Shown one piece after another: positions 1 through 64,000 of a DNA stretch of 64,000 nucleotides. Origin of the DNA: Amphritea japonica ATCC BAA-1530 (GTDB lineage Bacteria; Pseudomonadota; Gammaproteobacteria; Pseudomonadales; Balneatricaceae). The stretch spans positions 930,001-994,000 of the forward strand of contig NZ_AP014545.1 in NCBI RefSeq assembly GCF_016592435.1, in the 5' to 3' direction. A program made the position numbers and the translations under genes. Each line of letters begins with the position of its first letter. The stretch's first letter is position 1. The notes beneath the pieces are model-generated. The model had not been told where the DNA came from. It did not search any database and saw only the letters and a program-made list of their open reading frames with translations.

Positions 1-63
1 ATGTATCGTTATTTCAGCAGTCATCGAAAGATGACAAATGAAGTTTAATCAGTGACTTTGACA

Positions 64-81
64 GACCCTTTTGGGTTATAT

Positions 82-88
<7 letters not shown>
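64..88 (+). other. 5' arm of the 23S rRNA processing stem
   Basis: These bases pair with 2966-2997 beyond the 3' end of 23S. GTTATATGGTCAAG (75-88) is complementary to CTTGACCATATAAC, TTTTGG pairs with CCAAAA, and GACCC pairs with GGGTC, with one bulge and a small internal loop. Such a stem enclosing 23S is the known RNase III substrate in bacterial rRNA maturation. Bases 1-63 are the end of the spacer after 16S or tRNA genes; no tRNA is visible in them. Confidence 0.8.
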
Positions 89-2965
<2,877 letters not shown>

Positions 2966-2974
<9 letters not shown>

Positions 2975-2997
2975 ATAACGCCAAAAGCGTTTGGGTC
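2966..2997 (+). other. 3' arm of the 23S rRNA processing stem
   Basis: Partner of 64-88; together they close the 23S precursor as a long helix. The bases between here and 3114 are the 23S-5S spacer, without a tRNA gene. Confidence 0.75.
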
Positions 2998-3114
2998 ATC
3001 TGATTGAAAGACGATATATGCAAGACGGATAAGAGTTTGTACATACTCTCCGACTGATTACAGGATTCAAATGACGCTTGAACAGCAATGTTCAATCGTT
3101 AGAGCAACCAGTTT

Positions 3115-3233
3115 TGCTTGGCGACCATAGCGAGATGGAACCACCCGATCCCTTACCGAACTCGGAAGTGAAACGTCTTAGCGCCAATGGTAGTGTAGGG
3201 TTTCCTTATGCGAGAGTAGGTCATCGCCAAGCT
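3115..3233 (+). rRNA. rrf: 5S ribosomal RNA
   Basis: About 119 nt lying 140 nt after 23S. The ends TGCTTGGCGACC and GGTCATCGCCAAGC are complementary and form helix I. The conserved core CCGAACTCGGAAGTGAAACG is present near 3156. The order 23S-5S-terminator marks the distal end of an rrn operon whose 16S gene lies outside the window. Confidence 0.97.
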
Positions 3234-3246
3234 TCAAATAAGAGAC

Positions 3247-3278
3247 AGCCCCGATCATTAGTTTGGTCGGGGCTTTTT
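3247..3278 (+). terminator. rho-independent terminator of the rRNA operon
   Basis: Stem AGCCCCGA / TCGGGGCT (3247-3254 with 3267-3274) followed by TTTTTC, starting about 14 nt after 5S. This is a strong GC stem with a U tract. Confidence 0.93.
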
Positions 3279-3600
3279 CGTGTCTGGGATTTAGAAAACA
3301 GGCGCAGACGCGACTGCGTCGCTGCTAGAACGGCGCTACGCGCCTGCTCGTGGCTGGAAAAAGCGTAAGAGCAAAAGCCTTCTTTATGAGTCATATCAGT
3401 CAATGTAATTGATAACTTTGTAAGGTTATTCATTCGCCGTGAGGGCACGGCTCCTACATACAAAAGACATAGCAGAGAATGCTATCACTGGGGTCTATGC
3501 TTTTTCTAGCAACTGCTCTAAATAATTTCGTAATACTTGAGTCACCAGTCTGTCACAAGTCCTCTCTAGTATCTCCGCATCAAATTTTCTTATGATGGAG
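3279..3600. other. gene-free spacer with one REP-like element (3434-3458)
   Basis: No supported gene. There are two short GC hairpins: GCGAC-TGC-GTCGC near 3309 and GGCGC-TAC-GCGCC near 3332. At 3434-3458 there is a single reverse-orientation family A element: CGCCGTGAGGGCACGGC followed by TCCTACA. The remainder presumably holds the promoter of the next gene, but no convincing -35/-10 pair stands out. Confidence 0.55.
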
Positions 3601-3607
3601 TACTCCG

Positions 3608-5785
3608 ATGCCCGCCTTCCGTTTTCAAAAAGCGCTTTTAACATTAGCTATTGCCCTTTCGGCCACTGCTGCCCATGTACACGCCGATTCGTTCAACCGT
3701 ATTGCCAGCTTTGGAACTATTCACAACCTGCCGGAAGGTACTGAGCAGAGTCAGGAAACTTCGCCCGAAATCATTGCAGTTAGCGAAGATGGGAAGACTC
3801 TCGTTTATTCTGATAGCCCGTTTGAAGCGTTGGGTTTTGTTGATATCACGGACGCAAGAAAACCTGATTCTGGCGGCATAGTTAAGCTGGATGGTGAACC
3901 TACATCTGTTGCTATTGGTGGTAAAACGGTTTTTGCCGGTGTAAATACTTCCGAGAGTTATACTCAGCCTTCAGGCTACCTGCTTGCGCTGGGTCTAAAA
4001 TCGCGGGATGAGTTGGCTCGTTGTGATCTGGGTGGTCAGCCAGACTCTATCGCCGTGTCGAAGGATGGGCGTTATGTTGCTGTTGCTATTGAGAATGAGC
4101 GTGATGAAGACCTGAATGATGGTGAATTGCCGCAACTTCCAGCGGGTTGGGTAGCGATCGTCCCTGTTAATAAAGGTCAGCTTCAATGCGATAAGATGAC
4201 TAATGTAGATATGACAGGGCTGGCAGAGATTGGTGCTAGTGATCCTGAGCCGGAGTTTGTTGATTTTAACAGTCGTAATGAGATCGTTGTTACGTTGCAA
4301 GAGAATAATCATTTAGCAATTATTGATGCCGCCAGCGGTAAGCTTCTAAATCACTTCTCTGCAGGTAGTGTTGAGCTGGAAGGTATTGATATCAAGAAAG
4401 ATAAGAAGCTTGATTTCACCGGTAGCCAGACCCGTTTGCGAGAACCTGATTCTGTTAAGTGGATCGATGATAACCGTTTCGTGATCGCCAATGAGGGAGA
4501 CATGAATGGCGGTTCACGTGGTTTTACTATCTTTCATAAAGATGGACGCGAGCTGTTTGAATCAGGTACCTCTTTTGAGCAAGAGATTATTCTGGCAGGC
4601 CATTATCCTGAAAAACGTTCGGGTAAAAAAGGCAGCGAGCCTGAAGGTGTTGCTGTAGGCAAGTTCGGCGGTGAGACCTATATCTTTATCCTCTCAGAAC
4701 GAGCATCTGTCATTGGTGTTTACCGTGATACAGGTGCAGCACCTGAGTTTATACAGTTGTTGCCCTCCGGGATGGCCCCTGAGTCTGCGGTCGTTATCCC
4801 GCAGCGTAACTTGTTGGTGAGTGCCAACGAGAAAGACCTTATTGATGATAAAGGCCCTCGAGCCCATGTAATGATATATAGCCTCACTGATGCGCCAGCG
4901 GCTTACCCACAGATTACTTCGACATTGACCAGTGAAGGTAAGCCAATTGGCTGGGGTGCGTTATCAGGTCTTACGGCAGATCCGGCTAAACCTGGTGTAC
5001 TGTATGCTGTGAATGATAGTTTCTATGCTAATCAGCCGACTATTTTCACGATTGATGCTAATCAATTTCCGGCTCAAATTACCACAGAAACTCCTGTTCT
5101 GCACGAAGGTAAAACCGCTCAAAAACTTGATCTTGAGGGGATCGCTGCGGATGGTAAGGGAGGTTTCTGGCTCGCATCAGAGGGTAAAAAGGCTAAACAG
5201 ATTCCGCATGCTATTCACCATGTAAACAGTAAAGGTGAAATTGACCGCTCGATCGATTTTCCGGTTGAGCTGTTGAAGCATGAGATGAAGTACGGTGCAG
5301 AAGGTATCACTATGGTCGGTGATAGTTTGTGGATCGCAATTCAACGTCCCTGGAAGGACGACCCTGAAGATCAGGTAAAACTACTATCTTATAACTTAAA
5401 GACAAATAGCTGGGGTGCAGTACGTTATCCGCTTGAAACACCCAAGAAAGGCTGGATAGGTCTCTCTGAGATCGTTAAGCACGGTGATAATGTTTATATC
5501 ATCGAGCGTGATAATCAGTTGGGTGAGAATGCTGTCGTTAAGCGTCTTTATAGTGTTTCTATAGACCAACTGAAGCCTGCTGTAATAGGATCTGATTTGC
5601 CGATAGTTAAAAAGATGCTGGTGCGGGACTTTATGCCCGATCTACGTTCTTTGAATGGGTATGTTCAGGATAAGATAGAAGGCTTTGCAGTGGATGCTAT
5701 GGGTACGGGTTATGCCATTACTGACAACGATGGTGTCGACGACAGCTCCGGTGAGACTTTGTTCTTTAGCACTGGCAAGATGTAA
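3608..5785 (+). CDS. exported phytase-like esterase-domain protein
   Basis: 725-residue secreted or periplasmic protein. Residues 1-26 form a signal peptide ending in a signal-peptidase I-like AHVHA. The first half is a beta-propeller-like region with SEDGKTLVYSD (about 58) and SKDGRYVAVAIENE (about 150). The C-terminal ~280 residues match the 'esterase-like activity of phytase' family (PF13449 type): GWGALSGLTADP, LDLEGIAADGKGGFWLASEG, ITDNDGVDDSSGET. Members act on phosphate esters or are uncharacterised; no substrate can be read from the sequence. SD GGAG lies 7 nt before the ATG. It is a single-gene unit with its own terminator. Only a weak partial Pho-box-like CTGTCAC occurs upstream, so phosphate control is not supported. 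Confidence 0.85.
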   Translation: MPAFRFQKALLTLAIALSATAAHVHADSFNRIASFGTIHNLPEGTEQSQETSPEIIAVSEDGKTLVYSDSPFEALGFVDITDARKPDSGGIVKLDGEPTSVAIGGKTVFAGVNTSESYTQPSGYLLALGLKSRDELARCDLGGQPDSIAVSKDGRYVAVAIENERDEDLNDGELPQLPAGWVAIVPVNKGQLQCDKMTNVDMTGLAEIGASDPEPEFVDFNSRNEIVVTLQENNHLAIIDAASGKLLNHFSAGSVELEGIDIKKDKKLDFTGSQTRLREPDSVKWIDDNRFVIANEGDMNGGSRGFTIFHKDGRELFESGTSFEQEIILAGHYPEKRSGKKGSEPEGVAVGKFGGETYIFILSERASVIGVYRDTGAAPEFIQLLPSGMAPESAVVIPQRNLLVSANEKDLIDDKGPRAHVMIYSLTDAPAAYPQITSTLTSEGKPIGWGALSGLTADPAKPGVLYAVNDSFYANQPTIFTIDANQFPAQITTETPVLHEGKTAQKLDLEGIAADGKGGFWLASEGKKAKQIPHAIHHVNSKGEIDRSIDFPVELLKHEMKYGAEGITMVGDSLWIAIQRPWKDDPEDQVKLLSYNLKTNSWGAVRYPLETPKKGWIGLSEIVKHGDNVYIIERDNQLGENAVVKRLYSVSIDQLKPAVIGSDLPIVKKMLVRDFMPDLRSLNGYVQDKIEGFAVDAMGTGYAITDNDGVDDSSGETLFFSTGKM

Positions 5786-5802
5786 CAACTAATTGATAGC
5801 TT

Positions 5803-5830
5803 AAAGGCGGCCATTGGCCGCCTTTTTTTT
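5803..5830 (+). terminator. rho-independent terminator
   Basis: AAAGGCGGCC-ATT-GGCCGCCTTT followed by a run of T, 18 nt after the stop codon of the phytase-like gene. Near-perfect 10-bp stem with a U tract. Confidence 0.93.
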
Positions 5831-5944
5831 GTCTGCTATACAACTGAAATATGAACAACTTCTACATCTTTTGTTTCTCCGGACTAGACTGTATTGGTAT
5901 ATGCAGTAAAACTGCGTTGCTGTAATCATCCGGGGGGAATGATC

Positions 5945-6259
5945 ATGGAGTTGGTTAAAGACCTGTCAGACAGTGGTATTGTGTTTTATTGGATAGATGA
6001 AGCGGGTGTGCGGATTAGTCCTGAGCTTGTGACATTAAATCTAGCTAATGAATGGCATCAGAAAATTTTATTCGAAAGCTATTCTGGTCAGGAGCGGCGC
6101 ATCTCCGTCATCGATCGACGCTCTGATCAGGATAAGCGTGATTCCATGATAAGAAATTATATCTCATCTCAAGCTTTCCCTAAGGGGCGGAGAATCACTG
6201 ATATTCCGGCTGAAGTTGATCAGGATTTGGTAAAAGAAAAACTGAAAACACTTATCTGA
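5945..6259 (+). CDS. small hypothetical protein
   Basis: 104 residues from the ATG at 5945, chosen because GGGGGGA lies 7 nt upstream. The in-frame ATG at 5939 sits too close to that site, and the one at 5894 has no SD. Soluble, mixed-charge protein without a signal peptide or membrane segment. Visible features are an aromatic N-terminal stretch (IVFYWIDEAGVRIS) and a very basic/acidic middle (ERRISVIDRRSDQDKRD). I do not recognise the family and assign no function. It stands alone between a terminator and an AT-rich gap. Confidence 0.65.
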   Translation: MELVKDLSDSGIVFYWIDEAGVRISPELVTLNLANEWHQKILFESYSGQERRISVIDRRSDQDKRDSMIRNYISSQAFPKGRRITDIPAEVDQDLVKEKLKTLI

Positions 6260-6383
6260 ATTTTCTGTTCTTACTTGTCTTTGTCTTTTTAATATTATGT
6301 AAATTAATAAGTAATATTTATGTAATTATTTTCTACTATTATCACTGCCATTAAATATCGACATGATTTTTTAGGTAGTGTGT

Positions 6384-7019
6384 ATGCGCTTTAGTTTAAG
6401 TTTTTTCTTTGTTTTAATTCTGTTTTGTTCTTCGATAAGGGCAGATATTAATTTGTCTGTTGGGTCAGGTATTACTCTTATTGCTGTAAATGGGGCTGAA
6501 ATTAATCGTAGCTCTCTATTTGACCATGCCGATAACATTGTATTGCCAAACGGAAAAAATCAAATTCTGGTTCAGTACTCAACAGAGATAAGATCTTCTG
6601 GTAGCTTTAATGTTGAAAATTCAGACCTTCATGTACTTGTATTTAGCGTAACAGATAAAACGATTAGCTTGTTAACTCCTGAAATTAAAAGGCTTTCTGA
6701 ATTTAAAAGGTTTAACGCTGGTAAGCTTTGGATACTAAAAGATAGTTTTGATCGCTCGATTAAGTATATTTCTAAACCACTTTTGAAGTCAGGTTTTCAA
6801 ATAAACAGAGATTATGAAGCTGAACTAAAAACGCTCAATGAATCAGGAGGGGATATATCAATTAGTAATGTTTTTGTCTCAGAAAAAAGCCCCCCGCAGA
6901 ATAAATTTCTTAACGAATATAACCGAATTAACCTTCCTGAAATAATGCTGGAATATTGGTATTTAAAAGCTGATGTTGATACGCGTAATAGGTTTAAGTC
7001 TTCGGTTGTTGGTCAGTAA
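6384..7019 (+). CDS. DUF2057 (YccT-like) exported protein
   Basis: 211 residues from the ATG at 6384, with AGG 8 nt upstream; the upstream GTG at 6378 is a poorer start. N-terminal hydrophobic signal peptide (about 1-20, ending SIRA). The rest matches the YccT/UPF0319 family: an N-terminal LSVGSGITLIAVNG strand, a VLPNGKNQILVQYS strand, and the C-terminal signature MLEYWYLKADVDTRNRF. E. coli YccT is a periplasmic protein linked to curli control, but the general role of the family is unclear. It is AT-rich compared with its neighbours. It lies 82 nt before the porin gene and may be co-transcribed with it. Confidence 0.75.
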   Translation: MRFSLSFFFVLILFCSSIRADINLSVGSGITLIAVNGAEINRSSLFDHADNIVLPNGKNQILVQYSTEIRSSGSFNVENSDLHVLVFSVTDKTISLLTPEIKRLSEFKRFNAGKLWILKDSFDRSIKYISKPLLKSGFQINRDYEAELKTLNESGGDISISNVFVSEKSPPQNKFLNEYNRINLPEIMLEYWYLKADVDTRNRFKSSVVGQ

Positions 7020-7100
7020 TATATTGTAGTTTTTATAATGAAGTGGCATGGATTGCCTTTTTAAATTTGTTGTTTTTATTTTTATTATTTGGAGTAAGAA

Positions 7101-8039
7101 ATGAAAAAAATCATCTTGACTGTTGCTATAGCGGCAGCCTCTTCTGGTGCTGTAAATGCTGCAACTATCTACGAAGCTGATGGCCTTAAGTATGACCTTA
7201 AAGGCGACTTTCAACTGCAGCTACGTCAAAAAGTGGGCAAAGATAAAGATCTTGACCTCGAATTTGATGATATTGAATTAAAAAATCGTGTTACATATGA
7301 TCTGGGTAGCGACATGACAGCCTTTGGTCAGTTAGATTTTTCCTATGATGACTCTGCGAATGATAAGTATGATGGGCGTAGTGATCTTGAAGAAGCTTAC
7401 TTAGGCCTTAGCTTTGGCGATATCGACGTCAGTTTCGGTAAACGGGATCTTTCGTCTGATGAGTTTGGTGTAGAAGCATCTTACGAAGAAGCGGGGGATG
7501 CATTTGATGAGCTGATTGAAGATGGCGATGATGTTATTCGTCTTGATGCAAACTTTGGTAATGTTTACGTTTCTGCATCAACAGAGCTAGAAGCACAGGG
7601 TAATTCCGCTGCTGATAACGATTCTGCTTTCGATGTCTTCGTCGCTGCAGACCTTGGCGTTGCGCAGGTTGGTCTTTCTTATCTGACATATGAAGCAGAA
7701 GGCTCAAATGATAGCCAGGAGGCATACGGTGTAATGGCTTCCTTTGATGCTGGGTTTGCAGAGCTGGCAGCAGATTACAGTACTGCTGAACTGTCTACAG
7801 CCACTGATGTCGATGTATATAACTTGGTAGCAACGTTTAAAGTAGCAGAAACAACTAAAGCCTCTGTCGGTTATAACAACGTTGACGAAGATGGAACCGA
7901 TGAAGTTGCTACCTGGTATGCCAATGTGACATACAAGTTCCCTACCCAGAAAAACGTATCTGTTTTCGCTGAGCTTGCTGATAGCGATGAAGATGATTCT
8001 GAACTGGGTTACCTGGCAGGCATGCGGGTTAAGTTCTGA
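7101..8039 (+). CDS. outer-membrane porin
   Basis: 312 residues. Signal peptide 1-20 ends VNAA. The mature part is a beta-barrel porin of the general Gram-negative (Porin_4/OmpC-like) type: alternating strands, YDLKGDFQLQLRQKV near the start, EEAYLGLSFGDIDVSFGKRD in the middle, and a C-terminal Phe (GMRVKF) as required for BAM-mediated insertion. Very acidic (many D/E), as in halophilic or marine porins, which suggests cation preference (inference). Good SD (GGAG) before the ATG and a strong terminator after it. Substrate unknown. Confidence 0.9.
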   Translation: MKKIILTVAIAAASSGAVNAATIYEADGLKYDLKGDFQLQLRQKVGKDKDLDLEFDDIELKNRVTYDLGSDMTAFGQLDFSYDDSANDKYDGRSDLEEAYLGLSFGDIDVSFGKRDLSSDEFGVEASYEEAGDAFDELIEDGDDVIRLDANFGNVYVSASTELEAQGNSAADNDSAFDVFVAADLGVAQVGLSYLTYEAEGSNDSQEAYGVMASFDAGFAELAADYSTAELSTATDVDVYNLVATFKVAETTKASVGYNNVDEDGTDEVATWYANVTYKFPTQKNVSVFAELADSDEDDSELGYLAGMRVKF

Positions 8040-8115
8040 GTCTGTTAGCGAGTAGCAATCTGAAAAACGCTCATTCTGAGGTCACCCCTTCGAGCTTTGA
8101 ATGAGAAAATTTTAT

Positions 8116-8141
8116 GGCCGGCTTTTTAGCCGGCCTTTTTT
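8116..8141 (+). terminator. rho-independent terminator of the porin gene
   Basis: GGCCGGCT-TTTT-AGCCGGCC followed by TTTTTT. It lies between convergent genes (porin and mnmH); the A/T-rich left flank may let it work in both directions. Confidence 0.92.
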
Positions 8142-8148
8142 ATCCAGG

Positions 8149-9255
8149 CTATTGGTCTTTGTTAGCGGTTACCTCTGACAGATAATCATGACATTCCTGC
8201 CAGTTACCGCGATAGATAATTCGTTCATTCTTTTGGCTGAGTTGGTACTCATACATGGGGTCATAATACAGTTCCAGAAGAGGAGCAAGCCAGTTCAGAT
8301 GGGCTTCATATCCAGATCCCTGTTGATGCATTTTAATAGCCTTTTGCATCTCTTCGCGCAGCGTCCGCCAGCGTTGATCACCCAGTCTTCGTTTGATTTT
8401 ATCCAAACCTAATAAGAGGTATTCTTCACATAGGACATGACCCTGTTCTTCACCGTGCACACGGGTATAGTCGGCAACCATGTCGATGACGTATTCCTGT
8501 AGCAATCTTTGTAATCTCACATCCAGTGGATCTTCAATTACGGTAACAGGTGCAGCCTGCATTCCCTGATAGAGCGGAACTGGTAGATCGACGCTGCCGA
8601 TGTTCCTGCCTTCATCTTCAAAGACCAGTTGCTGGAAGCCAGCGTTTTGCCTTTTTAACATCTCTATTGCGGTAACGTTTTCGAAGTTGATCTGGCTGTT
8701 TTGTGGCTCAACAAAGCGGCCAAAACTGGAACCACGATGATGGGCTGCGCCTTCAAGGTCGACCGCATTTCCGAGAGTGTTTACCATTAATGTTTTGGCC
8801 GAACCTGTTTTGCCTCCTACGATATGAAAAGGCATCGACTTTGGCAGATCAGCCAATGTCGTCAGTAATGCGTTTCTTAACGCTTTATAGCCTCCCTGTA
8901 CCAGTGGATAATCTATCCCGGCTTCTTTTAGCCATTGTTGCGTGGTTCGCGAGCGTAAACCGCCGCGGAAACAATAGATATAGCCCTCAGGGTTGTTGCG
9001 GCAAAAGTTCAGCCAAAGCTCCATGCGCTGGTCTTTTGTTTGCCCACAGACCAGCTGATGGCCCAGTTTTATGGCGGCGTCTTGTCCCTGCTGTTTGTAG
9101 CAGGTACCGACCTTTTCACGTTCATCATCCGTCATCAGCGGAAGGCTTATGGCCGAAGGAAACGCCCCCTGGTTGAATTCGATAGGCGCTCGAAGATCAA
9201 CCATTGGGGTGTTGTTAATAAAGAGCTCAAGGTACTTATTGGTGTCTTCACGCAT
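8149..9255 (-). CDS. mnmH: tRNA 2-selenouridine synthase MnmH/SelU
   Basis: 368 residues, the normal family length. N-terminal rhodanese domain with the catalytic Cys95 in YCFRGG, then a P-loop domain with GGKTGSAKT (about 147-155) for the geranyl/selenophosphate chemistry. The enzyme converts 2-thiouridine at the wobble position of Lys, Glu and Gln tRNAs to 2-selenouridine, using selenophosphate from SelD. It is the last gene of a leftward set and starts 14 nt after the DUF2238 gene. No selD lies in the window. Confidence 0.93.
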   Translation of the reverse strand: MREDTNKYLELFINNTPMVDLRAPIEFNQGAFPSAISLPLMTDDEREKVGTCYKQQGQDAAIKLGHQLVCGQTKDQRMELWLNFCRNNPEGYIYCFRGGLRSRTTQQWLKEAGIDYPLVQGGYKALRNALLTTLADLPKSMPFHIVGGKTGSAKTLMVNTLGNAVDLEGAAHHRGSSFGRFVEPQNSQINFENVTAIEMLKRQNAGFQQLVFEDEGRNIGSVDLPVPLYQGMQAAPVTVIEDPLDVRLQRLLQEYVIDMVADYTRVHGEEQGHVLCEEYLLLGLDKIKRRLGDQRWRTLREEMQKAIKMHQQGSGYEAHLNWLAPLLELYYDPMYEYQLSQKNERIIYRGNWQECHDYLSEVTANKDQ

Positions 9256-9269
9256 AGTTATGTCTGTGG

Positions 9270-9875
9270 CTATGTAATCTTTGAGTTAAGTTGCCTGAGC
9301 TGTTGATCATGCCAACGGCTGAGTAGTATGAGCGCGGCGCAAGCGCCGATCAGGGCGAGGAACATATCGGATTGGGTATCCCATACGTATCCCTGAGTGC
9401 CGAGGAATGCTTCGGCGGATTCGCCGGTCAGTTCTGCCACCCACCATTCGATGAGTTCATAAAACGCACTAAAAGCGAGGCAAAAGCAGACTGTCAGGAA
9501 GTTGAGCCAGTGGTGGCCATTAACTGCTTGAGCCCGGATAAGGATCTCCCGGGCGATGATTGCCGGAATAAACCCCTGCGCCAGGTGACCAACCTTATCA
9601 TAATTATTACGTTGCCAGCCAAACAGTTCCGATAGCTGATCAAAGAGGGGGACTTCGGCATAGGTATAATGTCCGCCGACCATCAATATGATGCAGTGAA
9701 TTAGAATCAGGCTGTATAACAACGGTGTCAAAGGGTGACTGCGGAGTGTAAATAATAAGATAAGCGCCCCAATCAGCGCCGGTACGACTTCCAGAAACCA
9801 GGTAAACTGATCTTTGGGGTTAATACCGGACCAGAGAAGGACGGCTGAGAAGATTAAGATCCAGAGAATTCGCAT
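9270..9875 (-). CDS. yjdF: DUF2238 inner-membrane protein (YjdF-like)
   Basis: 201 residues with about six hydrophobic segments. It carries conserved family stretches: GGHYTYAEVPLFD, NNYDKVGHLAQGF, SAFYELIEWWVAE and WDTQSDMFLALIG. These acid and histidine residues in membrane context match the YjdF/DUF2238 family, whose function is not established. It sits 29 nt after the metallophosphoesterase gene and 14 nt before mnmH, so it is probably co-transcribed. The SD is weak. Confidence 0.85.
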   Translation of the reverse strand: MRILWILIFSAVLLWSGINPKDQFTWFLEVVPALIGALILLFTLRSHPLTPLLYSLILIHCIILMVGGHYTYAEVPLFDQLSELFGWQRNNYDKVGHLAQGFIPAIIAREILIRAQAVNGHHWLNFLTVCFCLAFSAFYELIEWWVAELTGESAEAFLGTQGYVWDTQSDMFLALIGACAALILLSRWHDQQLRQLNSKIT

Positions 9876-9904
9876 ACAGCGCAGTATAAGTGATTTATCA
9901 GTCC

Positions 9905-10771
9905 TTAAATAGCATCAGCGGCTCTGGGGATGCTGATCTCAGCCAGGGTTAGAGTTTTACCTGTTTGTTTTGCTTCGAATTCAGGCAGCACATCGAGACT
10001 GGGCCATAAACCGGAGGAGAGCGCTTTCATATAACCATTATTGAGCCCGGCTTTCTGCATCTGAATTGCTGTTTCGTTGTGGTCATAGCTTAATCTATGC
10101 CAGCTGCAAACCAGATGATCATCGGTCGGAGAAATTAACATATACCAGGTTAAAGCAGAGGCGTCGTTGGCAGGCATACCGATAACGCCGGCATTTAGCC
10201 AATATCCATGTTCAGTATTCTGCCCGAAAGGTAAGCCGCAATGTCCGGCGAGAATAATATCGCTGCGGGATGCTGTAATCTGTTGCTGTTTTTCAGCTTG
10301 AGAGTCAGAGGAAAAAAGGAATTGATTGTTCGAATCTGTTCCGCCGTGAATCGCCGAAAAGCTGCGCCCCCCATAATTGAATCGAATCTCGTCTGGCAGC
10401 TGTTTCATCCAGTCTTTGTTTTGTGAACTGACTCTGGGCAGAGTGTAGTTATACCACTGGGCAGAGAGGAGATCGCAGCTGCTGCCTTCGACAAAGCCGC
10501 AGCCGCAGTCATCCGAACCGTTTGCCACAGACTCTTCACAATTACCCGCGACGACGGCTATATTCCAGCGTTTAATTAGCTCCACTGTTTCATCAGGCTG
10601 GGCGCAATAAGCCACCAGGTCACCTGTGCAGAGAATATTAGTCGCAGGGATATTCAGCTCGGACGCTACGACTTGAATCTGCTCAGTTGCTTGCAGGTTG
10701 CTGTAGGGCCCGCCAAAAATCAGTAATGGCCTGGTTTCGTCCGGGCTGAAGTTTGTGCCTATACGGTTCAT
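9905..10771 (-). CDS. atypical metallophosphoesterase
   Basis: 288 residues of the calcineurin-like phosphoesterase fold. Recognisable blocks are CTGDLVAYC (GD motif, about 49), GNCEESV (the usual GNHE, about 77), AIHGG (about 162) and LAGHCGLPF (the usual GH-T, about 190). The first metal motif, normally D-x-H in SDIHSN, is replaced by GGPYSNLQA (about 20), so two metal ligands are missing. The Cys-rich insert DDCGCGFVEGSSCD is also unusual. This seems to be a conserved subfamily and not recent decay, because the rest is intact. Its ATG overlaps the TGA of the symporter gene (ATGA), suggesting translational coupling with that transporter. Confidence 0.8.
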   Translation of the reverse strand: MNRIGTNFSPDETRPLLIFGGPYSNLQATEQIQVVASELNIPATNILCTGDLVAYCAQPDETVELIKRWNIAVVAGNCEESVANGSDDCGCGFVEGSSCDLLSAQWYNYTLPRVSSQNKDWMKQLPDEIRFNYGGRSFSAIHGGTDSNNQFLFSSDSQAEKQQQITASRSDIILAGHCGLPFGQNTEHGYWLNAGVIGMPANDASALTWYMLISPTDDHLVCSWHRLSYDHNETAIQMQKAGLNNGYMKALSSGLWPSLDVLPEFEAKQTGKTLTLAEISIPRAADAI

Positions 10772-12153
10772 CCAGTAGTACTACTAAGTTGGGGTTGCTG
10801 CTTTTGGCTGACGATACCTGCCCAGAACAGCAAGCACCCGCTGATAAGAACGGTTAGGGAGATAAACAGCAGTTTAGTATACTTATGACTCTCCCCCAGC
10901 AACTGAGAATGCCCGGCAGATTCAGTAAAGTAGAGTGCCGCGCCGGTAATAGCAATCGCAAAGCTGGCTAAATAACTCCATAGCGGGATATCCGTTCGAC
11001 CACCCCATAGTGAGAAGAATATTACCGGGGCCAGATACATTGATGCAGTACCGCTGACAGCGACAGCGCTGAACAGGTCTTTATTGCCCCAGAAGACCAG
11101 GAGCAGACCGAGCATCACAAACACTGCCATCGTGATTCTGCCATTCGCCCGGGAGGGCTCAATCCATCTCATATCCACGGCGACCAGCTTAGAGGCACTC
11201 GACAGAGTGCTATCCAGCGTCGACATAGCGGATATCACCAGCGTTATGTTGAAGAGCAGCATGGGGTTCTCACCGAGGATACGCAACAGAACCTGATTCA
11301 TGGTCTCGCCACTGCCGGCATTGGCTCCTGCTACGATACCAAAACTGCCGAAGAGCATGATGCAGGCAAAGCTGATCCAGGCGGCATGATAAAAACTTTT
11401 CAGAGTGGTTTCTCTATCTGCAAGGAAGCCCCGGTCCATCATCACGGGGTCATGCATTGGGTAGCTCCAGATCTGTAGTAAAGCAACCACAATAAGTACC
11501 GGGCCGGGATCACTAATAGAGAAACTTTTAAACATCAGCGTAGCGGTATTAAGGTGACCTGTTGTTATCACGACAATTGTCAGTGCGGCCAGCAGAATCA
11601 AAAAAAGAACCATCTGGAACAGATCGGTTCGCAAGGATGCGTGAAGCCCGCCGAGCATAGAGTAGACAAGTGTGACGATTGCGAAAAGAGCCACGGCTAT
11701 GGTGTAAGAGCTACTACCTGCAATGCCAAAGAGTATGCCGATCACCAGAATGTTAGCAAATACCTCGCTAACTAAGCGGATGCCGACGACAAAGTTGTAG
11801 CACTGCGTTCCCCATTTGCCAAACCGGTCGGTTAAAAAAGCCTGAATGCTGTCAAAACCATGTTTAAATCTAACGGAATCTATAATCTTGGCTCCCGTCA
11901 GAAAAGACAGGTAATAGGCTGCATAGGCCACAGTTCCCCAGATGCCATAATAAAAACCAAGGATGGCTGCATTAAGTAGGGAGCGCGCGAAAATCCAGGT
12001 AGTTACCTGTGAAAAGGTAAGCATTAACAGGCCGGGTGGCTTTCCTTTGGGCGATAGCCCATTGAAGAAGGCTCCGTTGCTTTTGGCCTTTGGGGTAATA
12101 AAGACTGAAAATATTGCTACGGCAGCAACCGCAATGATGAGTGGCAATTCCAT
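10768..12153 (-). CDS. sodium:solute symporter (SSS family)
   Basis: 461 residues from the ATG at 12153, which has AGGA 8 nt upstream; the longer frame from 12207 adds residues without a good SD. About 13 hydrophobic segments. SSS-type signatures include VYSMLGGLHASLRTDLFQM (the core helix following the fifth segment) and SAMSTLDSTLSSASKLV. The substrate cannot be read from the sequence. It is the first gene of the leftward set with the phosphoesterase, DUF2238 and mnmH. The family moves sugars, amino acids, carboxylates and vitamins using Na+, which fits a marine host. Confidence 0.87.
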   Translation of the reverse strand: MELPLIIAVAAVAIFSVFITPKAKSNGAFFNGLSPKGKPPGLLMLTFSQVTTWIFARSLLNAAILGFYYGIWGTVAYAAYYLSFLTGAKIIDSVRFKHGFDSIQAFLTDRFGKWGTQCYNFVVGIRLVSEVFANILVIGILFGIAGSSSYTIAVALFAIVTLVYSMLGGLHASLRTDLFQMVLFLILLAALTIVVITTGHLNTATLMFKSFSISDPGPVLIVVALLQIWSYPMHDPVMMDRGFLADRETTLKSFYHAAWISFACIMLFGSFGIVAGANAGSGETMNQVLLRILGENPMLLFNITLVISAMSTLDSTLSSASKLVAVDMRWIEPSRANGRITMAVFVMLGLLLVFWGNKDLFSAVAVSGTASMYLAPVIFFSLWGGRTDIPLWSYLASFAIAITGAALYFTESAGHSQLLGESHKYTKLLFISLTVLISGCLLFWAGIVSQKQQPQLSSTTG

Positions 12154-12264
12154 GAGTTGTCCTGACTTTTTGGACCCGATTTTTGTCCGAATATTATGAG
12201 CTAACAAACTGAAACTAAGATGAAAATATTATTTTCAGCGGCCAAGTTAACCCTATTTTTTTGA

Positions 12265-12293
12265 CAAAAAAAAGCCTGTCGTAAGACAGGCTT
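12265..12293 (-). terminator. terminator after the universal stress gene
   Basis: Stem AAGCCTGTC / GACAGGCTT with loop GTAA (12272-12293). On the minus strand it is followed by a run of eight T. It closes the TRAP-dehydrogenase-usp operon. Confidence 0.9.
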
Positions 12294-12344
12294 ATTCAGA
12301 GGCTAACGTGCTTTGCGTTGCAGATTTTCGCCAGCTATAACGCG

Positions 12345-12833
12345 TTAAGCGAATTTCTTACCAGTCGGGACTGCCAGTACAGGTACTTTAGCGCCTTTAA
12401 TAACCTGGCGGGTCGTCTGACTGTGATGGCCAAAGGTGTTTTCTGAGCCCATTACAATCATGTCAGCATTGTAGTTCGCAGCAGCTTTAAGGATTGAATC
12501 GGTATAGTTACCTTCAACGATAACCTGCTCAAGATTCAGGTCTACTTTTTTATCCAGTGAGCCGAGCTCTTCTACACAGAACTTATCGATTCGGGTTTTC
12601 ATCTGCTCCATAACAGCATCGATACCTTCATCATGCATCTTATTGACGACGTCTTCTGGCAGATAGTTTTGGATCAGCGCGTGCCCCAGTTCGCCGATAG
12701 GCTCAATGATGTGCAACACGACGATACGTGCATTAAGTGTCTGAGCAAGGTTAACCGCCTGTCTGAAAACAGGGCGGGTATGTTTGCCCAAAGAAGTTGT
12801 GTACAGAATTGTCTTGATTTCAGGGAGTGCCAT
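12345..12833 (-). CDS. universal stress protein (UspA family)
   Basis: 162 residues from the ATG at 12833, with GAGGAA 7 nt upstream; the TTG at 12839 is too close to that site. Single Usp domain: N-terminal IKTILYTTSLGKHTRP strand-loop and the C-terminal nucleotide-binding motif MGSENTFGHHSQTTRQVIKGAKVPVLAVP, which resembles the ATP-binding G-2x-G-9x-G-S/T pattern but is not perfect. Last gene of the leftward operon, 16 nt after the dehydrogenase. Usp genes often accompany TRAP transporters, and a role in tuning uptake is plausible but unproven. Confidence 0.9.
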   Translation of the reverse strand: MALPEIKTILYTTSLGKHTRPVFRQAVNLAQTLNARIVVLHIIEPIGELGHALIQNYLPEDVVNKMHDEGIDAVMEQMKTRIDKFCVEELGSLDKKVDLNLEQVIVEGNYTDSILKAAANYNADMIVMGSENTFGHHSQTTRQVIKGAKVPVLAVPTGKKFA

Positions 12834-12849
12834 GCTCAATTTCCTCAGT

Positions 12850-15729
12850 TTACTGATCAGGCGTATGCGCTTGTATCAGTTTGTTCTCTGGGGTTGTATC
12901 CCGATTACTCAGTTTAGGCTGACTAACCCGGTCCAGAAGATAAATAATCGATTTGTAATCTATACCGCTGTGGTGTGACAATCCTATTTCACAGGTGCGA
13001 CTGGTTGAATAGCCTGTATTACATCCTTCAACCGCTGGTTTTAGCGTTCTCAGAGCGGATTCATTCAGCTCTGGTGTCGAAAACCCTTTATCGCCGGCAA
13101 AGCCACAGCAGGTTATGTCTTCGGGTATCACTACATCGGTAACGCAAGCTTCAACAATCTGTTTTAGCTTATCTGCAGCGCCCATTCGGGTTGTACTACA
13201 GGTAATGTGTAATGCCACTGTCTCTTTAGCTGGCGTAATGACCAGCCGATCAAGCAAGTACTCATGGACAAACTCTACGGTATCCAAAAGTTTGATTTGC
13301 TGATCTACGTTATCCTTTAGTCTAATACTACACGGACTGGTGTCTGAAAGCACCGGATACTCACCATTTCGCGTAGCTTTGAGTAACATTTTTTCAGTCT
13401 CAGACGCTTTAAATGCTGCTGCATCAAACATCCCTTTAGACTGAAAAGGCATGCCACAACATAGCTGATCCAGGTTTTCAGGGTAGATAACCTCGAAACC
13501 GGCTTTGCGTAGCAATTGTTCCGTTTTATCTGCCAGAGAGGTCTGATCCTCATCCCCCCGGGCAGGTCCCATCGCACGACTGGCACAACTGGGCAGATAA
13601 ACAACCTTCGGTGCGTCCGGATTTACAATCGGGCGCTGGGTGTTAATCTTAGTGGCAGCCTTTGGCATTGATGGTGTCCATTTCTGTACCCGGCCGCCGG
13701 AAATCTTACGGGAGGTATCACAGATAGTGCTCATCGCCTTAGTACCGAGCAGGGCATGAGTCAGATCCGCACCTATAAATGCAGCCTTACTCACTTTCAT
13801 TACGCCACCGTAATGCTCTGCCAGCCACTGAGCCAGTTTCGTATGATTCTCATTGTTTCTACTGCGCACAGAGCGGGTCAGATCTCCCGTATTGATCTCT
13901 ACAGGACAGGTGGTGGAACATAACCCGCAGGCCGCACAGGTATCAATCCCCTGATAAAGGTATTCTTTGCGTAACTCGGCAAGACGCTGCGGATCTTCTC
14001 CGTTGGCTTCCAGACGGGCAATCTCTCGCCAGATAACAATTCGCTGGCGTGGTGTCAGGGTCAGATCCCGCGAAGGGCAGGTCGGCTCACAGAATCCACA
14101 TTCAATGCACTTATCCACAAGTGAGTCAGCAGCCGGCAATGGTTTAAGATTTTCCAGATGAACATGGGCGTTACGGTTAAGTAAAACACCGGGGTTAAGG
14201 ATGTTTTCGGGGTCGAAAAGTTCTTTGATTTCCCACATAAGGGCATAAGCTTCACTGCCCCATTCTTTTTCAACATAGGGTGCCATATTACGGCCGGTAC
14301 CGTGCTCTGCCTTCAGTGAACCATCATACTTATCCACCACCATATTGGCGACATCATCCATCAGGCCTTCATAGCGCTCAGTTTCAGCCTGGGAATCAAA
14401 CGACTGAGTGAAAACAAAATGGAGGTTACCCTCGAGTGCGTGACCAAAAATCAGCGCTTCATTGTAATGCCACTTTTCAAAAATCTGATGCAGGTCGTGA
14501 ACCGCATCGGCTAATTGAGGCACAGGGAAGGCAACATCTTCGATAATGACCGTCGTTCCTGTTTCGCGTATCGCGCCTACTGCCGGGAACAGCCCTTTAC
14601 GAATCGCCCAGTACTTTGAATATTCAGTGGGGTCAGTCGTGAATTGAACGGGTTGAACCGTTTCAAGTGCTGCTATCGATGCTTGTATTACCGCAACCTG
14701 CTGGGCAAGATGATCCGGGCAACCTGAGCGGGTCTCGACCAGCAGCGCAGCGGCATCATCGGGCAGGTTCTTAATAAAGTCGGGCATACCTGCTTTATTT
14801 TCAATTGAACGCAGGCCTGCCCGGTCCATCATTTCAACCGCGGATACGGGAGTCTGCTTCAGAATAGCGACGGCTTCACAGGTGGTGCGAACCGTTGGGA
14901 AAAAGATCAGTGCTGAAGCTTTGTTAGGGTGCTCATCAACTGTGTTATAGGTGATCTCAGAAATGAAGCCTAAAGTACCTTCAGAGCCGATCATCAGGTG
15001 TTTCATGATCTCGATCGGGTCTTCATAATCCACCAGAGAGTTGAGTGCATAACCGGTGGTATTTTTCAGACGGTACTTATGTTCGATACGCTGGCGGAGA
15101 CCTTCGTTGCTGCAGGTCTGTCGGGCAAGTGATTCTAGGGCGATTAACAGGCCCTTATGACTGTTTCTAAAGTCCGCAACAGACTGACTATCGCCGGTAT
15201 CCAATGATGTACCATCGGCCAGTATTAGCTTCATGCTCCGTAAGGTGCGATAACTGTTTTGCGCCGTACCACAGCACATCCCACTAGCATTGTTCGCGGC
15301 AATACCACCAATCATCGCGGTGTTTATGGACGCTGGATCAGGGCCGATTTTTTTATTAAAGGGAGCCAGTGCTTTATTTGCCTGGCCGCCGATGACACCT
15401 GGCTGCAAACTGATCTGGCTGGCATCCTCATTAATTGAATAGTTCCTCCAGCCATCGCGAAGCTGAATTAACACCGAGTCTGTAATAGCCTGACCGGAGA
15501 GACTGGTTCCGGCTGCACGAAAGGTAACCGGAATTGCTTGTTGCTGGGCCAGCTTAATGATGCGGGCGACATCCTGTTCTGTTTCAGGGCGTACTACCAA
15601 TTGTGGAATCAGGCGATAGAAACTGGCGTCGGTGCCATAGGCCAGGGTGCGCAGAGGGTCAGAAATGATCTGCTGAGCGGGCAGAAATTCCTGTAGCAGT
15701 TGCATGAATTGTTGGTATTGCTGCTTCAT
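12850..15729 (-). CDS. FAD/Fe-S D-lactate-type dehydrogenase
   Basis: 959 residues combining a GlcD-like FAD enzyme with an electron-transfer tail. The PCMH-type FAD domain spans about 37-265 (GTSLSGQ at 74-80, GSEGTLGF at 248-255). The FAD-oxidase C domain has GHALEGNLHF (429-438) and KAEHGTGR. Two 4Fe-4S clusters are at CIECGFCEPTCP (541-552) and CAACGLCSTTCP (598-609). Two CCG repeats follow (QLCCGMPF and TCCGFAGDKGF). This architecture matches Pseudomonas quinone-linked D-lactate dehydrogenase (Dld-II/LldE-neighbour type) and D-2-hydroxyglutarate dehydrogenases. With a TRAP importer upstream and a PdhR box in the operon promoter, D-lactate to pyruvate is the best guess; another 2-hydroxy acid remains possible. 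Confidence 0.88.
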   Translation of the reverse strand: MKQQYQQFMQLLQEFLPAQQIISDPLRTLAYGTDASFYRLIPQLVVRPETEQDVARIIKLAQQQAIPVTFRAAGTSLSGQAITDSVLIQLRDGWRNYSINEDASQISLQPGVIGGQANKALAPFNKKIGPDPASINTAMIGGIAANNASGMCCGTAQNSYRTLRSMKLILADGTSLDTGDSQSVADFRNSHKGLLIALESLARQTCSNEGLRQRIEHKYRLKNTTGYALNSLVDYEDPIEIMKHLMIGSEGTLGFISEITYNTVDEHPNKASALIFFPTVRTTCEAVAILKQTPVSAVEMMDRAGLRSIENKAGMPDFIKNLPDDAAALLVETRSGCPDHLAQQVAVIQASIAALETVQPVQFTTDPTEYSKYWAIRKGLFPAVGAIRETGTTVIIEDVAFPVPQLADAVHDLHQIFEKWHYNEALIFGHALEGNLHFVFTQSFDSQAETERYEGLMDDVANMVVDKYDGSLKAEHGTGRNMAPYVEKEWGSEAYALMWEIKELFDPENILNPGVLLNRNAHVHLENLKPLPAADSLVDKCIECGFCEPTCPSRDLTLTPRQRIVIWREIARLEANGEDPQRLAELRKEYLYQGIDTCAACGLCSTTCPVEINTGDLTRSVRSRNNENHTKLAQWLAEHYGGVMKVSKAAFIGADLTHALLGTKAMSTICDTSRKISGGRVQKWTPSMPKAATKINTQRPIVNPDAPKVVYLPSCASRAMGPARGDEDQTSLADKTEQLLRKAGFEVIYPENLDQLCCGMPFQSKGMFDAAAFKASETEKMLLKATRNGEYPVLSDTSPCSIRLKDNVDQQIKLLDTVEFVHEYLLDRLVITPAKETVALHITCSTTRMGAADKLKQIVEACVTDVVIPEDITCCGFAGDKGFSTPELNESALRTLKPAVEGCNTGYSTSRTCEIGLSHHSGIDYKSIIYLLDRVSQPKLSNRDTTPENKLIQAHTPDQ

Positions 15730-15819
15730 AAGAACCTCGCCTCAGGCAGCCGAATGCACAGGAGCCGCCCGGTATTTGTCAGACCCAAAGGGCCGGTATT
15801 ATATTTTTATAAGGAGAGA

Positions 15820-15844
15820 GGGAAGGAGATTCGTGCTCCTTCCC
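15820..15844 (-). other. intercistronic hairpin
   Basis: GGGAAGGAG-7 nt loop-CTCCTTCCC, a perfect 9-bp stem between the TRAP large subunit and the dehydrogenase gene. It has no U tract, so it is more likely an mRNA stabiliser or processing element than a terminator. An A/T-rich stretch (TATAAAAATATAAT on the minus strand) follows and might be a -10 region for a secondary promoter. Confidence 0.55.
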
Positions 15845-15856
15845 TGTGTTGCCAGG

Positions 15857-17242
15857 TTAACCGTATGCTGCTGCAGGTAACCAGAGTACCAGTTGAGGCC
15901 AGAAGACCAGAATCAGTAAGCCGATCAATTGCAAAATGATGAACGGAATAACACCCTTATAAATATCAGTCAGTCTTACATTCGGCGGACATACGCCCTT
16001 TAGATAGAAGAGGGCAAAACCTACCGGGGGTGTGAGGAACGAGGTTTGTAATGCCATCGCCACTAACATGACGAACCACACCAGCTCAGGATTATCAACG
16101 ACGCCATAGCCATTGATATCGAGCCCCAGAGCCGATATGACGGGGGCCAGCAATGGGAGAATAATCAGCGTAATTTCGATCCAGTCCAGGAAAAATCCCA
16201 GTAAGAAAATAATGCCAAGAATAAAGAAGATAATGCCATAAGGACCAAAAGGCAGTCCGGTCAGGAATGATTCAATCAGCTCGTCACCGCCCAGCTCTCT
16301 CAGTACTAAAGCAAAACAGGTAGCACCGATAAAGATAGCGAAGATATAGGCCGTCGTATTGTAAGTGCCTTGCATCACTTCTTTCAGCACTTTAAAGCTG
16401 AACTTACGGTTATAAAGCGCTAGCAGGGTTGCGCCAAATGCGCCGACACCTGAAGCTTCTGTTGGGGTCGCAAAACCACCGAAAATAGAGCCCAGAACAA
16501 CAAAGATCAGCAACAGTGTTGGTAGTACTGCTTTGATAACTTTAACCACAGTGGCCATGTCTGCAGGTTTTGCATCTACTGGAACGGGGGCAGATTCAGG
16601 TTTTAACCAACCGGTAACCAATATATATACAATATACATGGCTCCCAGCATCAGGCCCGGGAAGACTGCGCCCATAAACAGGTCGCCAACCGACAGACCC
16701 AGTTGATCGGCCATAATAACCAGCATAATACTGGGTGGAATCAGAATGCCCAGTGTGCCTGCGCTGGCAATGGTACCCAGCGCCAGTGGCATAGAGTAGC
16801 CCTGTTTAGTCATAGCTGGCAGAGACATTACGGCTAGCAAAACGACCGAAGCACCAATGATACCGGTCGATGCAGCCAGAATAATACCAATAGCCGTTAC
16901 CGTAATAGCCAGACCACCACGGACTCGCCCAAACAGTTCCTGCATCGAATTCATCAGGCGTTCGGCAACGCCAGACTTATCCAACATAATGCCCATAAAG
17001 ATAAACATGGGCAGGGCAACCAGAATCCAGTTGTCCATAATCTTCCAGAGCCGGTTAACCACCAAACCCAGCGTCAGAAAGTCTAATCCGGTGATAGTGT
17101 CGAAGTAGGTATCGGCCAGATAGCCAATGAAAGCAAACGCGATACCGATGCCACCTAATACCCAGGCGACGGGAATGCCGGTAAACAGAAGTGCGATGAA
17201 CGACAGGAACATCGCGATAACAAGAATCTCATTAATTTCCAT
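15857..17242 (-). CDS. dctM: TRAP transporter large permease (DctM-like)
   Basis: 461 residues with about 12-13 membrane helices, the normal length for the TRAP 12-TM subunit. Family landmarks are FIFMGIMLDKSGVAERLM, GASVVLLAVMSLPAM, GTLGILIPPSIMLV and TEASGVGAFGATLLAL. With the small subunit and the binding protein it forms a Na+-driven secondary importer in the inner membrane. Its ATG shares a base with the stop of the small-subunit gene (TAATG), implying coupled translation. Confidence 0.93.
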   Translation of the reverse strand: MEINEILVIAMFLSFIALLFTGIPVAWVLGGIGIAFAFIGYLADTYFDTITGLDFLTLGLVVNRLWKIMDNWILVALPMFIFMGIMLDKSGVAERLMNSMQELFGRVRGGLAITVTAIGIILAASTGIIGASVVLLAVMSLPAMTKQGYSMPLALGTIASAGTLGILIPPSIMLVIMADQLGLSVGDLFMGAVFPGLMLGAMYIVYILVTGWLKPESAPVPVDAKPADMATVVKVIKAVLPTLLLIFVVLGSIFGGFATPTEASGVGAFGATLLALYNRKFSFKVLKEVMQGTYNTTAYIFAIFIGATCFALVLRELGGDELIESFLTGLPFGPYGIIFFILGIIFLLGFFLDWIEITLIILPLLAPVISALGLDINGYGVVDNPELVWFVMLVAMALQTSFLTPPVGFALFYLKGVCPPNVRLTDIYKGVIPFIILQLIGLLILVFWPQLVLWLPAAAYG

Positions 17243-17769
17243 TACAGGTCACCTTTAAACAGTAAAACGGTATCCCGGTAGAGGCGGGATAAAACAGCGA
17301 GGGCTAACAATCCCATGCTAAGGGGGATCACACTTTTGATTAGCCAGCGAAAAGGAAGGCCTGATGGTGACTCTGAGTGTTCGTTAATTCGATAAGACTC
17401 TGCAACGAAATCCAGGCTGTGGATAAAGATGACAGCGATAAAAGGCAGCACCATAAACAGGATGCTAAGGATCTCAATTACATTTTTTGTTTTAGCTCTG
17501 AAGTGGGAATAAAACAGATCAACCCGGATATGCGAATTGGTCGTTTGCGCATAAGACAGACCAAACATCACGCCTACGGCATACAGGTGCCATTGGAGCT
17601 CTTCAAAAATGATCAGACCACTTGAGAAGCCTTTACGAAGCACTACCTGAGTAATAATGATAAGGACTAGGAGGACATAGGACCAGGCGATGAGATGTCC
17701 GATCTTCTGTATCATCCGGTCAATGCTGTCCGCGAGTGGAACGCGGGGCAGGCTGCTTGGCTCATTCAC
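17242..17769 (-). CDS. dctQ: TRAP transporter small permease (DctQ-like)
   Basis: 175 residues with four hydrophobic segments and the DctQ landmark EELQWHLYAVGVMFGLSYA followed by HIRVDLFY. GTG start at 17769 with AAGGTG about 8 nt upstream. It lies between the binding-protein and large-subunit genes, the usual TRAP order. Confidence 0.92.
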   Translation of the reverse strand: MNEPSSLPRVPLADSIDRMIQKIGHLIAWSYVLLVLIIITQVVLRKGFSSGLIIFEELQWHLYAVGVMFGLSYAQTTNSHIRVDLFYSHFRAKTKNVIEILSILFMVLPFIAVIFIHSLDFVAESYRINEHSESPSGLPFRWLIKSVIPLSMGLLALAVLSRLYRDTVLLFKGDL

Positions 17770-17913
17770 AATAATGCACCTTTACCAGTTATTGTTATAG
17801 TTATGTATAGCTTGAGTCAGGCTAATACGTATAAGTTTTTGAAAAAACTCTGAAAAATAGACGCGCGAAAGCATCTGTTTTACAGATGGTTTTCATACAG
17901 TATAGATAGAAAG

Positions 17914-17939
17914 GCAGGGGGATAGAGTTATCCCCCTGC
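17914..17939 (-). other. hairpin after the TRAP binding-protein gene
   Basis: GCAGGGGGATA-GAGT-TATCCCCCTGC, a perfect 11-bp stem, 13 nt after the dctP stop. The minus-strand run after it is CTTTCT, too weak for a full terminator. A partial terminator or 3' stabiliser here would give more binding protein than membrane subunits, a known arrangement in periplasmic-binding-protein operons. Confidence 0.7.
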
Positions 17940-17952
17940 TTGAGTTTAGTGC

Positions 17953-19026
17953 TTAGTTATTCTTAGCGCGTGGTAAGAATGCGTTAGCTTCCCACAAGTT
18001 ATAACCTTCACGGAAGGTGCTCAGATCATCCCAAACCTTCTTGAAGAAAGGATCAGCAGCTGTTTTTTCAACAACAACTTCGTCCCATTTTTCTTCAAAG
18101 GTTTTCAGCATTTCGTCATTCCAGTAACGAATGTTTACGCCTTGATCTTTCGCTTTGGCCATGACTTCAAACTGCATAGACTCACCTTCAGCAATCGCAT
18201 TAGTCATGGATGCTTTACAGGTGTTTTCTACGATAGCTTGTTGTCCTGTAGACATTTTGCCCCAGGCATCTTTGTTAACAAGCAGCTCAAAGACAGTTGC
18301 TTGCTGATGCCAGCCAGGGAAGTAGTTATATTTGGCAATTTTGTGTAAACCAAGAAGCTTATCAATGGCTGGTTGAGAGAATTCGGTCGCATCGATTGCG
18401 CCTTTCTCCAGTGCACCGAAGATCTCACCACCGGGCAGCTGTGAAGTAGATACGCCCAGTTTCTCCATGACGGAAGCGCCCAGTCCGAAGAAACGCATAT
18501 TCAGGCCTTTCAGGTCTTCAGGCTTATTGATCTCTTTCTTGAACCAGCCAGATGTTTCCGGAGAGATAATGGCACAAGGAATAACTTTAACGTTGAAGCC
18601 GTTAGTATCGTACATTTCCTGATACAGGCTCATGCCGTTGCCGTAGTACAACCAAGCCATATACTCGCCTGCTTCAGGGCCGAATGGCACTGCAGAGAAA
18701 AGAGCTGCGGCTGGCATTTTACCCTGCCAGTAGCCGGCTGTGGCATAACCGGAGTTAACTTTTCCTGAAGACACGGCATCCAGAATCTCTTTTGCGCCTA
18801 CCAATTTACCTGGCTCGTAGATTTTCATCTTAACAGAGCCGTCGCTCATCACAGGAAGTTGTTCAGATACCCACTTAATGGGAGTACCCAAAGCTGGCAG
18901 GTGAGAGCCAAAAGCGATAGGTGTTTTTAGAAGAACCCGGTCTGCGGCCTGAACAGTTGTCGTTGCGGCAGTCAAAGCGGTTGAGAGTACTGCAGCGGAG
19001 ACCAGAGACTTTGAAAATGTATTCAT
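17953..19026 (-). CDS. dctP: TRAP transporter substrate-binding protein (DctP-like)
   Basis: 357 residues. Signal peptide 1-27 ends VQAA. The mature part is a DctP-type periplasmic receptor: KTPIAFGSHLPALGTPIKWV, GAKEILDAVSSGKVNSGY, NMRFFGLGASVMEKLG, GEIFGALEKGAIDATEFSQP and YNYFPGWHQ. The invariant Arg (in LNMRFF) that pairs with the substrate carboxylate in this family is present. The ALEKGAIDATE/PGWHQ subgroup includes 2-oxoacid (TakP) and lactate (TTHA0766) receptors, which fits the lactate hypothesis. SD GAGGA lies 6 nt before the ATG. Confidence 0.92.
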   Translation of the reverse strand: MNTFSKSLVSAAVLSTALTAATTTVQAADRVLLKTPIAFGSHLPALGTPIKWVSEQLPVMSDGSVKMKIYEPGKLVGAKEILDAVSSGKVNSGYATAGYWQGKMPAAALFSAVPFGPEAGEYMAWLYYGNGMSLYQEMYDTNGFNVKVIPCAIISPETSGWFKKEINKPEDLKGLNMRFFGLGASVMEKLGVSTSQLPGGEIFGALEKGAIDATEFSQPAIDKLLGLHKIAKYNYFPGWHQQATVFELLVNKDAWGKMSTGQQAIVENTCKASMTNAIAEGESMQFEVMAKAKDQGVNIRYWNDEMLKTFEEKWDEVVVEKTAADPFFKKVWDDLSTFREGYNLWEANAFLPRAKNN

Positions 19027-19116
19027 GGTGTATCCTCGTGATGTTTTGTTGTTTTTATCTTAATTTGCCTGATTCAGAACAGGCCATTCGGAAGCCTTAA
19101 AAAAATGTTCTTGAAT

Positions 19117-19133
19117 AATTGGTAATACCAATT
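19117..19133. promoter_or_regulatory. PdhR operator (perfect palindrome)
   Basis: AATTGGTAATACCAATT matches the E. coli PdhR consensus AATTGGTnnnACCAATT at every defined position. It lies 91 bp upstream of dctP and about 290 bp upstream of pdhR, inside the divergent region, so it probably represses the TRAP-dehydrogenase operon until pyruvate accumulates. Confidence 0.85.
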
Positions 19134-19265
19134 TACCATGCAATTAGTCGCTACCTTAAAAGTTACAGGTATCGCTTGTCAATGCTTTTTTATGTATTAA
19201 AAGTAGACGTATCTTCTGAAAAAGCGCTATTTTTTATTAAAATCAATAAGAAAGCAGGGTGTTTG

Positions 19266-19282
19266 CTATGGTCAGACCAATT
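19266..19282. promoter_or_regulatory. second PdhR-like operator
   Basis: CTATGGTCAGACCAATT has a perfect right half (ACCAATT) and TGGT in the left half, with three mismatches at the outer left. It lies about 140 bp before pdhR, a position suited to autoregulation, as in E. coli. Confidence 0.6.
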
Positions 19283-19424
19283 TTTATTTGGTGTGTTTGG
19301 TGTGCTTCTATATAGTTCACGTCTGACACTGGCTGATTTGGCTGCTAAATATGGCTGGCACATAAGCTGGTTGAGAACATAAAGACGTAGTTGCCCACAT
19401 AGGGCGATGGGTGGAGAAACAACG

Positions 19425-20189
19425 ATGGCGTATCAGCGAGTAAAACAACCCAAGATATCCGATGTAATCATGGGTCAGTTGGAAGAGATGGTGCTCGAAG
19501 GTACGCTCAAGCCTGGTCAGAAGTTACCGCCTGAGCGAGAACTGGCCAAACAGTTTGAAGTTTCACGTCCTTCCTTAAGAGAAGCGGTTCAGAAGCTGGC
19601 CACCAAAGGGATTTTGATCAGTCGTCAGGGCGGTGGAACTTATGTTTCAGAAGAGCTGGGAGGGGCGTTCTCCGATCCTTTACTGGAGCTTTTCAGAACA
19701 CACCCGGAAGCACAGTATGATCTGTTGGAGTTTCGTCATGCCCTCGAAGGCGTATCTGCCTATTACGCAGCACTGCGAAGCACGCCTGCGGATAAAGAAA
19801 ATATTCGTGCCTGTTACGATGCTTTGCAGGGTTATCACGATAGAAAGGAGTTTGATAAAGAAGTATTAGCCGATGTGGACTTTCATCTGGCAATCGCCGA
19901 AGCCACTCATAACATGGTTTTGCTGCACATGATGCGTGCCCTCTTTAGTTTGTTGCGACAGCATATTTGGGAAAACCTTAAGGATATCTATCCAAAATCC
20001 GGGATTCGCGGAAAAATACATGAACAGCATTCAGTGCTAATGGATGCGATCCTGGCGGGGGAGCCAGAAAAGGCGCGCAAGGCTGCCCATGATCACCTCG
20101 CTTATGTAGAAGATGCACTGCTGGAGCAGGGTAAAGAGAACACTCGCCTCAAAAGAGCACTGCGTCGCGCCGACGTCACCCCTCTGTAA
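19425..20189 (+). CDS. pdhR: pyruvate dehydrogenase complex repressor PdhR
   Basis: 254 residues, the same length as E. coli PdhR. The N-terminal winged helix starts MAYQRVKQPKISDVIMGQLE and contains KLPPERELAKQFEVSRPSLREA (recognition helix). The C-terminal FCD effector domain includes the metal/ligand residues in DVDFHLAIAEATHN. Start at 19425 chosen for GGAG 8 nt upstream and alignment with the E. coli start. In E. coli the protein represses aceEF-lpd and respiratory genes and is released by pyruvate. Here aceEF follows and two PdhR-type boxes lie upstream. LldR is the closest alternative, but the N-terminus is clearly PdhR-like. Confidence 0.93.
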   Translation: MAYQRVKQPKISDVIMGQLEEMVLEGTLKPGQKLPPERELAKQFEVSRPSLREAVQKLATKGILISRQGGGTYVSEELGGAFSDPLLELFRTHPEAQYDLLEFRHALEGVSAYYAALRSTPADKENIRACYDALQGYHDRKEFDKEVLADVDFHLAIAEATHNMVLLHMMRALFSLLRQHIWENLKDIYPKSGIRGKIHEQHSVLMDAILAGEPEKARKAAHDHLAYVEDALLEQGKENTRLKRALRRADVTPL

Positions 20190-20207
20190 TACTGCCTCTG
20201 TATAAAA

Positions 20208-20288
20208 ACTACATGGAGTGGTGATTTTGTAGTCGCTATAGACATTAATCACACTTTTATGTAGTATTACTACAAAATCAAGCACCAC
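20208..20288. promoter_or_regulatory. TGTAGT/ACTACA half-site array and long dyad before aceE
   Basis: Four copies of the hexamer TGTAGT or its complement occur at 20208, 20228, 20260 and 20269; the last two form the perfect 15-bp palindrome TGTAGTATTACTACA. In addition GTGGTGATTTTGTAGT (20218-20233) pairs with 20269-20288, with a 4-nt bulge and a 35-nt loop. No T run follows, so it is not an ordinary terminator for pdhR. It looks like an operator array or a structured leader for aceE; the protein that binds it is unknown. The rest of the gap to 20584 holds a small hairpin ACAGCT-TAAGT-AGCTGT at 20453-20469. Confidence 0.5.
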
Positions 20289-20584
20289 TATAAAAAAAGG
20301 CAGGCTTGCTGCGATGCAGCATGAAACCTGTTAACAAGCTCTGAATGGCGCCATAGAAGTGCTGGAGAGTTGGGCAAAGTGATTATGAAACGCGTGTTTT
20401 TGGTGTTGATCGTTCTTTAAAGAGAACTTAAATCGTAAAAACTTAATTAAGTACAGCTTAAGTAGCTGTTCTTTTGTCTGATTTTCCGTTAATACTTCTA
20501 GCTGTCTCAAAGTTTATTTCTGCACTGGGAAAGATTGGGCTTCCCGGTTTTGAGTACACGACAAGAATAATGGAGAAAGGCAAA

Positions 20585-23242
20585 GTGCAAGAATTTATCG
20601 ACGATGTAGATCCAATCGAAACTGGTGAGTGGGTGGAAGCCCTTGAGTCTGTTGCTAAAAATGAAGGCAGCGATCGTGCTCACTATATTCTGCAAAAGCT
20701 GGGTGAAAAAGCGTCAGAGCTAGGCGTAGATGCAGGCACGAGCCTGACCACCCCATACCGCAATACAATTACCCCCAAAAATGAATCCCGCATGCCGGGT
20801 GACCTGTTTATGGAACGTAGAATTCGTTCCTTTATTCGTTGGAATGCGATGGCAATGGTTATGCGCGCCAACGATAATGCTGATGGCCTTGGCGGTCATA
20901 TCTCAAGCTTCTCTTCTTCTGCTACTTTGTACGATATTGGCTTCAACTACTTTTTCCGTGGTTCAGAAGGCGAGCAGGAAGGTGATCTGGTGTTTTTCCA
21001 GGGTCACATCTCTCCGGGCATATACTCCCGTGCATACCTTGAAGGTCGTCTGACTGAAGAGCAGATGGATAACTATCGCCGTGAAGTAGACGGCATTGGC
21101 TTGTCTTCTTATCCTCACCCTTGGTTGATGCCTGATTTCTGGCAGTTCCCAACGGTATCTATGGGTCTGGGTCCTATTCAGGCGATCTATCAGGCGCACG
21201 TAATGCGTTACCTGTCTGCTCGTTCGCTGATCGATCGTGGTGATCGTAAAGTATGGGCTTTCCTGGGTGATGGTGAGTGTGATGAGCCTGAATCTCTGGG
21301 TGCGATCGCTTTGGCGGGTCGTGAGAACCTTGAGAACCTGGTCTTCGTGGTTAACTGTAACCTGCAGCGTCTTGATGGGCCTGTACGGGGTAACGGTAAG
21401 ATTGTTCAGGAACTTGAAGGTGTGTTCCGCGGCGCTGGCTGGAATGTCATCAAGTGTCTGTGGGGTCGTCACTGGGATCCACTGTTTGAAAATGATGATA
21501 AAGGTCTGCTGATTAAGCGGATGAACGAAGTTTGTGATGGTGAACTGCAGAACTACAAGGCGAACGGTGGTGCATATACCCGTGAGCACTTCTTCGGTAA
21601 ATACCCAGAGCTGCTGGAAATGGTTAAGGATCTGTCAGACGACGATATCATGAACCTGAACCGTGGCGGTCACGATCCATATAAAGTATTCGCGGCTTAT
21701 CAGTCTGCGATGGATCACAAAGGTCAGCCAACCGTTATTCTGGCACAAACCGTTAAAGGTTATGGTACCGGTAAGTCGGGTCAGGCGAAGAACGATACCC
21801 ATTCCATGAAGAAAGTGGCGATGGATGATCTGAAAGATTTCCGTGATCACCACAATATTCCGCTGACCGATGATCAGCTGAAAGAAGTTCCTTATTACCG
21901 TCCGTCTCCGGATTCTCCGGAAATGAAGTACATGATGGACCGTCGTCAAAAGCTGGGTGGTGTTTACCCAACCCGTCGTAGCGATTTTGATGCGCTGGAA
22001 ATTCCACCACTGGATACCTTTGCTGCACAGTTGAAAGACAGTGGTAAGCGTGAGATGTCCACGCAGATGGTACTGAACCGTGTACTGAGTACGCTGGTTA
22101 AAGATAAGAGCATGGGCGAGCGGGTCGTACCAATCGTACCGGATGAAGCGCGTACCTTTGGTATGGAAGGTATGTTCCGTCAGCTGGGAATCTACACGTC
22201 GGCCGGTCAGCGTTACGTACCTCATGACTCTGATCAGATCATGTTCTACAAAGAGTCTAAGACGGGTCAGATTCTTGAAGAAGGTATCAACGAAGCGGGT
22301 GCAATGTCGGCATGGATGGCGTGTGCCACTTCATACAGTAACAACGACTGCACCATGGTGCCGTTCTACATCTACTATTCAATGTTCGGCTTCCAGCGGA
22401 TCATGGATCTGGCATGGGCTGCAGGTGATATGCAGGCACGTGGCTTCCTGATCGGTGCAACATCTGGTCGTACTACGCTGAATGGTGAAGGCTTACAGCA
22501 CCAGGATGGTCACTCTCACCTGATGGCGCAGATGATCCCGAACTGTGTCTCTTACGATCCGACATTCGGCTACGAAATGACCGTGATTGTTCAGGACGGC
22601 CTGAAGCGTATGTTCCAGGACAAAGAGAACAAGTTCTACTACATCACAACAACAACCGAGAACTACGCTCATCCGGGGATGCCAGTAGGCGTTGAGGAAG
22701 CGATAGTTAAAGGTATGTACGTCTTCAAGGAAGGTAACGATTCCGACATGAAGGTACAGCTGATGGGTTGTGGTGCGATCCTGCGTGAAGTGATTGCTGC
22801 GGCAGATATTTTGCGTGATGAATACGGTGTTGAATCTGATATCTGGAGCACCACCTCTATCAACGAAGTTCGTCGTGATGCACAAGCGGTAGCACGCTGG
22901 AACATGTTGCACCCTGAAGAAGAGGCGCGTACCTCTTATCTGGAAGACTGTCTGAAAGATCGCCAGGGCCCGGTTATTTCATCGACTGACTACATGCGTG
23001 CATACGCAGATCAGCTGCGTGAATATATCCCACGTACTTATAAAGTGCTGGGTACTGATGGTTATGGTCGTTCTGATACACGTAGCAAACTGCGTGAATT
23101 CTTCGAAGTTAACCGATACTACGTCACCGTTGCTGCACTGACTGCCCTGGCAGAAGAAGGCAAGGTAGAGCGTTCTGTTGTAGCCAAAGCGATGCAGAAG
23201 TTTGGCATTAACCCGGAAAAACCAGCCCCTTGGACTGTGTAA
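20585..23242 (+). CDS. aceE: pyruvate dehydrogenase E1 component
   Basis: 885 residues from GTG 20585, almost the E. coli length (887). This start has GGAGAAAGG in front; an in-frame ATG at 20570 has no clear SD, and the frame open from 20474 has no homologous N-terminus. Homodimeric E1 decarboxylates pyruvate and acetylates the lipoyl arms of AceF. The thiamine diphosphate motif GDGECDEP...NCN spans about 228-259, GGHISSFSSSATLYDIGFNYFF is near 103, and EGINEAGAMSAWMA and FYIYYSMFGFQRI mark the second half. It closely resembles the Pseudomonas form. It is followed 33 nt later by aceF. Regulation by PdhR is likely, but no box lies directly upstream. Confidence 0.95.
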   Translation: MQEFIDDVDPIETGEWVEALESVAKNEGSDRAHYILQKLGEKASELGVDAGTSLTTPYRNTITPKNESRMPGDLFMERRIRSFIRWNAMAMVMRANDNADGLGGHISSFSSSATLYDIGFNYFFRGSEGEQEGDLVFFQGHISPGIYSRAYLEGRLTEEQMDNYRREVDGIGLSSYPHPWLMPDFWQFPTVSMGLGPIQAIYQAHVMRYLSARSLIDRGDRKVWAFLGDGECDEPESLGAIALAGRENLENLVFVVNCNLQRLDGPVRGNGKIVQELEGVFRGAGWNVIKCLWGRHWDPLFENDDKGLLIKRMNEVCDGELQNYKANGGAYTREHFFGKYPELLEMVKDLSDDDIMNLNRGGHDPYKVFAAYQSAMDHKGQPTVILAQTVKGYGTGKSGQAKNDTHSMKKVAMDDLKDFRDHHNIPLTDDQLKEVPYYRPSPDSPEMKYMMDRRQKLGGVYPTRRSDFDALEIPPLDTFAAQLKDSGKREMSTQMVLNRVLSTLVKDKSMGERVVPIVPDEARTFGMEGMFRQLGIYTSAGQRYVPHDSDQIMFYKESKTGQILEEGINEAGAMSAWMACATSYSNNDCTMVPFYIYYSMFGFQRIMDLAWAAGDMQARGFLIGATSGRTTLNGEGLQHQDGHSHLMAQMIPNCVSYDPTFGYEMTVIVQDGLKRMFQDKENKFYYITTTTENYAHPGMPVGVEEAIVKGMYVFKEGNDSDMKVQLMGCGAILREVIAAADILRDEYGVESDIWSTTSINEVRRDAQAVARWNMLHPEEEARTSYLEDCLKDRQGPVISSTDYMRAYADQLREYIPRTYKVLGTDGYGRSDTRSKLREFFEVNRYYVTVAALTALAEEGKVERSVVAKAMQKFGINPEKPAPWTV

Positions 23243-23275
23243 CCCGAAGCTAAACTTTTAAGAGAGGATAAAAAC

Positions 23276-25213
23276 GTGAGTACTGTAAACATTACGGTTC
23301 CTGATATTGGTGGCGCTACAGACGTAGATATTGTTGAAGTCTGTGTAGCAGTTGGTGACACAGTGGTTGAGGGCGATTCTCTAATCGTCCTTGAAACTGA
23401 CAAGGCATCCATGGAGGTGCCTTCTACCCACGCCGGTACGATTAAAGAAATTCTGGTTGAAGCGGACGGCACATGTAACGAAGGCCAGGCGATTGTGGTA
23501 TTGGATACCGGCCTTGTAGTTGATGAAGTTGCGCCGGTTGAAGCTGCTGCACCTGCTCCTGCTCCTGCGGCAGAGCCTGCACCGGTTGCTGCTGCACCTG
23601 CTGCTGCCAGTGCGGTTGAAAAGATTTTGGTTCCCGATCTGAGTGGTGCGACCGATGTTGATGTTGTTGAAGTCCTGGTAAAGGATGGCGATAGCGTTGA
23701 AGAAGGCGACTCCCTGATCGTTCTGGAAACAGACAAAGCATCGATGGAAGTACCAGCACCTAAAGCGGGTGTGGTTGTGTCAATGCAGATTAAAGAGGGT
23801 GGCACTGTTACTGAAGGTGATCATCTGTGCGACTTGCAAGTAGCAGGAGCAGCACCTGCTGCAGCCCCTGCTCCTGCGGCAGAAGCACCAGCTGTTGCGC
23901 CAGCTGCCGCGCCTGCTCCGGTTGCCGGTGGCGTAGAAGATGTTCTGATTCCTGATCTGAGCGGTGCGTCCGATGTTGATGTTGTTGAGGTTCTGGTTAA
24001 GGACGGCGACAGCGTTGAAGAAGGCGATTCACTGATCGTACTGGAAACTGATAAAGCGTCGATGGAAGTACCAGCCCCTAAAGCGGGTGTGGTTAAGTCC
24101 ATGAAGATCAAAGATGGCGACCAGGTCAATGAAGGTCAGCTATTGATGCAGCTAGAAGTAGCGGGTGGTTCTGCACCGGCAGCGGCTCCAGCAGCCTCTG
24201 CTCCGGCGGCACCTGCTGCGGCTCCGGCGAAAGCAGCGGCTCCTGCGCCTGCAGCATCCGGCACTGTTGATCGTGAAGCGCTAGAGAAGAAAAACAAAAC
24301 CGTTCATGCCGGTCCTGCGGTACGTGCAATCGCGCGTGAATTCGGTGTTGATCTGTCTCTGGTAACGGGTACTGGTCCACGTAATCGTATCCTGAAAGAA
24401 GATGTTCAGGCCTACGTTAAAGGTGCGCTGAAGAAGTTGGCTGAGAAGCCTGCTGCTGCAGCCGTCACTGGTGGCTCGGGTATTCCGGCAATTCCAGAAG
24501 TTGATTTCAGCCAGTTTGGCGAAATCGAAATGGTCAAGATGTCTAAGATCCACAAGCTAACAGCGGCGAATATGTCTCGCTGTTGGTTGAATATTCCACA
24601 CGTAACTCAGACTGATAAGGCTGATATTACCGATCTGGAAGCGTTCCGTGCCGGTATGAAGGAAGAGGCTGCGCGTGAAGGCGTGAAGCTGACACCACTG
24701 CCATTTATGCTGAAAGCAATCGCGATTGCTTTGAAAGCGCATCCGAAGTTTAACGCTTCACTGCACGCAGATGGCGAGCACGTTGTTTACAAGAAATATG
24801 TAAACATCGGTATGGCGGTTGATACGCCAAACGGTCTGATGGTTCCTGTGATCAAAGATGCAGATAAGAAGAGCATCTATGAGCTGTCACTGGAAGCAAC
24901 TGAGCTGGCGGGTAAAGCGAAGAACCGTAAGCTGAAGCCTGCTGAGATGCAGGGTGCTTGTTTCACTATTTCAAGCCTGGGCGGTATCGGCGGTACTGGC
25001 TTTACGCCGATCGTTAATGCCCCTGAAGTAGCTATTCTGGGTATTTCTAAAGCGGATATCGAACCGCGTTGGAATGGTAAAGAGTTTGAGCCACGTAAGA
25101 TGCTGCCACTGTGCCTGTCTTACGATCACCGCGCTATCAATGGCAGTGATGCAGGTCGCTTCTTAACCTACCTGAATCAGCTACTGAGCGACGTACGTCG
25201 CATGGCGATGTAA
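23276..25213 (+). CDS. aceF: pyruvate dehydrogenase E2, dihydrolipoamide acetyltransferase
   Basis: 645 residues, GTG start with GAGAGGA 7 nt upstream. Three lipoyl domains carry ETDKAS with lipoylated Lys at 43, 154 and 260, separated by Ala/Pro-rich flexible linkers. Domains 2 and 3 are almost identical over 40 residues, suggesting recent duplication or conversion. A peripheral-subunit-binding domain follows (VHAGPAVRAIAREFGVDLSL, about 343-362), then the catalytic core with His618 in DHRAINGSDAGRF. The usual HRxxDG Asp is Asn, as in Pseudomonas AceF. It moves the acetyl group to CoA. No lpd (E3) gene follows, so E3 must be encoded elsewhere. Confidence 0.96.
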   Translation: MSTVNITVPDIGGATDVDIVEVCVAVGDTVVEGDSLIVLETDKASMEVPSTHAGTIKEILVEADGTCNEGQAIVVLDTGLVVDEVAPVEAAAPAPAPAAEPAPVAAAPAAASAVEKILVPDLSGATDVDVVEVLVKDGDSVEEGDSLIVLETDKASMEVPAPKAGVVVSMQIKEGGTVTEGDHLCDLQVAGAAPAAAPAPAAEAPAVAPAAAPAPVAGGVEDVLIPDLSGASDVDVVEVLVKDGDSVEEGDSLIVLETDKASMEVPAPKAGVVKSMKIKDGDQVNEGQLLMQLEVAGGSAPAAAPAASAPAAPAAAPAKAAAPAPAASGTVDREALEKKNKTVHAGPAVRAIAREFGVDLSLVTGTGPRNRILKEDVQAYVKGALKKLAEKPAAAAVTGGSGIPAIPEVDFSQFGEIEMVKMSKIHKLTAANMSRCWLNIPHVTQTDKADITDLEAFRAGMKEEAAREGVKLTPLPFMLKAIAIALKAHPKFNASLHADGEHVVYKKYVNIGMAVDTPNGLMVPVIKDADKKSIYELSLEATELAGKAKNRKLKPAEMQGACFTISSLGGIGGTGFTPIVNAPEVAILGISKADIEPRWNGKEFEPRKMLPLCLSYDHRAINGSDAGRFLTYLNQLLSDVRRMAM

Positions 25214-25305
25214 TCAGGGCGTAACGCCTAAATTACACAGTTTCCGGCAACCTGAATCTATTGATTTTGGGTTGCTGGTGGCACGGCGCTAAACGCCGCG
25301 CTGGA

Positions 25306-25329
25306 TGCGGTAGCGTGCAGGCTGCCGCA
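25306..25329 (+). promoter_or_regulatory. ops-like element in a hairpin
   Basis: GCGGTAGCGTGC (25307-25318) matches the core of the RfaH-recruiting ops element (GGCGGTAGCGTG) except for the first G. It sits in a hairpin TGCGGTAGC-GTGCAG-GCTGCCGCA, between aceF and the polysaccharide locus and 46 nt before a terminator. Two other small stems (GCAACC...GGTTGC and CGGCG-CTAAA-CGCCG) precede it. The match may be chance. Confidence 0.3.
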
Positions 25330-25374
25330 TCAACCTAGTTTCAGTTTTCCATGGTTATTCTATACCCATGACTC

Positions 25375-25411
25375 AAGCCCCTTCTCATGATTGAGAAGGG
25401 GCTTTTTTTTT
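25375..25411 (+). terminator. rho-independent terminator after aceF
   Basis: AAGCCCCTTCTC-ATGATT-GAGAAGGGGCTT followed by nine T. Perfect 12-bp stem; the end of the pdhR-aceEF unit. Confidence 0.95.
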
Positions 25412-25602
25412 AATCAGTACTGCTGATTGATCGCTCTTTCGAACCCCGGATCTACCCTGTAGGAGGCGTGCCCTCACGCCGATAAAGCCCTTAGTAGGCA
25501 CTAAACTAAAAGAATCGCTGCGAGAGGGTAGCTTCTAAAAGCACATTGTAGGAGCGGCTTACAGCCGCGATAATCTAGCAAGAATAACAAAAGAGCGTTT
25601 TA

Positions 25603-25679
25603 ACCACAGAGAGCACGAAGGGCACAGAGAGGAGCTTTCTTAAGTGGGTTTTCTCTGTGTTCTCGGTGTCCTCTGTGGT
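25603..25679. repeat. family B element (ACCACAGAG...CTCTGTGGT), copy 1
   Basis: Imperfect inverted repeat. The left arm begins ACCACAGAGAGCACGAAG and the right arm ends GGTGTCCTCTGTGGT; the loop is T/A-rich. Part of tandem unit 1. Confidence 0.9.
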
Positions 25680-25894
25680 GGTGTTTTATTTTTCACCGCA
25701 AGGGCGCAGCTCCTACAAATGCCCGCTCTTTCAGGCCTAGATTCTACCCTGTAGGAGGCGTGCCCTCACGCCGATGAAGTCCTTAGTAGGCATCAATCCA
25801 AATGAATCGCTGCGAGAACGTAGCTTCTAAAAGCACATTGTAGGAGCGGCTTACCGCCGCGATAATCTAGCAAGAATAACAAAAGAGCGTTTTA

Positions 25895-25971
25895 ACCACA
25901 GAGAGCACGAAGGACACAGAGAGGAGCTTTCTTAAGTGGATTTTCTCTGTGTTCTCGGTGTCCTCTGTGGT
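25895..25971. repeat. family B element, copy 2
   Basis: Same element in tandem unit 2; ACCACAGAGAGCACGAAG at the left and CTCTGTGGT at the right. Confidence 0.9.
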
Positions 25972-26186
25972 GGTGTTTTATTTTTCACCGCAAGGGCACT
26001 GCTTCTACAAATGCCTGCTCTTTCAGGCCTAGATTCTACCCGGTAGGAGGCGTGCCCTCACGCCGATGAAGCCCTTAGTAGGCATCAAACCAAATGAATC
26101 GCTGCGAGAGCGTAGCTTCTAAAAGCACATTGTAGGAGCGGCTTACAGCCGCGATAATCTAGCAAGAATAACAAAAGAGCGTTTTA

Positions 26187-26263
26187 ACCACAGAGAGCAC
26201 GAAGGACACAGAGAGGAGCTTTCTCAAGTGGATTTTCTCTGTGTTCTCGGTGTCCTCTGTGGT
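26187..26263. repeat. family B element, copy 3
   Basis: Same element in tandem unit 3. Confidence 0.9.
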
Positions 26264-26458
26264 GGTATTTGATTTTATCGTCCCTAAGAAGGAACTCCTG
26301 CAACGGGGAAGGTTCGGACAACGGACTTAGGCTAATTGCTATGCTAATATTTCCGCCATAGAAGTACGCTTTAATCAGTACTTATTTATTTCGCAATTGC
26401 AGCATTATAGTTGGTATAATTCTGTCCAAATGGAATTGCTGCAAAGGAAAAACAGCGC

Positions 26459-27796
26459 ATGAAGGTTACAGTTTTTGGTATAGGTTATGTGGGGCTGGTT
26501 CAGGCTGCTGTATTGGCAGAAGTTGGCCACGAAGTTTGCTGTGTTGATGTAGATGCTCAGAAAGTTGAAAACCTGAAGAATGGGATCATCCCCATCTATG
26601 AGCCAGGCTTAACACCGATCGTTCAGTCAAACTATGAAGCAGGGCGCTTGCTGTTTACCACTGATGCTAAACAGGCTGTAGAATTTGGCGAAATCCAGTT
26701 TATTGCGGTTGGAACTCCACCGGATGAAGATGGCTCTGCCGACCTGAAATATGTACAGGCGGTCGCTAAAACCATCGCGACTTACATGCAAGATCCTAAA
26801 ATTATTATTGATAAGTCCACAGTGCCAGTGGGTACCGGTGATAAGGTTAGTGCTACCGTCGCTGAAACGCTGGCGGCGCGAAATGCCGAGCTGGATTATC
26901 ATATCGTATCTAACCCTGAATTCCTGAAAGAGGGGGCCGCAGTAAGTGACTGCATGCGCCCGGATCGAATCGTTATCGGTACAGACAGTGACCATGTTAA
27001 AGATGTGATGTCTGAGCTCTATGCGCCGTTTAACCGTAATCATGATCGCATTATCTTTATGGATGTTCGCAGCGCCGAGCTGACTAAATATGCGGCTAAC
27101 TGCATGCTGGCAACCAAGATCAGCTTCATGAACGAGATGGCGAACATCGCTGAGATGGTAGGTGCAGATATCGAGAACGTCCGTAATGGCATCGGTTCTG
27201 ATGAGCGTATCGGCTATCACTTCATCTATCCAGGCTGCGGTTACGGTGGTTCTTGCTTCCCGAAAGATGTACAGGCATTGGTAAAAACCTCTGAGCAGAT
27301 CGGTTATGACTCTCAGATCCTCAAAGCCGTTGAGTCTGTTAACGCAAAGCAGAAAGCTAAACTCTTTGAGCTGATCAACCGTCACTTTAACGGTGATGTG
27401 GCCGGTAAGACCGTCGCCTTGTGGGGCCTGTCGTTTAAGCCTAAGACTGATGATATGCGAGAATCTTCCAGCCGAGTGCTGATGGAAACTCTTTGGGAAG
27501 CGGGTGCGAAGGTACAAGCCTTTGACCCGGAAGCGATGGAAGAGACCCAGCGCATCTATGGTTCACGTTCCGATCTGAATCTGATGGGTACTAAAGAAGC
27601 GGCACTGAATGGCGCTGATATGCTGGTTATCTGCACCGAGTGGCAGAGCTTCCGTGCCCCGGATTTCGACCTGATAAAAAGTGAACTGGCCGAGCCGGTA
27701 ATCTTTGATGGCCGTAACCTTTACGATCCACAACGTATGGATGATCGTGGCTTTAGTTATTACGCAATCGGCCGTGGTTTGTCTATAAAGGGCTAA
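26459..27796 (+). CDS. ugd: UDP-glucose 6-dehydrogenase
   Basis: 445 residues. Rossmann motif GIGYVG (7-12), KSTVPVGT (119-126), NPEFLKEG (152-159), the catalytic Cys266 in [12 protein letters not shown] and the C-terminal [14 protein letters not shown] block are all intact. It oxidises UDP-glucose to UDP-glucuronate in two NAD-dependent steps. SD AAGGA is 9 nt before the ATG. It opens the polysaccharide locus, and the UDP-glucuronate epimerase gene downstream uses its product. A dead paralogue lies at 59.3 kb and a scrap of another at 36.15 kb. Confidence 0.96.
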
Positions 27797-27837
27797 GAAT
27801 CGGCACGAGGGTGTACCTCCTACAAAAGTGAGTTATA

Positions 27838-27915
27838 ACCACAGAGAACACGAAGAGCACTGAGAAGAGCTTTAAATAAAAAGTTTACCTTTGTGTACTC
27901 GGTGTTCTCAGTGGT
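27838..27915. repeat. family B element, copy 4
   Basis: ACCACAGAGAACACGAAGAG at the left; ...CTCGGTGTTCTCAGTGGT at the right. Diverged arms still pair. Confidence 0.85.
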
Positions 27916-27995
27916 TAGAATATTTTTCTCACATCGGACCTCGGTTCTACCTTTGTAGGAGTCCCTTTCAGGGGCTGTTTAGTAAGAGCTTATTT

Positions 27996-28072
27996 ACCAC
28001 CGAGCACACAGAGATCACCGAGAAGAGACGTCGCAAATGGGTCTCCTCTGTGATCTCCGTGTCCTCAGTGGT
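27996..28072. repeat. family B element, copy 5
   Basis: ACCACCGAGCACACAGAG at the left and CCGTGTCCTCAGTGGT at the right. Confidence 0.83.
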
Positions 28073-28479
28073 TAAAGTCTTTTTGGCACTTTACCCTGTA
28101 GGAGGCGTGTCCCACGCCGAAAATGATATCAGTTGGCACTCAGCCAAATGAATCGCCGCGAGGACGCAGCTCCTACAAAAGCAGTTCTTTCGAACCCCGG
28201 ACAAGCAACGCGCTCGGACCTCGATTCTTAATCGGACCACGGACTTCGATTCTACCCTGTAGGAGGCGTGCCCTCACGCCGATAATAATATCAGCTGGCA
28301 CTCAGCCAAATGAATCGCCGCGAGGGCGCAGCTCCTACAAAAGCAGTTCTTTCGAACCCCGGACTAGCAACGCGTTCGGGCCACAGACTTTGGTTCTTAT
28401 ATCGACTCTACCCTTGTAGGAGCTGCTTCCAGCAGCGATAATTACATCAATTCTAAAACTTCCTTATTCAGGCTGTCCT

Positions 28480-29487
28480 ATGCAACTAACCTATCTAGTC
28501 ACCGGCGCTGCCGGCTTCATCGGCAATTTTGTATCAGAGCGGCTCTGTCAGGCGGGTCATAAGGTGATCGGTCTGGATAATCTCAATGATTATTACGACC
28601 CAACCCTAAAAGATTCCAGGCTGCAGCGACTCGAACAGTACCCCGAATTTACTTTCAAGAAAATGGATCTGTCCGACCGGGAAGGGATGGAGGCACTCTT
28701 TGCAGAGAGCGGTTTTGACCGGGTTATTCATCTGGCCGCTCAGGCAGGCGTTCGCTACTCACTGGAAAATCCGTTTGCTTACGTTGACTCTAATCTGACC
28801 GGCATGATGACCATTCTGGAAGGCTGTCGTCAGAATAATGTAAAACATCTGGTCTACGCTTCATCTTCCTCGGTATATGGTATGAATACCAAAATGCCAT
28901 TTTCGGCTGAAGATGCTGTAAATCACCCGGTTTCATTGTACGCAGCAACAAAGAAATCTAACGAGCTGATGGCGCATAGTTATTCACACCTATACGGTAT
29001 CCCAACCACAGGACTGCGTTTCTTCACGGTCTATGGTCCCTGGGGGCGCCCGGACATGGCGCCGTTCCTGTTTACCAGCGCGATACTGGAAGATCGGCCG
29101 ATCAAGGTCTTTAATCACGGTAAAATGCTGCGTGATTTCACCTATGTGGATGACATTGTCGAAGGGGTTATCCGTATTCAGGATGTGATTCCACAAGTAG
29201 ATGAAAACAACCCAAGAACCAGCCCCGATAGCAGCAGTGCTCCCTACCGAGTATTCAATATCGGTAACAATGAGCCGATAGAATTGAGTCGCTTCATCGA
29301 AGCGATTGAATCCGCAGCAGGCAAAAAAGCGCAAAAAGAATACTTGCCGATGCAACCCGGTGACGTCCCAGCGACCTATGCCGACATCGACAGCCTGCAA
29401 GCAGCTACCGGCTTCAAACCCAGCACCACGATCGAAGACGGCATGCAAAAATTTGTCGACTGGTACAAAGAGTATTATAAGGCTTAA
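28480..29487 (+). CDS. UDP-glucuronate 4-epimerase-like NAD-dependent epimerase
   Basis: 335 residues, extended SDR fold. TGAAGFIG (8-15) binds NAD; SSSSVYG and YAATKK supply the Ser and the Tyr-x3-Lys catalytic residues. [35 protein letters not shown] and [10 protein letters not shown] are typical of the UDP-glucuronate (GalA-forming) 4-epimerase group and not of GalE. It would turn UDP-GlcA from Ugd into UDP-GalA for the surface polymer. Only a weak SD (AGG) precedes the ATG. Its last codons are included in the tandem duplication that follows. Confidence 0.9.
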
Positions 29488-29553
29488 GGGCATCTGTTTT
29501 ACCTTGTAGGAGCCCCTTCTAGGGGCGATTAAGCTCTAAAAGAAGAGCTGTTC

Positions 29554-29668
29554 ACCACAGAGGACACAGAGACCCACAGAGAAATGCTTAATGTGTACGC
29601 CAAGGGCAATAAAAGGTTTTTAATAAGTGATTTGTTTTTCCTCGGTGTAACTCTGTGTTCTCTGTGGT
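29554..29668. repeat. family B element, copy 6
   Basis: Long form. The left arm ACCACAGAGGACACAGAG is followed by a second partial arm CCCACAGAGA; the right arm ends CTCTGTGTTCTCTGTGGT. Confidence 0.87.
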
Positions 29669-29808
29669 TAGAGACTTTTATGTTTTAAGGTCTCAGGCAA
29701 GCGAATCCTCCGAACCACGGACAACGGCTCTTTTATAAGGCTTAAGGTATCCGTTTTACCTTGTAGGAGCCCCTTCTAGGGGCGATTGCTCTGAAAGAAG
29801 AGCTGTTC

Positions 29809-29935
29809 ACCACAGAGGTCACAGGGACCCACAGAGAAATGCTTAATGTGTATGCCAAGGGCACAGAGGTCCAAAGAAAAGGTTTTTTAATAAGTGATTT
29901 GTTTTTCCTCGGTGTAACTCTGTGTTCTCTGTGGT
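29809..29935. repeat. family B element, copy 7
   Basis: Tandem partner of copy 6, slightly longer, with the same arms. Confidence 0.87.
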
Positions 29936-30017
29936 TAGAGACTTTTATTTTTAAGGTCTCAGACAGGCGAAGCGTCCAACCACGGACATCAGTCCATTAA
30001 TGAACATGGAGGTTCAT

Positions 30018-31403
30018 ATGATCGATATAAAACACCACGGCGCTGTTAACGGCGTCACCGGCTCATGTCATGAGCTATTTCTTAATGATGATACTAGTGT
30101 CCTGATAGACTGTGGTATGTTTCAGGGGGCAGAATCAGCCGGCGCCGAGTCTGATAATCTCAAGCTCAACTTCCCGATTACTACAGTTAAAGCGCTGTTT
30201 GTAACTCACTGTCATATAGATCATGTAGGGCGTATTCCTTCACTGATTTCTGCAGGGTTTAACGGCCCCATCTATGCCAGTGAAGCAACTGCGCGGTTAT
30301 TGCCGTTAGTATTGGAAGATACCCTTAAGATAGGGGTTACCCGAGATAAGAACCTGATCAGACAGTTCTTAACCCTGTTACATCAGTTGATACAGCCGGT
30401 TGAATATCGCCAATGGCATCACGCAACTAGCTGTGACAATCTTAAATTCAGGTTTAACCCGGCAGGTCATATTCTGGGCTCTGCTTATATTGAGTTTGAC
30501 TGTCTCGTTGGTCAGCAGAAAGAGCGCATTCTATTCTCCGGTGACCTTGGTGCCCCTTACGCACCACTACTGCCAGCGCCAAAATCACCCTGGCGTACAG
30601 ATCGTTTAATCATCGAAAGCACCTACGGTGATAAGCAGCATGAGCAGCGTCGTATCCGGCGTCAAAACTTACAGCAGATCATCAGTCGTTGTTTAGAAGA
30701 TGCAGGCACAGTACTGATCCCCGCATTCAGTATTGGTCGAACCCAGGAGCTGCTCTATGAACTCGAAGATATTATCCACAGGCAGAAAGGCTCATCCTGG
30801 GAAGAGATTGACGTAATAGTTGATTCCCCATTGGCGGCGAAGTTTACAGAGCATTATCGTGAATTAAGCGATCTCTGGGATGCCGAAGCAAAATCGCGAA
30901 AAATAGAAGGGCGCCATCCGTTATCGTTTGATCAGTTAATCACCATCGATTCCCATGCAGACCACCTGAAACTGGTTAACTATCTCAAAAGCAGTGGAAG
31001 GCCTGCTATCGTTATTGCTGCAAGTGGAATGTGTGCTGGTGGACGGATTGTAAACTACCTAACAGAACTGCTGCCAGACCCACGAACAGATGTCCTTTTT
31101 GTGGGCTATCAGGCCAAAGGAACGCCCGGTCGAGATATACAAAAATACGGTGCTGAGAAATACAGAGTGAGCGGTGGCTATGTTTATTTAGATAATCAAA
31201 AGATAGATATCAAAGCCCAGGTACACAGTATCAGCGGCTACTCCGCCCACGCCGATCAAAAAGACCTTATTAACTTTGTAAAACGTATGGGTCACAAACC
31301 AAAAGAGATCCGAATCGTCCACGGCGACAACGATGCTAAACGGATTTTGAAGACTGAGATGCAAGAGATTTGCCCAGCAGCCGAGATATTAATTCCGGGT
31401 TAG
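30018..31403 (+). CDS. MBL-fold/beta-CASP hydrolase (RNA-specificity domain)
   Basis: 461 residues from ATG 30018, which has GGAGG 5 nt upstream; ATGs at 30000 and 30006 lack an SD. The zinc motif THCHIDHVGRIP is near 64. AGHILGSAY, FSGDLGAP and the beta-CASP blocks ESTYGDKQHE, PAFSIGRTQELL and ASGMCAGGRIVNYL are present, followed by the RMMBL C-terminus SISGYSAHADQKDL. The family resembles CPSF73/Ysh1-type nucleases and related bacterial proteins of unclear substrate. It is bracketed by family B copies on both sides. No link to polysaccharide synthesis can be argued from sequence. Confidence 0.9.
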   Translation: MIDIKHHGAVNGVTGSCHELFLNDDTSVLIDCGMFQGAESAGAESDNLKLNFPITTVKALFVTHCHIDHVGRIPSLISAGFNGPIYASEATARLLPLVLEDTLKIGVTRDKNLIRQFLTLLHQLIQPVEYRQWHHATSCDNLKFRFNPAGHILGSAYIEFDCLVGQQKERILFSGDLGAPYAPLLPAPKSPWRTDRLIIESTYGDKQHEQRRIRRQNLQQIISRCLEDAGTVLIPAFSIGRTQELLYELEDIIHRQKGSSWEEIDVIVDSPLAAKFTEHYRELSDLWDAEAKSRKIEGRHPLSFDQLITIDSHADHLKLVNYLKSSGRPAIVIAASGMCAGGRIVNYLTELLPDPRTDVLFVGYQAKGTPGRDIQKYGAEKYRVSGGYVYLDNQKIDIKAQVHSISGYSAHADQKDLINFVKRMGHKPKEIRIVHGDNDAKRILKTEMQEICPAAEILIPG

Positions 31404-31442
31404 AAGTCTCTTATTAAAGCGATAGGTCAAAAATTTTGGTAT

Positions 31443-31538
31443 ACCACAGAGGACACGGAGGACCACAGAGAGGGGCTTTAAGTTCTTGCTATGCTTTGCC
31501 TTTGCCTTTGTCTCTGTGTCCTTTGTGTACTCTGTGGT
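31443..31538. repeat. family B element, copy 8 (left flank of the GxxExxY gene)
   Basis: ACCACAGAGGACACGGAG with a second ACCACAGAGA inside; the right arm ends GTGTACTCTGTGGT. It ends 55 bp before the GxxExxY start codon. Confidence 0.88.
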
Positions 31539-31593
31539 GATATCTGTTTTGTTTGTGTCACTATTGATTGAGTTGTTAAAAATGGAGGTCGAT

Positions 31594-31965
31594 ATGGAAA
31601 TGGATTTTCTGACAAATAAGGTTATAGGCTGCGCTATTGAAGTTCATCGACAGCTAGGGCCTGGGTTGCTTGAGTCGAGCTATGAACGTTGTCTGATGTA
31701 TGAATTGGCACTCGCTGGGTTGGATGCTAAGGCCCAGGTATTGCTGCCTATTCATTATAAGGGTATGAGTATTGAGGCCGGTTATCGAATAGATATTTTG
31801 TTTCCTGATAAGCTTGTTCTTGAACTGAAAGCTGTGGATAAACTATTGCCAATCCATACAGCGCAGTTAATTACTTACTTGAAATTATCAGGGGTTAAAA
31901 CGGGTCTAATAATTAACTTTAATGTTAACAAACTGACGAATGGCTTGAAGCGCGTAGTCCTATGA
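31594..31965 (+). CDS. GxxExxY family protein (PD-(D/E)XK nuclease-like)
   Basis: 123 residues from ATG 31594, with GGAGG 5 nt upstream. The frame open upstream is repeat sequence (element copy 8). The family signature is GLLESSY (24-30). A nuclease-like core follows: YRIDILF with Asp67, then LVLELKAV with Glu77 and Lys79, fitting D-x(n)-E-x-K, and QLITYLKLSGVKTGLIINFN. The family (PF13366 type) is widespread in multicopy and has no established function. It is placed inside a cluster of family B repeats: one copy 55 bp upstream, then two whole and two half copies from 46 bp downstream. This resembles RAYT genes among REPs; the link is inference. Confidence 0.88.
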   Translation: MEMDFLTNKVIGCAIEVHRQLGPGLLESSYERCLMYELALAGLDAKAQVLLPIHYKGMSIEAGYRIDILFPDKLVLELKAVDKLLPIHTAQLITYLKLSGVKTGLIINFNVNKLTNGLKRVVL

Positions 31966-32010
31966 GTTGCATCTCATATAGGGCGAAGGGCTGATTAGAA
32001 AGAGCTTTGC

Positions 32011-32086
32011 ACCACAGAGAACACGAAGGGCACAGAGGAAGGGTTTTCTAAATTGGTTTACTTCGTGCTCTCGGTGTCCTCTGTGG
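32011..32086. repeat. family B element, copy 9
   Basis: ACCACAGAGAACACGAAGG at the left; CTCGGTGTCCTCTGTGGT at the right. Confidence 0.9.
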
Positions 32087-32126
32087 TTCATTATTTAGAG
32101 TGTTTGGGGCTTAAAAAGATCGATTT

Positions 32127-32222
32127 ACCACAGAGTACACAAAGGACACAGAGAAACCTTTTATGTTGTCGATCTTTTAAGTGCCCTTAGCATGGCCCCT
32201 GGGTACGGTGTCCTCTGTAGTT
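32127..32222. repeat. family B element, copy 10, with inserted module
   Basis: ACCACAGAGTACACAAAGG at the left; GGTGTCCTCTGTAGT at the right. The loop is longer than in copy 9 because it carries the 19-bp module at 32188-32206. Confidence 0.8.
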
Positions 32223-32287
32223 AACATTATTTATAGATCTCGCTGCTAAAAGCAGCTCCTTCAGAGATTAAACCTTAAATTGGCTTT

Positions 32288-32317
32288 TTCTCTGTGCTCT
32301 CGGTGTCCTCTGTGGTG
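32288..32317. repeat. family B half element
   Basis: Right arm only: CTCTGTGCTCTCGGTGTCC followed by TCTGTGGT, with no left arm. Confidence 0.75.
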
Positions 32318-32397
32318 ATATTTTTTTGGTAGATACGCTTTACAACAGGTAACACTGAGAGGTCTGTCTGTATAAGTGGATATCGAGAGTGTGCCCT

Positions 32398-33801
32398 TCA
32401 AAGTGATTGGCTTTTCCTCTGTGCTCTCTGTGTCCTCTGTGGTGAATTTATATCTTTCTTATGAAACAAAGAAATCTGCCCCAATGCCAATATCACCATA
32501 AAAGTCGCGGCATTCGCCGGAATCTGCAGATTAAAATCAACCGTCGAATGTATAGCTAACGCGATAATCGCCATCGTAGCGCTAAAGGCAATGCCGCGCA
32601 TCAGAGGTGTTTTGCGTTTCATCTGGGCCTTGATTGCCGAGATAAAGACTAACAACACCGCCAGTATCAAACAGCCGGTAACAATGATTCCGTACTCACT
32701 GGCGAACTCAAAATAATCGTTATGGGCATGGTCGTAAAAGCTACGGCCAGCATCGTATTCACGGTATGCCGGGAAGTTGGTGTAGTAAGTGCCAGCCCCT
32801 GTTCCTGTGAATAAATTATCTTGAATGGCGGTTAATGTGTAAGCGTTTACTTCGTCTCTGGTCTCTGTTTCTTCGCTGGTGGTTTGCAGGCGCTCTGCAA
32901 CTTTCTCAACGCCAAAGAAGGTGCCGACGACAAATATATCGATAACAATCAAACTGCTGATCAGAATAATAGTCGCTTTAGTCGAGCGCTTACTCAAGAA
33001 TAGAGTGATGAGACCTGCAAGGGTTAAGCTGGCAAAAAAGGCGGTATTCCCCATACGTGAATGAGTCATGACAAGGCCTGCAACCATGATAATAAGTAGT
33101 ATTCTTAATCTGGCTTTGGGTCCTAACAGGGTGGTTAATAACCGTCGAGAATGCTCTCGCCAGTTTGAAGCGGATTGCAGGTTAAGTGTCGATATCATAA
33201 TGCCGATACCGAGGCTCAGGGTAAGTACCAGATAGCCGGCAAGGTGGTTCCGGTTAACGAAAGTCCCGGTGGCCAGGCGAGTATAAGCATCTTTAGGTAT
33301 CAAAAACGAATACTCAATTCCCGTCAGTGTCATCATGCTGCCGTAAACTGCTTGAAACAGTCCGCAGAAAACCAGTGTGTAAGCGAGTAGCTTTATGCGC
33401 TTTTGACTGTTTACCAGTAGGAGAGCCAGACAAAAAATTAAGATAAAGGAGATACCGAGCATTCCTGCCTGTGCACTTGCGTACGAGTCGACAGAGCCGA
33501 GTGGGTTATCGCTAGAAACAGCACTTTGGATAAAAGCGAAAACAGGTGCGGTACTGAATAAGGCGATAACAGGGAGGCTGTTTTTAATGCTCTTGCTTAT
33601 TACGACCTTGTTTAGGCTAAAGAGATACAGCCAGGCAGCACTGATAAATAACGCACCGCAACACAAAATTGACATGGCCCAGAGTTTATTGCTACCCAGC
33701 GGTAGAGGAATCCAGGCTAACAACACAAGAAAAGCAATAAAAATCCAGCGATCGTGTATTGATGAACGGTCGCTGTGTTCAGAAGTAGATGTGTTGATCA
33801 T
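32398..33801 (-). CDS. O-antigen ligase/polymerase family membrane protein
   Basis: 467 residues from ATG 33801; a TTG 15 nt upstream is less likely. About 11 membrane helices. The Wzy_C/WaaL block is visible: VNRNHLAGYLVLTLSLG, then a large periplasmic loop with FTGTGAGTYYTNFPAYR and YDHAHNDYFEFASEYGI, whose Arg and His residues are typical of the ligase/polymerase loop. The last ~16 residues (INSPQRTQRAQRKSQSL) are encoded by a family B half element, so the native C-terminus was replaced by repeat DNA. It joins or polymerises glycan at the periplasmic face. It is transcribed away from the rest of the locus. Confidence 0.88.
   Translation of the reverse strand: MINTSTSEHSDRSSIHDRWIFIAFLVLLAWIPLPLGSNKLWAMSILCCGALFISAAWLYLFSLNKVVISKSIKNSLPVIALFSTAPVFAFIQSAVSSDNPLGSVDSYASAQAGMLGISFILIFCLALLLVNSQKRIKLLAYTLVFCGLFQAVYGSMMTLTGIEYSFLIPKDAYTRLATGTFVNRNHLAGYLVLTLSLGIGIMISTLNLQSASNWREHSRRLLTTLLGPKARLRILLIIMVAGLVMTHSRMGNTAFFASLTLAGLITLFLSKRSTKATIILISSLIVIDIFVVGTFFGVEKVAERLQTTSEETETRDEVNAYTLTAIQDNLFTGTGAGTYYTNFPAYREYDAGRSFYDHAHNDYFEFASEYGIIVTGCLILAVLLVFISAIKAQMKRKTPLMRGIAFSATMAIIALAIHSTVDFNLQIPANAATFMVILALGQISLFHKKDINSPQRTQRAQRKSQSL
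32411..32443. repeat. family B half element inside a gene 3' end
   Basis: CCTCTGTGCTCTCTGTGTCC followed by TCTGTGGTG. Read on the minus strand it codes the basic tail of the ligase-like protein and leads to its stop codon at 32398. Confidence 0.8.
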
Positions 33802-33836
33802 AGTTCGCGAATACAAGTGTAGATATTTTTAGAGGG

Positions 33837-33863
33837 CAGAAAAAAAGCGCTTTGCAGCGCTTT
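33837..33863 (-). terminator. terminator of the small exported protein gene
   Basis: AAAGCGCT-TTGC-AGCGCTTT; on the minus strand it is followed by eight T. It lies 17 nt after the stop at 33880. Confidence 0.88.
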
Positions 33864-33879
33864 ATTCATCAACGTTACG

Positions 33880-34389
33880 TCAGGCACTTGGGCTGGCGTT
33901 ACCACCACCACCGCCACCGGCATTGCTACCAAAAGGAGGAGGAGTGACAGGATTGCCTGTCTGTCCGGGTGCGATATTTAATCCTTGGCCCTGGCCTTGC
34001 GGGTTACCCGCAGCAGTGACGGGCAGAATAGCAGTCGGGTCAATACCATTATTAAGCGCAATCTGAGTTAGCTCTTCTTCTGTTAGGCCTGCATCTAAGC
34101 CCATCTGGCCGATGGTCTGCAGTGCTTCGGTGTCATCAGAAAACGAACTGGCAGCGGCGCTGATAATAGACTCAGCACTACCTGCTTTACAGGTGACTAT
34201 ATCGGCTTCTGGCTTACAGTTAACCAGTAGTTTTGAAAGAATTTTATCGACAGATGAAACTTCAGTAATGGCATTCTGAATAACGTCAGTCAGCGGTAAA
34301 CCGGCTTTAAGATCTGTTTGAATATTTGCCTGGGCAGGGTACAACGGCAACAACATCCCTGCTACTACACCCATGATAATCTTGCGCAT
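33880..34389 (-). CDS. exported hypothetical protein with Gly-rich tail
   Basis: 169 residues. Signal peptide 1-21 ends AQAN. The middle is helical with two cysteines (VNCKPEADIVTCKAG), probably a disulfide. The C-terminal third is low complexity: NPQGQGQGLNIAPGQTGNP, then GSNAGGGGGGNASPSA. No family recognised. SD AAGGAG about 9 nt before the ATG and its own terminator indicate a real gene. It diverges from the initiating sugar transferase gene, so a role at the cell surface is likely but not shown. Confidence 0.72.
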   Translation of the reverse strand: MRKIIMGVVAGMLLPLYPAQANIQTDLKAGLPLTDVIQNAITEVSSVDKILSKLLVNCKPEADIVTCKAGSAESIISAAASSFSDDTEALQTIGQMGLDAGLTEEELTQIALNNGIDPTAILPVTAAGNPQGQGQGLNIAPGQTGNPVTPPPFGSNAGGGGGGNASPSA

Positions 34390-34476
34390 GGTAGCGTGCT
34401 CCTTGTGCGTATGCGCACATCGATACTTGATATGAACAAGAGTGTATCAATCACTGTCTCTAAATGTAAACAAAAT

Positions 34477-34506
34477 TTGCTGTTGCACGTAATAAAATAG
34501 TAGAAT
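34477..34506 (+). promoter_or_regulatory. candidate promoter of the polysaccharide operon
   Basis: TTGCTG, an 18-bp spacer and TAGAAT lie 90-145 bp before the sugar transferase start, in an AT-rich divergent region (34390-34649). The -10 is good (5/6) and the -35 weak. Confidence 0.35.
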
Positions 34507-34649
34507 ATACGCGCAATTATATTGCAGTGCAGCATGCTAAAAGAAGCGTATCAATTCTGCACCGGTAACAATGTAAAAAATCAACGCGATCATGGATGTA
34601 CGGAGATGTAGATCGCGTTAAATGGATCAAAACAGGGTTGTGCAGTAGC

Positions 34650-36086
34650 ATGAATATCAGTGTTACGCCTTACGGCAGTGTTGCGCGTAAACGGCGACTA
34701 TTAAACAATCACGAATCGCTCGCATTCTGGGTCCAGCATCTTGCTGATCTCATCATTGTCTGTGGCTCTCTGTTTCTTTTTACCTTCATTAAACTGGGTG
34801 ATGTCCCTCCTAGTTATCGGTTGTTGGGCGTTGTAGCGATTTTATGCGTCTGGATTATCTATCGCCGTCGGGGTGTATACCGGCAATCTCATGGTTTCTA
34901 CAAACGTTCTTTTCGTCTGTTTACGGCATGGTTTCAAGTACTACTACTCTTAGCTCTGGTGGGCTTTGTCACAAAAAGCGGTGAAGCATTCTCACGTGAA
35001 GTGCTGATTGAGTGGGCTGTAGTCGGTTATATTCTTCAGTTAATCAGCATGACGGTCCTGAGCGCACTGTATAAGCATTATAAAGTGATGTTTTCCCGTG
35101 AGATTCCCACGCTGGTATTAGGTACCGGAGATCTTGCCATCAATTTGGTTAACAACCTGAATTCAAACCGGTGGCTGCCGGACCGTGTATTAGGTTTTGT
35201 ACACTCTGATGATAACCCTCTTCAGGATGATGAAGTCCTGGACCTGCCTCTACCGCTGTTAGGTAGAGCAGAAGGTCTTAGAGAACTTATTCAGGATTAC
35301 AACGTACGGCGAATCTATGTCGCACTGCCTGTCGCAGAATCTGAAATTATCGAAGCACTACATATCGATCTGTTGGATATGAATGTCGATGTAATCTGGG
35401 TGCCGGATATCTTTGGCCTGAGTCTGCTAAATCACTCGATTCGTGAAGTGGCCGGTATGCCGCTAATCTCCTTGAATGAAAGCCCGATGACATCTCGCCG
35501 TAGTCACATTGTGTTAAAAAATACGATGGATAAAATTCTGGCAACCTTAGCGTTAATTGCGTTCAGCCCGTTGATGCTAGCTATCGCCATTATGATCAAA
35601 CGTGAATCAGAGGGACCCGTGTTCTTCAAGCAAGATCGGCATGGTTGGGATGGAAAGATCATTAAGGTCTGGAAGTTTCGCAGCATGAAAGTTCATGATG
35701 ATGCAGAAGTAAAGCAGGCGACTAAAGGCGATTCACGGATAACAGAAATAGGCGCCTTTATCCGGAGAACCTCGATCGATGAACTGCCTCAGTTTATAAA
35801 CGTACTGCAGGGCACAATGTCACTGGTAGGTCCACGGCCTCATGCGGTAGCACATAACGATTATTACTCCGACAAAGTAAATGCCTATCTTTCACGTCAT
35901 CGCATTAAACCAGGTATTACAGGCTTAGCTCAGATTAGTGGATTCAGAGGTGAAACGGAAACCCTAGATAAAATGGAAAAACGGGTTGAGTATGATTTGG
36001 CGTATATCAATAATTGGTCGTTGAGTCTGGATTTGAAAATTTTGATTAAAACTCCAATATCGCTTTTAGCTAAAGATATTTATTGA
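34650..36086 (+). CDS. undecaprenyl-phosphate sugar phosphotransferase (WcaJ-like)
   Basis: 478 residues from ATG 34650; an in-frame ATG at 34596 is possible, and neither start has a strong SD. Four N-terminal membrane helices, a CoA-binding-like domain (PTLVLGTGDLAINLVNNL), a fifth helix near LATLALIAFSPLMLAIAIMI, then the bacterial sugar transferase domain: GPVFFKQDRHGWDGK, VWKFRSMKVH, IRRTSIDELPQFINVLQGTM, LVGPRPHAVAHND and KPGITGLAQISGFRG. It loads the first sugar phosphate (probably glucose-1-P) onto undecaprenyl phosphate, initiating repeat-unit assembly. It is the first gene of the rightward block to 43.9 kb. Confidence 0.93.
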   Translation: MNISVTPYGSVARKRRLLNNHESLAFWVQHLADLIIVCGSLFLFTFIKLGDVPPSYRLLGVVAILCVWIIYRRRGVYRQSHGFYKRSFRLFTAWFQVLLLLALVGFVTKSGEAFSREVLIEWAVVGYILQLISMTVLSALYKHYKVMFSREIPTLVLGTGDLAINLVNNLNSNRWLPDRVLGFVHSDDNPLQDDEVLDLPLPLLGRAEGLRELIQDYNVRRIYVALPVAESEIIEALHIDLLDMNVDVIWVPDIFGLSLLNHSIREVAGMPLISLNESPMTSRRSHIVLKNTMDKILATLALIAFSPLMLAIAIMIKRESEGPVFFKQDRHGWDGKIIKVWKFRSMKVHDDAEVKQATKGDSRITEIGAFIRRTSIDELPQFINVLQGTMSLVGPRPHAVAHNDYYSDKVNAYLSRHRIKPGITGLAQISGFRGETETLDKMEKRVEYDLAYINNWSLSLDLKILIKTPISLLAKDIY

Positions 36087-36152
36087 TTTTAGTGAGATTG
36101 GTAAGTCAATAGTCAGATATTGTATGTTCATTTTAAAGAGTATAAATAATTT

Positions 36153-36251
36153 AAAGTCATAGTATTTGGTATTGGCTATGTTGATCTAGCGCAGAATACA
36201 GAATGTACTGGTTAAGGTGATAGTGTCTTTCGTATAAATTTAGACGCCAAT
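36153..36251 (+). pseudogene. remnant of a nucleotide-sugar dehydrogenase N-terminus
   Basis: Translating from AAA at 36153 gives KVIVFGIGYVDLAQNTECTG, a stop, then GDSVFRINLDA. This parallels the ugd N-terminus [20 protein letters not shown]...[10 protein letters not shown]. It has a stop codon and a G-to-D change in the nucleotide loop, and nothing recognisable follows. It is a decayed 5' scrap left in the 230-bp gap before the WecB/TagA gene; otherwise that gap is AT-rich and empty. Confidence 0.6.
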
Positions 36252-36315
36252 TTTTTAGATATACACCTTAGCTTAAGGTTTTTTAAAAATAGAATTAAAA
36301 TTCTAGGAAAGAAAT

Positions 36316-37092
36316 GTGGATATTTCTAAAGTATTAACCACGAATGTTGGTGGGATTAAAACAGCGTGTTTGAATCGAAAAGAACTCGCACAGGTTATTG
36401 GGGAATACTGCGCTACTAACAAAGAACGAGAACCTTTTACACCGATCTTGATTTTTAGTAATAACGGCCATGCAATATCTATAGCTAATAGAAGCGAAGA
36501 GTCAATGAACTTGCTAAAAGCTGCTGATTTAATTCATGCTGATGGTCAAAGCGTAGTCACCTTTTCAGGGTGGACTCAAGGTCCTTCTATTAAAGAGCGA
36601 AGCGCAACAACGGATATGATCCACGATCTGCCGAATTTCTATAACAGCGAGCTGAAGCACTTCTTACTTGGTGGTAAGGAAGAGATTGTAAATAATGCCG
36701 CAGCTATTATGCAGGAACGCTATACAAACTTTAAGGTTGCCGGCACTTATCATGGATACTTCTCTGGCGAAGATGAGCAGAGAATCTGCGCGCTGATAAA
36801 TGAATCGGGTGCGGATGTTCTCTGGGTAGGTTTGGGTAAGCCTAAAGAGCAGGAGTTCTGTATCCGTAACCGGAAAAACCTCAAGGTGTCGGTAATTATT
36901 ACATGTGGAGGTTGTTATAATTACATCACCGGAGACTATTCGAGAGCGCCTCGTTGGGTGCAAGAAATAGGTCTTGAATGGCTTCACCGAATGTCCACGA
37001 ACCCTACAAAGCTACTTTACCGTTACCTGACGACAAACCCTCATGCTATCTATTGTGTTCTGAAACACAGGTTTTCGAAGGAAAGGGGCTAA
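36316..37092 (+). CDS. WecB/TagA/CpsF family glycosyltransferase
   Basis: 258 residues, GTG start with AGGAAAG 4-5 nt upstream. GT26 family: FSNNGHAISIANRS, LIHADGQSVVTFSGW (the usual ...ADGxG/SVV block with catalytic Asp), HFLLGGKEEIV, DVLWVGLGKPKEQEFC, CGGCYNYITGDYSRAPRWVQEIGLEWLHR. It transfers an N-acetylhexosamine-type sugar to a lipid-linked acceptor at the cytoplasmic membrane. It is directly before the first GT4 gene (2-nt gap). Confidence 0.92.
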   Translation: MDISKVLTTNVGGIKTACLNRKELAQVIGEYCATNKEREPFTPILIFSNNGHAISIANRSEESMNLLKAADLIHADGQSVVTFSGWTQGPSIKERSATTDMIHDLPNFYNSELKHFLLGGKEEIVNNAAAIMQERYTNFKVAGTYHGYFSGEDEQRICALINESGADVLWVGLGKPKEQEFCIRNRKNLKVSVIITCGGCYNYITGDYSRAPRWVQEIGLEWLHRMSTNPTKLLYRYLTTNPHAIYCVLKHRFSKERG

Positions 37093-37094
37093 GT

Positions 37095-38213
37095 ATGTCT
37101 GAAAAGATTATAAACCAAGAGCATGTCGCGGTTTTTATGCATGACTTCCGCGGTGGCGGTGCAGAGCGGGTTTCCATCTCGCTTTGTAATGAACTGGTCA
37201 GGCACGACGTAAAGACCACAATTATTGTAGTTAACAACAAAGGGGAGATGGCTAGACAGATTAGCGAAACTGTCAATATTATTGAGCTCAAATCCATGCG
37301 CATGGCTACGTCTTTCTGGGAACTGAAGAATGTTGTTAAAAAAATAAAGCCAGATAAGGTCATATCTCATATGACTCACGCGAATGTGACTGCATGTATT
37401 GCTAGTCTGTTGGGTGGCTTCAGAGAGAAGTTGTTTATCGTTGAACACAATCAAATGCAGAGAAATTATGAGGTTGTTAGGAAGCGTAGCGTTAAGCTTG
37501 CATATCTGCTCGCCAAAGTCATTTATAAAGCACCCAAGAAGATTATTGCGGTTTCAGAAGGGGTGAAAGACAGTGTCTGTGAATATACGTCTGCCAAACG
37601 GGAAGATGTGGCGGTTGTCTATAATCCTGTGGTGACAAATAGAATATTAAACCATGTAGTTTCAGAAAAAATTGAGCTTCACCCTTATTTTAATGATGAT
37701 GTACCGGTTTTTGTTATGGTCGGTAGTCTGACCATACAAAAGAACTATTCTCTTTTTCTGCAGGCTTTCAAAATGTTTATTTGTAAACAGGATGCCAGAG
37801 CCGTTATTTTAGGTGAGGGAGAAGAACGGCAAAAACTGGAAGCGCAGAAAGAGCTCCTTGATCTGAGGGGTAAAGTAGATTTTGTCGGCTTTGTTGATAA
37901 CCCCTATGATTATATTGCAAATGCTGATGCATTTGTTATGAGCTCATCTTGGGAAGGTCTGCCAACAGTATTGATAGAAGCGCTTGCGCTGGGAACTGTC
38001 GTTGTATCTACAGATTGTAAGAGCGGCCCCAGAGAAATACTTGATTCAGGTAAGTATGGCTATCTAGTGGACGTAGACGATGTGAATGCTTTGAGTGAAA
38101 CAATGTTTGATGCACTGAATAACGCTAACTTTGATATTAAGGCAAGGAGTATGACCTTTACTGCTGAAGCGTCAGTGAAAGGCTACTTTAATGTTATACG
38201 AGAAGGCGCATGA
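37095..38213 (+). CDS. GT4 family glycosyltransferase
   Basis: 372 residues from ATG 37095 (AAGGAAAGGGG upstream); the frame upstream overlaps the preceding gene and is not used. GT-B fold. N-terminal FMHDFRGGGAERV (acceptor domain, typical GGAER motif). C-terminal VGSLTIQKNYSLFLQAF, ILGEGEERQKL, VDFVGFVDNPYDYIANADAFVMSSSWEGLPTVLIEALALG carries the EX7E donor-binding signature. Cytoplasmic, adds one sugar to the repeat unit; donor unknown. Its stop overlaps the start of the next gene. Confidence 0.92.
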   Translation: MSEKIINQEHVAVFMHDFRGGGAERVSISLCNELVRHDVKTTIIVVNNKGEMARQISETVNIIELKSMRMATSFWELKNVVKKIKPDKVISHMTHANVTACIASLLGGFREKLFIVEHNQMQRNYEVVRKRSVKLAYLLAKVIYKAPKKIIAVSEGVKDSVCEYTSAKREDVAVVYNPVVTNRILNHVVSEKIELHPYFNDDVPVFVMVGSLTIQKNYSLFLQAFKMFICKQDARAVILGEGEERQKLEAQKELLDLRGKVDFVGFVDNPYDYIANADAFVMSSSWEGLPTVLIEALALGTVVVSTDCKSGPREILDSGKYGYLVDVDDVNALSETMFDALNNANFDIKARSMTFTAEASVKGYFNVIREGA

Positions 38214-39298
38214 AAGTTCTTGGTGTCGTAACTCATAACAATATGGGGGGCGCCCAAAAAGCAATGGCCAAACTGCAGGCTCATGTAAAAGAGGCAGACT
38301 TCACGATTGTTTATCTTTACGGGATAGGGGAAGAAGGCGGCATGATCAATGGGGACGTTTTGGTTGGTTCGAAGAAGTCCTTAATAGTGAAACATCTGCT
38401 CATAGTCTTAAGGCTATTCGGTTATATCAGGAAAGAAAAGCCTGATGTTGTGATTTCGTTTCTGCCGTTGGCCAATGTTTTGGTGCCTCTAGTGGCGATG
38501 TTGTTGGGTGTAAGGGTAAGGGCAATATCCCACCGCAATCCGGTTTGGACCTATAATTGGGTATTGCGCTGGCTGGATCGTCTTTGGGGTTGTTGGGGAA
38601 TTTTCACCCACGTAATTGCCAACTCTGAAGCAGTGAAGAGTTCAGTGAACCATTATTCCTGCCGATACCGGAGAAAGTTGGTAGTGATCTATAACGGTAT
38701 ATCGAACGTAAACGGGGCTGATGATATTGATCATGTGCTGGATAAATACGGTATCTCCGATAAGAAGTATGTAGCTGCAATCGGACGGCTAAGCCAGCAG
38801 AAAAGATTTGACGTTTTGATCAGCGCCCTGGCAGAAGTTAAAGGTGTAAGTCTGGTTATCGCTGGGCATGGCGAGCTTTATGAAGAGCTCAGTATGCTTG
38901 CAAAATCAGAGGGTGTTGACGATCGTGTTTACTTCCTTGGGGCTCTACCGCACGATGATGTCATAGCGATCATGCGAGGAGCTGAATTGTACCTGCAGCC
39001 AAGCGAGTTCGAGGGGCAGAGTAATTCGTTACTCGAAGCTATTAGTATTGGCTCTGTGGTTGTTTCCAGCAATATAGATCCCCAAATAGAAGTACTTTGC
39101 GCCTATGATAGTGAGGCTGGGGTTATTGTTGAATCATGGGACCCGAGTGCATGGGCTGAATCGATAAATAATGTTTTGGCCATTCCCTACGAGCGGGATC
39201 GTTTACATAGAAATGCATTAGAACGCTCTAAAGATTTCTCTGTTGAAAAAATGGCGTCTTCCTACTTGGGGGTATTCAAGGATGCTCTCGCAGAATAA
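38210..39298 (+). CDS. GT4 family glycosyltransferase
   Basis: 362 residues, start overlapping the previous stop (ATGA). N-terminal THNNMGGAQKAM acceptor loop, IGRLSQQKRFDVLI, IAGHGELYEEL, VYFLGALPHDDVIAIMRGAELYLQPSEFEGQSNSLLEAI with the EX7E motif. Probably adds another sugar of the repeat unit. Its end overlaps the polymerase gene by 17 nt. Confidence 0.92.
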   Translation: MKVLGVVTHNNMGGAQKAMAKLQAHVKEADFTIVYLYGIGEEGGMINGDVLVGSKKSLIVKHLLIVLRLFGYIRKEKPDVVISFLPLANVLVPLVAMLLGVRVRAISHRNPVWTYNWVLRWLDRLWGCWGIFTHVIANSEAVKSSVNHYSCRYRRKLVVIYNGISNVNGADDIDHVLDKYGISDKKYVAAIGRLSQQKRFDVLISALAEVKGVSLVIAGHGELYEELSMLAKSEGVDDRVYFLGALPHDDVIAIMRGAELYLQPSEFEGQSNSLLEAISIGSVVVSSNIDPQIEVLCAYDSEAGVIVESWDPSAWAESINNVLAIPYERDRLHRNALERSKDFSVEKMASSYLGVFKDALAE

Positions 39299-40613
39299 AC
39301 ATGCAGATTATGGGAAGGAATTGTTCAGAGTTGATCGGGGTTTTTACCTGATTGCTTTTATATTTTTTGTTGTATCTGGTGGAGCTCTTCTTTTTTTCTC
39401 CAAACTTTCCGGCGTGAGTGGAAGAGGGGGGGGGAATGTGTTATTTCAATTGATATCTCTTACTATTTACGGGGTATGTTTTTATTTAGTGATTCGAAAT
39501 CATGCTAAATCTGCACTCTTTATAGTTTTTCAGTCGTGGCCTTTAGTGCTGTTATTGGTGTTGTGCTTTTTTAGTTTCTTGTGGTCTGTTGAAGCGTCGA
39601 CCAGCATAAGGCGCTCGATCGCACTTGTTTTAAGTTTTCTGTTTTGTCTTTATGTTGTTTGCAGGTATCAACAAAGCCATATAATTTACATGATATGGTT
39701 TGTCTGCGTACTGATTGCTGGATTTGGATTTGTGGCTGTTGCTCTGCCTGGCTGGGGAATTGATCCTAATAATTATTCTTATAGCATGGCTTGGCGTGGA
39801 TTGTCCGGTCATAAGAATGACTTTGGCCGCTATATGGCGTTGGGGTTGATTACATCTATTTATCTTATGTTTTTCAGCAATTTTAGAAAAATTATTTTTG
39901 CAATGATGTCTGCAGTATTTTTTGCATTTCTAATTTTAAGTCAAGCTAAAACTCCCCTCGCTTCAGCTTTGCTTGTGCTCTGTCTATATCCGGCTATCCG
40001 GTTTTATGTCGTAGGTAATTTCATAGAGAAAAATAGAGCTATATTTGGCACTTATTCCCGGATGGTTATCTTAACTGTCTGTACCGCGTTAGTTATAACC
40101 TGTGGTTATTTGGTTGTTGAATACATGATTCTTGCGTTGGGTAAAGACTTGACACTTACAGGGAGAACAACGATATGGAGTTACGCATTAATGATTGGAG
40201 AAGACCGGCAGTGGTTAGGTGCGGGTTATAGAACATTCTGGGGTGAGACGTTGACTGGAGATTTCGACTATTATAATCCGTATTGGGTAACGGTAGAGTC
40301 ATTTAGAAATGGGCATAATGGATTGATCGATGTTTACCTTGAGCTGGGTTATATGGGTTTCTTTCTTTTTCTTTTGTTTTTAGCTGTGTTCTTCAAAAAG
40401 CTATTTCTGACTGGAAAAAGTTGCACCATACTTAGGCGCGAGTATATATATTTTATGTCTATCTTTATGTTTTACTTGATTTATTCTGTAACAGAACAGG
40501 TGACGCTTAAGCAGTCAGAATTTTTATGGATGATTCTTATGATGTTCTTCCTGTGCATATCTAAGAACTTTAAATTGAGAAGGCTCCGCGGCGAAGGTGT
40601 CCTGAAAATATGA
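39282..40613 (+). CDS. Wzy-like O-antigen/EPS polymerase
   Basis: 443 residues from ATG 39282 with GGGGG about 9 nt upstream. About 11-12 hydrophobic helices and a large periplasmic loop. Ligase/polymerase signature: AWRGLSGHKNDFGRYMALGL in the first half, then GAGYRTFWGE, FRNGHNGLIDVYLELGYMG. Sequence is poorly conserved in this family, so polymerase and not ligase is inferred from its place between transferases and the flippase. A second family member lies at 32.4 kb, and the two may divide polymerase and ligase roles. Confidence 0.87.
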   Translation: MLSQNKHADYGKELFRVDRGFYLIAFIFFVVSGGALLFFSKLSGVSGRGGGNVLFQLISLTIYGVCFYLVIRNHAKSALFIVFQSWPLVLLLVLCFFSFLWSVEASTSIRRSIALVLSFLFCLYVVCRYQQSHIIYMIWFVCVLIAGFGFVAVALPGWGIDPNNYSYSMAWRGLSGHKNDFGRYMALGLITSIYLMFFSNFRKIIFAMMSAVFFAFLILSQAKTPLASALLVLCLYPAIRFYVVGNFIEKNRAIFGTYSRMVILTVCTALVITCGYLVVEYMILALGKDLTLTGRTTIWSYALMIGEDRQWLGAGYRTFWGETLTGDFDYYNPYWVTVESFRNGHNGLIDVYLELGYMGFFLFLLFLAVFFKKLFLTGKSCTILRREYIYFMSIFMFYLIYSVTEQVTLKQSEFLWMILMMFFLCISKNFKLRRLRGEGVLKI

Positions 40614-41935
40614 AGGATATTCTTTCCAAAGTAAGTGCTTCGTTCTTTCTGAAGATTATTTCTGCTGGATTAGCATACCCTATTGCTATCCTGTTAGCCC
40701 GACAGCTTGGTACTGATGGTTACGGTGTATACGGCTTCGTTTTAGCGGTGGTAGGGGTGTTGATCTACCTGGTTGTATTTGGTTTTGACCAGTTGGTTGT
40801 TAAAAACGCAAACCATATTAACGTTCCTGATGGCGGGAACGGGACGTATCCTATTCTGAGCTTTGCTTTTATCGTTATTTTCTGCCTGTCGCTTCTGGTT
40901 TGGGCTAGCTTCTATGCTTCCAGTTTTTTTATTGACTCCATAGAGGATCTGAAGCTGGAGATCATGATTGGCCTGCTGATTCTGCCAATATTTGCTTCCA
41001 GACGAATCTTTACCAGTTACCTGAGGGGTGTTGGCAATCCGGTGGTGGCGATAGTACCTGAGGCGCTGATACAGCCGCTGATAATGCTCACCCTTGTACT
41101 GCTCTCCTACTTGCTTGGTATTGGTCTGGGGGCGGATCTAGCATTGCTGTTTCAGCTGACAGCGTATGCTTGCTCTGTTATGTTCATCGGTTTTATTTGC
41201 GTAAGTAGGTATAAGTTGGTTCCTACCCCGGTAAAAGAATTCAGGCAAGTGATTAGGTTTGGTTTCAAGGAAGGGCTCCTTATTTCCGGGTTTTACATGG
41301 CGATCATGGCAACAGCTGAAGGTTTTGCTATGTATATTGATCGTATTATGCTAGGTATTTTTAGTAGCCTTGGTGATGTCGGTATATATTTGGTGGCTGC
41401 TCGAAATACCAGCTTTGTACTTTTTGTCGAATCTGCATTTCTCTTGGTGACTATGCCCCTTATTTCAAAGGGGTATAGTTCCGGTCAGGATTTAAAGAAG
41501 ATCATTTCCTTGCAGACATTGTTAGTGTTTCTGGCAGTAACAGTGTTTGTTGTGTTTTTTTTCATTTTTGGAGAGTGGTTGGTAGCCCTGTTTGGTGAGG
41601 GATTTCATGATTCCTACAAGCCTCTTGTCTTGCTGAGTTTAGGTTATCTTATCGGTGCATTATTTGGTGCAGGCCCTCATATTTTGATGATGACTGGGTG
41701 CGAAAAACCAGCCAGTATAATATTGTTGTTCTCTACTGTGCTCAATGTCATTCTTAACCTAGCTCTAATTCCTATATATGGCATTATGGGGGCGGCAGTC
41801 GCTACGGTAGTTAGTGAGATTTTGAAGAAATCTCTGGCTTATTATAAATTAAAATCTCTTACAGGAATTGACTCATCTTTACTTACGGTCAGATATATTA
41901 TTAATAGGGAAAGTCTTCGCTACCTATGGAAATAG
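40610..41935 (+). CDS. Wzx-like oligosaccharide flippase
   Basis: 441 residues with 12-14 membrane helices. Polysaccharide-biosynthesis (MATE-like) family: N-terminal SFFLKIISAGLAYPIAILLARQLGTDGYGVYGF is characteristic; YIDRIMLGIFSSLGDVGIYLVAAR is in the middle. It flips the lipid-linked repeat unit across the inner membrane. Start overlaps the previous gene by 4 nt, and its end overlaps the acyltransferase start by 10 nt. Confidence 0.92.
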   Translation: MKDILSKVSASFFLKIISAGLAYPIAILLARQLGTDGYGVYGFVLAVVGVLIYLVVFGFDQLVVKNANHINVPDGGNGTYPILSFAFIVIFCLSLLVWASFYASSFFIDSIEDLKLEIMIGLLILPIFASRRIFTSYLRGVGNPVVAIVPEALIQPLIMLTLVLLSYLLGIGLGADLALLFQLTAYACSVMFIGFICVSRYKLVPTPVKEFRQVIRFGFKEGLLISGFYMAIMATAEGFAMYIDRIMLGIFSSLGDVGIYLVAARNTSFVLFVESAFLLVTMPLISKGYSSGQDLKKIISLQTLLVFLAVTVFVVFFFIFGEWLVALFGEGFHDSYKPLVLLSLGYLIGALFGAGPHILMMTGCEKPASIILLFSTVLNVILNLALIPIYGIMGAAVATVVSEILKKSLAYYKLKSLTGIDSSLLTVRYIINRESLRYLWK

Positions 41936-42939
41936 ATTATAAAAAGTCTCTTGTGATTAAAGGCTTTGCCGTTTTTCTGATGCTTTTTCATCATCTATTA
42001 GCCTTTCCAGATCGTGTACCGGAAGGTGCTTTTACAGATGGTATTTGGCTGGAATCCTTAACCACTCTCTCTGGATATGCGAAGATATGTGTTCCTGTTT
42101 TCTTCTTTGTATCAGGCTATGGTTTTTCTATTCTGTCTGAAAGAAGGAAGTACACTTCGATTTCTAGGCTAAAGGTATTCTATTCGTCCTATATGTTCTA
42201 TTTCCTGCTTTGGGCATCTGTAGGCTTCTTTGTTTTTTCCAGCACGTCTGTATATCCCGGCACGGAAGATATAGTTTTTAAGTATGATGTATACAATCTT
42301 TTTATGGGTTTTTGGGGACTTGATAGTACCTATAACAGGGAGGCTTGGTTTGCTGAGATATATATTTACTTAATTTTTTTGTTTCCAGTGATACGTAGCT
42401 GGAAGCTTCCATTTCTTTTGATTGTTTCAGCCGTAGGGTTTCTGTTTTCTTTTTACCTAATGAAGCAAAATCCAACTCTTGCGGTCGATGATTTGCTTTA
42501 CTGGCAACCATCTTTCATATTTGGTGTTGTTCTATATAAAGTTCGTCATACCATAAATATACAGAAGCTGCAGAGCTCTAGTTTTCTGTCTGTATTGGTG
42601 TTTTGGATCATAAATACAGGTTGCTTTATGATATGGTGTTTTCTTGGGAAGAATATACTGAACTTTATAACGCCTGTTGTCGTATTGTCGCTATGCCTAG
42701 TATTGGAAAAGGGTTTTTTGACACAAATATTCAGTAAATTTGGTAAGGTTTCATTGCCCATGTGGCTGATTCATCCGTTCCTGTGTTATTACTTCTTTGA
42801 TGATTTTATTTATGGCTTGGGTGGGGTTGTCCAGTCGTTTTTCGTTTTGGTGTCGTTTACTTTTGTGCTGTCCTTAGTTTTTGAATTTATTCGAAAAAAA
42901 TCTTTAGTATATTTTAGTTTTGAAAGGAGGGTGCTATGA
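41926..42939 (+). CDS. acyltransferase-3 family membrane protein
   Basis: 337 residues, about ten helices. N-terminal IKGFAVFLMLFHHLLAF matches the R/K-G-x-A-x3-V-x3-H motif of acyltransferase family 3 (the His of FHH is the catalytic candidate), followed by CVPVFFFVSGYGFS. Such proteins O-acetylate surface sugars from a cytoplasmic acetyl donor. Translationally coupled to its neighbours. Confidence 0.85.
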   Translation: MEIDYKKSLVIKGFAVFLMLFHHLLAFPDRVPEGAFTDGIWLESLTTLSGYAKICVPVFFFVSGYGFSILSERRKYTSISRLKVFYSSYMFYFLLWASVGFFVFSSTSVYPGTEDIVFKYDVYNLFMGFWGLDSTYNREAWFAEIYIYLIFLFPVIRSWKLPFLLIVSAVGFLFSFYLMKQNPTLAVDDLLYWQPSFIFGVVLYKVRHTINIQKLQSSSFLSVLVFWIINTGCFMIWCFLGKNILNFITPVVVLSLCLVLEKGFLTQIFSKFGKVSLPMWLIHPFLCYYFFDDFIYGLGGVVQSFFVLVSFTFVLSLVFEFIRKKSLVYFSFERRVL

Positions 42940-43925
42940 GGTGTATTGGTTTTGATGTGGCGAAAGGGCTGGCTATATGCTTAGTTGTTGTATTTCATTC
43001 CCTTCAGGGGGTAGCCAAAATTCCAAGCGCCAGTGAGACTATATCTCTGACTTCATACTACTTCAGTTTGTGGCTGATGCCAGTTTTCTTTATCATCTCT
43101 GCTGTGCTTTCTGTTAACAGTATCAAAGGTGTAAACAGTTCAGTATATAAAAAAGGTTCAGAACTTCTGTATATCTATGTTTTGTGGAGTTTGATTATTT
43201 ATCTAGTCAGGCTGTTGTTTGATTCTATAACTAATACCAACATGGAAATTGATGAAATACTATATATTCTATGGGATCCTTTGCCGACGATATGGTTTGT
43301 TTATGCGCTCCTGTTGTCTTATCTTTTTACTTGGGTTCTGCGTAACGTTAATGGAACTCTGGTGATATTTGGTGCCTTTTTGTTGTCGGTTTTTAATTAT
43401 TATACTGAGTTTTTCTCCGGAACTATAATGGATAGGTTCTGTTGGATTTATATTTTCTATGTAATTGGTTATTTTTATTCTGACACGATAATTGATTTCT
43501 TTAATAGAAAAGGTTATTTGGTTTTGACTTTTTTGACCTTTTTGACTTTATCAATCTCTCTTTTTTATTTAGGAGAAGGTTTCTTTCCATTCTTTCTATT
43601 TCCTTTTATATCTTTAGTGCTTGCATTTTCATTTATTCGAATTTGTTTCTTTTTAACTGCTTTTATACATCATAAAGTTTTGGATCTACTTACATTTTTG
43701 GGAGTTATTAGTCTGTATATATACCTCACTCACTTTCCATTACCAGCGGCATCTAGGGTGGTTCTAGGTAAAATTGGTTTTACTAATGAATTGCTAATGG
43801 TTTTAGCTCCTATGATGGTGGCGGTCCTAATAGGTTTCGTATGCTATAAATTAGTGCGCTTTAGGATTGTTAAAGCGATGTTCTCATTTAAAGAGGCAGT
43901 AGCTATATTTAAATCATCGAGATAG
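42936..43925 (+). CDS. acyltransferase-3 family membrane protein
   Basis: 329 residues; overlaps the previous gene by 4 nt, and SD GGAGG lies in its end. GFDVAKGLAICLVVVFHSLQG carries the family motif with His, and MPVFFIISAVLSV is the second landmark. About ten helices, strongly AT-rich. It is unlike the neighbouring acyltransferase outside the motif, so the pair is probably not a fresh duplication; two acyl modifications are likely. Confidence 0.85.
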   Translation: MRCIGFDVAKGLAICLVVVFHSLQGVAKIPSASETISLTSYYFSLWLMPVFFIISAVLSVNSIKGVNSSVYKKGSELLYIYVLWSLIIYLVRLLFDSITNTNMEIDEILYILWDPLPTIWFVYALLLSYLFTWVLRNVNGTLVIFGAFLLSVFNYYTEFFSGTIMDRFCWIYIFYVIGYFYSDTIIDFFNRKGYLVLTFLTFLTLSISLFYLGEGFFPFFLFPFISLVLAFSFIRICFFLTAFIHHKVLDLLTFLGVISLYIYLTHFPLPAASRVVLGKIGFTNELLMVLAPMMVAVLIGFVCYKLVRFRIVKAMFSFKEAVAIFKSSR

Positions 43926-44046
43926 GCAGAGCTATGGTCTATTAAATTTGACCACAGTTTTCTATTCAATCTATGATCTTTGTTCTGATTCGTTTGGGCT
44001 TGAACTGTTACCATTCGCGAATTCAACTCCTAAGTGCGACACTATC

Positions 44047-44250
44047 CTATGCAGCCTGAAGCAGTTCTCGAAAGACCACTTCTGGCTGCCTAAAGTCAAG
44101 GCATTTCCTTGGCCTTAAATTCAACAGGTGTTGTGCTCGCCGCACACCTTCAGCTGAAACCAAGCGCAGATCTATACCCTTCGGTATGTACTGGCGCAGT
44201 AATCCATCAAAGTTTTCATTTAATCCTCGCTCCCATGATGAATAGCGAGT
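44047..44250 (-). pseudogene. 3' fragment of an IS30-family transposase
   Basis: Minus-strand translation from 44250 gives TRYSSWERGLNENFDGLLRQ, YIPKGIDLRLVSAEGVRRAQ and HLLNLRPRKCLDFRQPEVVF, ending RELLQAA and a stop at 44047. This is the C-terminal end of an IS30-type DDE transposase (SWERG...NGLLRQY.PKG...LN.RPRK). The N-terminal three quarters are missing; at 44251 the sequence changes to another element. Confidence 0.85.
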
Positions 44251-44257
44251 CCCGGGG

Positions 44258-44868
44258 TCAGGTTTCGTCTTTTGCTTCTATCTGTTTGACTATGCGGCTC
44301 GCTCTTGAGTAGTGCAAACCGAAGTAATCTCCAATTTGCTTTAGGCTGTATGCGCCGCTTTGATACGCCTTTGTTATAGATTCGTCTCTCTCTTGAAATT
44401 TATCAGAGTAATATGCGATAGGTTTAGCTACCTGGCGTCTCTGAACTTTGGGTATATCATCCAGTTTTTGCTCCAAAGCCATTTTGCATTGCATTTCATC
44501 CACAAACGCTTTATCGCCAAGGTAAATCTGGTTCTTAAGGTCTTCCCATGAGATGGTTGATTAAGTCCTTGGGACACAAATATTTTATATTTTGCCGTGG
44601 CCTCGGTTCTTTGTTGGTCAAAGGCCGATAGCATCCAATCAGTTGATAGCCAGGGTGGTGTGGGGTTAATGCCAGCGGTACTTAGGTGGCTACTCCATGG
44701 CCATTCTTGGGCGGAATGAACCATGCGTGCCCGTACAGGGGTGAGTACGATGTATCGTGCTAGTTCCAGCAAGTAGCTTTTTTGAATTAGTATTGCTTTA
44801 TTATGGCTATGGGCAATACTTCGAATAAATTGGCGGGTATAAATCCCATTAAGCTATCGCATTTTTTA
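44258..44868 (-). pseudogene. frameshifted Y1-type (IS200/REP-like) transposase remnant
   Basis: From about 44868 leftward the minus strand reads QFIRSIAHSHNKAIL, then SYLLELARYIVLTPVRARMV (the usual LARYVVLNPVRAGMV block with the Tyr), then WPWSSHLSTAG. Near 44550 the frame shifts and continues SWEDLKNQIYLGDKAFVDEM to RRQVAKPIAYY and a C-terminal helix-turn-helix, QIGDYFGLHYSRASRIV. The N-terminal HUH part is absent and an internal stretch seems deleted. It belongs to a longer transposase type than the RAYT at 55.6 kb. Confidence 0.8.
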
Positions 44869-45347
44869 TATAGGCGGCTAAAAGTTTTTTCTATCAAAAG
44901 ATGCTAATGATTTGACATAAGTAAGTAGGCTTGTATCTCCTCGTTATAACGTTACTGATGCTGCTTAATTTTCTCAATTAGAGTATTGGATCCTTTTCCT
45001 GTGAATAGATGTCATCTTGTGATGGCGTGATAGCTTTGTTGCATGAGATCACTACAACTATCCCCTATTTTTGATGTTTTTGCATATGACTAGGTTTATA
45101 GAAGTCTTTCTAAAAGTAACAAGCAACGCCTAAGCGTTTACGTATTACTTCGTGCTTTCTCTCGCTCCATTTTGTCTGTGTCGGTATACTTACATGCTTA
45201 TATTATATTGACTCACTATGTAACTCATTCACTGTGCTTTTTGAGTAAGACTCTATTATCAGTAGCCGTCTGAAGCTAATATGTTGAATGCTGGGACGTG
45301 AATAACCACACCAAGTGGTATTTCATAAATGAAAAAGGACATACCGT
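44869..45347. other. gene-free 480-bp region before manC
   Basis: AT-rich with no supported gene or repeat-family member. TTGACA at 44912 with TGTATC 17-18 bp later could be a promoter but is weak. The last 20 bp carry the manC SD (AAGGA). It marks the border between the AT-rich polysaccharide block plus transposase scraps and the GDP-mannose gene. Confidence 0.5.
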
Positions 45348-46763
45348 ATGATCCCTGTAATTATGGCTGGTGGCTCTGGAACCCGTTTGTGGCCGCTCTC
45401 CCGTACTCAGTATCCAAAGCAATTTCTACCGCTTAACAGTGATCTTTCTATGCTACAGGAGACTGTTAGTCGCTTGGGAAATGTAGATCAGGTTAGTCTT
45501 ATCTGTAATGAGGAACATCGCTTCCTCGCAGCAGAGCAAATGCGTGTGCTAGATCAGCCTTGTTCTATTTTTCTTGAGCCGGTTGGACGAAATACAGCGC
45601 CGGCTATAGCGCTTGCCGCGTTAAAGGCTGTTAATAATGGGCAGGGCAGTGAGTGTTTGCTGGTGTTGGCAGCGGATCATGTGATTGAAAATGAGCTGAT
45701 TTTTCAACAAGTAATTGCTCAGGCTGAACCTCTGGCGAAAGAAGGGGATCTTGTTACTTTTGGTATTGTGCCTACACACCCTGAAACGGGTTATGGGTAT
45801 ATAAAAGCTGATGTGGAAGGGCAGAAGTCCGAAGCGCAAAAGACAGAAGCTTATCCGGTAGCTGAGTTTGTTGAAAAGCCTGATTTGGCTACTGCAGAGT
45901 CTTATTTGTCTGAGGGTGGGTATTACTGGAATAGCGGTATGTTTATGTTCCGTGCTGACCGATACCTTGAAGAGCTGGGTAAATTTCGGCCTGATATTCT
46001 TGAGGCTTGCCAGAAGGCGATGGCAGACACTGCGACAGATATGGATTTTGTACGGGTTAAAGCAGAGGCATTTGAAGCTTGTCCAGATGAGTCTGTTGAT
46101 TACGCGGTGATGGAAAAGACTGAGCAGGCGGTTGTACTGCCGCTTGATGCTGGTTGGAGTGATGTGGGGAGTTGGGCTGCGCTTTGGGAGATTAAAGACA
46201 AAGATGCGAGTGACAATGTGCTCAATGGCGATGTAATCGCTCACAGTACGACGAAATCTTTTGTGATGTCTTCTGATCGCCTGGTTACGACTCTGGGTGT
46301 GGATAATCTGATTGTGGTTGATACCCCTGATGCTTTGTTGGTTGCTGATAAGAGCAGGATTCAGGATGTTAAAAAGATCGTTGCTGATATCAAAGCTGCT
46401 GGTCGTAATGAGACGTTCCAACACCGGGAGGTTTATCGTCCCTGGGGTAAGTATGATTCGATTGATATGGGTGATCGCTATCAGGTGAAACGTATTACGG
46501 TGAAGCAGGGTGCTAAGTTGTCGCTACAAAAACATCATCATCGAGCTGAACATTGGATTGTTGTGAGCGGTACTGCCAAAGTTACTATCGGGGAAGTGAC
46601 CTCTCTGGTGACTGAAAACCAGTCTACCTATATTCCATTAGGTGAAGTTCACTGTCTGGAAAATCCGGGTAAGGTTGACCTGGAGCTGATTGAAATTCAG
46701 ACGGGTTCTTATCTGGGCGAAGATGATATTGTTCGGTTTGAGGATCGGTACGGAAGAGCTTAG
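45348..46763 (+). CDS. manC: mannose-1-phosphate guanylyltransferase / mannose-6-phosphate isomerase
   Basis: 471 residues, bifunctional type II enzyme. N-terminal pyrophosphorylase: [19 protein letters not shown] (8-26), [45 protein letters not shown]-terminal cupin isomerase: [39 protein letters not shown] (zinc ligands). It makes GDP-mannose and interconverts fructose-6-P and mannose-6-P. It cooperates with the phosphomannomutase at 57.5 kb. SD AAGGA 8 nt before the ATG. An extra short Lys/Glu-rich loop ([13 protein letters not shown]) lies after GYIKA. Confidence 0.95.
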
Positions 46764-46766
46764 TTT

Positions 46767-47426
46767 TTGTAGGAGGTACGCCCTCGTGCCGATTCATTTG
46801 TCTTGGTGCTTGCTGAGGGTTTTATCGGCGTGAGGGCACGCCTCCTACAGGTTAGAAATCGAAGTCCGAAAAGCGGTTTTTTGTAGGAAGTACGCCTCGT
46901 GCCGATTCTTATAGGTTGGTGGATGTGAGGGTTTTATTGGCGTGGGGGCACGCCTCCTACAGGTTAGAAATCGAGCTCCGAAAAAGCGGGTTTTTGTAGG
47001 AGGTACGCCTCGTGCCGATTCATTTGTTTTGGTGCTTGCTGAGGATTATATCGGCGTGAGGGCACGCCTCCTACAGGTTAGAAACCGTAGTCCGAACGTG
47101 TTGCTTGTCCGAAGTCCGAAAAGCGGGTTTTTGTAGGAGGTACGCCCTCGTGCCGGTTCATTTGTCTTAGTGCTTGCTGAGGGTTTTATCGGCGTGGGGG
47201 TACGCCTCCTACAGAGAGCGAAAAGATTCTAATCACAGAGGTCACAGAGAAAATCGATTCAATAAAGCCCTTCTCTGTGTCCTTCGTGTTCTCTGTGGTA
47301 AAAATCTTATTAAATAGCCCTTGGTACCCAGAGGGCATGATAAAGGGTCTCCTACAGGGTAGATGGTTTTGTAGGAGCTGCGTCTCGCTGCGATTTGGTT
47401 TATCGCCCCTGGAAGGGGCTCCTACA
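46767..47426. repeat. family A array (four inverted pairs) plus single elements
   Basis: Each unit is a TGTAGGAGGTACGCC-type hairpin, a spacer of about 50 bp (CATTTGT.TTGGTGCTTGCTGAGG) and an inverted partner GGCGTGAGGGCACGCC ending TCCTACA, then GGTTAGAAATCGAAGTCCGAAAAGCGG. Unit starts at 46769, 46881, 46995 and 47132 give periods of 112, 114 and 137 bp. Further elements lie at 47323-47355 (containing the GGTACCCAGAGGGCATGA module), 47371 and 47405; the last is only 12 bp from the cysNC stop and may act as its 3' hairpin. The frame of 64 codons at 46942 is repeat sequence. Confidence 0.92.
47232..47299. repeat. family B element, copy 13
   Basis: ATCACAGAGGTCACAGAGA at the left; TCTCTGTGTCCTTCGTGTTC then TCTGTGGTA at the right. 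The only family B copy beyond 33 kb. Confidence 0.85.
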
Positions 47427-47438
47427 GGTTAATAGCCC

Positions 47439-49340
47439 TTAAATCATCGCTTTCTCTTTGAGGAGTTCGATGACTTTGTCTGCTGCCTGTTCAGGTGTCA
47501 TTTCTACCGTTTTCAGGTTTAGCTCGGGCGCTTCCGGTGCTTCGTAAGGCGAGTCGATGCCGGTGAAGTTTTTAAGTTCTCCGCGACGCGCTTTCTTATA
47601 CAAGCCTTTTACATCCCGGTCTTCAGCGATCTCAAGGGGGGTGTTTACAAAGATTTCAATAAACTCTCCCTCTTCCAGCATGTCTCTTGCCATCTTTCTT
47701 TCAGCGCGGAACGGTGAGATGAAGGATGAGAGTACGATCAGTCCTGCATCTACCATCAACTTGGAGACTTCTGCGATACGGCGGATGTTTTCTACCCGGT
47801 CCTGGTCGGTGAAGCCCAGATCATTGTTCAAGCCGTGGCGGACGTTATCACCATCTAAAAGATAGGTATGGTGTCCGGATGCCAGTAGTTTCTGTTCTAC
47901 CAGGTCTGCGATGGTTGATTTGCCTGAGCCGGATAAGCCAGTGAACCAGATGACGCAAGGCTTTTGCGTTTTCAACGCGGCCCGGACATCTTTATTCACT
48001 TCGGTATGTTGAACCGTAATGTTGGTACTTCTGCGCAGCGCGAAGTTTATCAGGCCAGCACCGACGGTATTGTTGGTCATGCGGTCGATCAATATAAAAC
48101 TGCCGGTATCACGGTTAGTTTTATAAGAATCGAAAGCGATGTCCTGGTCCAGGCTGATGTTACATTCGCCTATGCCATTCAGTTCCAGCTTCTTGGCTGC
48201 CAGGTGTTCCATCGTATTGACGTTGACCTGATGCTTAATATCGGTAATTGAAGCGGTGACGGTTTTGGAGCCTATCTGCATCAGATAAGTACGACCTGGC
48301 ATCAGCGCTTCTTCGTGCATCCAGATCACAGTGGTTTCAAACTGCTTACCGATAGAGGCGGGTTCTTCCGCTGAGGTGATCATGTCGCCACGGGAGATAT
48401 CAATCTCATCGTTTAGCGTCAGGGTGATGGATTGGCCTGCGACTGCTTGTTCCAGATTGCCGTCATAGGTCGAGATCGACTCTATGGTGCTTTCTTTACC
48501 CGATGGCAGTGCGCGGATCTTGTCTCCCGGTTTGATAACGCCGCTGGCCAGTTGGCCAGAGAAACCCCGGAAATCCAGGTTCGGGCGGTTTACCCATTGA
48601 ACGGCCATGCGGAAAGGCTCTTTCTGCATCAGTTCATCATCAACTTGAACCGTTTCCAGGTAACCCATCAGTGTGGTGCCATGGTACCAGGGCATGTTGT
48701 TGCTTGGCTCGGTGATGTTGTCACCAGCCAGTGCCGACATCGGGATAAAGGTGATCTGCTCGATACCGATCTGCTTAGCAAATTTGATGTAGTCTTCTTT
48801 AATCTCGGTGTAGGTCTTCTCTGAGTACTCCACCAGATCCATCTTGTTGATGGCAACAACAATATGCGGAATGCCAATCAGCGATGCCAGATAGCTATGG
48901 CGGCGAGTCTGCGTCAGGATGCCACGGCGGGCGTCGACCATCAGAATTGCAACGTCAGCGGTGGAAGCACCGGTGACCATATTACGGGTGTATTGTTCGT
49001 GCCCCGGAGTATCTGCAACGATAAATTTGCGCTTATCTGTCGAGAAAAAGCGGTATGCAACATCGATAGTGATGCCCTGCTCACGCTCTGCTGCTAAGCC
49101 GTCAACCAGTAGGGCGAAGTCGATGTTGTCGCCCTGGGTGCCGAATTTTTTTGATTCGGCTTCTACCGCCGCCAGCTGGTCTTCAAAGAGTAGCTTTGAT
49201 TCGTATAGCAGGCGTCCGATCAGGGTGCTTTTACCATCATCAACGCTACCGCAGGTGATGAAACGAAGCAGGCTTTTCTGTTCATGGTCTTTTAGGTATT
49301 GAACGATATCTTCGGATATCATGTCTGATGAATGTGCCAT
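47439..49340 (-). CDS. cysNC: bifunctional sulfate adenylyltransferase GTPase subunit / APS kinase
   Basis: 633 residues. N-terminal CysN translation-factor-like GTPase: [14 protein letters not shown] (P-loop, about 31-44), [16 protein letters not shown]; beta-barrel domains follow. C-terminal APS kinase (CysC) from about 460: [69 protein letters not shown]. With CysD it makes APS from sulfate and ATP, driven by GTP, then phosphorylates APS to PAPS. It starts at the base where cysD ends (overlap of one base). Confidence 0.96.
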
Positions 49341-51076
49341 TAGAAGTAGCCCTCCTGCTTTTTCTTCTCCATGGATGCGGCGGAATCGTGATCGATCATC
49401 CGTCCCTGGCGTTCTGATGTTTTCGTTAGCAGCATCTCTTGTATGATGGCCGGCAGTGTATCTGCGTCAGATTCAACGGCACCCGTTAATGGGTAGCAGC
49501 CAAGCGTTCTGAAACGTACACTTTTCATCATGGGAACTTCATTCGGCAGGAGCGGCATGCGCTCATCATCAACCATGATCAGTGTGCCGTCCCGTTCGAC
49601 AACGGGGCGCTCTGCAGACAGGTAAAGCGGTACAATGGGGATCTGTTCCAGGTAGATATATTGCCAGATATCCAGCTCAGTCCAGTTCGACAGTGGGAAG
49701 GTGCGAATTGATTCGCCAGGGCGCTTGTTGGCGTTATAGTTTTTCCACAGCTCCGGGCGTTGATTTTTTGGATCCCATCGGTGATCAGCGGTACGGAAGG
49801 AGAAGATACGCTCCTTGGCCCGAGATTTTTCTTCATCACGACGGGCGCCACCAAAAGCAACATCGAATTTGTACTTGTTCAGGGCTTGTTTCAGGCCTTC
49901 TGTTTTCATGATGTCGGTATGTAGCGCGGACCCATGGGTAAACGGGTTGATATCTTTCTCAACGCCTTCCGGGTTTTTGTAGGTGATCAGTTCGACGCCC
50001 AGATTCTTAACCAGCTCATCCCTGAAGGTATACATTTCGCGGAATTTCCAGCCTGTATCAACATGTAGTAGAGGAAAAGGAGGCTTTGATGGGTGAAATG
50101 CTTTCATCGCCAGGTGCAGCATAACAGCGCTATCCTTGCCGATTGAATATAGCATAACCGGGTTATCTGCTTTGGAAACAACTTCGCGCATTATTTGAAT
50201 GCTTTCTGCTTCCAGTCTCTCTAGATGTGTTAATGCCATCGTGGTCCTCACATATGACTGAATAGATTCGTTTTCACCCGTTTGCGGCGTTAGATCCGGC
50301 TGGGTGTCGCGTATGGATGTTGCATAAGTTAACAGGGTGACTCGTGACTGGTTAGCCAGCCATTGTTGTATATCGAGGTGCTTTACTAAGGGTGCGCTAT
50401 GAAACGAAATCACCATCTCAGTATTTATCATATGGCTGAGCCGTTCCAGAAAGCGGATTATGCTTTTACTGTTGGGTATGCCGGTAGTCGCCAGCCAGTA
50501 TAGTGTGCCTCTGAAATCTTGCGCATAGATGAAATAACCTTCTTCTTTAGCGTCTTTCAACTTTACTGAGGTAGATAGGGGGGCTATTCCAGCTTTAAGG
50601 ACTCTGCTTTTAAGTGATTTCTTTATCCTCTCATCATCAATCTCTGGATGATGCTGTATCAGCCATTCTTTTACTGAGGTGATACTTTTGGGGGTTGGCG
50701 ATGCAGTGATGCCCCAGCCTTTCAGATAGCGGTTGATCGTTTTGGTTGAAACCTCATGCTGATGAGTGCTGAACCAGGCTTGAACTTGAGACGTACTCCA
50801 TAAGCCGTTATCGTCCGGCAAGTTGGAAAGCATAAAGCTGAGACAGTCGTTTTGAGACCCTGGACCTGACCCTAAGGCTTTGGGGCGGCCACGCTTTCCG
50901 GTATTCACTGCCTCCCAGCCTCCCGCTATAAAACGTTTATGGGAGGAAATGATAGTTGGGTTGGATAATCCCGTTTTCAGTTTAATGGCAGCAAGGGTCT
51001 CTCCGCTAAGACGTAGCTGTACCGCTTCTCTTCTTAGTTTGTTCAGCTGGTTTGGAGAAAGTTTCTTTCCGCTCAT
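49340..51076 (-). CDS. cysD: IS630-transposase-like domain fused in frame to CysD
   Basis: 578 residues from ATG 51076 (GGGA upstream; ATG 51106 also possible). Residues 280-578 are a complete CysD, the ATP-sulfurylase catalytic subunit: [19 protein letters not shown]-loop [13 protein letters not shown] (about 310), [33 protein letters not shown]. The first ~279 residues resemble an IS630-type transposase: N-terminal HTH ([29 protein letters not shown]), [10 protein letters not shown]...[11 protein letters not shown], then a shrunken DDE region [11 protein letters not shown]...[20 protein letters not shown] where the usual LDN Asp is absent. No stop separates the parts. A strong internal SD (GAGGA) precedes ATG 50239, so a normal 299-residue CysD may also be made. 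Confidence 0.85.
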
Positions 51077-51151
51077 TTGAGTGTCCCGTATAAGAATTGT
51101 TATCATACAAAATTAGCGGTATGCTGACAAACTAGTTTTGTTAAACATTAA

Positions 51152-51194
51152 GTGTCTTGGTTTTATGTATATATCTATAGAAACTAAGTGACAC
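51152..51194. promoter_or_regulatory. imperfect dyad between divergent sulfate genes
   Basis: GTGTCTTGGTTTTATG on the left matches the complement of the right arm (GTGTCACTTAGTTTCTATAG) with a 2-nt shift. It is centred near 51173 in the 136-bp gap between the fusion gene and the permease. A shared operator is plausible; the binder is unknown. Confidence 0.4.
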
Positions 51195-51212
51195 AATTAC
51201 ATAAGTCGAAAT

Positions 51213-52979
51213 ATGGATTTTTCAGCCGGATTAACACTTTTTATTCTCGTTTCGGTACTTTTGCTACTGGTATTCAGTCATCTCGCTGCAGATATGGTCT
51301 TATTGGCTGCGATGGGTGTTTTAATCATTGCAAAAGTACTGACCCCTTCCGAAGCGCTGGTTGGATTTTCTAACCCTGGCGTTATTACTATTGCTGCCTT
51401 TTATGTTATTGCTGCCGGTCTTAAAGAGACGGGTGCCGTTCGTTGGATTGGCCAGTTATTGCTTGGTTTGCCGGATTCTGAAAGGAAATCATTATTGAGA
51501 GTGATTTTGCCGTCATCGCTATTAAGTGCTTTTATGAATAATACGGCGGTTGTGGCGATGTTTATTCCGGCCGTCCAGGAGTGGGCGAGACGGATTAAAA
51601 TTCCGGTGTCTAAATTATTACTGCCTTTGAGCTATGCGGCAATTTTAGGTGGAACCTGCACGTTGATCGGTACTAGTACTAACCTGGTGGTTGATGGGTT
51701 GTTGCAGGCGGAGACGGGAATCGCTTTGGGCATGTTTGATCTGGCATGGGTCGGTGTTCCTGTTCTGTTAATTGGCGGGGGCTTGATTGTTTTGCTGGCG
51801 CCGGTTTTGCTGCCCAACAGAAAAGGTGTTGTCGAACAGCTTGAGTCGGCGCGGGAATATGTTGTTGAATTGGTTGTCAGCCCCTCAGGGCCTATTGTGG
51901 GTAAAACCGTTGCTCAGGCGGGCCTACGGCACCTGACTTATGGTTATCTGGTTGATATTAAAAGGGGAGAACAGCTAATAACGGCGGTTTCACCCGATAT
52001 CGTCTTAGAAGCCGATGATGTGCTGGTCTTTATCGGTGCTGCGGAAAGTGCGCATGAACTCAGGGGTGTGTGGGGGCTGGTGCCGCCAGATGATGATCTT
52101 GAAAAGTTAGATATCGCGTTACAGAAGCGCTGTCTGGTTGAGGCGGTTATTGGTCCTGAATTTTTTGGGCTGGATCAGACTATCAGAGAGTCTCGCTTCA
52201 GAAGTCGGTTTCGGGCGGCTATCTTATCTGTTTGTCGCCAGGGTCACCGGCTAGATGGCAAAATCGGTGATATACAATTGCAGACCGGCGACACTCTGCT
52301 ACTGGAAGCTAGCGATGATTTTGTGAGTCAATATCGCTCCCGAAGGGACTTTTTACTGGTCAGTGCATTGAATGAATCTACGCCGCCAGACTTCGCCAAG
52401 GCGCCTTATGCGATCGGTACATTACTTCTGATGGTTGTTGCCAGTGCTGCCGGTGTTTTGTCGATTCTTGAAGCTGCGATTGTTGCGGCGGGTGTCATGT
52501 TGGCCAGCCGCTGTGTATCAGTTTCTAAAGCCCGCCGTAATGTTGATTTGTCAGTGTTGATTGTTATCGCTTCGTCCTTTGCGCTGGGTGCCGCCATGGT
52601 AAAAACCGGAAATGCTCGGATGATTGCAGACGGGTTGCTGTTTTACGAGGGTATAGGCCCCTGGCAGGCGTTGATACTGATGTATCTGATAACGGTTATT
52701 TTCACCGAGCTGATCACCAATAATGCGGCGGCAGTGTTAATGTTTCCGGTTGCTATGGCATTAGCTGAACAGTTGGACGTGAGTTATATGCCTTTTGTTA
52801 TTGCGGTTATGTTCGCCGCTTCCGCCAGCTTTATAACGCCACTGGGTTACCAGACTAACTTGATGGTATATGGCCCAGGTGGCTACCGCTTTACAGATTA
52901 TGCCCGTTTAGGGGTTCCGCTGAGTCTGACTGTGGCTGTAGTGTCGTTGTTTTTGATTCCACAGATCTGGTCGTTTTGA
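51213..52979 (+). CDS. SLC13/DASS-type permease with two TrkA-C domains
   Basis: 588 residues with about 11 helices interrupted by two cytoplasmic RCK_C/TrkA_C domains (about 205-375). Transport blocks: SAFMNNTAVVAMFIPAVQEWARR and LGGTCTLIGTSTNLVVDGLL in the first repeat, and FTELITNNAAAVLMFPVAMA and ASASFITPLGYQTNLMVYGPGGYRF in the second, the NNT/NNA signature pairs of this family. Members take up sulfate or dicarboxylates. Placement between cysD/cysNC and cysQ argues for sulfate. Confidence 0.9.
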   Translation: MDFSAGLTLFILVSVLLLLVFSHLAADMVLLAAMGVLIIAKVLTPSEALVGFSNPGVITIAAFYVIAAGLKETGAVRWIGQLLLGLPDSERKSLLRVILPSSLLSAFMNNTAVVAMFIPAVQEWARRIKIPVSKLLLPLSYAAILGGTCTLIGTSTNLVVDGLLQAETGIALGMFDLAWVGVPVLLIGGGLIVLLAPVLLPNRKGVVEQLESAREYVVELVVSPSGPIVGKTVAQAGLRHLTYGYLVDIKRGEQLITAVSPDIVLEADDVLVFIGAAESAHELRGVWGLVPPDDDLEKLDIALQKRCLVEAVIGPEFFGLDQTIRESRFRSRFRAAILSVCRQGHRLDGKIGDIQLQTGDTLLLEASDDFVSQYRSRRDFLLVSALNESTPPDFAKAPYAIGTLLLMVVASAAGVLSILEAAIVAAGVMLASRCVSVSKARRNVDLSVLIVIASSFALGAAMVKTGNARMIADGLLFYEGIGPWQALILMYLITVIFTELITNNAAAVLMFPVAMALAEQLDVSYMPFVIAVMFAASASFITPLGYQTNLMVYGPGGYRFTDYARLGVPLSLTVAVVSLFLIPQIWSF

Positions 52980-53026
52980 GCGACTAGCGGTGTTAGAACT
53001 TAATAATTTAGAGTGAGAAGGACGTC

Positions 53027-53806
53027 ATGTTTAATAATGAAGATATTATCGCGCTGGCAAAAACAGCTGGAGCGGCGATCATGGAAATCTATCAGCGGGA
53101 TTTTGCTGTTTCTGAAAAGAGCGATGAAAGTCCGTTAACTGAAGCTGACCTGGCATCTCATCACTGTATTGTTGATGGACTGAGTCAGTTGACCCCAGAG
53201 ATTCCTGTTTTATCTGAAGAGTCAGGTTCAGATGAGCATACTGACCGGATGTCATGGCAGACATACTGGTTGATAGATCCTCTTGATGGCACTAAAGAAT
53301 TTATTAAGAAGAACGGTGAGTTTACTGTAAACATTGCCTTAATTGACCAAGGCAAAGCTGTATTCGGTGTAGTCTACGCGCCGGTGCTTGAAGTGACTTA
53401 CTGGGGTGATTCTGAGGGTGCGTTTAAGGAAGAGGCAGGACAGGTTAAACCTATTCAGGTGTCTGATATTCCAGGTGAAGGCGACGTTTGGCGGGTAGTC
53501 GGCAGTCGTTCGCATCAGTCTGATGAGTTTAAAGCTTTTGTAAAAGGCCTGCCGGAAACAGAAGTCGTATCGATGGGTAGCTCTCTGAAATTATGCCTCG
53601 TTGCTGAAGGCGCGGCTGATCTGTATCCACGGCTTGGACTCACCAGTGAGTGGGATACTGCTGCTGCACATGCGGTTGTAAACGCTGCTGGTGGACAGGT
53701 CTTACAACATCCAGAGCTTACCCCTCTGTTGTATAATACCCGACCTGAAACATTGCTAAATCCGTTCTTTATTGTGTGTGCTGACAAAGCGGATGCTTGG
53801 GCTTAG
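53027..53806 (+). CDS. cysQ: 3'(2'),5'-bisphosphate nucleotidase CysQ
   Basis: 259 residues, SD AAGGA 5 nt before the ATG. Inositol-monophosphatase fold: SPLTEADLASH, SEESG (metal Glu), WLIDPLDGTKEFI (the DPxDGT metal motif), GSRSH, GAADLYPRLGLTSEWDTAAAHAVVNAAGG (second signature with WD). It hydrolyses PAP left after sulfotransfer or PAPS reduction, and PAPS itself. It follows the permease by 47 nt, completing the sulfate block. Confidence 0.95.
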   Translation: MFNNEDIIALAKTAGAAIMEIYQRDFAVSEKSDESPLTEADLASHHCIVDGLSQLTPEIPVLSEESGSDEHTDRMSWQTYWLIDPLDGTKEFIKKNGEFTVNIALIDQGKAVFGVVYAPVLEVTYWGDSEGAFKEEAGQVKPIQVSDIPGEGDVWRVVGSRSHQSDEFKAFVKGLPETEVVSMGSSLKLCLVAEGAADLYPRLGLTSEWDTAAAHAVVNAAGGQVLQHPELTPLLYNTRPETLLNPFFIVCADKADAWA

Positions 53807-53844
53807 AAGCCGAAGTCCGATCTAAAGGACGGTGTTTCGATGTT

Positions 53845-54395
53845 TATGTAGGAGGCGTGCCCTCACGGCGAGAGTTTTAGTTTTTGCAGAGCTTATCGCG
53901 ACGAGGGTCGCTTCTGAAAGGACGGTGTTTCGATGTTTATGTAGGAGCTGTGCCCTCACGGCGAGAGGTTTAGTTTTTTGCAGAGCTTATCGCGACGAGG
54001 GCGTCGCTCCTACAGGGTCGGTGTTTCGATGTTTATGTAGGAGGCGCCTCACTCAGAGAGTTTTATTTTTTGCAGAGCTTATCGCGACGAGGGCGTCGCT
54101 CCTGAAAGGACGGTGTTTCGATGTTTATGTAGGAGGCGCGCCCTCACGGCGAGAGTTTTAGTTTTTGCAGAGCTTATCGCGACGAGGGCGTCGCTCCTAC
54201 AGGGTCGGTGTTTTTTTGTAGGAGGCGTGCCCTCACGGCGAGAGTTTCAGTTTTTGCAGAGCTTATCGCGACGAGGGAGTTGCTCCTACAGGGCGATGTT
54301 TCGATGTTTATGTAGGAGCTGTGCCCTCACGGCGAGAGTTTTATTTTTTGCAGAGATTATCGCGACGAGGGCGTCGCTCCTACAGGGTATAATCG
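53845..54395. repeat. family A array, about six inverted pairs
   Basis: Pairs of GTAGGAGGCGTGCCCTCACGGC-type and TCGCGACGAGGGCGTCGC + TCCTACA-type hairpins alternate about every 90-100 bp, joined by GAGAGTTTTAGTTTTTGCAGAGCT and GGTCGGTGTTTCGATGTTTA spacers. Some copies are damaged (for example GAGGCGCCTCACTCAGAGAG near 54040, and CTCCTGAAAGG instead of CTCCTACAGGG). It fills the 647-bp gap between cysQ and galE. Two 109-codon frames here are repeat sequence. Confidence 0.93.
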
Positions 54396-54453
54396 AGGTT
54401 AGTACGTTTTTTGTAGAAGGTGTATCTACATGCCTGGAATAAGGGAAATATAA

Positions 54454-55464
54454 ATGGCAATTTTGGTGACAGGTGGTGCTGGGTACATTGGTTCTCATAC
54501 CGTTGTAATGCTACTTGAGGCGGGTTATGAGGTTGTTGCACTTGATAACCTATGCAACAGCCATCCTGAAGTTTTTAATCGTATAGAGACTATTACGGGT
54601 AAGCGACCTGCTTTTGTTGAAGGCGATATTCGTGACCGCACGTGTCTGGATAAACTGTTTGCAGATTACACTATCGAATCGGTAATCCATTTTGCGGGTT
54701 TGAAAGCTGTGGGTGAAAGTTCCAGAATCCCACTTGAGTATTATCAAAATAATGTACATGGGTCGGTTGTGCTCTGTGAAGCAATGGCCGCTGCTGGTGT
54801 AAAGAAGCTGGTATTTAGTTCTTCAGCGACGGTCTATGGTGAAGATGCACCGGTTCCTTATGTTGAGACTATGCCACGAGGGAAGACTTCCAACCCTTAT
54901 GGTAGCTCGAAGGCGATGGTTGAGCAGATGTTGACGGATCTTTGTATCTCTGACGAGGGCTGGTCAGTCGGGCTGCTGCGATACTTTAATCCGATTGGTG
55001 CTCATCCGTCTGGGCTGATAGGTGAAGATCCTCAGGGCATACCTAATAACCTGATGCCATTTATTAGTCAGGTTGCTGTTGGCAAGCGAGATCAACTCTC
55101 TATCTTTGGCAGTGATTACGATACGGAAGATGGAACTTGTGTCAGGGATTATCTGCATGTGATGGACCTTGCAGAAGGCCATTTGAAGGCCTTAAGTTGT
55201 TTAGTTCAGCCAGGAACGCATATATACAATCTGGGCACAGGTAATGGATTGTCTGTATTAGAAATGGTGAAGAGCTTTACATCTGTAACCGGTGTTGCAG
55301 TTCCTTATCAATTTGCACCTCGTCGCGACGGGGATCTGCCTGCCTTTTGGGCTGATGCCAATAAGGTGGGAAAAGAGCTGGATTGGCAAACCCAATATTC
55401 ATTAGAAGATATGATGCGAGATACCTGGAATTGGCAATCTAAGAATCCTGAAGGGTTTCGGTAA
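54454..55464 (+). CDS. galE: UDP-glucose 4-epimerase
   Basis: 336 residues. TGGAGYIGSHTVV (6-18) binds NAD; SSSATVYGEDAPVPYVE and NPYGSSKAMVEQML give the catalytic Ser and Y-x3-K. RYFNPIGAHPSGLIGEDPQGIPNNLMPF and DGTCVRDYLHVMDLAEGH are GalE-specific. It converts UDP-Glc and UDP-Gal for the surface polymer. SD AAGGGA 6-7 nt before the ATG. It stands alone between family A arrays. Confidence 0.95.
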   Translation: MAILVTGGAGYIGSHTVVMLLEAGYEVVALDNLCNSHPEVFNRIETITGKRPAFVEGDIRDRTCLDKLFADYTIESVIHFAGLKAVGESSRIPLEYYQNNVHGSVVLCEAMAAAGVKKLVFSSSATVYGEDAPVPYVETMPRGKTSNPYGSSKAMVEQMLTDLCISDEGWSVGLLRYFNPIGAHPSGLIGEDPQGIPNNLMPFISQVAVGKRDQLSIFGSDYDTEDGTCVRDYLHVMDLAEGHLKALSCLVQPGTHIYNLGTGNGLSVLEMVKSFTSVTGVAVPYQFAPRRDGDLPAFWADANKVGKELDWQTQYSLEDMMRDTWNWQSKNPEGFR

Positions 55465-55504
55465 GGGGGATAACCTGAGGAGTGCCTCTTCGCCTAGGTT
55501 TTTA

Positions 55505-55590
55505 GTTTTTTTGTGAGGTTTATCGCGACGAGGGCGTCACTCCTACAGGGTTGGTGTTTTTTTGTAGGAGGCGTGCCCCCACGCCGAGAG
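55505..55590. repeat. family A pair directly upstream of the RAYT gene
   Basis: TCGCGACGAGGGCGTCAC + TCCTACA (about 55521-55546) and GTAGGAGGCGTGCCCCCACGCC (about 55563-55585) face each other; the second ends about 26 bp before the RAYT ATG. Confidence 0.9.
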
Positions 55591-55610
55591 TTTTATGAAG
55601 GGAGGCTACG

Positions 55611-56057
55611 ATGAAAGGGAATTCATCTGCTCTGCGAAAAGGTCGGTTTTCTGAAGCCGGCCGTATCTATCTGGTTACTTTTGTAACCTGTCAAAGAAAC
55701 GCTATTTTTGATGATTTTTATTTAGGGCGACTGCTAGTTGATGTTATCCGAAAAGAATCACAATTTACCGATACATTGGCTTTCGTCGTAATGCCTGATC
55801 ATGTGCATTGGTTGGTACAGTTAAAATTTAAATCATTAAGTGACACTGTGAAAACAGTAAAATCGGTTTCTTCTAGAAAAATACAGAAAGAAACGGGAGC
55901 GCAAGAGCGTGTCTGGCAAAAGGGTTTTCATGACCATGCGATTAGACGGGATGAGAATTTGGCTGGGGTGGCGCGATATATTGTTATGAATCCGGTTCGG
56001 GCAGAGTTAGTGAAAAGTGTCAGAGAGTATTCATTGTGGGATGCTGTTTGGGTATAG
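55611..56057 (+). CDS. REP-associated tyrosine transposase (RAYT)
   Basis: 148 residues, GGGAGG about 6 nt before the ATG. Y1/HUH nuclease: RIYLVTFVTCQRN (strand 1), FVVMPDHVHWLVQ with the HUH pair H64/H66, RKIQKETGAQERVWQKGFHDHAIR, and VARYIVMNPVRAELV with the candidate nucleophile Tyr123. RAYTs cleave and move REP hairpins in other bacteria and recognise a GTAG foot. Here it is flanked on both sides by GTAGGAG hairpins, so family A is its probable substrate. It is intact and not duplicated in the window. Confidence 0.93.
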   Translation: MKGNSSALRKGRFSEAGRIYLVTFVTCQRNAIFDDFYLGRLLVDVIRKESQFTDTLAFVVMPDHVHWLVQLKFKSLSDTVKTVKSVSSRKIQKETGAQERVWQKGFHDHAIRRDENLAGVARYIVMNPVRAELVKSVREYSLWDAVWV

Positions 56058-56079
56058 GTAGTGATTTTTGAGCTTTAAT

Positions 56080-56658
56080 CGCGACGGGGGCGTCGCTCCT
56101 ACAGAGGTCGGTGGTTTCTGTAGGAGTTGTGCTCTCACGGCGAATGGTTCGGTTGTGTTGTTTGAGTTTCAATCGCGACGAGGTACCCAGAGGGCATGTT
56201 AGCGTCGCTCCTACAGAGGCCGGTGGTTTCTGTAGGAACCGTTACCTCGCGGTGAATGGTTTAGTGCTTGCTGAGGCTTTAATCGCGACGGGGCGTCGCT
56301 CCTACAGAGGTCGGTGGTTTCTGTAGGAGTTGTGCCCTCACGGCGAATGGTTCGGTTGTGTTGTTTGAGTTTCAATCGCGACGAGGTATCCAGAGGGCAT
56401 GCTAGCGTCGCTCCTACAGGGGGTTGTGGTTATTGTAGGAGCCGTGCCCCACGGCGAATGGTTGTGTTGTTTGAGTTTCAATCGCGACGGGGGCGTCGCT
56501 CCTACAGAGGTCGGTGGTTTCTGTAGGAACCGTTACCTCGCGGTGAATGGTTTAGTGCTTGCTGAGGCTTTAATCGCGACGAGGTACCCAGAGGGCATGC
56601 TAGCGTCGCTCCTACAGGGGGTTGTGGTTATTGTAGGAGCCGTGCCCTCACGGCGATA
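56080..56658. repeat. family A array with a module inserted in some hairpin loops
   Basis: Alternating TCGCGACG...CGTCGC + TCCTACA and GTAGGAG + CCGTG...CACGG hairpins every 50-60 bp, joined by AGAGGTCGGTGGTTTC and GAATGGTTCGGTTGTGTTG spacers. In three elements (56182, 56385, 56583) the loop is replaced by GGTACCCAGAGGGCATG followed by NTAG, while the stem is intact. Open frames here are repeat sequence. Confidence 0.93.
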
Positions 56659-56664
56659 TGATTA

Positions 56665-57063
56665 TCACAATATATTAGTCTTAAACCATCCCCAGATTCC
56701 CAATGAAAACCCTGGAAATAGGTCGATACCTGCTGCTGATTTGATTAGGTATAAAACCAGAAGGCCCAATAGGGTTGAGAAAGTTAAAAAGAGCATCAGG
56801 AAAAAAGCTTGCATAAATGCTGCTGTTTTTTGCTCTGCGCGGCTTAATTCCCGGCGGTTTCGGCCTAATAGAATGACGAAGTAATATCGCCAGGTCCAGA
56901 TCTTCAGGGTGCCTCGAATATCTACGGGGTGCTTGCCCCATTTACGCGCACCAAAGGCTACTTTCAGAGCTGCTAGCTGCTCTTGCGAGAAACTACCTCT
57001 GACATCTTCGGGTAAACGTTTAAACAGGCCTTCTTCAAACCAGTCTTTTGTTTGTTGATCCAT
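56665..57063 (-). CDS. small membrane protein of unknown function
   Basis: 132 residues. Cytosolic-looking N-terminus with FKRLPEDVRGSFSQEQLAAL, then FGARKWGKHPVDIRGTLKIW, TWRYYFVILLGRNRRELSR, then two hydrophobic helices (AFFLMLFLTFSTLLGLLVLYLI and the Gly/Phe-rich end). The ordered pattern SFSQEQLAALK-(A)FGARKWGKHPVDIRGT looks like a conserved family seen in gammaproteobacteria, but I cannot name a function. It is an island between two family A arrays and has no neighbours on its strand. Confidence 0.7.
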   Translation of the reverse strand: MDQQTKDWFEEGLFKRLPEDVRGSFSQEQLAALKVAFGARKWGKHPVDIRGTLKIWTWRYYFVILLGRNRRELSRAEQKTAAFMQAFFLMLFLTFSTLLGLLVLYLIKSAAGIDLFPGFSLGIWGWFKTNIL

Positions 57064-57081
57064 TGAGGTGTCTTTTTTAAG

Positions 57082-57456
57082 TTTATCGCGACGAGGGCGT
57101 CGCTCCTACAGAGGTCGATGGTTTCTATAGGAGCTGTGCCTTCACGGCGAATGGTTCGGTTGTATTATCTGAGTTTCAATCGTGACGAGGGCGTCGCTCC
57201 TACAGAGGTCGGTGGTTTCTATAGGAGCTGTGCCTTCACGGCGAATGGTTCGGTTGTGTTGTTTGAGCTTTAATCGCGACGAGGGCGTCGCTCCTACAGA
57301 GGTCGATGGTTTCTATAGGAGCGGTGCCTTCACGGCGAATGGTTCGGCTGTATTATCTGAGTTTCAATCGCGACGAGGTACCTAGAGGGCATGCTAGCGT
57401 CGCTCCTACAGAGGTCTATGATTTTTGTAGGAGCTGTGCCCTCACGGCGAATCGAT
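57082..57456. repeat. family A array
   Basis: Four inverted pairs like those at 56.1-56.7 kb; the foot is TATAGGAG in three copies. The element at 57371-57412 carries the GGTACCTAGAGGGCATG + CTAG module in its loop. Bases 57470-57545 hold a third short motif type (GAGGTCCGAAAAGGCGGAC, TCGGACTTCGGCTC) also seen near 28.2, 46.9 and 53.8 kb. Confidence 0.9.
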
Positions 57457-57548
57457 GGTCGCTAAATGAGGGCTGAAGTTCGAGGTCCGAAAAGGCGGAC
57501 AAACGAAGCGATCGGACTTCGGCTCTCTAAGCGATCGAACCTTGGTTC

Positions 57549-58919
57549 TTACCCCCGCAGCAGCGCAAGCAGTTCTTCGGTTTTAGCTTTCATTAGGGTT
57601 TCATCGCCACGGGTTTCAACGTTCAGGCGAACAACAGGCTCGGTGTTTGATGAGCGCAGGTTAAAGCGCCATTCACCCATATCGAGGCTGATGCCGTCGG
57701 TATAGTCAATGCTCATAGCATCGGCCTGGTATGTTGCCAGTACTTTATCGATAGAGGCTTTAGGGTCTTCAAGTTTGCTATTGATCTCACCCGGGGACGG
57801 GTATTTAGAGATGCGGTCGTCGACGAGTTCAGATAAAGCCTGTCCTTTCTTGCTTATCAGTTCTGCAACTAATAACCAGGGTACCATTCCGCTATCGCAA
57901 TAGAAGAAATCCCGGAAGTAGTGATGAGCGCTCATTTCACCCCCATAAACTGCATCTTCTTCGCGCATTCTCTCTTTGATAAAGGCGTGACCTGTTTTAC
58001 ATTGAATCGCTTTGCCACCGCTGGTTTCAACGATATCCAGTGTGTTCCAGGTCAAACGCGGGTCGTGGATAATGGCGGCGCCGGCATTTTTTGCCAGAAA
58101 GGCTTCTGCCAGCAATCCAACGATATAGTAGCCTTCAATAAATCGGCCTTTTTCATCAAACAGGAAGCAACGGTCGAAGTCGCCATCCCAGGCGATGCCC
58201 ATGTCTGCGTTATGTTCTAAAACGGCCGCAATAGTGTCGGCTCTGTTTTCTTCCAGAATGGGATTGGGAATTCCGTTAGGGAAAGTGCCGTCTGGCTGGT
58301 GGTGAATTTTGATAAATTCAACAGGTACCGATGCGGCTTTAAACTGTGTTTCCAGTGCATCAATAACGTGGCCAGCGACACCGTTACCTGCATTCACAAC
58401 CAGCTTCATTGGCTTGAGGCTGGTTTGATCTATATAGCCTTCCAGGTGCTCTACATAGGCGGCCATCGTGTCGACTTTTTCATACTGTCCACGCTGGTCT
58501 GGCTCGGGGGATGCGAAGTTATTTTCCCGTGCCAGCTGCTCAATATCGTTGAGGCCAGTGTCGCCGCTAATAGGTCGAGAGCCCTCCCGCACCAGTTTCA
58601 TGCCGTTGTAGTCTTCAGGATTGTGACTGGCAGTAACGACAATGCCTCCATCTGTTTTCAGATGAGCGGTGGCGAAATAGATCTCTTCAGTGCCACAAAG
58701 GCCGATATCCAGAACATTAACGCCGGCGTCCTGCAGACCGTTTGCAAGTGCCTGCTTTAGTGATTCTGTAGACAGGCGCATATCGCCGCCGATTACAACG
58801 GTGCTTGGTTTTAGAAACTCAGCGTACGCCCGGCCAATGCGGTAGGTCAGATCTTCATCCAGCTGAGTGCCAAGCTGGCCGCGGATATCATAGGCTTTAA
58901 AACAGGCTAGTTTGCTCAT
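57549..58919 (-). CDS. manB: phosphomannomutase/phosphoglucomutase
   Basis: 456 residues from ATG 58919, where homology begins ([14 protein letters not shown]); the longer frame runs into the VanZ-like gene. Alpha-D-phosphohexomutase: catalytic Ser98 in [15 protein letters not shown], metal loop [12 protein letters not shown] (about 245), sugar loop [10 protein letters not shown] (about 325), phosphate loop [11 protein letters not shown] near the end. It makes mannose-1-P for ManC and may also serve glucose-1-P. Start overlaps the preceding stop by 4 nt. It is the last gene of the leftward operon. Confidence 0.94.
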
Positions 58920-59293
58920 TGTTGCTTCTCTGAAGGTTGGAGTTTTGAGGAATCTGAAAAAAAATGGCGACCAATTCGCCAGGCTAACCATGGCAGCAGG
59001 ATTATCGCGACTCCAGCCAGGTTTGCATACATATCGTCCAGTGAAAAGTGTCGATGGGGTAGAAGCCATTCCTGAAGGAATTCAGCACTACAGGCCAGTG
59101 CCAGCAGTGCTGTTATGAAGAAAGGAATATACCGACGTGACAGAGTCAGGATAGCGATAAATGTCATCGCGGCAAAACCTGTCAGGTGGCCGAACTTATC
59201 AGATTGGTCGAATAATTTTGGTGGTGGAGTCTCTCTGAATAACCCATAAAGTAAGGCTGCCGCACAGAGGCTGAAAATAACACCGCGTAGCAT
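58916..59293 (-). CDS. VanZ-like membrane protein
   Basis: 125 residues, four hydrophobic helices. VanZ-family pattern: [17 protein letters not shown] (conserved DK-x-xHxxxF), then [24 protein letters not shown] (E-x-x-Q...DxxDxxxNxxG). Function in polysaccharide loci is unknown. Start shares bases with the previous stop (TAATG). Confidence 0.85.
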
Positions 59294-60558
59294 TAGCGGC
59301 CAACCCCCATATAGGTAAATCCGTACATTTCTACTGCTTCTCTGTCGAAGATGTTACGACCATCGATAATGAGTGGTGTCTGCATGTCTTCGAGTAATTG
59401 ATGATAATCAGGCGACCAGTATTCAGGCCATTCGGTTACAAGTAACAAAGCGTCGGTCGCTTTTATTGCATCATAGGCGTTGGGACAAAAGCTGATACCG
59501 GGCTCGTTTTGATAATGTTCTTGTAAGTTGGCCAGGGCTTCCGGGTCATGCACTTTGACGTGGACGCCTTGTGCCAGTAACGCATCGATGAGTTTCAGGC
59601 TGGGAGCGTTATTGATGCTGGCGGTTCCCGGCTTGAATGAGGCTCCCCATACCGCGACCGTTTTGCCTGAGAGGTCGCATTGGTAGTGCTGCCATAGTTT
59701 TTTGAACAGCAGCTCTTTTTGTATTTCGTTTTCAGATATCACTGTTTTAAGCAGTGAATCTTTACCGCGTTTTTCAAAGGTTTCAGAGAAACGGGCGATA
59801 TTTTGATTGAAGCTAAGGCCGCCAAAACCGCAACCCGGTGCTAAATAGTGGTTGCCGATGCGCGGGTCTGCACCCATGCCTTCACGGATCGTATCAATGT
59901 CGACATTCATCTGGTCAGCTAAATTGGCTAACTCATTAATATAGCCAATTCGAATCGCCAGCATGCCGGTGATGGCCAGCTTGGTAAACTCGGCTTCCCG
60001 GCTAGACATTAATAGCAGGTGTTCTATGTTTTGCAAAAAAGGGCGGATCAGTGCGCGTGTCGTTGTGATCGCCCAGCTGTTTTCGCTACCAATCGTAATA
60101 CGCTTTGGTTGGCTAAACCCTTGTAGTGCTTTACCTTCTTGAAGGTTGTTGGGCACGTATACAACAACCTGGTTCAGGTCTTCATTTAAGAGTGCCTGCA
60201 ACTTGTCGGTAGCGCCGACACCAAAGTTTCCCTGGTTGATGATTAAGAGATTGTCAGGAATGCTTTTAGCCAGGCGAAGAGTGATCTCTTTCGCTGTCTC
60301 AAACTCGTCATGTTCTAGGGCCAGCCAGTGTATGTTGGCTTCGGTACCCTTGGGCCAGGTGCGTTTTAACCTGCCTTCCTGAAGTTGAAGTTCTATCTGA
60401 TCTAAGAGTCCTGGCTCATCACGCAGCGCTGAAATATCGTGCAGGTTTTCTTCCAGAAGATTGTCAGAACCTTCTATCAAAACGCCGTTGCCCGCTCTTG
60501 CCAGACAAGCAGCGGCGACCCAGGCTGTCAGGTCAGCACCATAAACTTTAACTTTCAT
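59293..60558 (-). CDS. degenerate nucleotide-sugar dehydrogenase paralogue
   Basis: 421 residues from ATG 60558; the frame upstream overlaps pgi. The full Ugd fold can be followed: dinucleotide loop, ITGMLAIRIGYINELANLAD core helix, GADPRIGNHYLAPGCGFGG, WGASFKPGTASINNAPS and LIIDGRNIFD. However, catalytic positions are altered: GxGYVG is [16 protein letters not shown] is [17 protein letters not shown] is VPNNLQEG, and the active-site Cys of GGSCFPKD is Ser in GGLSFNQN (about 249). The frame is intact, so this is a kept pseudoenzyme and not a decaying gene. Overlaps pgi by 11 nt and the VanZ-like gene by 1. Confidence 0.88.
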   Translation of the reverse strand: MKVKVYGADLTAWVAAACLARAGNGVLIEGSDNLLEENLHDISALRDEPGLLDQIELQLQEGRLKRTWPKGTEANIHWLALEHDEFETAKEITLRLAKSIPDNLLIINQGNFGVGATDKLQALLNEDLNQVVVYVPNNLQEGKALQGFSQPKRITIGSENSWAITTTRALIRPFLQNIEHLLLMSSREAEFTKLAITGMLAIRIGYINELANLADQMNVDIDTIREGMGADPRIGNHYLAPGCGFGGLSFNQNIARFSETFEKRGKDSLLKTVISENEIQKELLFKKLWQHYQCDLSGKTVAVWGASFKPGTASINNAPSLKLIDALLAQGVHVKVHDPEALANLQEHYQNEPGISFCPNAYDAIKATDALLLVTEWPEYWSPDYHQLLEDMQTPLIIDGRNIFDREAVEMYGFTYMGVGR

Positions 60559-62191
60559 GCGTGCTCTCCTGACGTTGTTGCTGGACAAATCGAACAAGTC
60601 CTTCGGTAGAGCTGTCTGTCGACATGGTGGACTGGCCTGTGAACTGGTCTAACAGTGAAGTGGCAACGGTTTTACCCAGCTCTACACCCCATTGGTCAAA
60701 GGGGTTAATCTCCCAAATAACGGACTGGACGTATACCTTGTGTTCGTACATCGCAATCAGTGCGCCAAAGCTTTCAGGGCTGAGTTTATCCAGCATAATC
60801 GTCGTGCTGGGTTGATTTCCCCGGTAGCGTTTATGTGCCGGAGCATTGTTGGCATCATCCAGAACGCTATCGCCAAGTGCTAATAAACGGGATTGAGCCA
60901 GGCAGTTGGCCAGCGCTAACTGGTGCTGGGCCTTAAGGTCTTCCCCCTGATCCTGATAGCGTATAGCCGGGGCGATAAAATCACACATAACGGATTCTGT
61001 GCCCTGATGCAGTAACTGATAAAAGGCATGTTGAGCGTTTGGACCTACTTCGCCCCAGAGAATGGGGCAGGTGGCGTAGTTGAGTTGTTCACCCTGCAGC
61101 GTAACGCTCTTGCCGTTACTCTCCATCTCTAATTGCTCGAGATAGGCTGGCACGTGTTCCAGGCGCCCATCATATGGAAGAACGGCATGTGCGTGTATAT
61201 CGAGGAAATTGATATTCCAGATACCGATCATCGCTAATAATACGGGCAGGTTTTCAGTTAGGGGCGCAGAGCGGAAGTGGGTATCCATTTGATGTGCGCC
61301 AGACAGCAGTAAACGAAAATTTTCATTGCCCGCTTGCAGTGCGATTGCCATACCTATGACCGACCATAGAGAGTAACGTCCGCCGGTCCAGTCCCAGAAG
61401 TGTAGTTGATTCTTTTTTGGGATTCCCCACTGTGCTGCTTTGTCGGGGCTTGCGGTTATCCCAATAAAGTGATGTTGGCTGATTAGCTCTACCGGTAGTT
61501 GACTGGCGTTAACCAACCACTCTCGGGCGGTATTGGCGTTTGCCAGTGTATCGATGGTAGAGAATGACTTGGATGACACAATGAAGAGCGTCGAGGCAGG
61601 GTCGATATGGGTTAATAGTCGGGCGAGCTGGCTACCATCCATAGAAGACACGAAATGGACGTTTATCTCTCTTATATGCGCTGGGGCAAACTGACTTAAA
61701 GCCCGGCAAGTCATTAGCGGGCCTAAGTCGGAGCCGCCGACACCGATATTGATTACGTTTTTGATAGGGCTGCCGTCGAAACCACGCCACTGGCCATTGT
61801 GAATCTGGTCTACCAACATTTCCATTCTTTCAAGTGAGGCGTGGATCTCTTCTGAGATATCGAGGCCATCGACATGAAGCACCTGTTCTTTAGGCTGACG
61901 GAGTGCGGTATGCAGAGCAGGGCGGTTTTCTGATGGATTAACCTTCTCTCCGTTGAAGAGTGCTTCGATTCGTTGAGGCAGTTGTTGTTGCTCTGCCAAT
62001 TCGATTAGCCGTTGGAGTGTCTCTTCGGTAATGCGTTGCTTAGAAAAATCGGTCAGGCAGTGAGCGGCACTGAAACTAAACTTTTCAAAGCGCTGTGCAT
62101 CTTCCGTAAACATCTGAGTCAGATGTTTATTACGCACATTGTCGGCATGTGCGTTGAGTGCGAGCCATGCAGGAGAGTGATTAACCGTCAT
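60548..62191 (-). CDS. pgi: glucose-6-phosphate isomerase
   Basis: 547 residues from ATG 62191 (AGGA upstream), close to E. coli Pgi (549). IGVGGSDLGPLMTCRAL (phosphate binding), FIVSSKSFSTIDTLANA, FWDWTGGRYSLWSVIG, HAVLPYDGRLEHVPAYLEQLEMESNGK (with the family's catalytic region) and EHKVYVQSVIWEINPFDQWGVELGK. Interconverts glucose-6-P and fructose-6-P, feeding both the GDP-mannose and UDP-glucose branches. It starts 4 nt after galU. Confidence 0.95.
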   Translation of the reverse strand: MTVNHSPAWLALNAHADNVRNKHLTQMFTEDAQRFEKFSFSAAHCLTDFSKQRITEETLQRLIELAEQQQLPQRIEALFNGEKVNPSENRPALHTALRQPKEQVLHVDGLDISEEIHASLERMEMLVDQIHNGQWRGFDGSPIKNVINIGVGGSDLGPLMTCRALSQFAPAHIREINVHFVSSMDGSQLARLLTHIDPASTLFIVSSKSFSTIDTLANANTAREWLVNASQLPVELISQHHFIGITASPDKAAQWGIPKKNQLHFWDWTGGRYSLWSVIGMAIALQAGNENFRLLLSGAHQMDTHFRSAPLTENLPVLLAMIGIWNINFLDIHAHAVLPYDGRLEHVPAYLEQLEMESNGKSVTLQGEQLNYATCPILWGEVGPNAQHAFYQLLHQGTESVMCDFIAPAIRYQDQGEDLKAQHQLALANCLAQSRLLALGDSVLDDANNAPAHKRYRGNQPSTTIMLDKLSPESFGALIAMYEHKVYVQSVIWEINPFDQWGVELGKTVATSLLDQFTGQSTMSTDSSTEGLVRFVQQQRQESTHES

Positions 62192-62195
62192 AGTT

Positions 62196-63080
62196 TCAGT
62201 CCTGTTGCGCCAGGAACTGCTTAAAATCTGCAGCGGTTTCCGGGTGTTGCAATCCATAAGCAACATTTGCCTGAAGAAAACCTAGTTTGTTGCCGCAGTC
62301 ATATGTTTTACCCGTCATACGGTAAGCTTCTAGGGTCTGTTCTTTAAGCAGCTCGTCTAAGGCGTCAGTCAGCTGAATTTCACCGCCAGCACCGGGCTTA
62401 GTATCAGCAAGCAGTTCCATTACCCTGCCTGGAAGGACATAGCGGCCGACAACCGACAGATCTGAAGGAGCTTCATCTGCGCTGGGCTTTTCAACCATTC
62501 CGCAGATTGCTGCGGATTCTCCTGCAGCCGGTTTAATACCGTTGCAGTCAGTAATGCCGTAGAGATGAACTTTGTCCTCAGGCACAGCCTCAACCATAAT
62601 CTGGGCGGCGCTATGTTGATCAAACGCGGCAACCATTTTTTGCAGATCAGTTTCGTTTTGCTGGTAGTTGTTGACCAGAACATCAGGCAGGATGACGACA
62701 AAGGGCTCGTCCTTTATCACTTGTGCGGCGCAGTGTACTGCGTGACCCAGGCCTTTAGCTTCAGATTGACGAACTGAGAGAATAGTGACATCACTGGGAA
62801 TAATATTACGTACAGCATTGAGAAGGTCTGTTTTGTTTTTCCGCTCAAGCTGTTCTTCGAGTTCATAGTGGCTATCGAAGTGGTCTTCAATTGATGATTT
62901 ACCGCTACGAGTCACCAGTATTATCTCTTTAATACCTGCCTGAACCGCTTCTTCGACAACGTGTTGGATAACGGGTTTATCCACAACCGGCATCATCTCT
63001 TTTGGAATCGCTTTACTGGCCGGAAGTACCCGGGTTCCCAGACCTGCAACGGGGATTACTGCTTTACGTACGGTTGTCAT
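62196..63080 (-). CDS. galU: UTP-glucose-1-phosphate uridylyltransferase
   Basis: 294 residues. N-terminal AVIPVAGLGTRVLPASKAIPKEM nucleotide loop, VDKPVIQHVVEEAV, ILPDVLVNNYQQNETD, GMVEKPSADEAPSDLSVVGRY, GAGGEIQLTDALDELL and GKTYDCGNKLGF. Makes UDP-glucose, the precursor used by Ugd and GalE. SD GGAAAGGA before the ATG. Confidence 0.96.
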   Translation of the reverse strand: MTTVRKAVIPVAGLGTRVLPASKAIPKEMMPVVDKPVIQHVVEEAVQAGIKEIILVTRSGKSSIEDHFDSHYELEEQLERKNKTDLLNAVRNIIPSDVTILSVRQSEAKGLGHAVHCAAQVIKDEPFVVILPDVLVNNYQQNETDLQKMVAAFDQHSAAQIMVEAVPEDKVHLYGITDCNGIKPAAGESAAICGMVEKPSADEAPSDLSVVGRYVLPGRVMELLADTKPGAGGEIQLTDALDELLKEQTLEAYRMTGKTYDCGNKLGFLQANVAYGLQHPETAADFKQFLAQQD

Positions 63081-63120
63081 TATATTTCCTTTCCATAGAA
63101 AACGGAGTAGTTAGTTATCA

Positions 63121-63786
63121 TCAGAAACCACAAAGTTTTCTTTGATATATGTCTCTTTGTAAATTGGCACAGACCAGAGAACGCTTATTATATCGGTTTA
63201 TGATGATTTTTATATGTTCCATGTTTCGACGAATACCTCGTTGGATATTGTCGGTGATGATTTTTCTTTCCTGAGGATTCAGGCTTAACCATCCCAGTAG
63301 GCCTGCTTCGGCTAAGGCAATGTTTACGCCATTCTCCCAGGGCCCGCTAATAGCTGCTTGTTTGATTGCAATTTTATAGTCTTCATCAAACTCTTTTAAG
63401 AGAGCTTTAATCAGTGCGAAATTGGCCTGGCTGTATGCCCATCGGGGCCTTAGCGCGGTTGAGTGTTGATAGCTTGCTAATGCGTTATGTAAAGCGGTGG
63501 TCTGCAACAGAGGGCTATCGGAGATAAGTGCTTCGTAATGAAATAGCCTGCCCTGATAATCATAATATTCAGGATTACTGTCCCAGCTTAATGCGGCTTC
63601 TATAGCGACTTGAGCCTTGTTGAGTTCCTGGTGTGTTGGCAGCCTATTTTCGGATTGCCACTTGCTAATACTGTAGCGAACGGGATAAGCATTTATATCG
63701 CCAAGACCCCATTGGGTAACCGGAATGCAAAGGGCGATCAGAGCCAGCGCAGGGAGTAAGGCTAGCTTTCTGGTAAATTTAATCAC
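63121..63786 (-). CDS. VpsP-like polysaccharide biosynthesis protein
   Basis: 221 residues. One N-terminal hydrophobic segment (about 8-25) acts as signal or anchor. The rest is helical and TPR-like: WDSNPEYYDYQGRLFHYEAL, ASYQHSTALRPRWAYSQANF, GPWENGVNIALAEAGLLGW. This resembles VpsP-type proteins of EPS loci; the assignment is moderate and the molecular role unknown. It overlaps the upstream CpsB-like gene by 8 nt and precedes galU by 40 nt. Confidence 0.7.
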   Translation of the reverse strand: MIKFTRKLALLPALALIALCIPVTQWGLGDINAYPVRYSISKWQSENRLPTHQELNKAQVAIEAALSWDSNPEYYDYQGRLFHYEALISDSPLLQTTALHNALASYQHSTALRPRWAYSQANFALIKALLKEFDEDYKIAIKQAAISGPWENGVNIALAEAGLLGWLSLNPQERKIITDNIQRGIRRNMEHIKIIINRYNKRSLVCANLQRDIYQRKLCGF

Positions 63787-64000
63787 GCAGGCGCCCTAAA
63801 ATTGTTGCAGGATTACTTGTAACCAGCTCGATGGCGGCCCGGTTGCCTATGATTTCAGCGGCCGCTTTGAGGCCGTTACTTAGAATCGGCGGTCGATGGG
63901 TGGCGTTATGAGCATCTGTGGCCAGAACGGTTGCCCATTCCTGCTGAAGAATATAGGTTGCGCAGTGCTTAGCCATTGCTCCAAACTCGCCTGTTATCGA
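63779..64000 (-). CDS. CpsB/YwqE-type PHP tyrosine phosphatase (C-terminal part)
   Basis: Cut by the window edge; 73 C-terminal codons are visible, in frame to base 64000 (SITGEFGAMAKHCATYILQQ ... VLATDAHNATHRPPILSNG). TDAHN is the last metal motif of the PHP family, and the RPP..L..G tail is typical of CpsB/CapC/YwqE enzymes that dephosphorylate the tyrosine kinase controlling Wzx/Wzy export. This predicts a Wza/Wzc-type export set just outside the window. Confidence 0.85.
   Translation of the reverse strand, partial: SITGEFGAMAKHCATYILQQEWATVLATDAHNATHRPPILSNGLKAAAEIIGNRAAIELVTSNPATILGRLRD

What the first reader, a model, noticed from the sequence alone, without database searches (positions are those of the whole stretch)
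31443..32443. GxxExxY nuclease-like gene sits among a private palindromic repeat family: a possible second 'REP/RAYT-like' system
Seen: a 123-codon gene with GLLESSY and a D...ExK core (Asp67, Glu77, Lys79). It is 55 bp from a family B element on the left and 46 bp from one on the right, with four whole or half copies within 480 bp downstream. Thirteen copies (ACCACAGAG arm, A/T-rich loop, CTCTGTGGT arm) lie between 25.6 and 47.3 kb, all in gene gaps or a gene end. Known: RAYT genes sit among the REPs they mobilise. GxxExxY proteins (PF13366 type) are common, multicopy and without assigned function. Inference: the nuclease-like protein may spread, cut or maintain the ACCACAGAG element, giving a non-HUH analogue of REP/RAYT.
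Basis: partly seen in the sequence, partly recalled or inferred. Interest (0 to 1): 0.8.

Follow-up and report, generated by a model that had tools for sequence, protein, structure and literature searches.

The report
Nuclease gene bracketed by cognate repeats
A small, uncharacterised nuclease gene found in bacteria and some archaea usually sits between two mirror-image repeat arms that change along with it, so gene and arms look like one compact selfish DNA element and the loose palindromes near it look like its gene-less offshoots.

Summary
In detail: a 123-codon GxxExxY gene (window 31594-31965) lies 55 bp and 45 bp from family B palindromes, and 9 of 28 motif clusters in the 3.83-Mb genome lie within 7 kb of this, its only such gene.

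In most relatives the gene itself is bracketed by an inverted pair of arms, each of tandem 7-bp units: 81 of 98 main-clade loci against 12 of 336 control ORFs. A divergent clade (8 loci) has its own arms. The two arms of a locus agree in unit type and spacer length but not in spacer sequence, and mismatches show no G-U strand bias: this favours DNA sites read by a protein over an RNA stem. Arm-gene-arm is present or absent at one conserved junction, trpE-trpG, within one family. The fold is Cas4-like.

Against a simple REP/RAYT copy: 6 of 15 congeners without the protein carry 7 or more motif hits, and co-occurrence with an unrelated family, 23S_rRNA_IVP, is about as strong; that family has the same anatomy with other arms. 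Movement itself is inferred.

The parts
31594..31965 (+). GxxExxY gene: 123-aa minimal Cas4/RecB-like PD-(D/E)XK nuclease, presumed to act on the arms
31443..31538 (.). family B palindrome just upstream of the gene
   Evidence: RNA fold z -6.2
32011..32087 (.). family B palindrome just downstream of the gene
   Evidence: RNA fold z -5.8
32127..32221 (.). family B palindrome, decayed right arm; its left arm (32127-32154) is an exact 28-nt reverse complement of 31511-31538
   Evidence: I8; RNA fold z -1.2
32288..32316 (-). right half arm without a close left partner
32414..32443 (-). right half arm; overlaps the end of the O-antigen-ligase-like reading frame 32398-33816
25603..25679 (.). solo palindrome in the first 292-bp tandem copy
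25895..25971 (.). solo palindrome in the second 292-bp tandem copy
26187..26263 (.). solo palindrome in the third 292-bp tandem copy
27838..27915 (.). solo palindrome
27996..28072 (.). solo palindrome, variant units (CACCGAG)
29554..29668 (.). solo palindrome
29809..29935 (.). solo palindrome, near-duplicate of the previous one
47232..47299 (.). solo palindrome

Best explanation
The GxxExxY gene and the arms around it form one compact selfish insertion element of about 0.5 kb. Each arm is an array of 2-4 copies of a 7-bp unit at set spacing, and the arms are DNA binding sites for the protein, a stripped-down Cas4/RecB-like nuclease. Cutting at or between paired arms lets the unit be copied or moved into gene gaps, including tight operon junctions; palindromes without the gene (family B) are gene-less derivatives that can move in trans or outlive the gene. 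Shown here: the gene lies between inverted arms; arms match each other and covary with the protein; the unit is present or absent at orthologous sites. Inferred: that the protein binds and cuts the arms, that cutting drives movement, and that solo palindromes derive from the gene-bearing form.
Against: No assay, and no target-site duplication or exact ends could be read. Many genomes hold the palindromes without the protein: 6 of 15 congeners with 7 or more hits, 11 of 232 class genomes with 5 or more; in the 4 such loci of one of them (G082) that I read, 3 still have both arms. Covariation of arm and gene could follow from physical linkage alone. 17 of 98 main-clade loci fail the arm test. 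The window itself has palindrome-gene-palindromes, not plain arm-gene-arm.
Confidence: 0.6

Rival explanations
1. IVS-like RNA element: as in 23S rRNA intervening sequences, the arms pair in RNA and RNase III trims the insert out of the host transcript, which makes insertion into operons harmless; the DNA arms matter only as RNA stem.
For: PF05635 (23S_rRNA_IVP) genes show the same anatomy with other arms: 21 of 24 usable loci score 28 or more, own partner first in 18 of 24; one lies inside a 23S rRNA gene. Published IVS have a 28-bp terminal stem, tandem heptamers before the ORF and RNase III excision (PMC4990558, abstract and passages). At recognisable operon junctions (carB, trpG, gatB, accC) 17 of 17 loci read in sense. 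6 of 7 palindromes fold very stably as RNA.
Against: No strand bias of G-U-compatible mismatches (111 against 103) and spacers do not pair, although an RNA stem should favour both. Palindromes are common outside operons. None of 19 GxxExxY loci scanned held rRNA.
Confidence: 0.2
2. The palindromes are an independent repeat family spread by something else, and the nuclease gene merely tends to land in or beside them.
For: Palindromes in genomes without the protein; co-occurrence with PF05635 about as strong as with GxxExxY; one orthologous gap in 10 congeners holds family B in 3, another palindrome family (GTCCGA) in 5 and neither in 2, so such gaps attract repeats in general.
Against: Arms flank the gene far more than control ORFs; the divergent clade has its own arms; arms of one locus agree in unit and spacing.
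Confidence: 0.15
3. Host function: the palindromes are two-way terminators or mRNA stabilisers kept by selection, and the protein has an unrelated role.
For: Stable hairpins in gene gaps, often right after stop codons.
Against: Tandem-unit arms at set spacing and clade-specific units are not needed for a terminator; species differ at orthologous gaps.
Confidence: 0.05

Closest known systems
REP/REPIN with RAYT (Y1/HUH tyrosine transposase)
   Same: Single small gene amid its own palindromic repeat family; gene-less copies in gene gaps; some RAYT-like genes are flanked by long terminal inverted repeats (PMC3733652, passages).
   Different: Protein is PD-(D/E)XK, not HUH; arms are tandem 7-bp arrays at set spacing; in this genus RAYT loci go with GTAGGAG, not CACAGAG.
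23S rRNA intervening sequences with S23p/IVP (PF05635)
   Same: About 0.4-0.5 kb, one small ORF between inverted arms containing tandem repeats; called selfish in print (PMC4990558, abstract and passages).
   Different: Unrelated four-helix-bundle ORF; other arm sequences (period about 7 bp); known cases lie in rRNA. Here none of 19 GxxExxY loci scanned lay in rRNA.
Cas4 / RecB-type nucleases
   Different: About 120 aa; at most two columns with Cys in half or more of 66 sequences; no Cas genes noticed at the loci, but they were not searched for.
PD-(D/E)XK homing endonucleases
   Same: Recurrent arrival at conserved junctions; one such catalytic domain (I-Bth0305I, 3r3p) is a weak Foldseek hit, E 0.31.
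   Different: No intron; own inverted arms; many different sites; solo palindromes.

Membership tests
GxxExxY protein (TIGR04256 / PF13366) | profile score above curated cut-off | tested here: met
   145.8 bits (cut-off 35) and 141 bits (cut-off 22)
PD-(D/E)XK nuclease superfamily | D...ExK catalytic residues conserved | tested here: met
   D67, K79 in 90% or more and E77 in all of 66 sequences
PD-(D/E)XK nuclease superfamily | nuclease activity | not testable with these tools
   needs purified protein
Cas4 | Cas4-like fold | tested here: met
Cas4 | four conserved cysteines for an Fe-S cluster (feature recalled) | tested here: not met
   only two alignment columns have Cys in half or more of 66 sequences
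REP/RAYT | HUH/Y1 transposase | tested here: not met
   only PF13366 found in Pfam
REP/RAYT | gene flanked by members of its repeat family | tested here: met
   96 of 111 loci have a CRCNNAG pair within 700 bp
23S rRNA IVS (S23p) | S23p/PF05635 ORF | tested here: not met
   no PF05635 match for the protein
23S rRNA IVS (S23p) | RNase III excision from host RNA | not testable with these tools
   indirect test found no sense-strand G-U bias
transposon with terminal inverted repeats / MITE | inverted repeats at both ends | tested here: met
transposon with terminal inverted repeats / MITE | target-site duplication | tested here: inconclusive
   relatives too diverged in the gaps
transposon with terminal inverted repeats / MITE | occupied and empty orthologous sites | tested here: met

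The most novel reading that the evidence does not exclude
A whole class of mobile elements without any known transposase: a 120-aa Cas4-like nuclease that reads arrays of 7-bp units in its own terminal arms, spreads through bacteria and archaea by homing into tight operon junctions as well as by scattering gene-less palindromes, with S23p/IVP elements as a second, convergent branch that uses a helical-bundle protein and other arms.
Probability: 0.35. Interest if true: 0.92.

Novelty: new variant of a known kind. Interest (0 to 1): 0.8.

Why it matters
GxxExxY is a named but functionless family; the full-text searches made here found it in two papers, both in passing, PF13366 in one listed paper and PDDEXK_3 in none. 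If gene and arms are one element, a large set of annotated 'GxxExxY protein' genes and of odd palindromes gains an explanation, and a new single-protein way of moving DNA becomes testable. The parallel with S23p/IVP genes, whose arms outside rRNA look alike in plan, would also bear on the open question of how rRNA intervening sequences arise.

Tried and rejected
Plain arm-loop-arm pattern with a 2-30 bp gap: 0 hits, because arms are arrays and loops longer; replaced by unit patterns. Genome-level co-occurrence as main evidence: dropped as unspecific, since PF05635 scores about as high. RNA-level constraint by G-U asymmetry: not found (also not for IVP, 21 against 29, p 0.32). One origin for all trpE-trpG copies: the tree needs 6 changes against a shuffled mean of 6.9, but few forks are firm and one origin is not ruled out. 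Target-site duplications: looked for by eye, none clear. rRNA context of GxxExxY: 19 of 111 loci scanned, no rRNA; only the IVP locus L267 had it. Plasmids: 8 of 72,556 records hold a relative; phages: no match; neither was used to find empty sites. Solved relatives by sequence: none. VIA list: only the Cas4 row stands out; absence of other families there means little.

Rows dropped before counts: 5 of 111 loci with short flanks; of 30 IVP loci, 6 too short; from A3, L073 (a stop in the match) and further rows left out by hand, so 66 rows were used, not all 111; rows with stops or under 105 residues left out of the tree; L045 and L047 left out of the Mantel test, L047 out; neighbour-strand counts rest on a crude ORF caller and are not used. 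In some searches the lists of places were capped; the counts per genome were whole. An earlier count said repeats of 7 or more in 9 of 17 congeners; recounted it is 8 of 17.

Full report
What is in the window. The gene at 31594-31965 encodes 123 residues and is a clear GxxExxY protein. It is the only PF13366 match in its 3.83-Mb genome. Family B is real: 21 ACCACAGAG in the window against 0.41 expected. I count 11 whole palindromes and 2 half arms; three whole ones belong to a 292-bp tandem repeat. In the whole genome 49 motif hits (1 for the reversed control) form 28 clusters, and 9 lie within 7 kb of the gene.

The arms belong to the gene. I took 31 gammaproteobacterial loci from the genome search (30 opened of those found, including the window's own, plus one congener) and 80 named loci from a scan of genome contigs, the best 80 of 577 relatives: 111 in all, spanning bacteria of many phyla and 3 archaeal loci (L105, L110, L113). 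In most of them a short array upstream of the gene returns inverted just downstream. For 106 loci with enough flank, the upstream stretch aligned to the reverse complement of its own downstream stretch scores a median of 41, against 20 for stretches of different loci; the own partner ranks first in 47 of 106, and no permutation of 20000 reaches the observed mean. Control ORFs of the same loci reach 26 to 28 at the 95th percentile; 88 of 106 GxxExxY loci reach 28. With a motif count, 81 of 98 main-clade loci have two or more CRCNNAG units on both sides in inverted order, against 12 of 336 control ORFs. The eight loci of a divergent protein clade meet this in 0 of 8 cases but have inverted arms of their own kind. 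Arm composition follows protein identity (Mantel r 0.36, 84 loci, 0 of 5000; 0.31 in the main clade); linkage alone could produce part of this.

DNA sites or RNA stem. In 68 main-clade loci whose arrays could be parsed, the two arms agree in unit position 2 (177 of 185), unit positions 4-5 (125 of 185) and spacer length (109 of 117), far above cross-locus pairing, but not in spacer sequence (37 of 109; 378 of 2000 shuffles as high). If base pairing of the arms were what is kept, spacers should match too. Among transition-type mismatches between arms, those that a sense RNA could tolerate as G-U number 111 and those that an antisense RNA could tolerate 103. Both results favour recognition of tandem sites in DNA by a protein. 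They do not exclude that RNA stems also form.

Presence and absence. In the family of genome G124, 36 of 40 genomes matched a trpG query and 30 loci were opened. In 14 the trpE-trpG junction holds the gene in sense orientation (13 over 122 residues or more, L162 over 60); 13 parsed gaps measure 467-576 bp and one was not parsed. Of the rest, 13 gaps measure 2-48 bp, L158 has 84 bp with a half arm, L152 has 189 bp of other sequence, and L161 runs into unread bases. Genomes G289 and G290 of one genus carry proteins 49% identical at this junction while their TrpG are 84% identical; G290 and G299 of different genera have 86% and 86%. Other loci sit before carB (5), trpG (6 of the 111), gatB (3) and accC (3), all 17 in sense. 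In the tree, proteins at trpE-trpG do not form one clade (6 changes; shuffled mean 6.9), though few forks are firm.

The window's own site. The upstream beta-CASP gene was found in 10 of 16 congeners; none has the GxxExxY gene there, and in 7 the same downstream gene is in view (one by a 24-residue match only). CRCNNAG pairs in these loci: 10 in the window's genome, 0 to 3 in the congeners; two congeners (G317, G319) show family B remnants in the gap by eye. The other congener with the protein, G321, has it between other genes, again amid palindromes. A solo palindrome of this genome was followed too: of 10 congeneric loci, own included, with the same two neighbour genes by eye, 3 have family B, 5 have a different palindrome family and 2 neither.

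What speaks against. In the genus the protein is in 2 of 17 genomes, but motif hits of 7 or more are in 8 of 17. In the class the protein is in 42 of 274 genomes and 5 or more hits in 23 of 274: 12 of 42 with and 11 of 232 without the protein. The same test with PF05635, found in 57 of 274, gives 13 of 57 against 10 of 217. So genomes rich in such repeats tend to hold several such gene families, and co-occurrence alone proves little. In G082, which has neither family by these searches, 3 of 4 solo elements I read still have both arms.

A second family with the same plan. PF05635 genes (23S_rRNA_IVP) are also bracketed by inverted arrays, but of other units with a period near 7 bp: 18 of 24 usable loci rank their own partner first, 21 of 24 score 28 or more, and 0 of 24 have CRCNNAG arrays on both sides. 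One lies inside a 23S rRNA gene (L267). The published rRNA intervening sequence of this kind has a 28-bp stem, tandem heptamers and RNase III excision, and mobility of its ORF has been proposed (PMC4990558, abstract and passages only).

Reading. I conclude that GxxExxY genes are the coding part of compact selfish elements with cognate tandem-unit arms, and that family B palindromes are most simply their gene-less relatives. Which chemistry moves them is open: homing by double-strand break at conserved junctions and transposition from paired arms both fit. The system works in outline like REP/RAYT but is not a member of it, and it shares its plan, not its protein, with rRNA intervening sequences.

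Literature. Searches of the held open-access library: GxxExxY (2 papers, passages seen, both in passing), PDDEXK_3 (0), PF13366 (1, listing only), arm sequences (listing of 25 of 1,022; the three longer arm sequences had no occurrence in those listed), and three further searches on IVS and RAYT (listings). I found no report of the arm-gene-arm unit there; most subscription papers and preprints are not held.

Noticed in passing
window 55668-55982 and flanks: A RAYT-like (Y1_Tnp) gene flanked by GTAGGAG repeats: a separate REP/RAYT system in the same window.
   Followed up: partly
L238-L267 (PF05635 loci): 23S_rRNA_IVP genes outside rRNA are bracketed by inverted tandem arrays; at least four (L259, L262, L263, L264) sit by eye between an rpsI-like gene end and a tRNA-like gene in different families.
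   Followed up: partly
window 31511-31538 and 32127-32154: A perfect 28-nt inverted pair brackets the gene with the arms facing the 'wrong' way round compared with arm-gene-arm; may reflect inversion or recent copying.
   Followed up: no
window 30000-31403; L063, L064: A beta-CASP nuclease-like gene lies next to the GxxExxY gene in three marine genera, in one of them with the opposite relative orientation.
   Followed up: no
L215, L223 (G057): A CACAGAG palindrome sits inside another palindrome of AAGTTCC units.
   Followed up: no
L271, L273-L276 and L175, L189: A further palindrome family with GTCCGA/TCGGAC units occupies gene gaps in congeners.
   Followed up: no
window 32398-33816 (-): The reading frame of the O-antigen-ligase-like gene runs through a half arm, so its C-terminal residues (PQRTQRAQRK) are encoded by the repeat.
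   Followed up: no
window 25432-26307: A 292-bp unit in three tandem copies carries both a GTAGGAG repeat and a family B palindrome.
   Followed up: no
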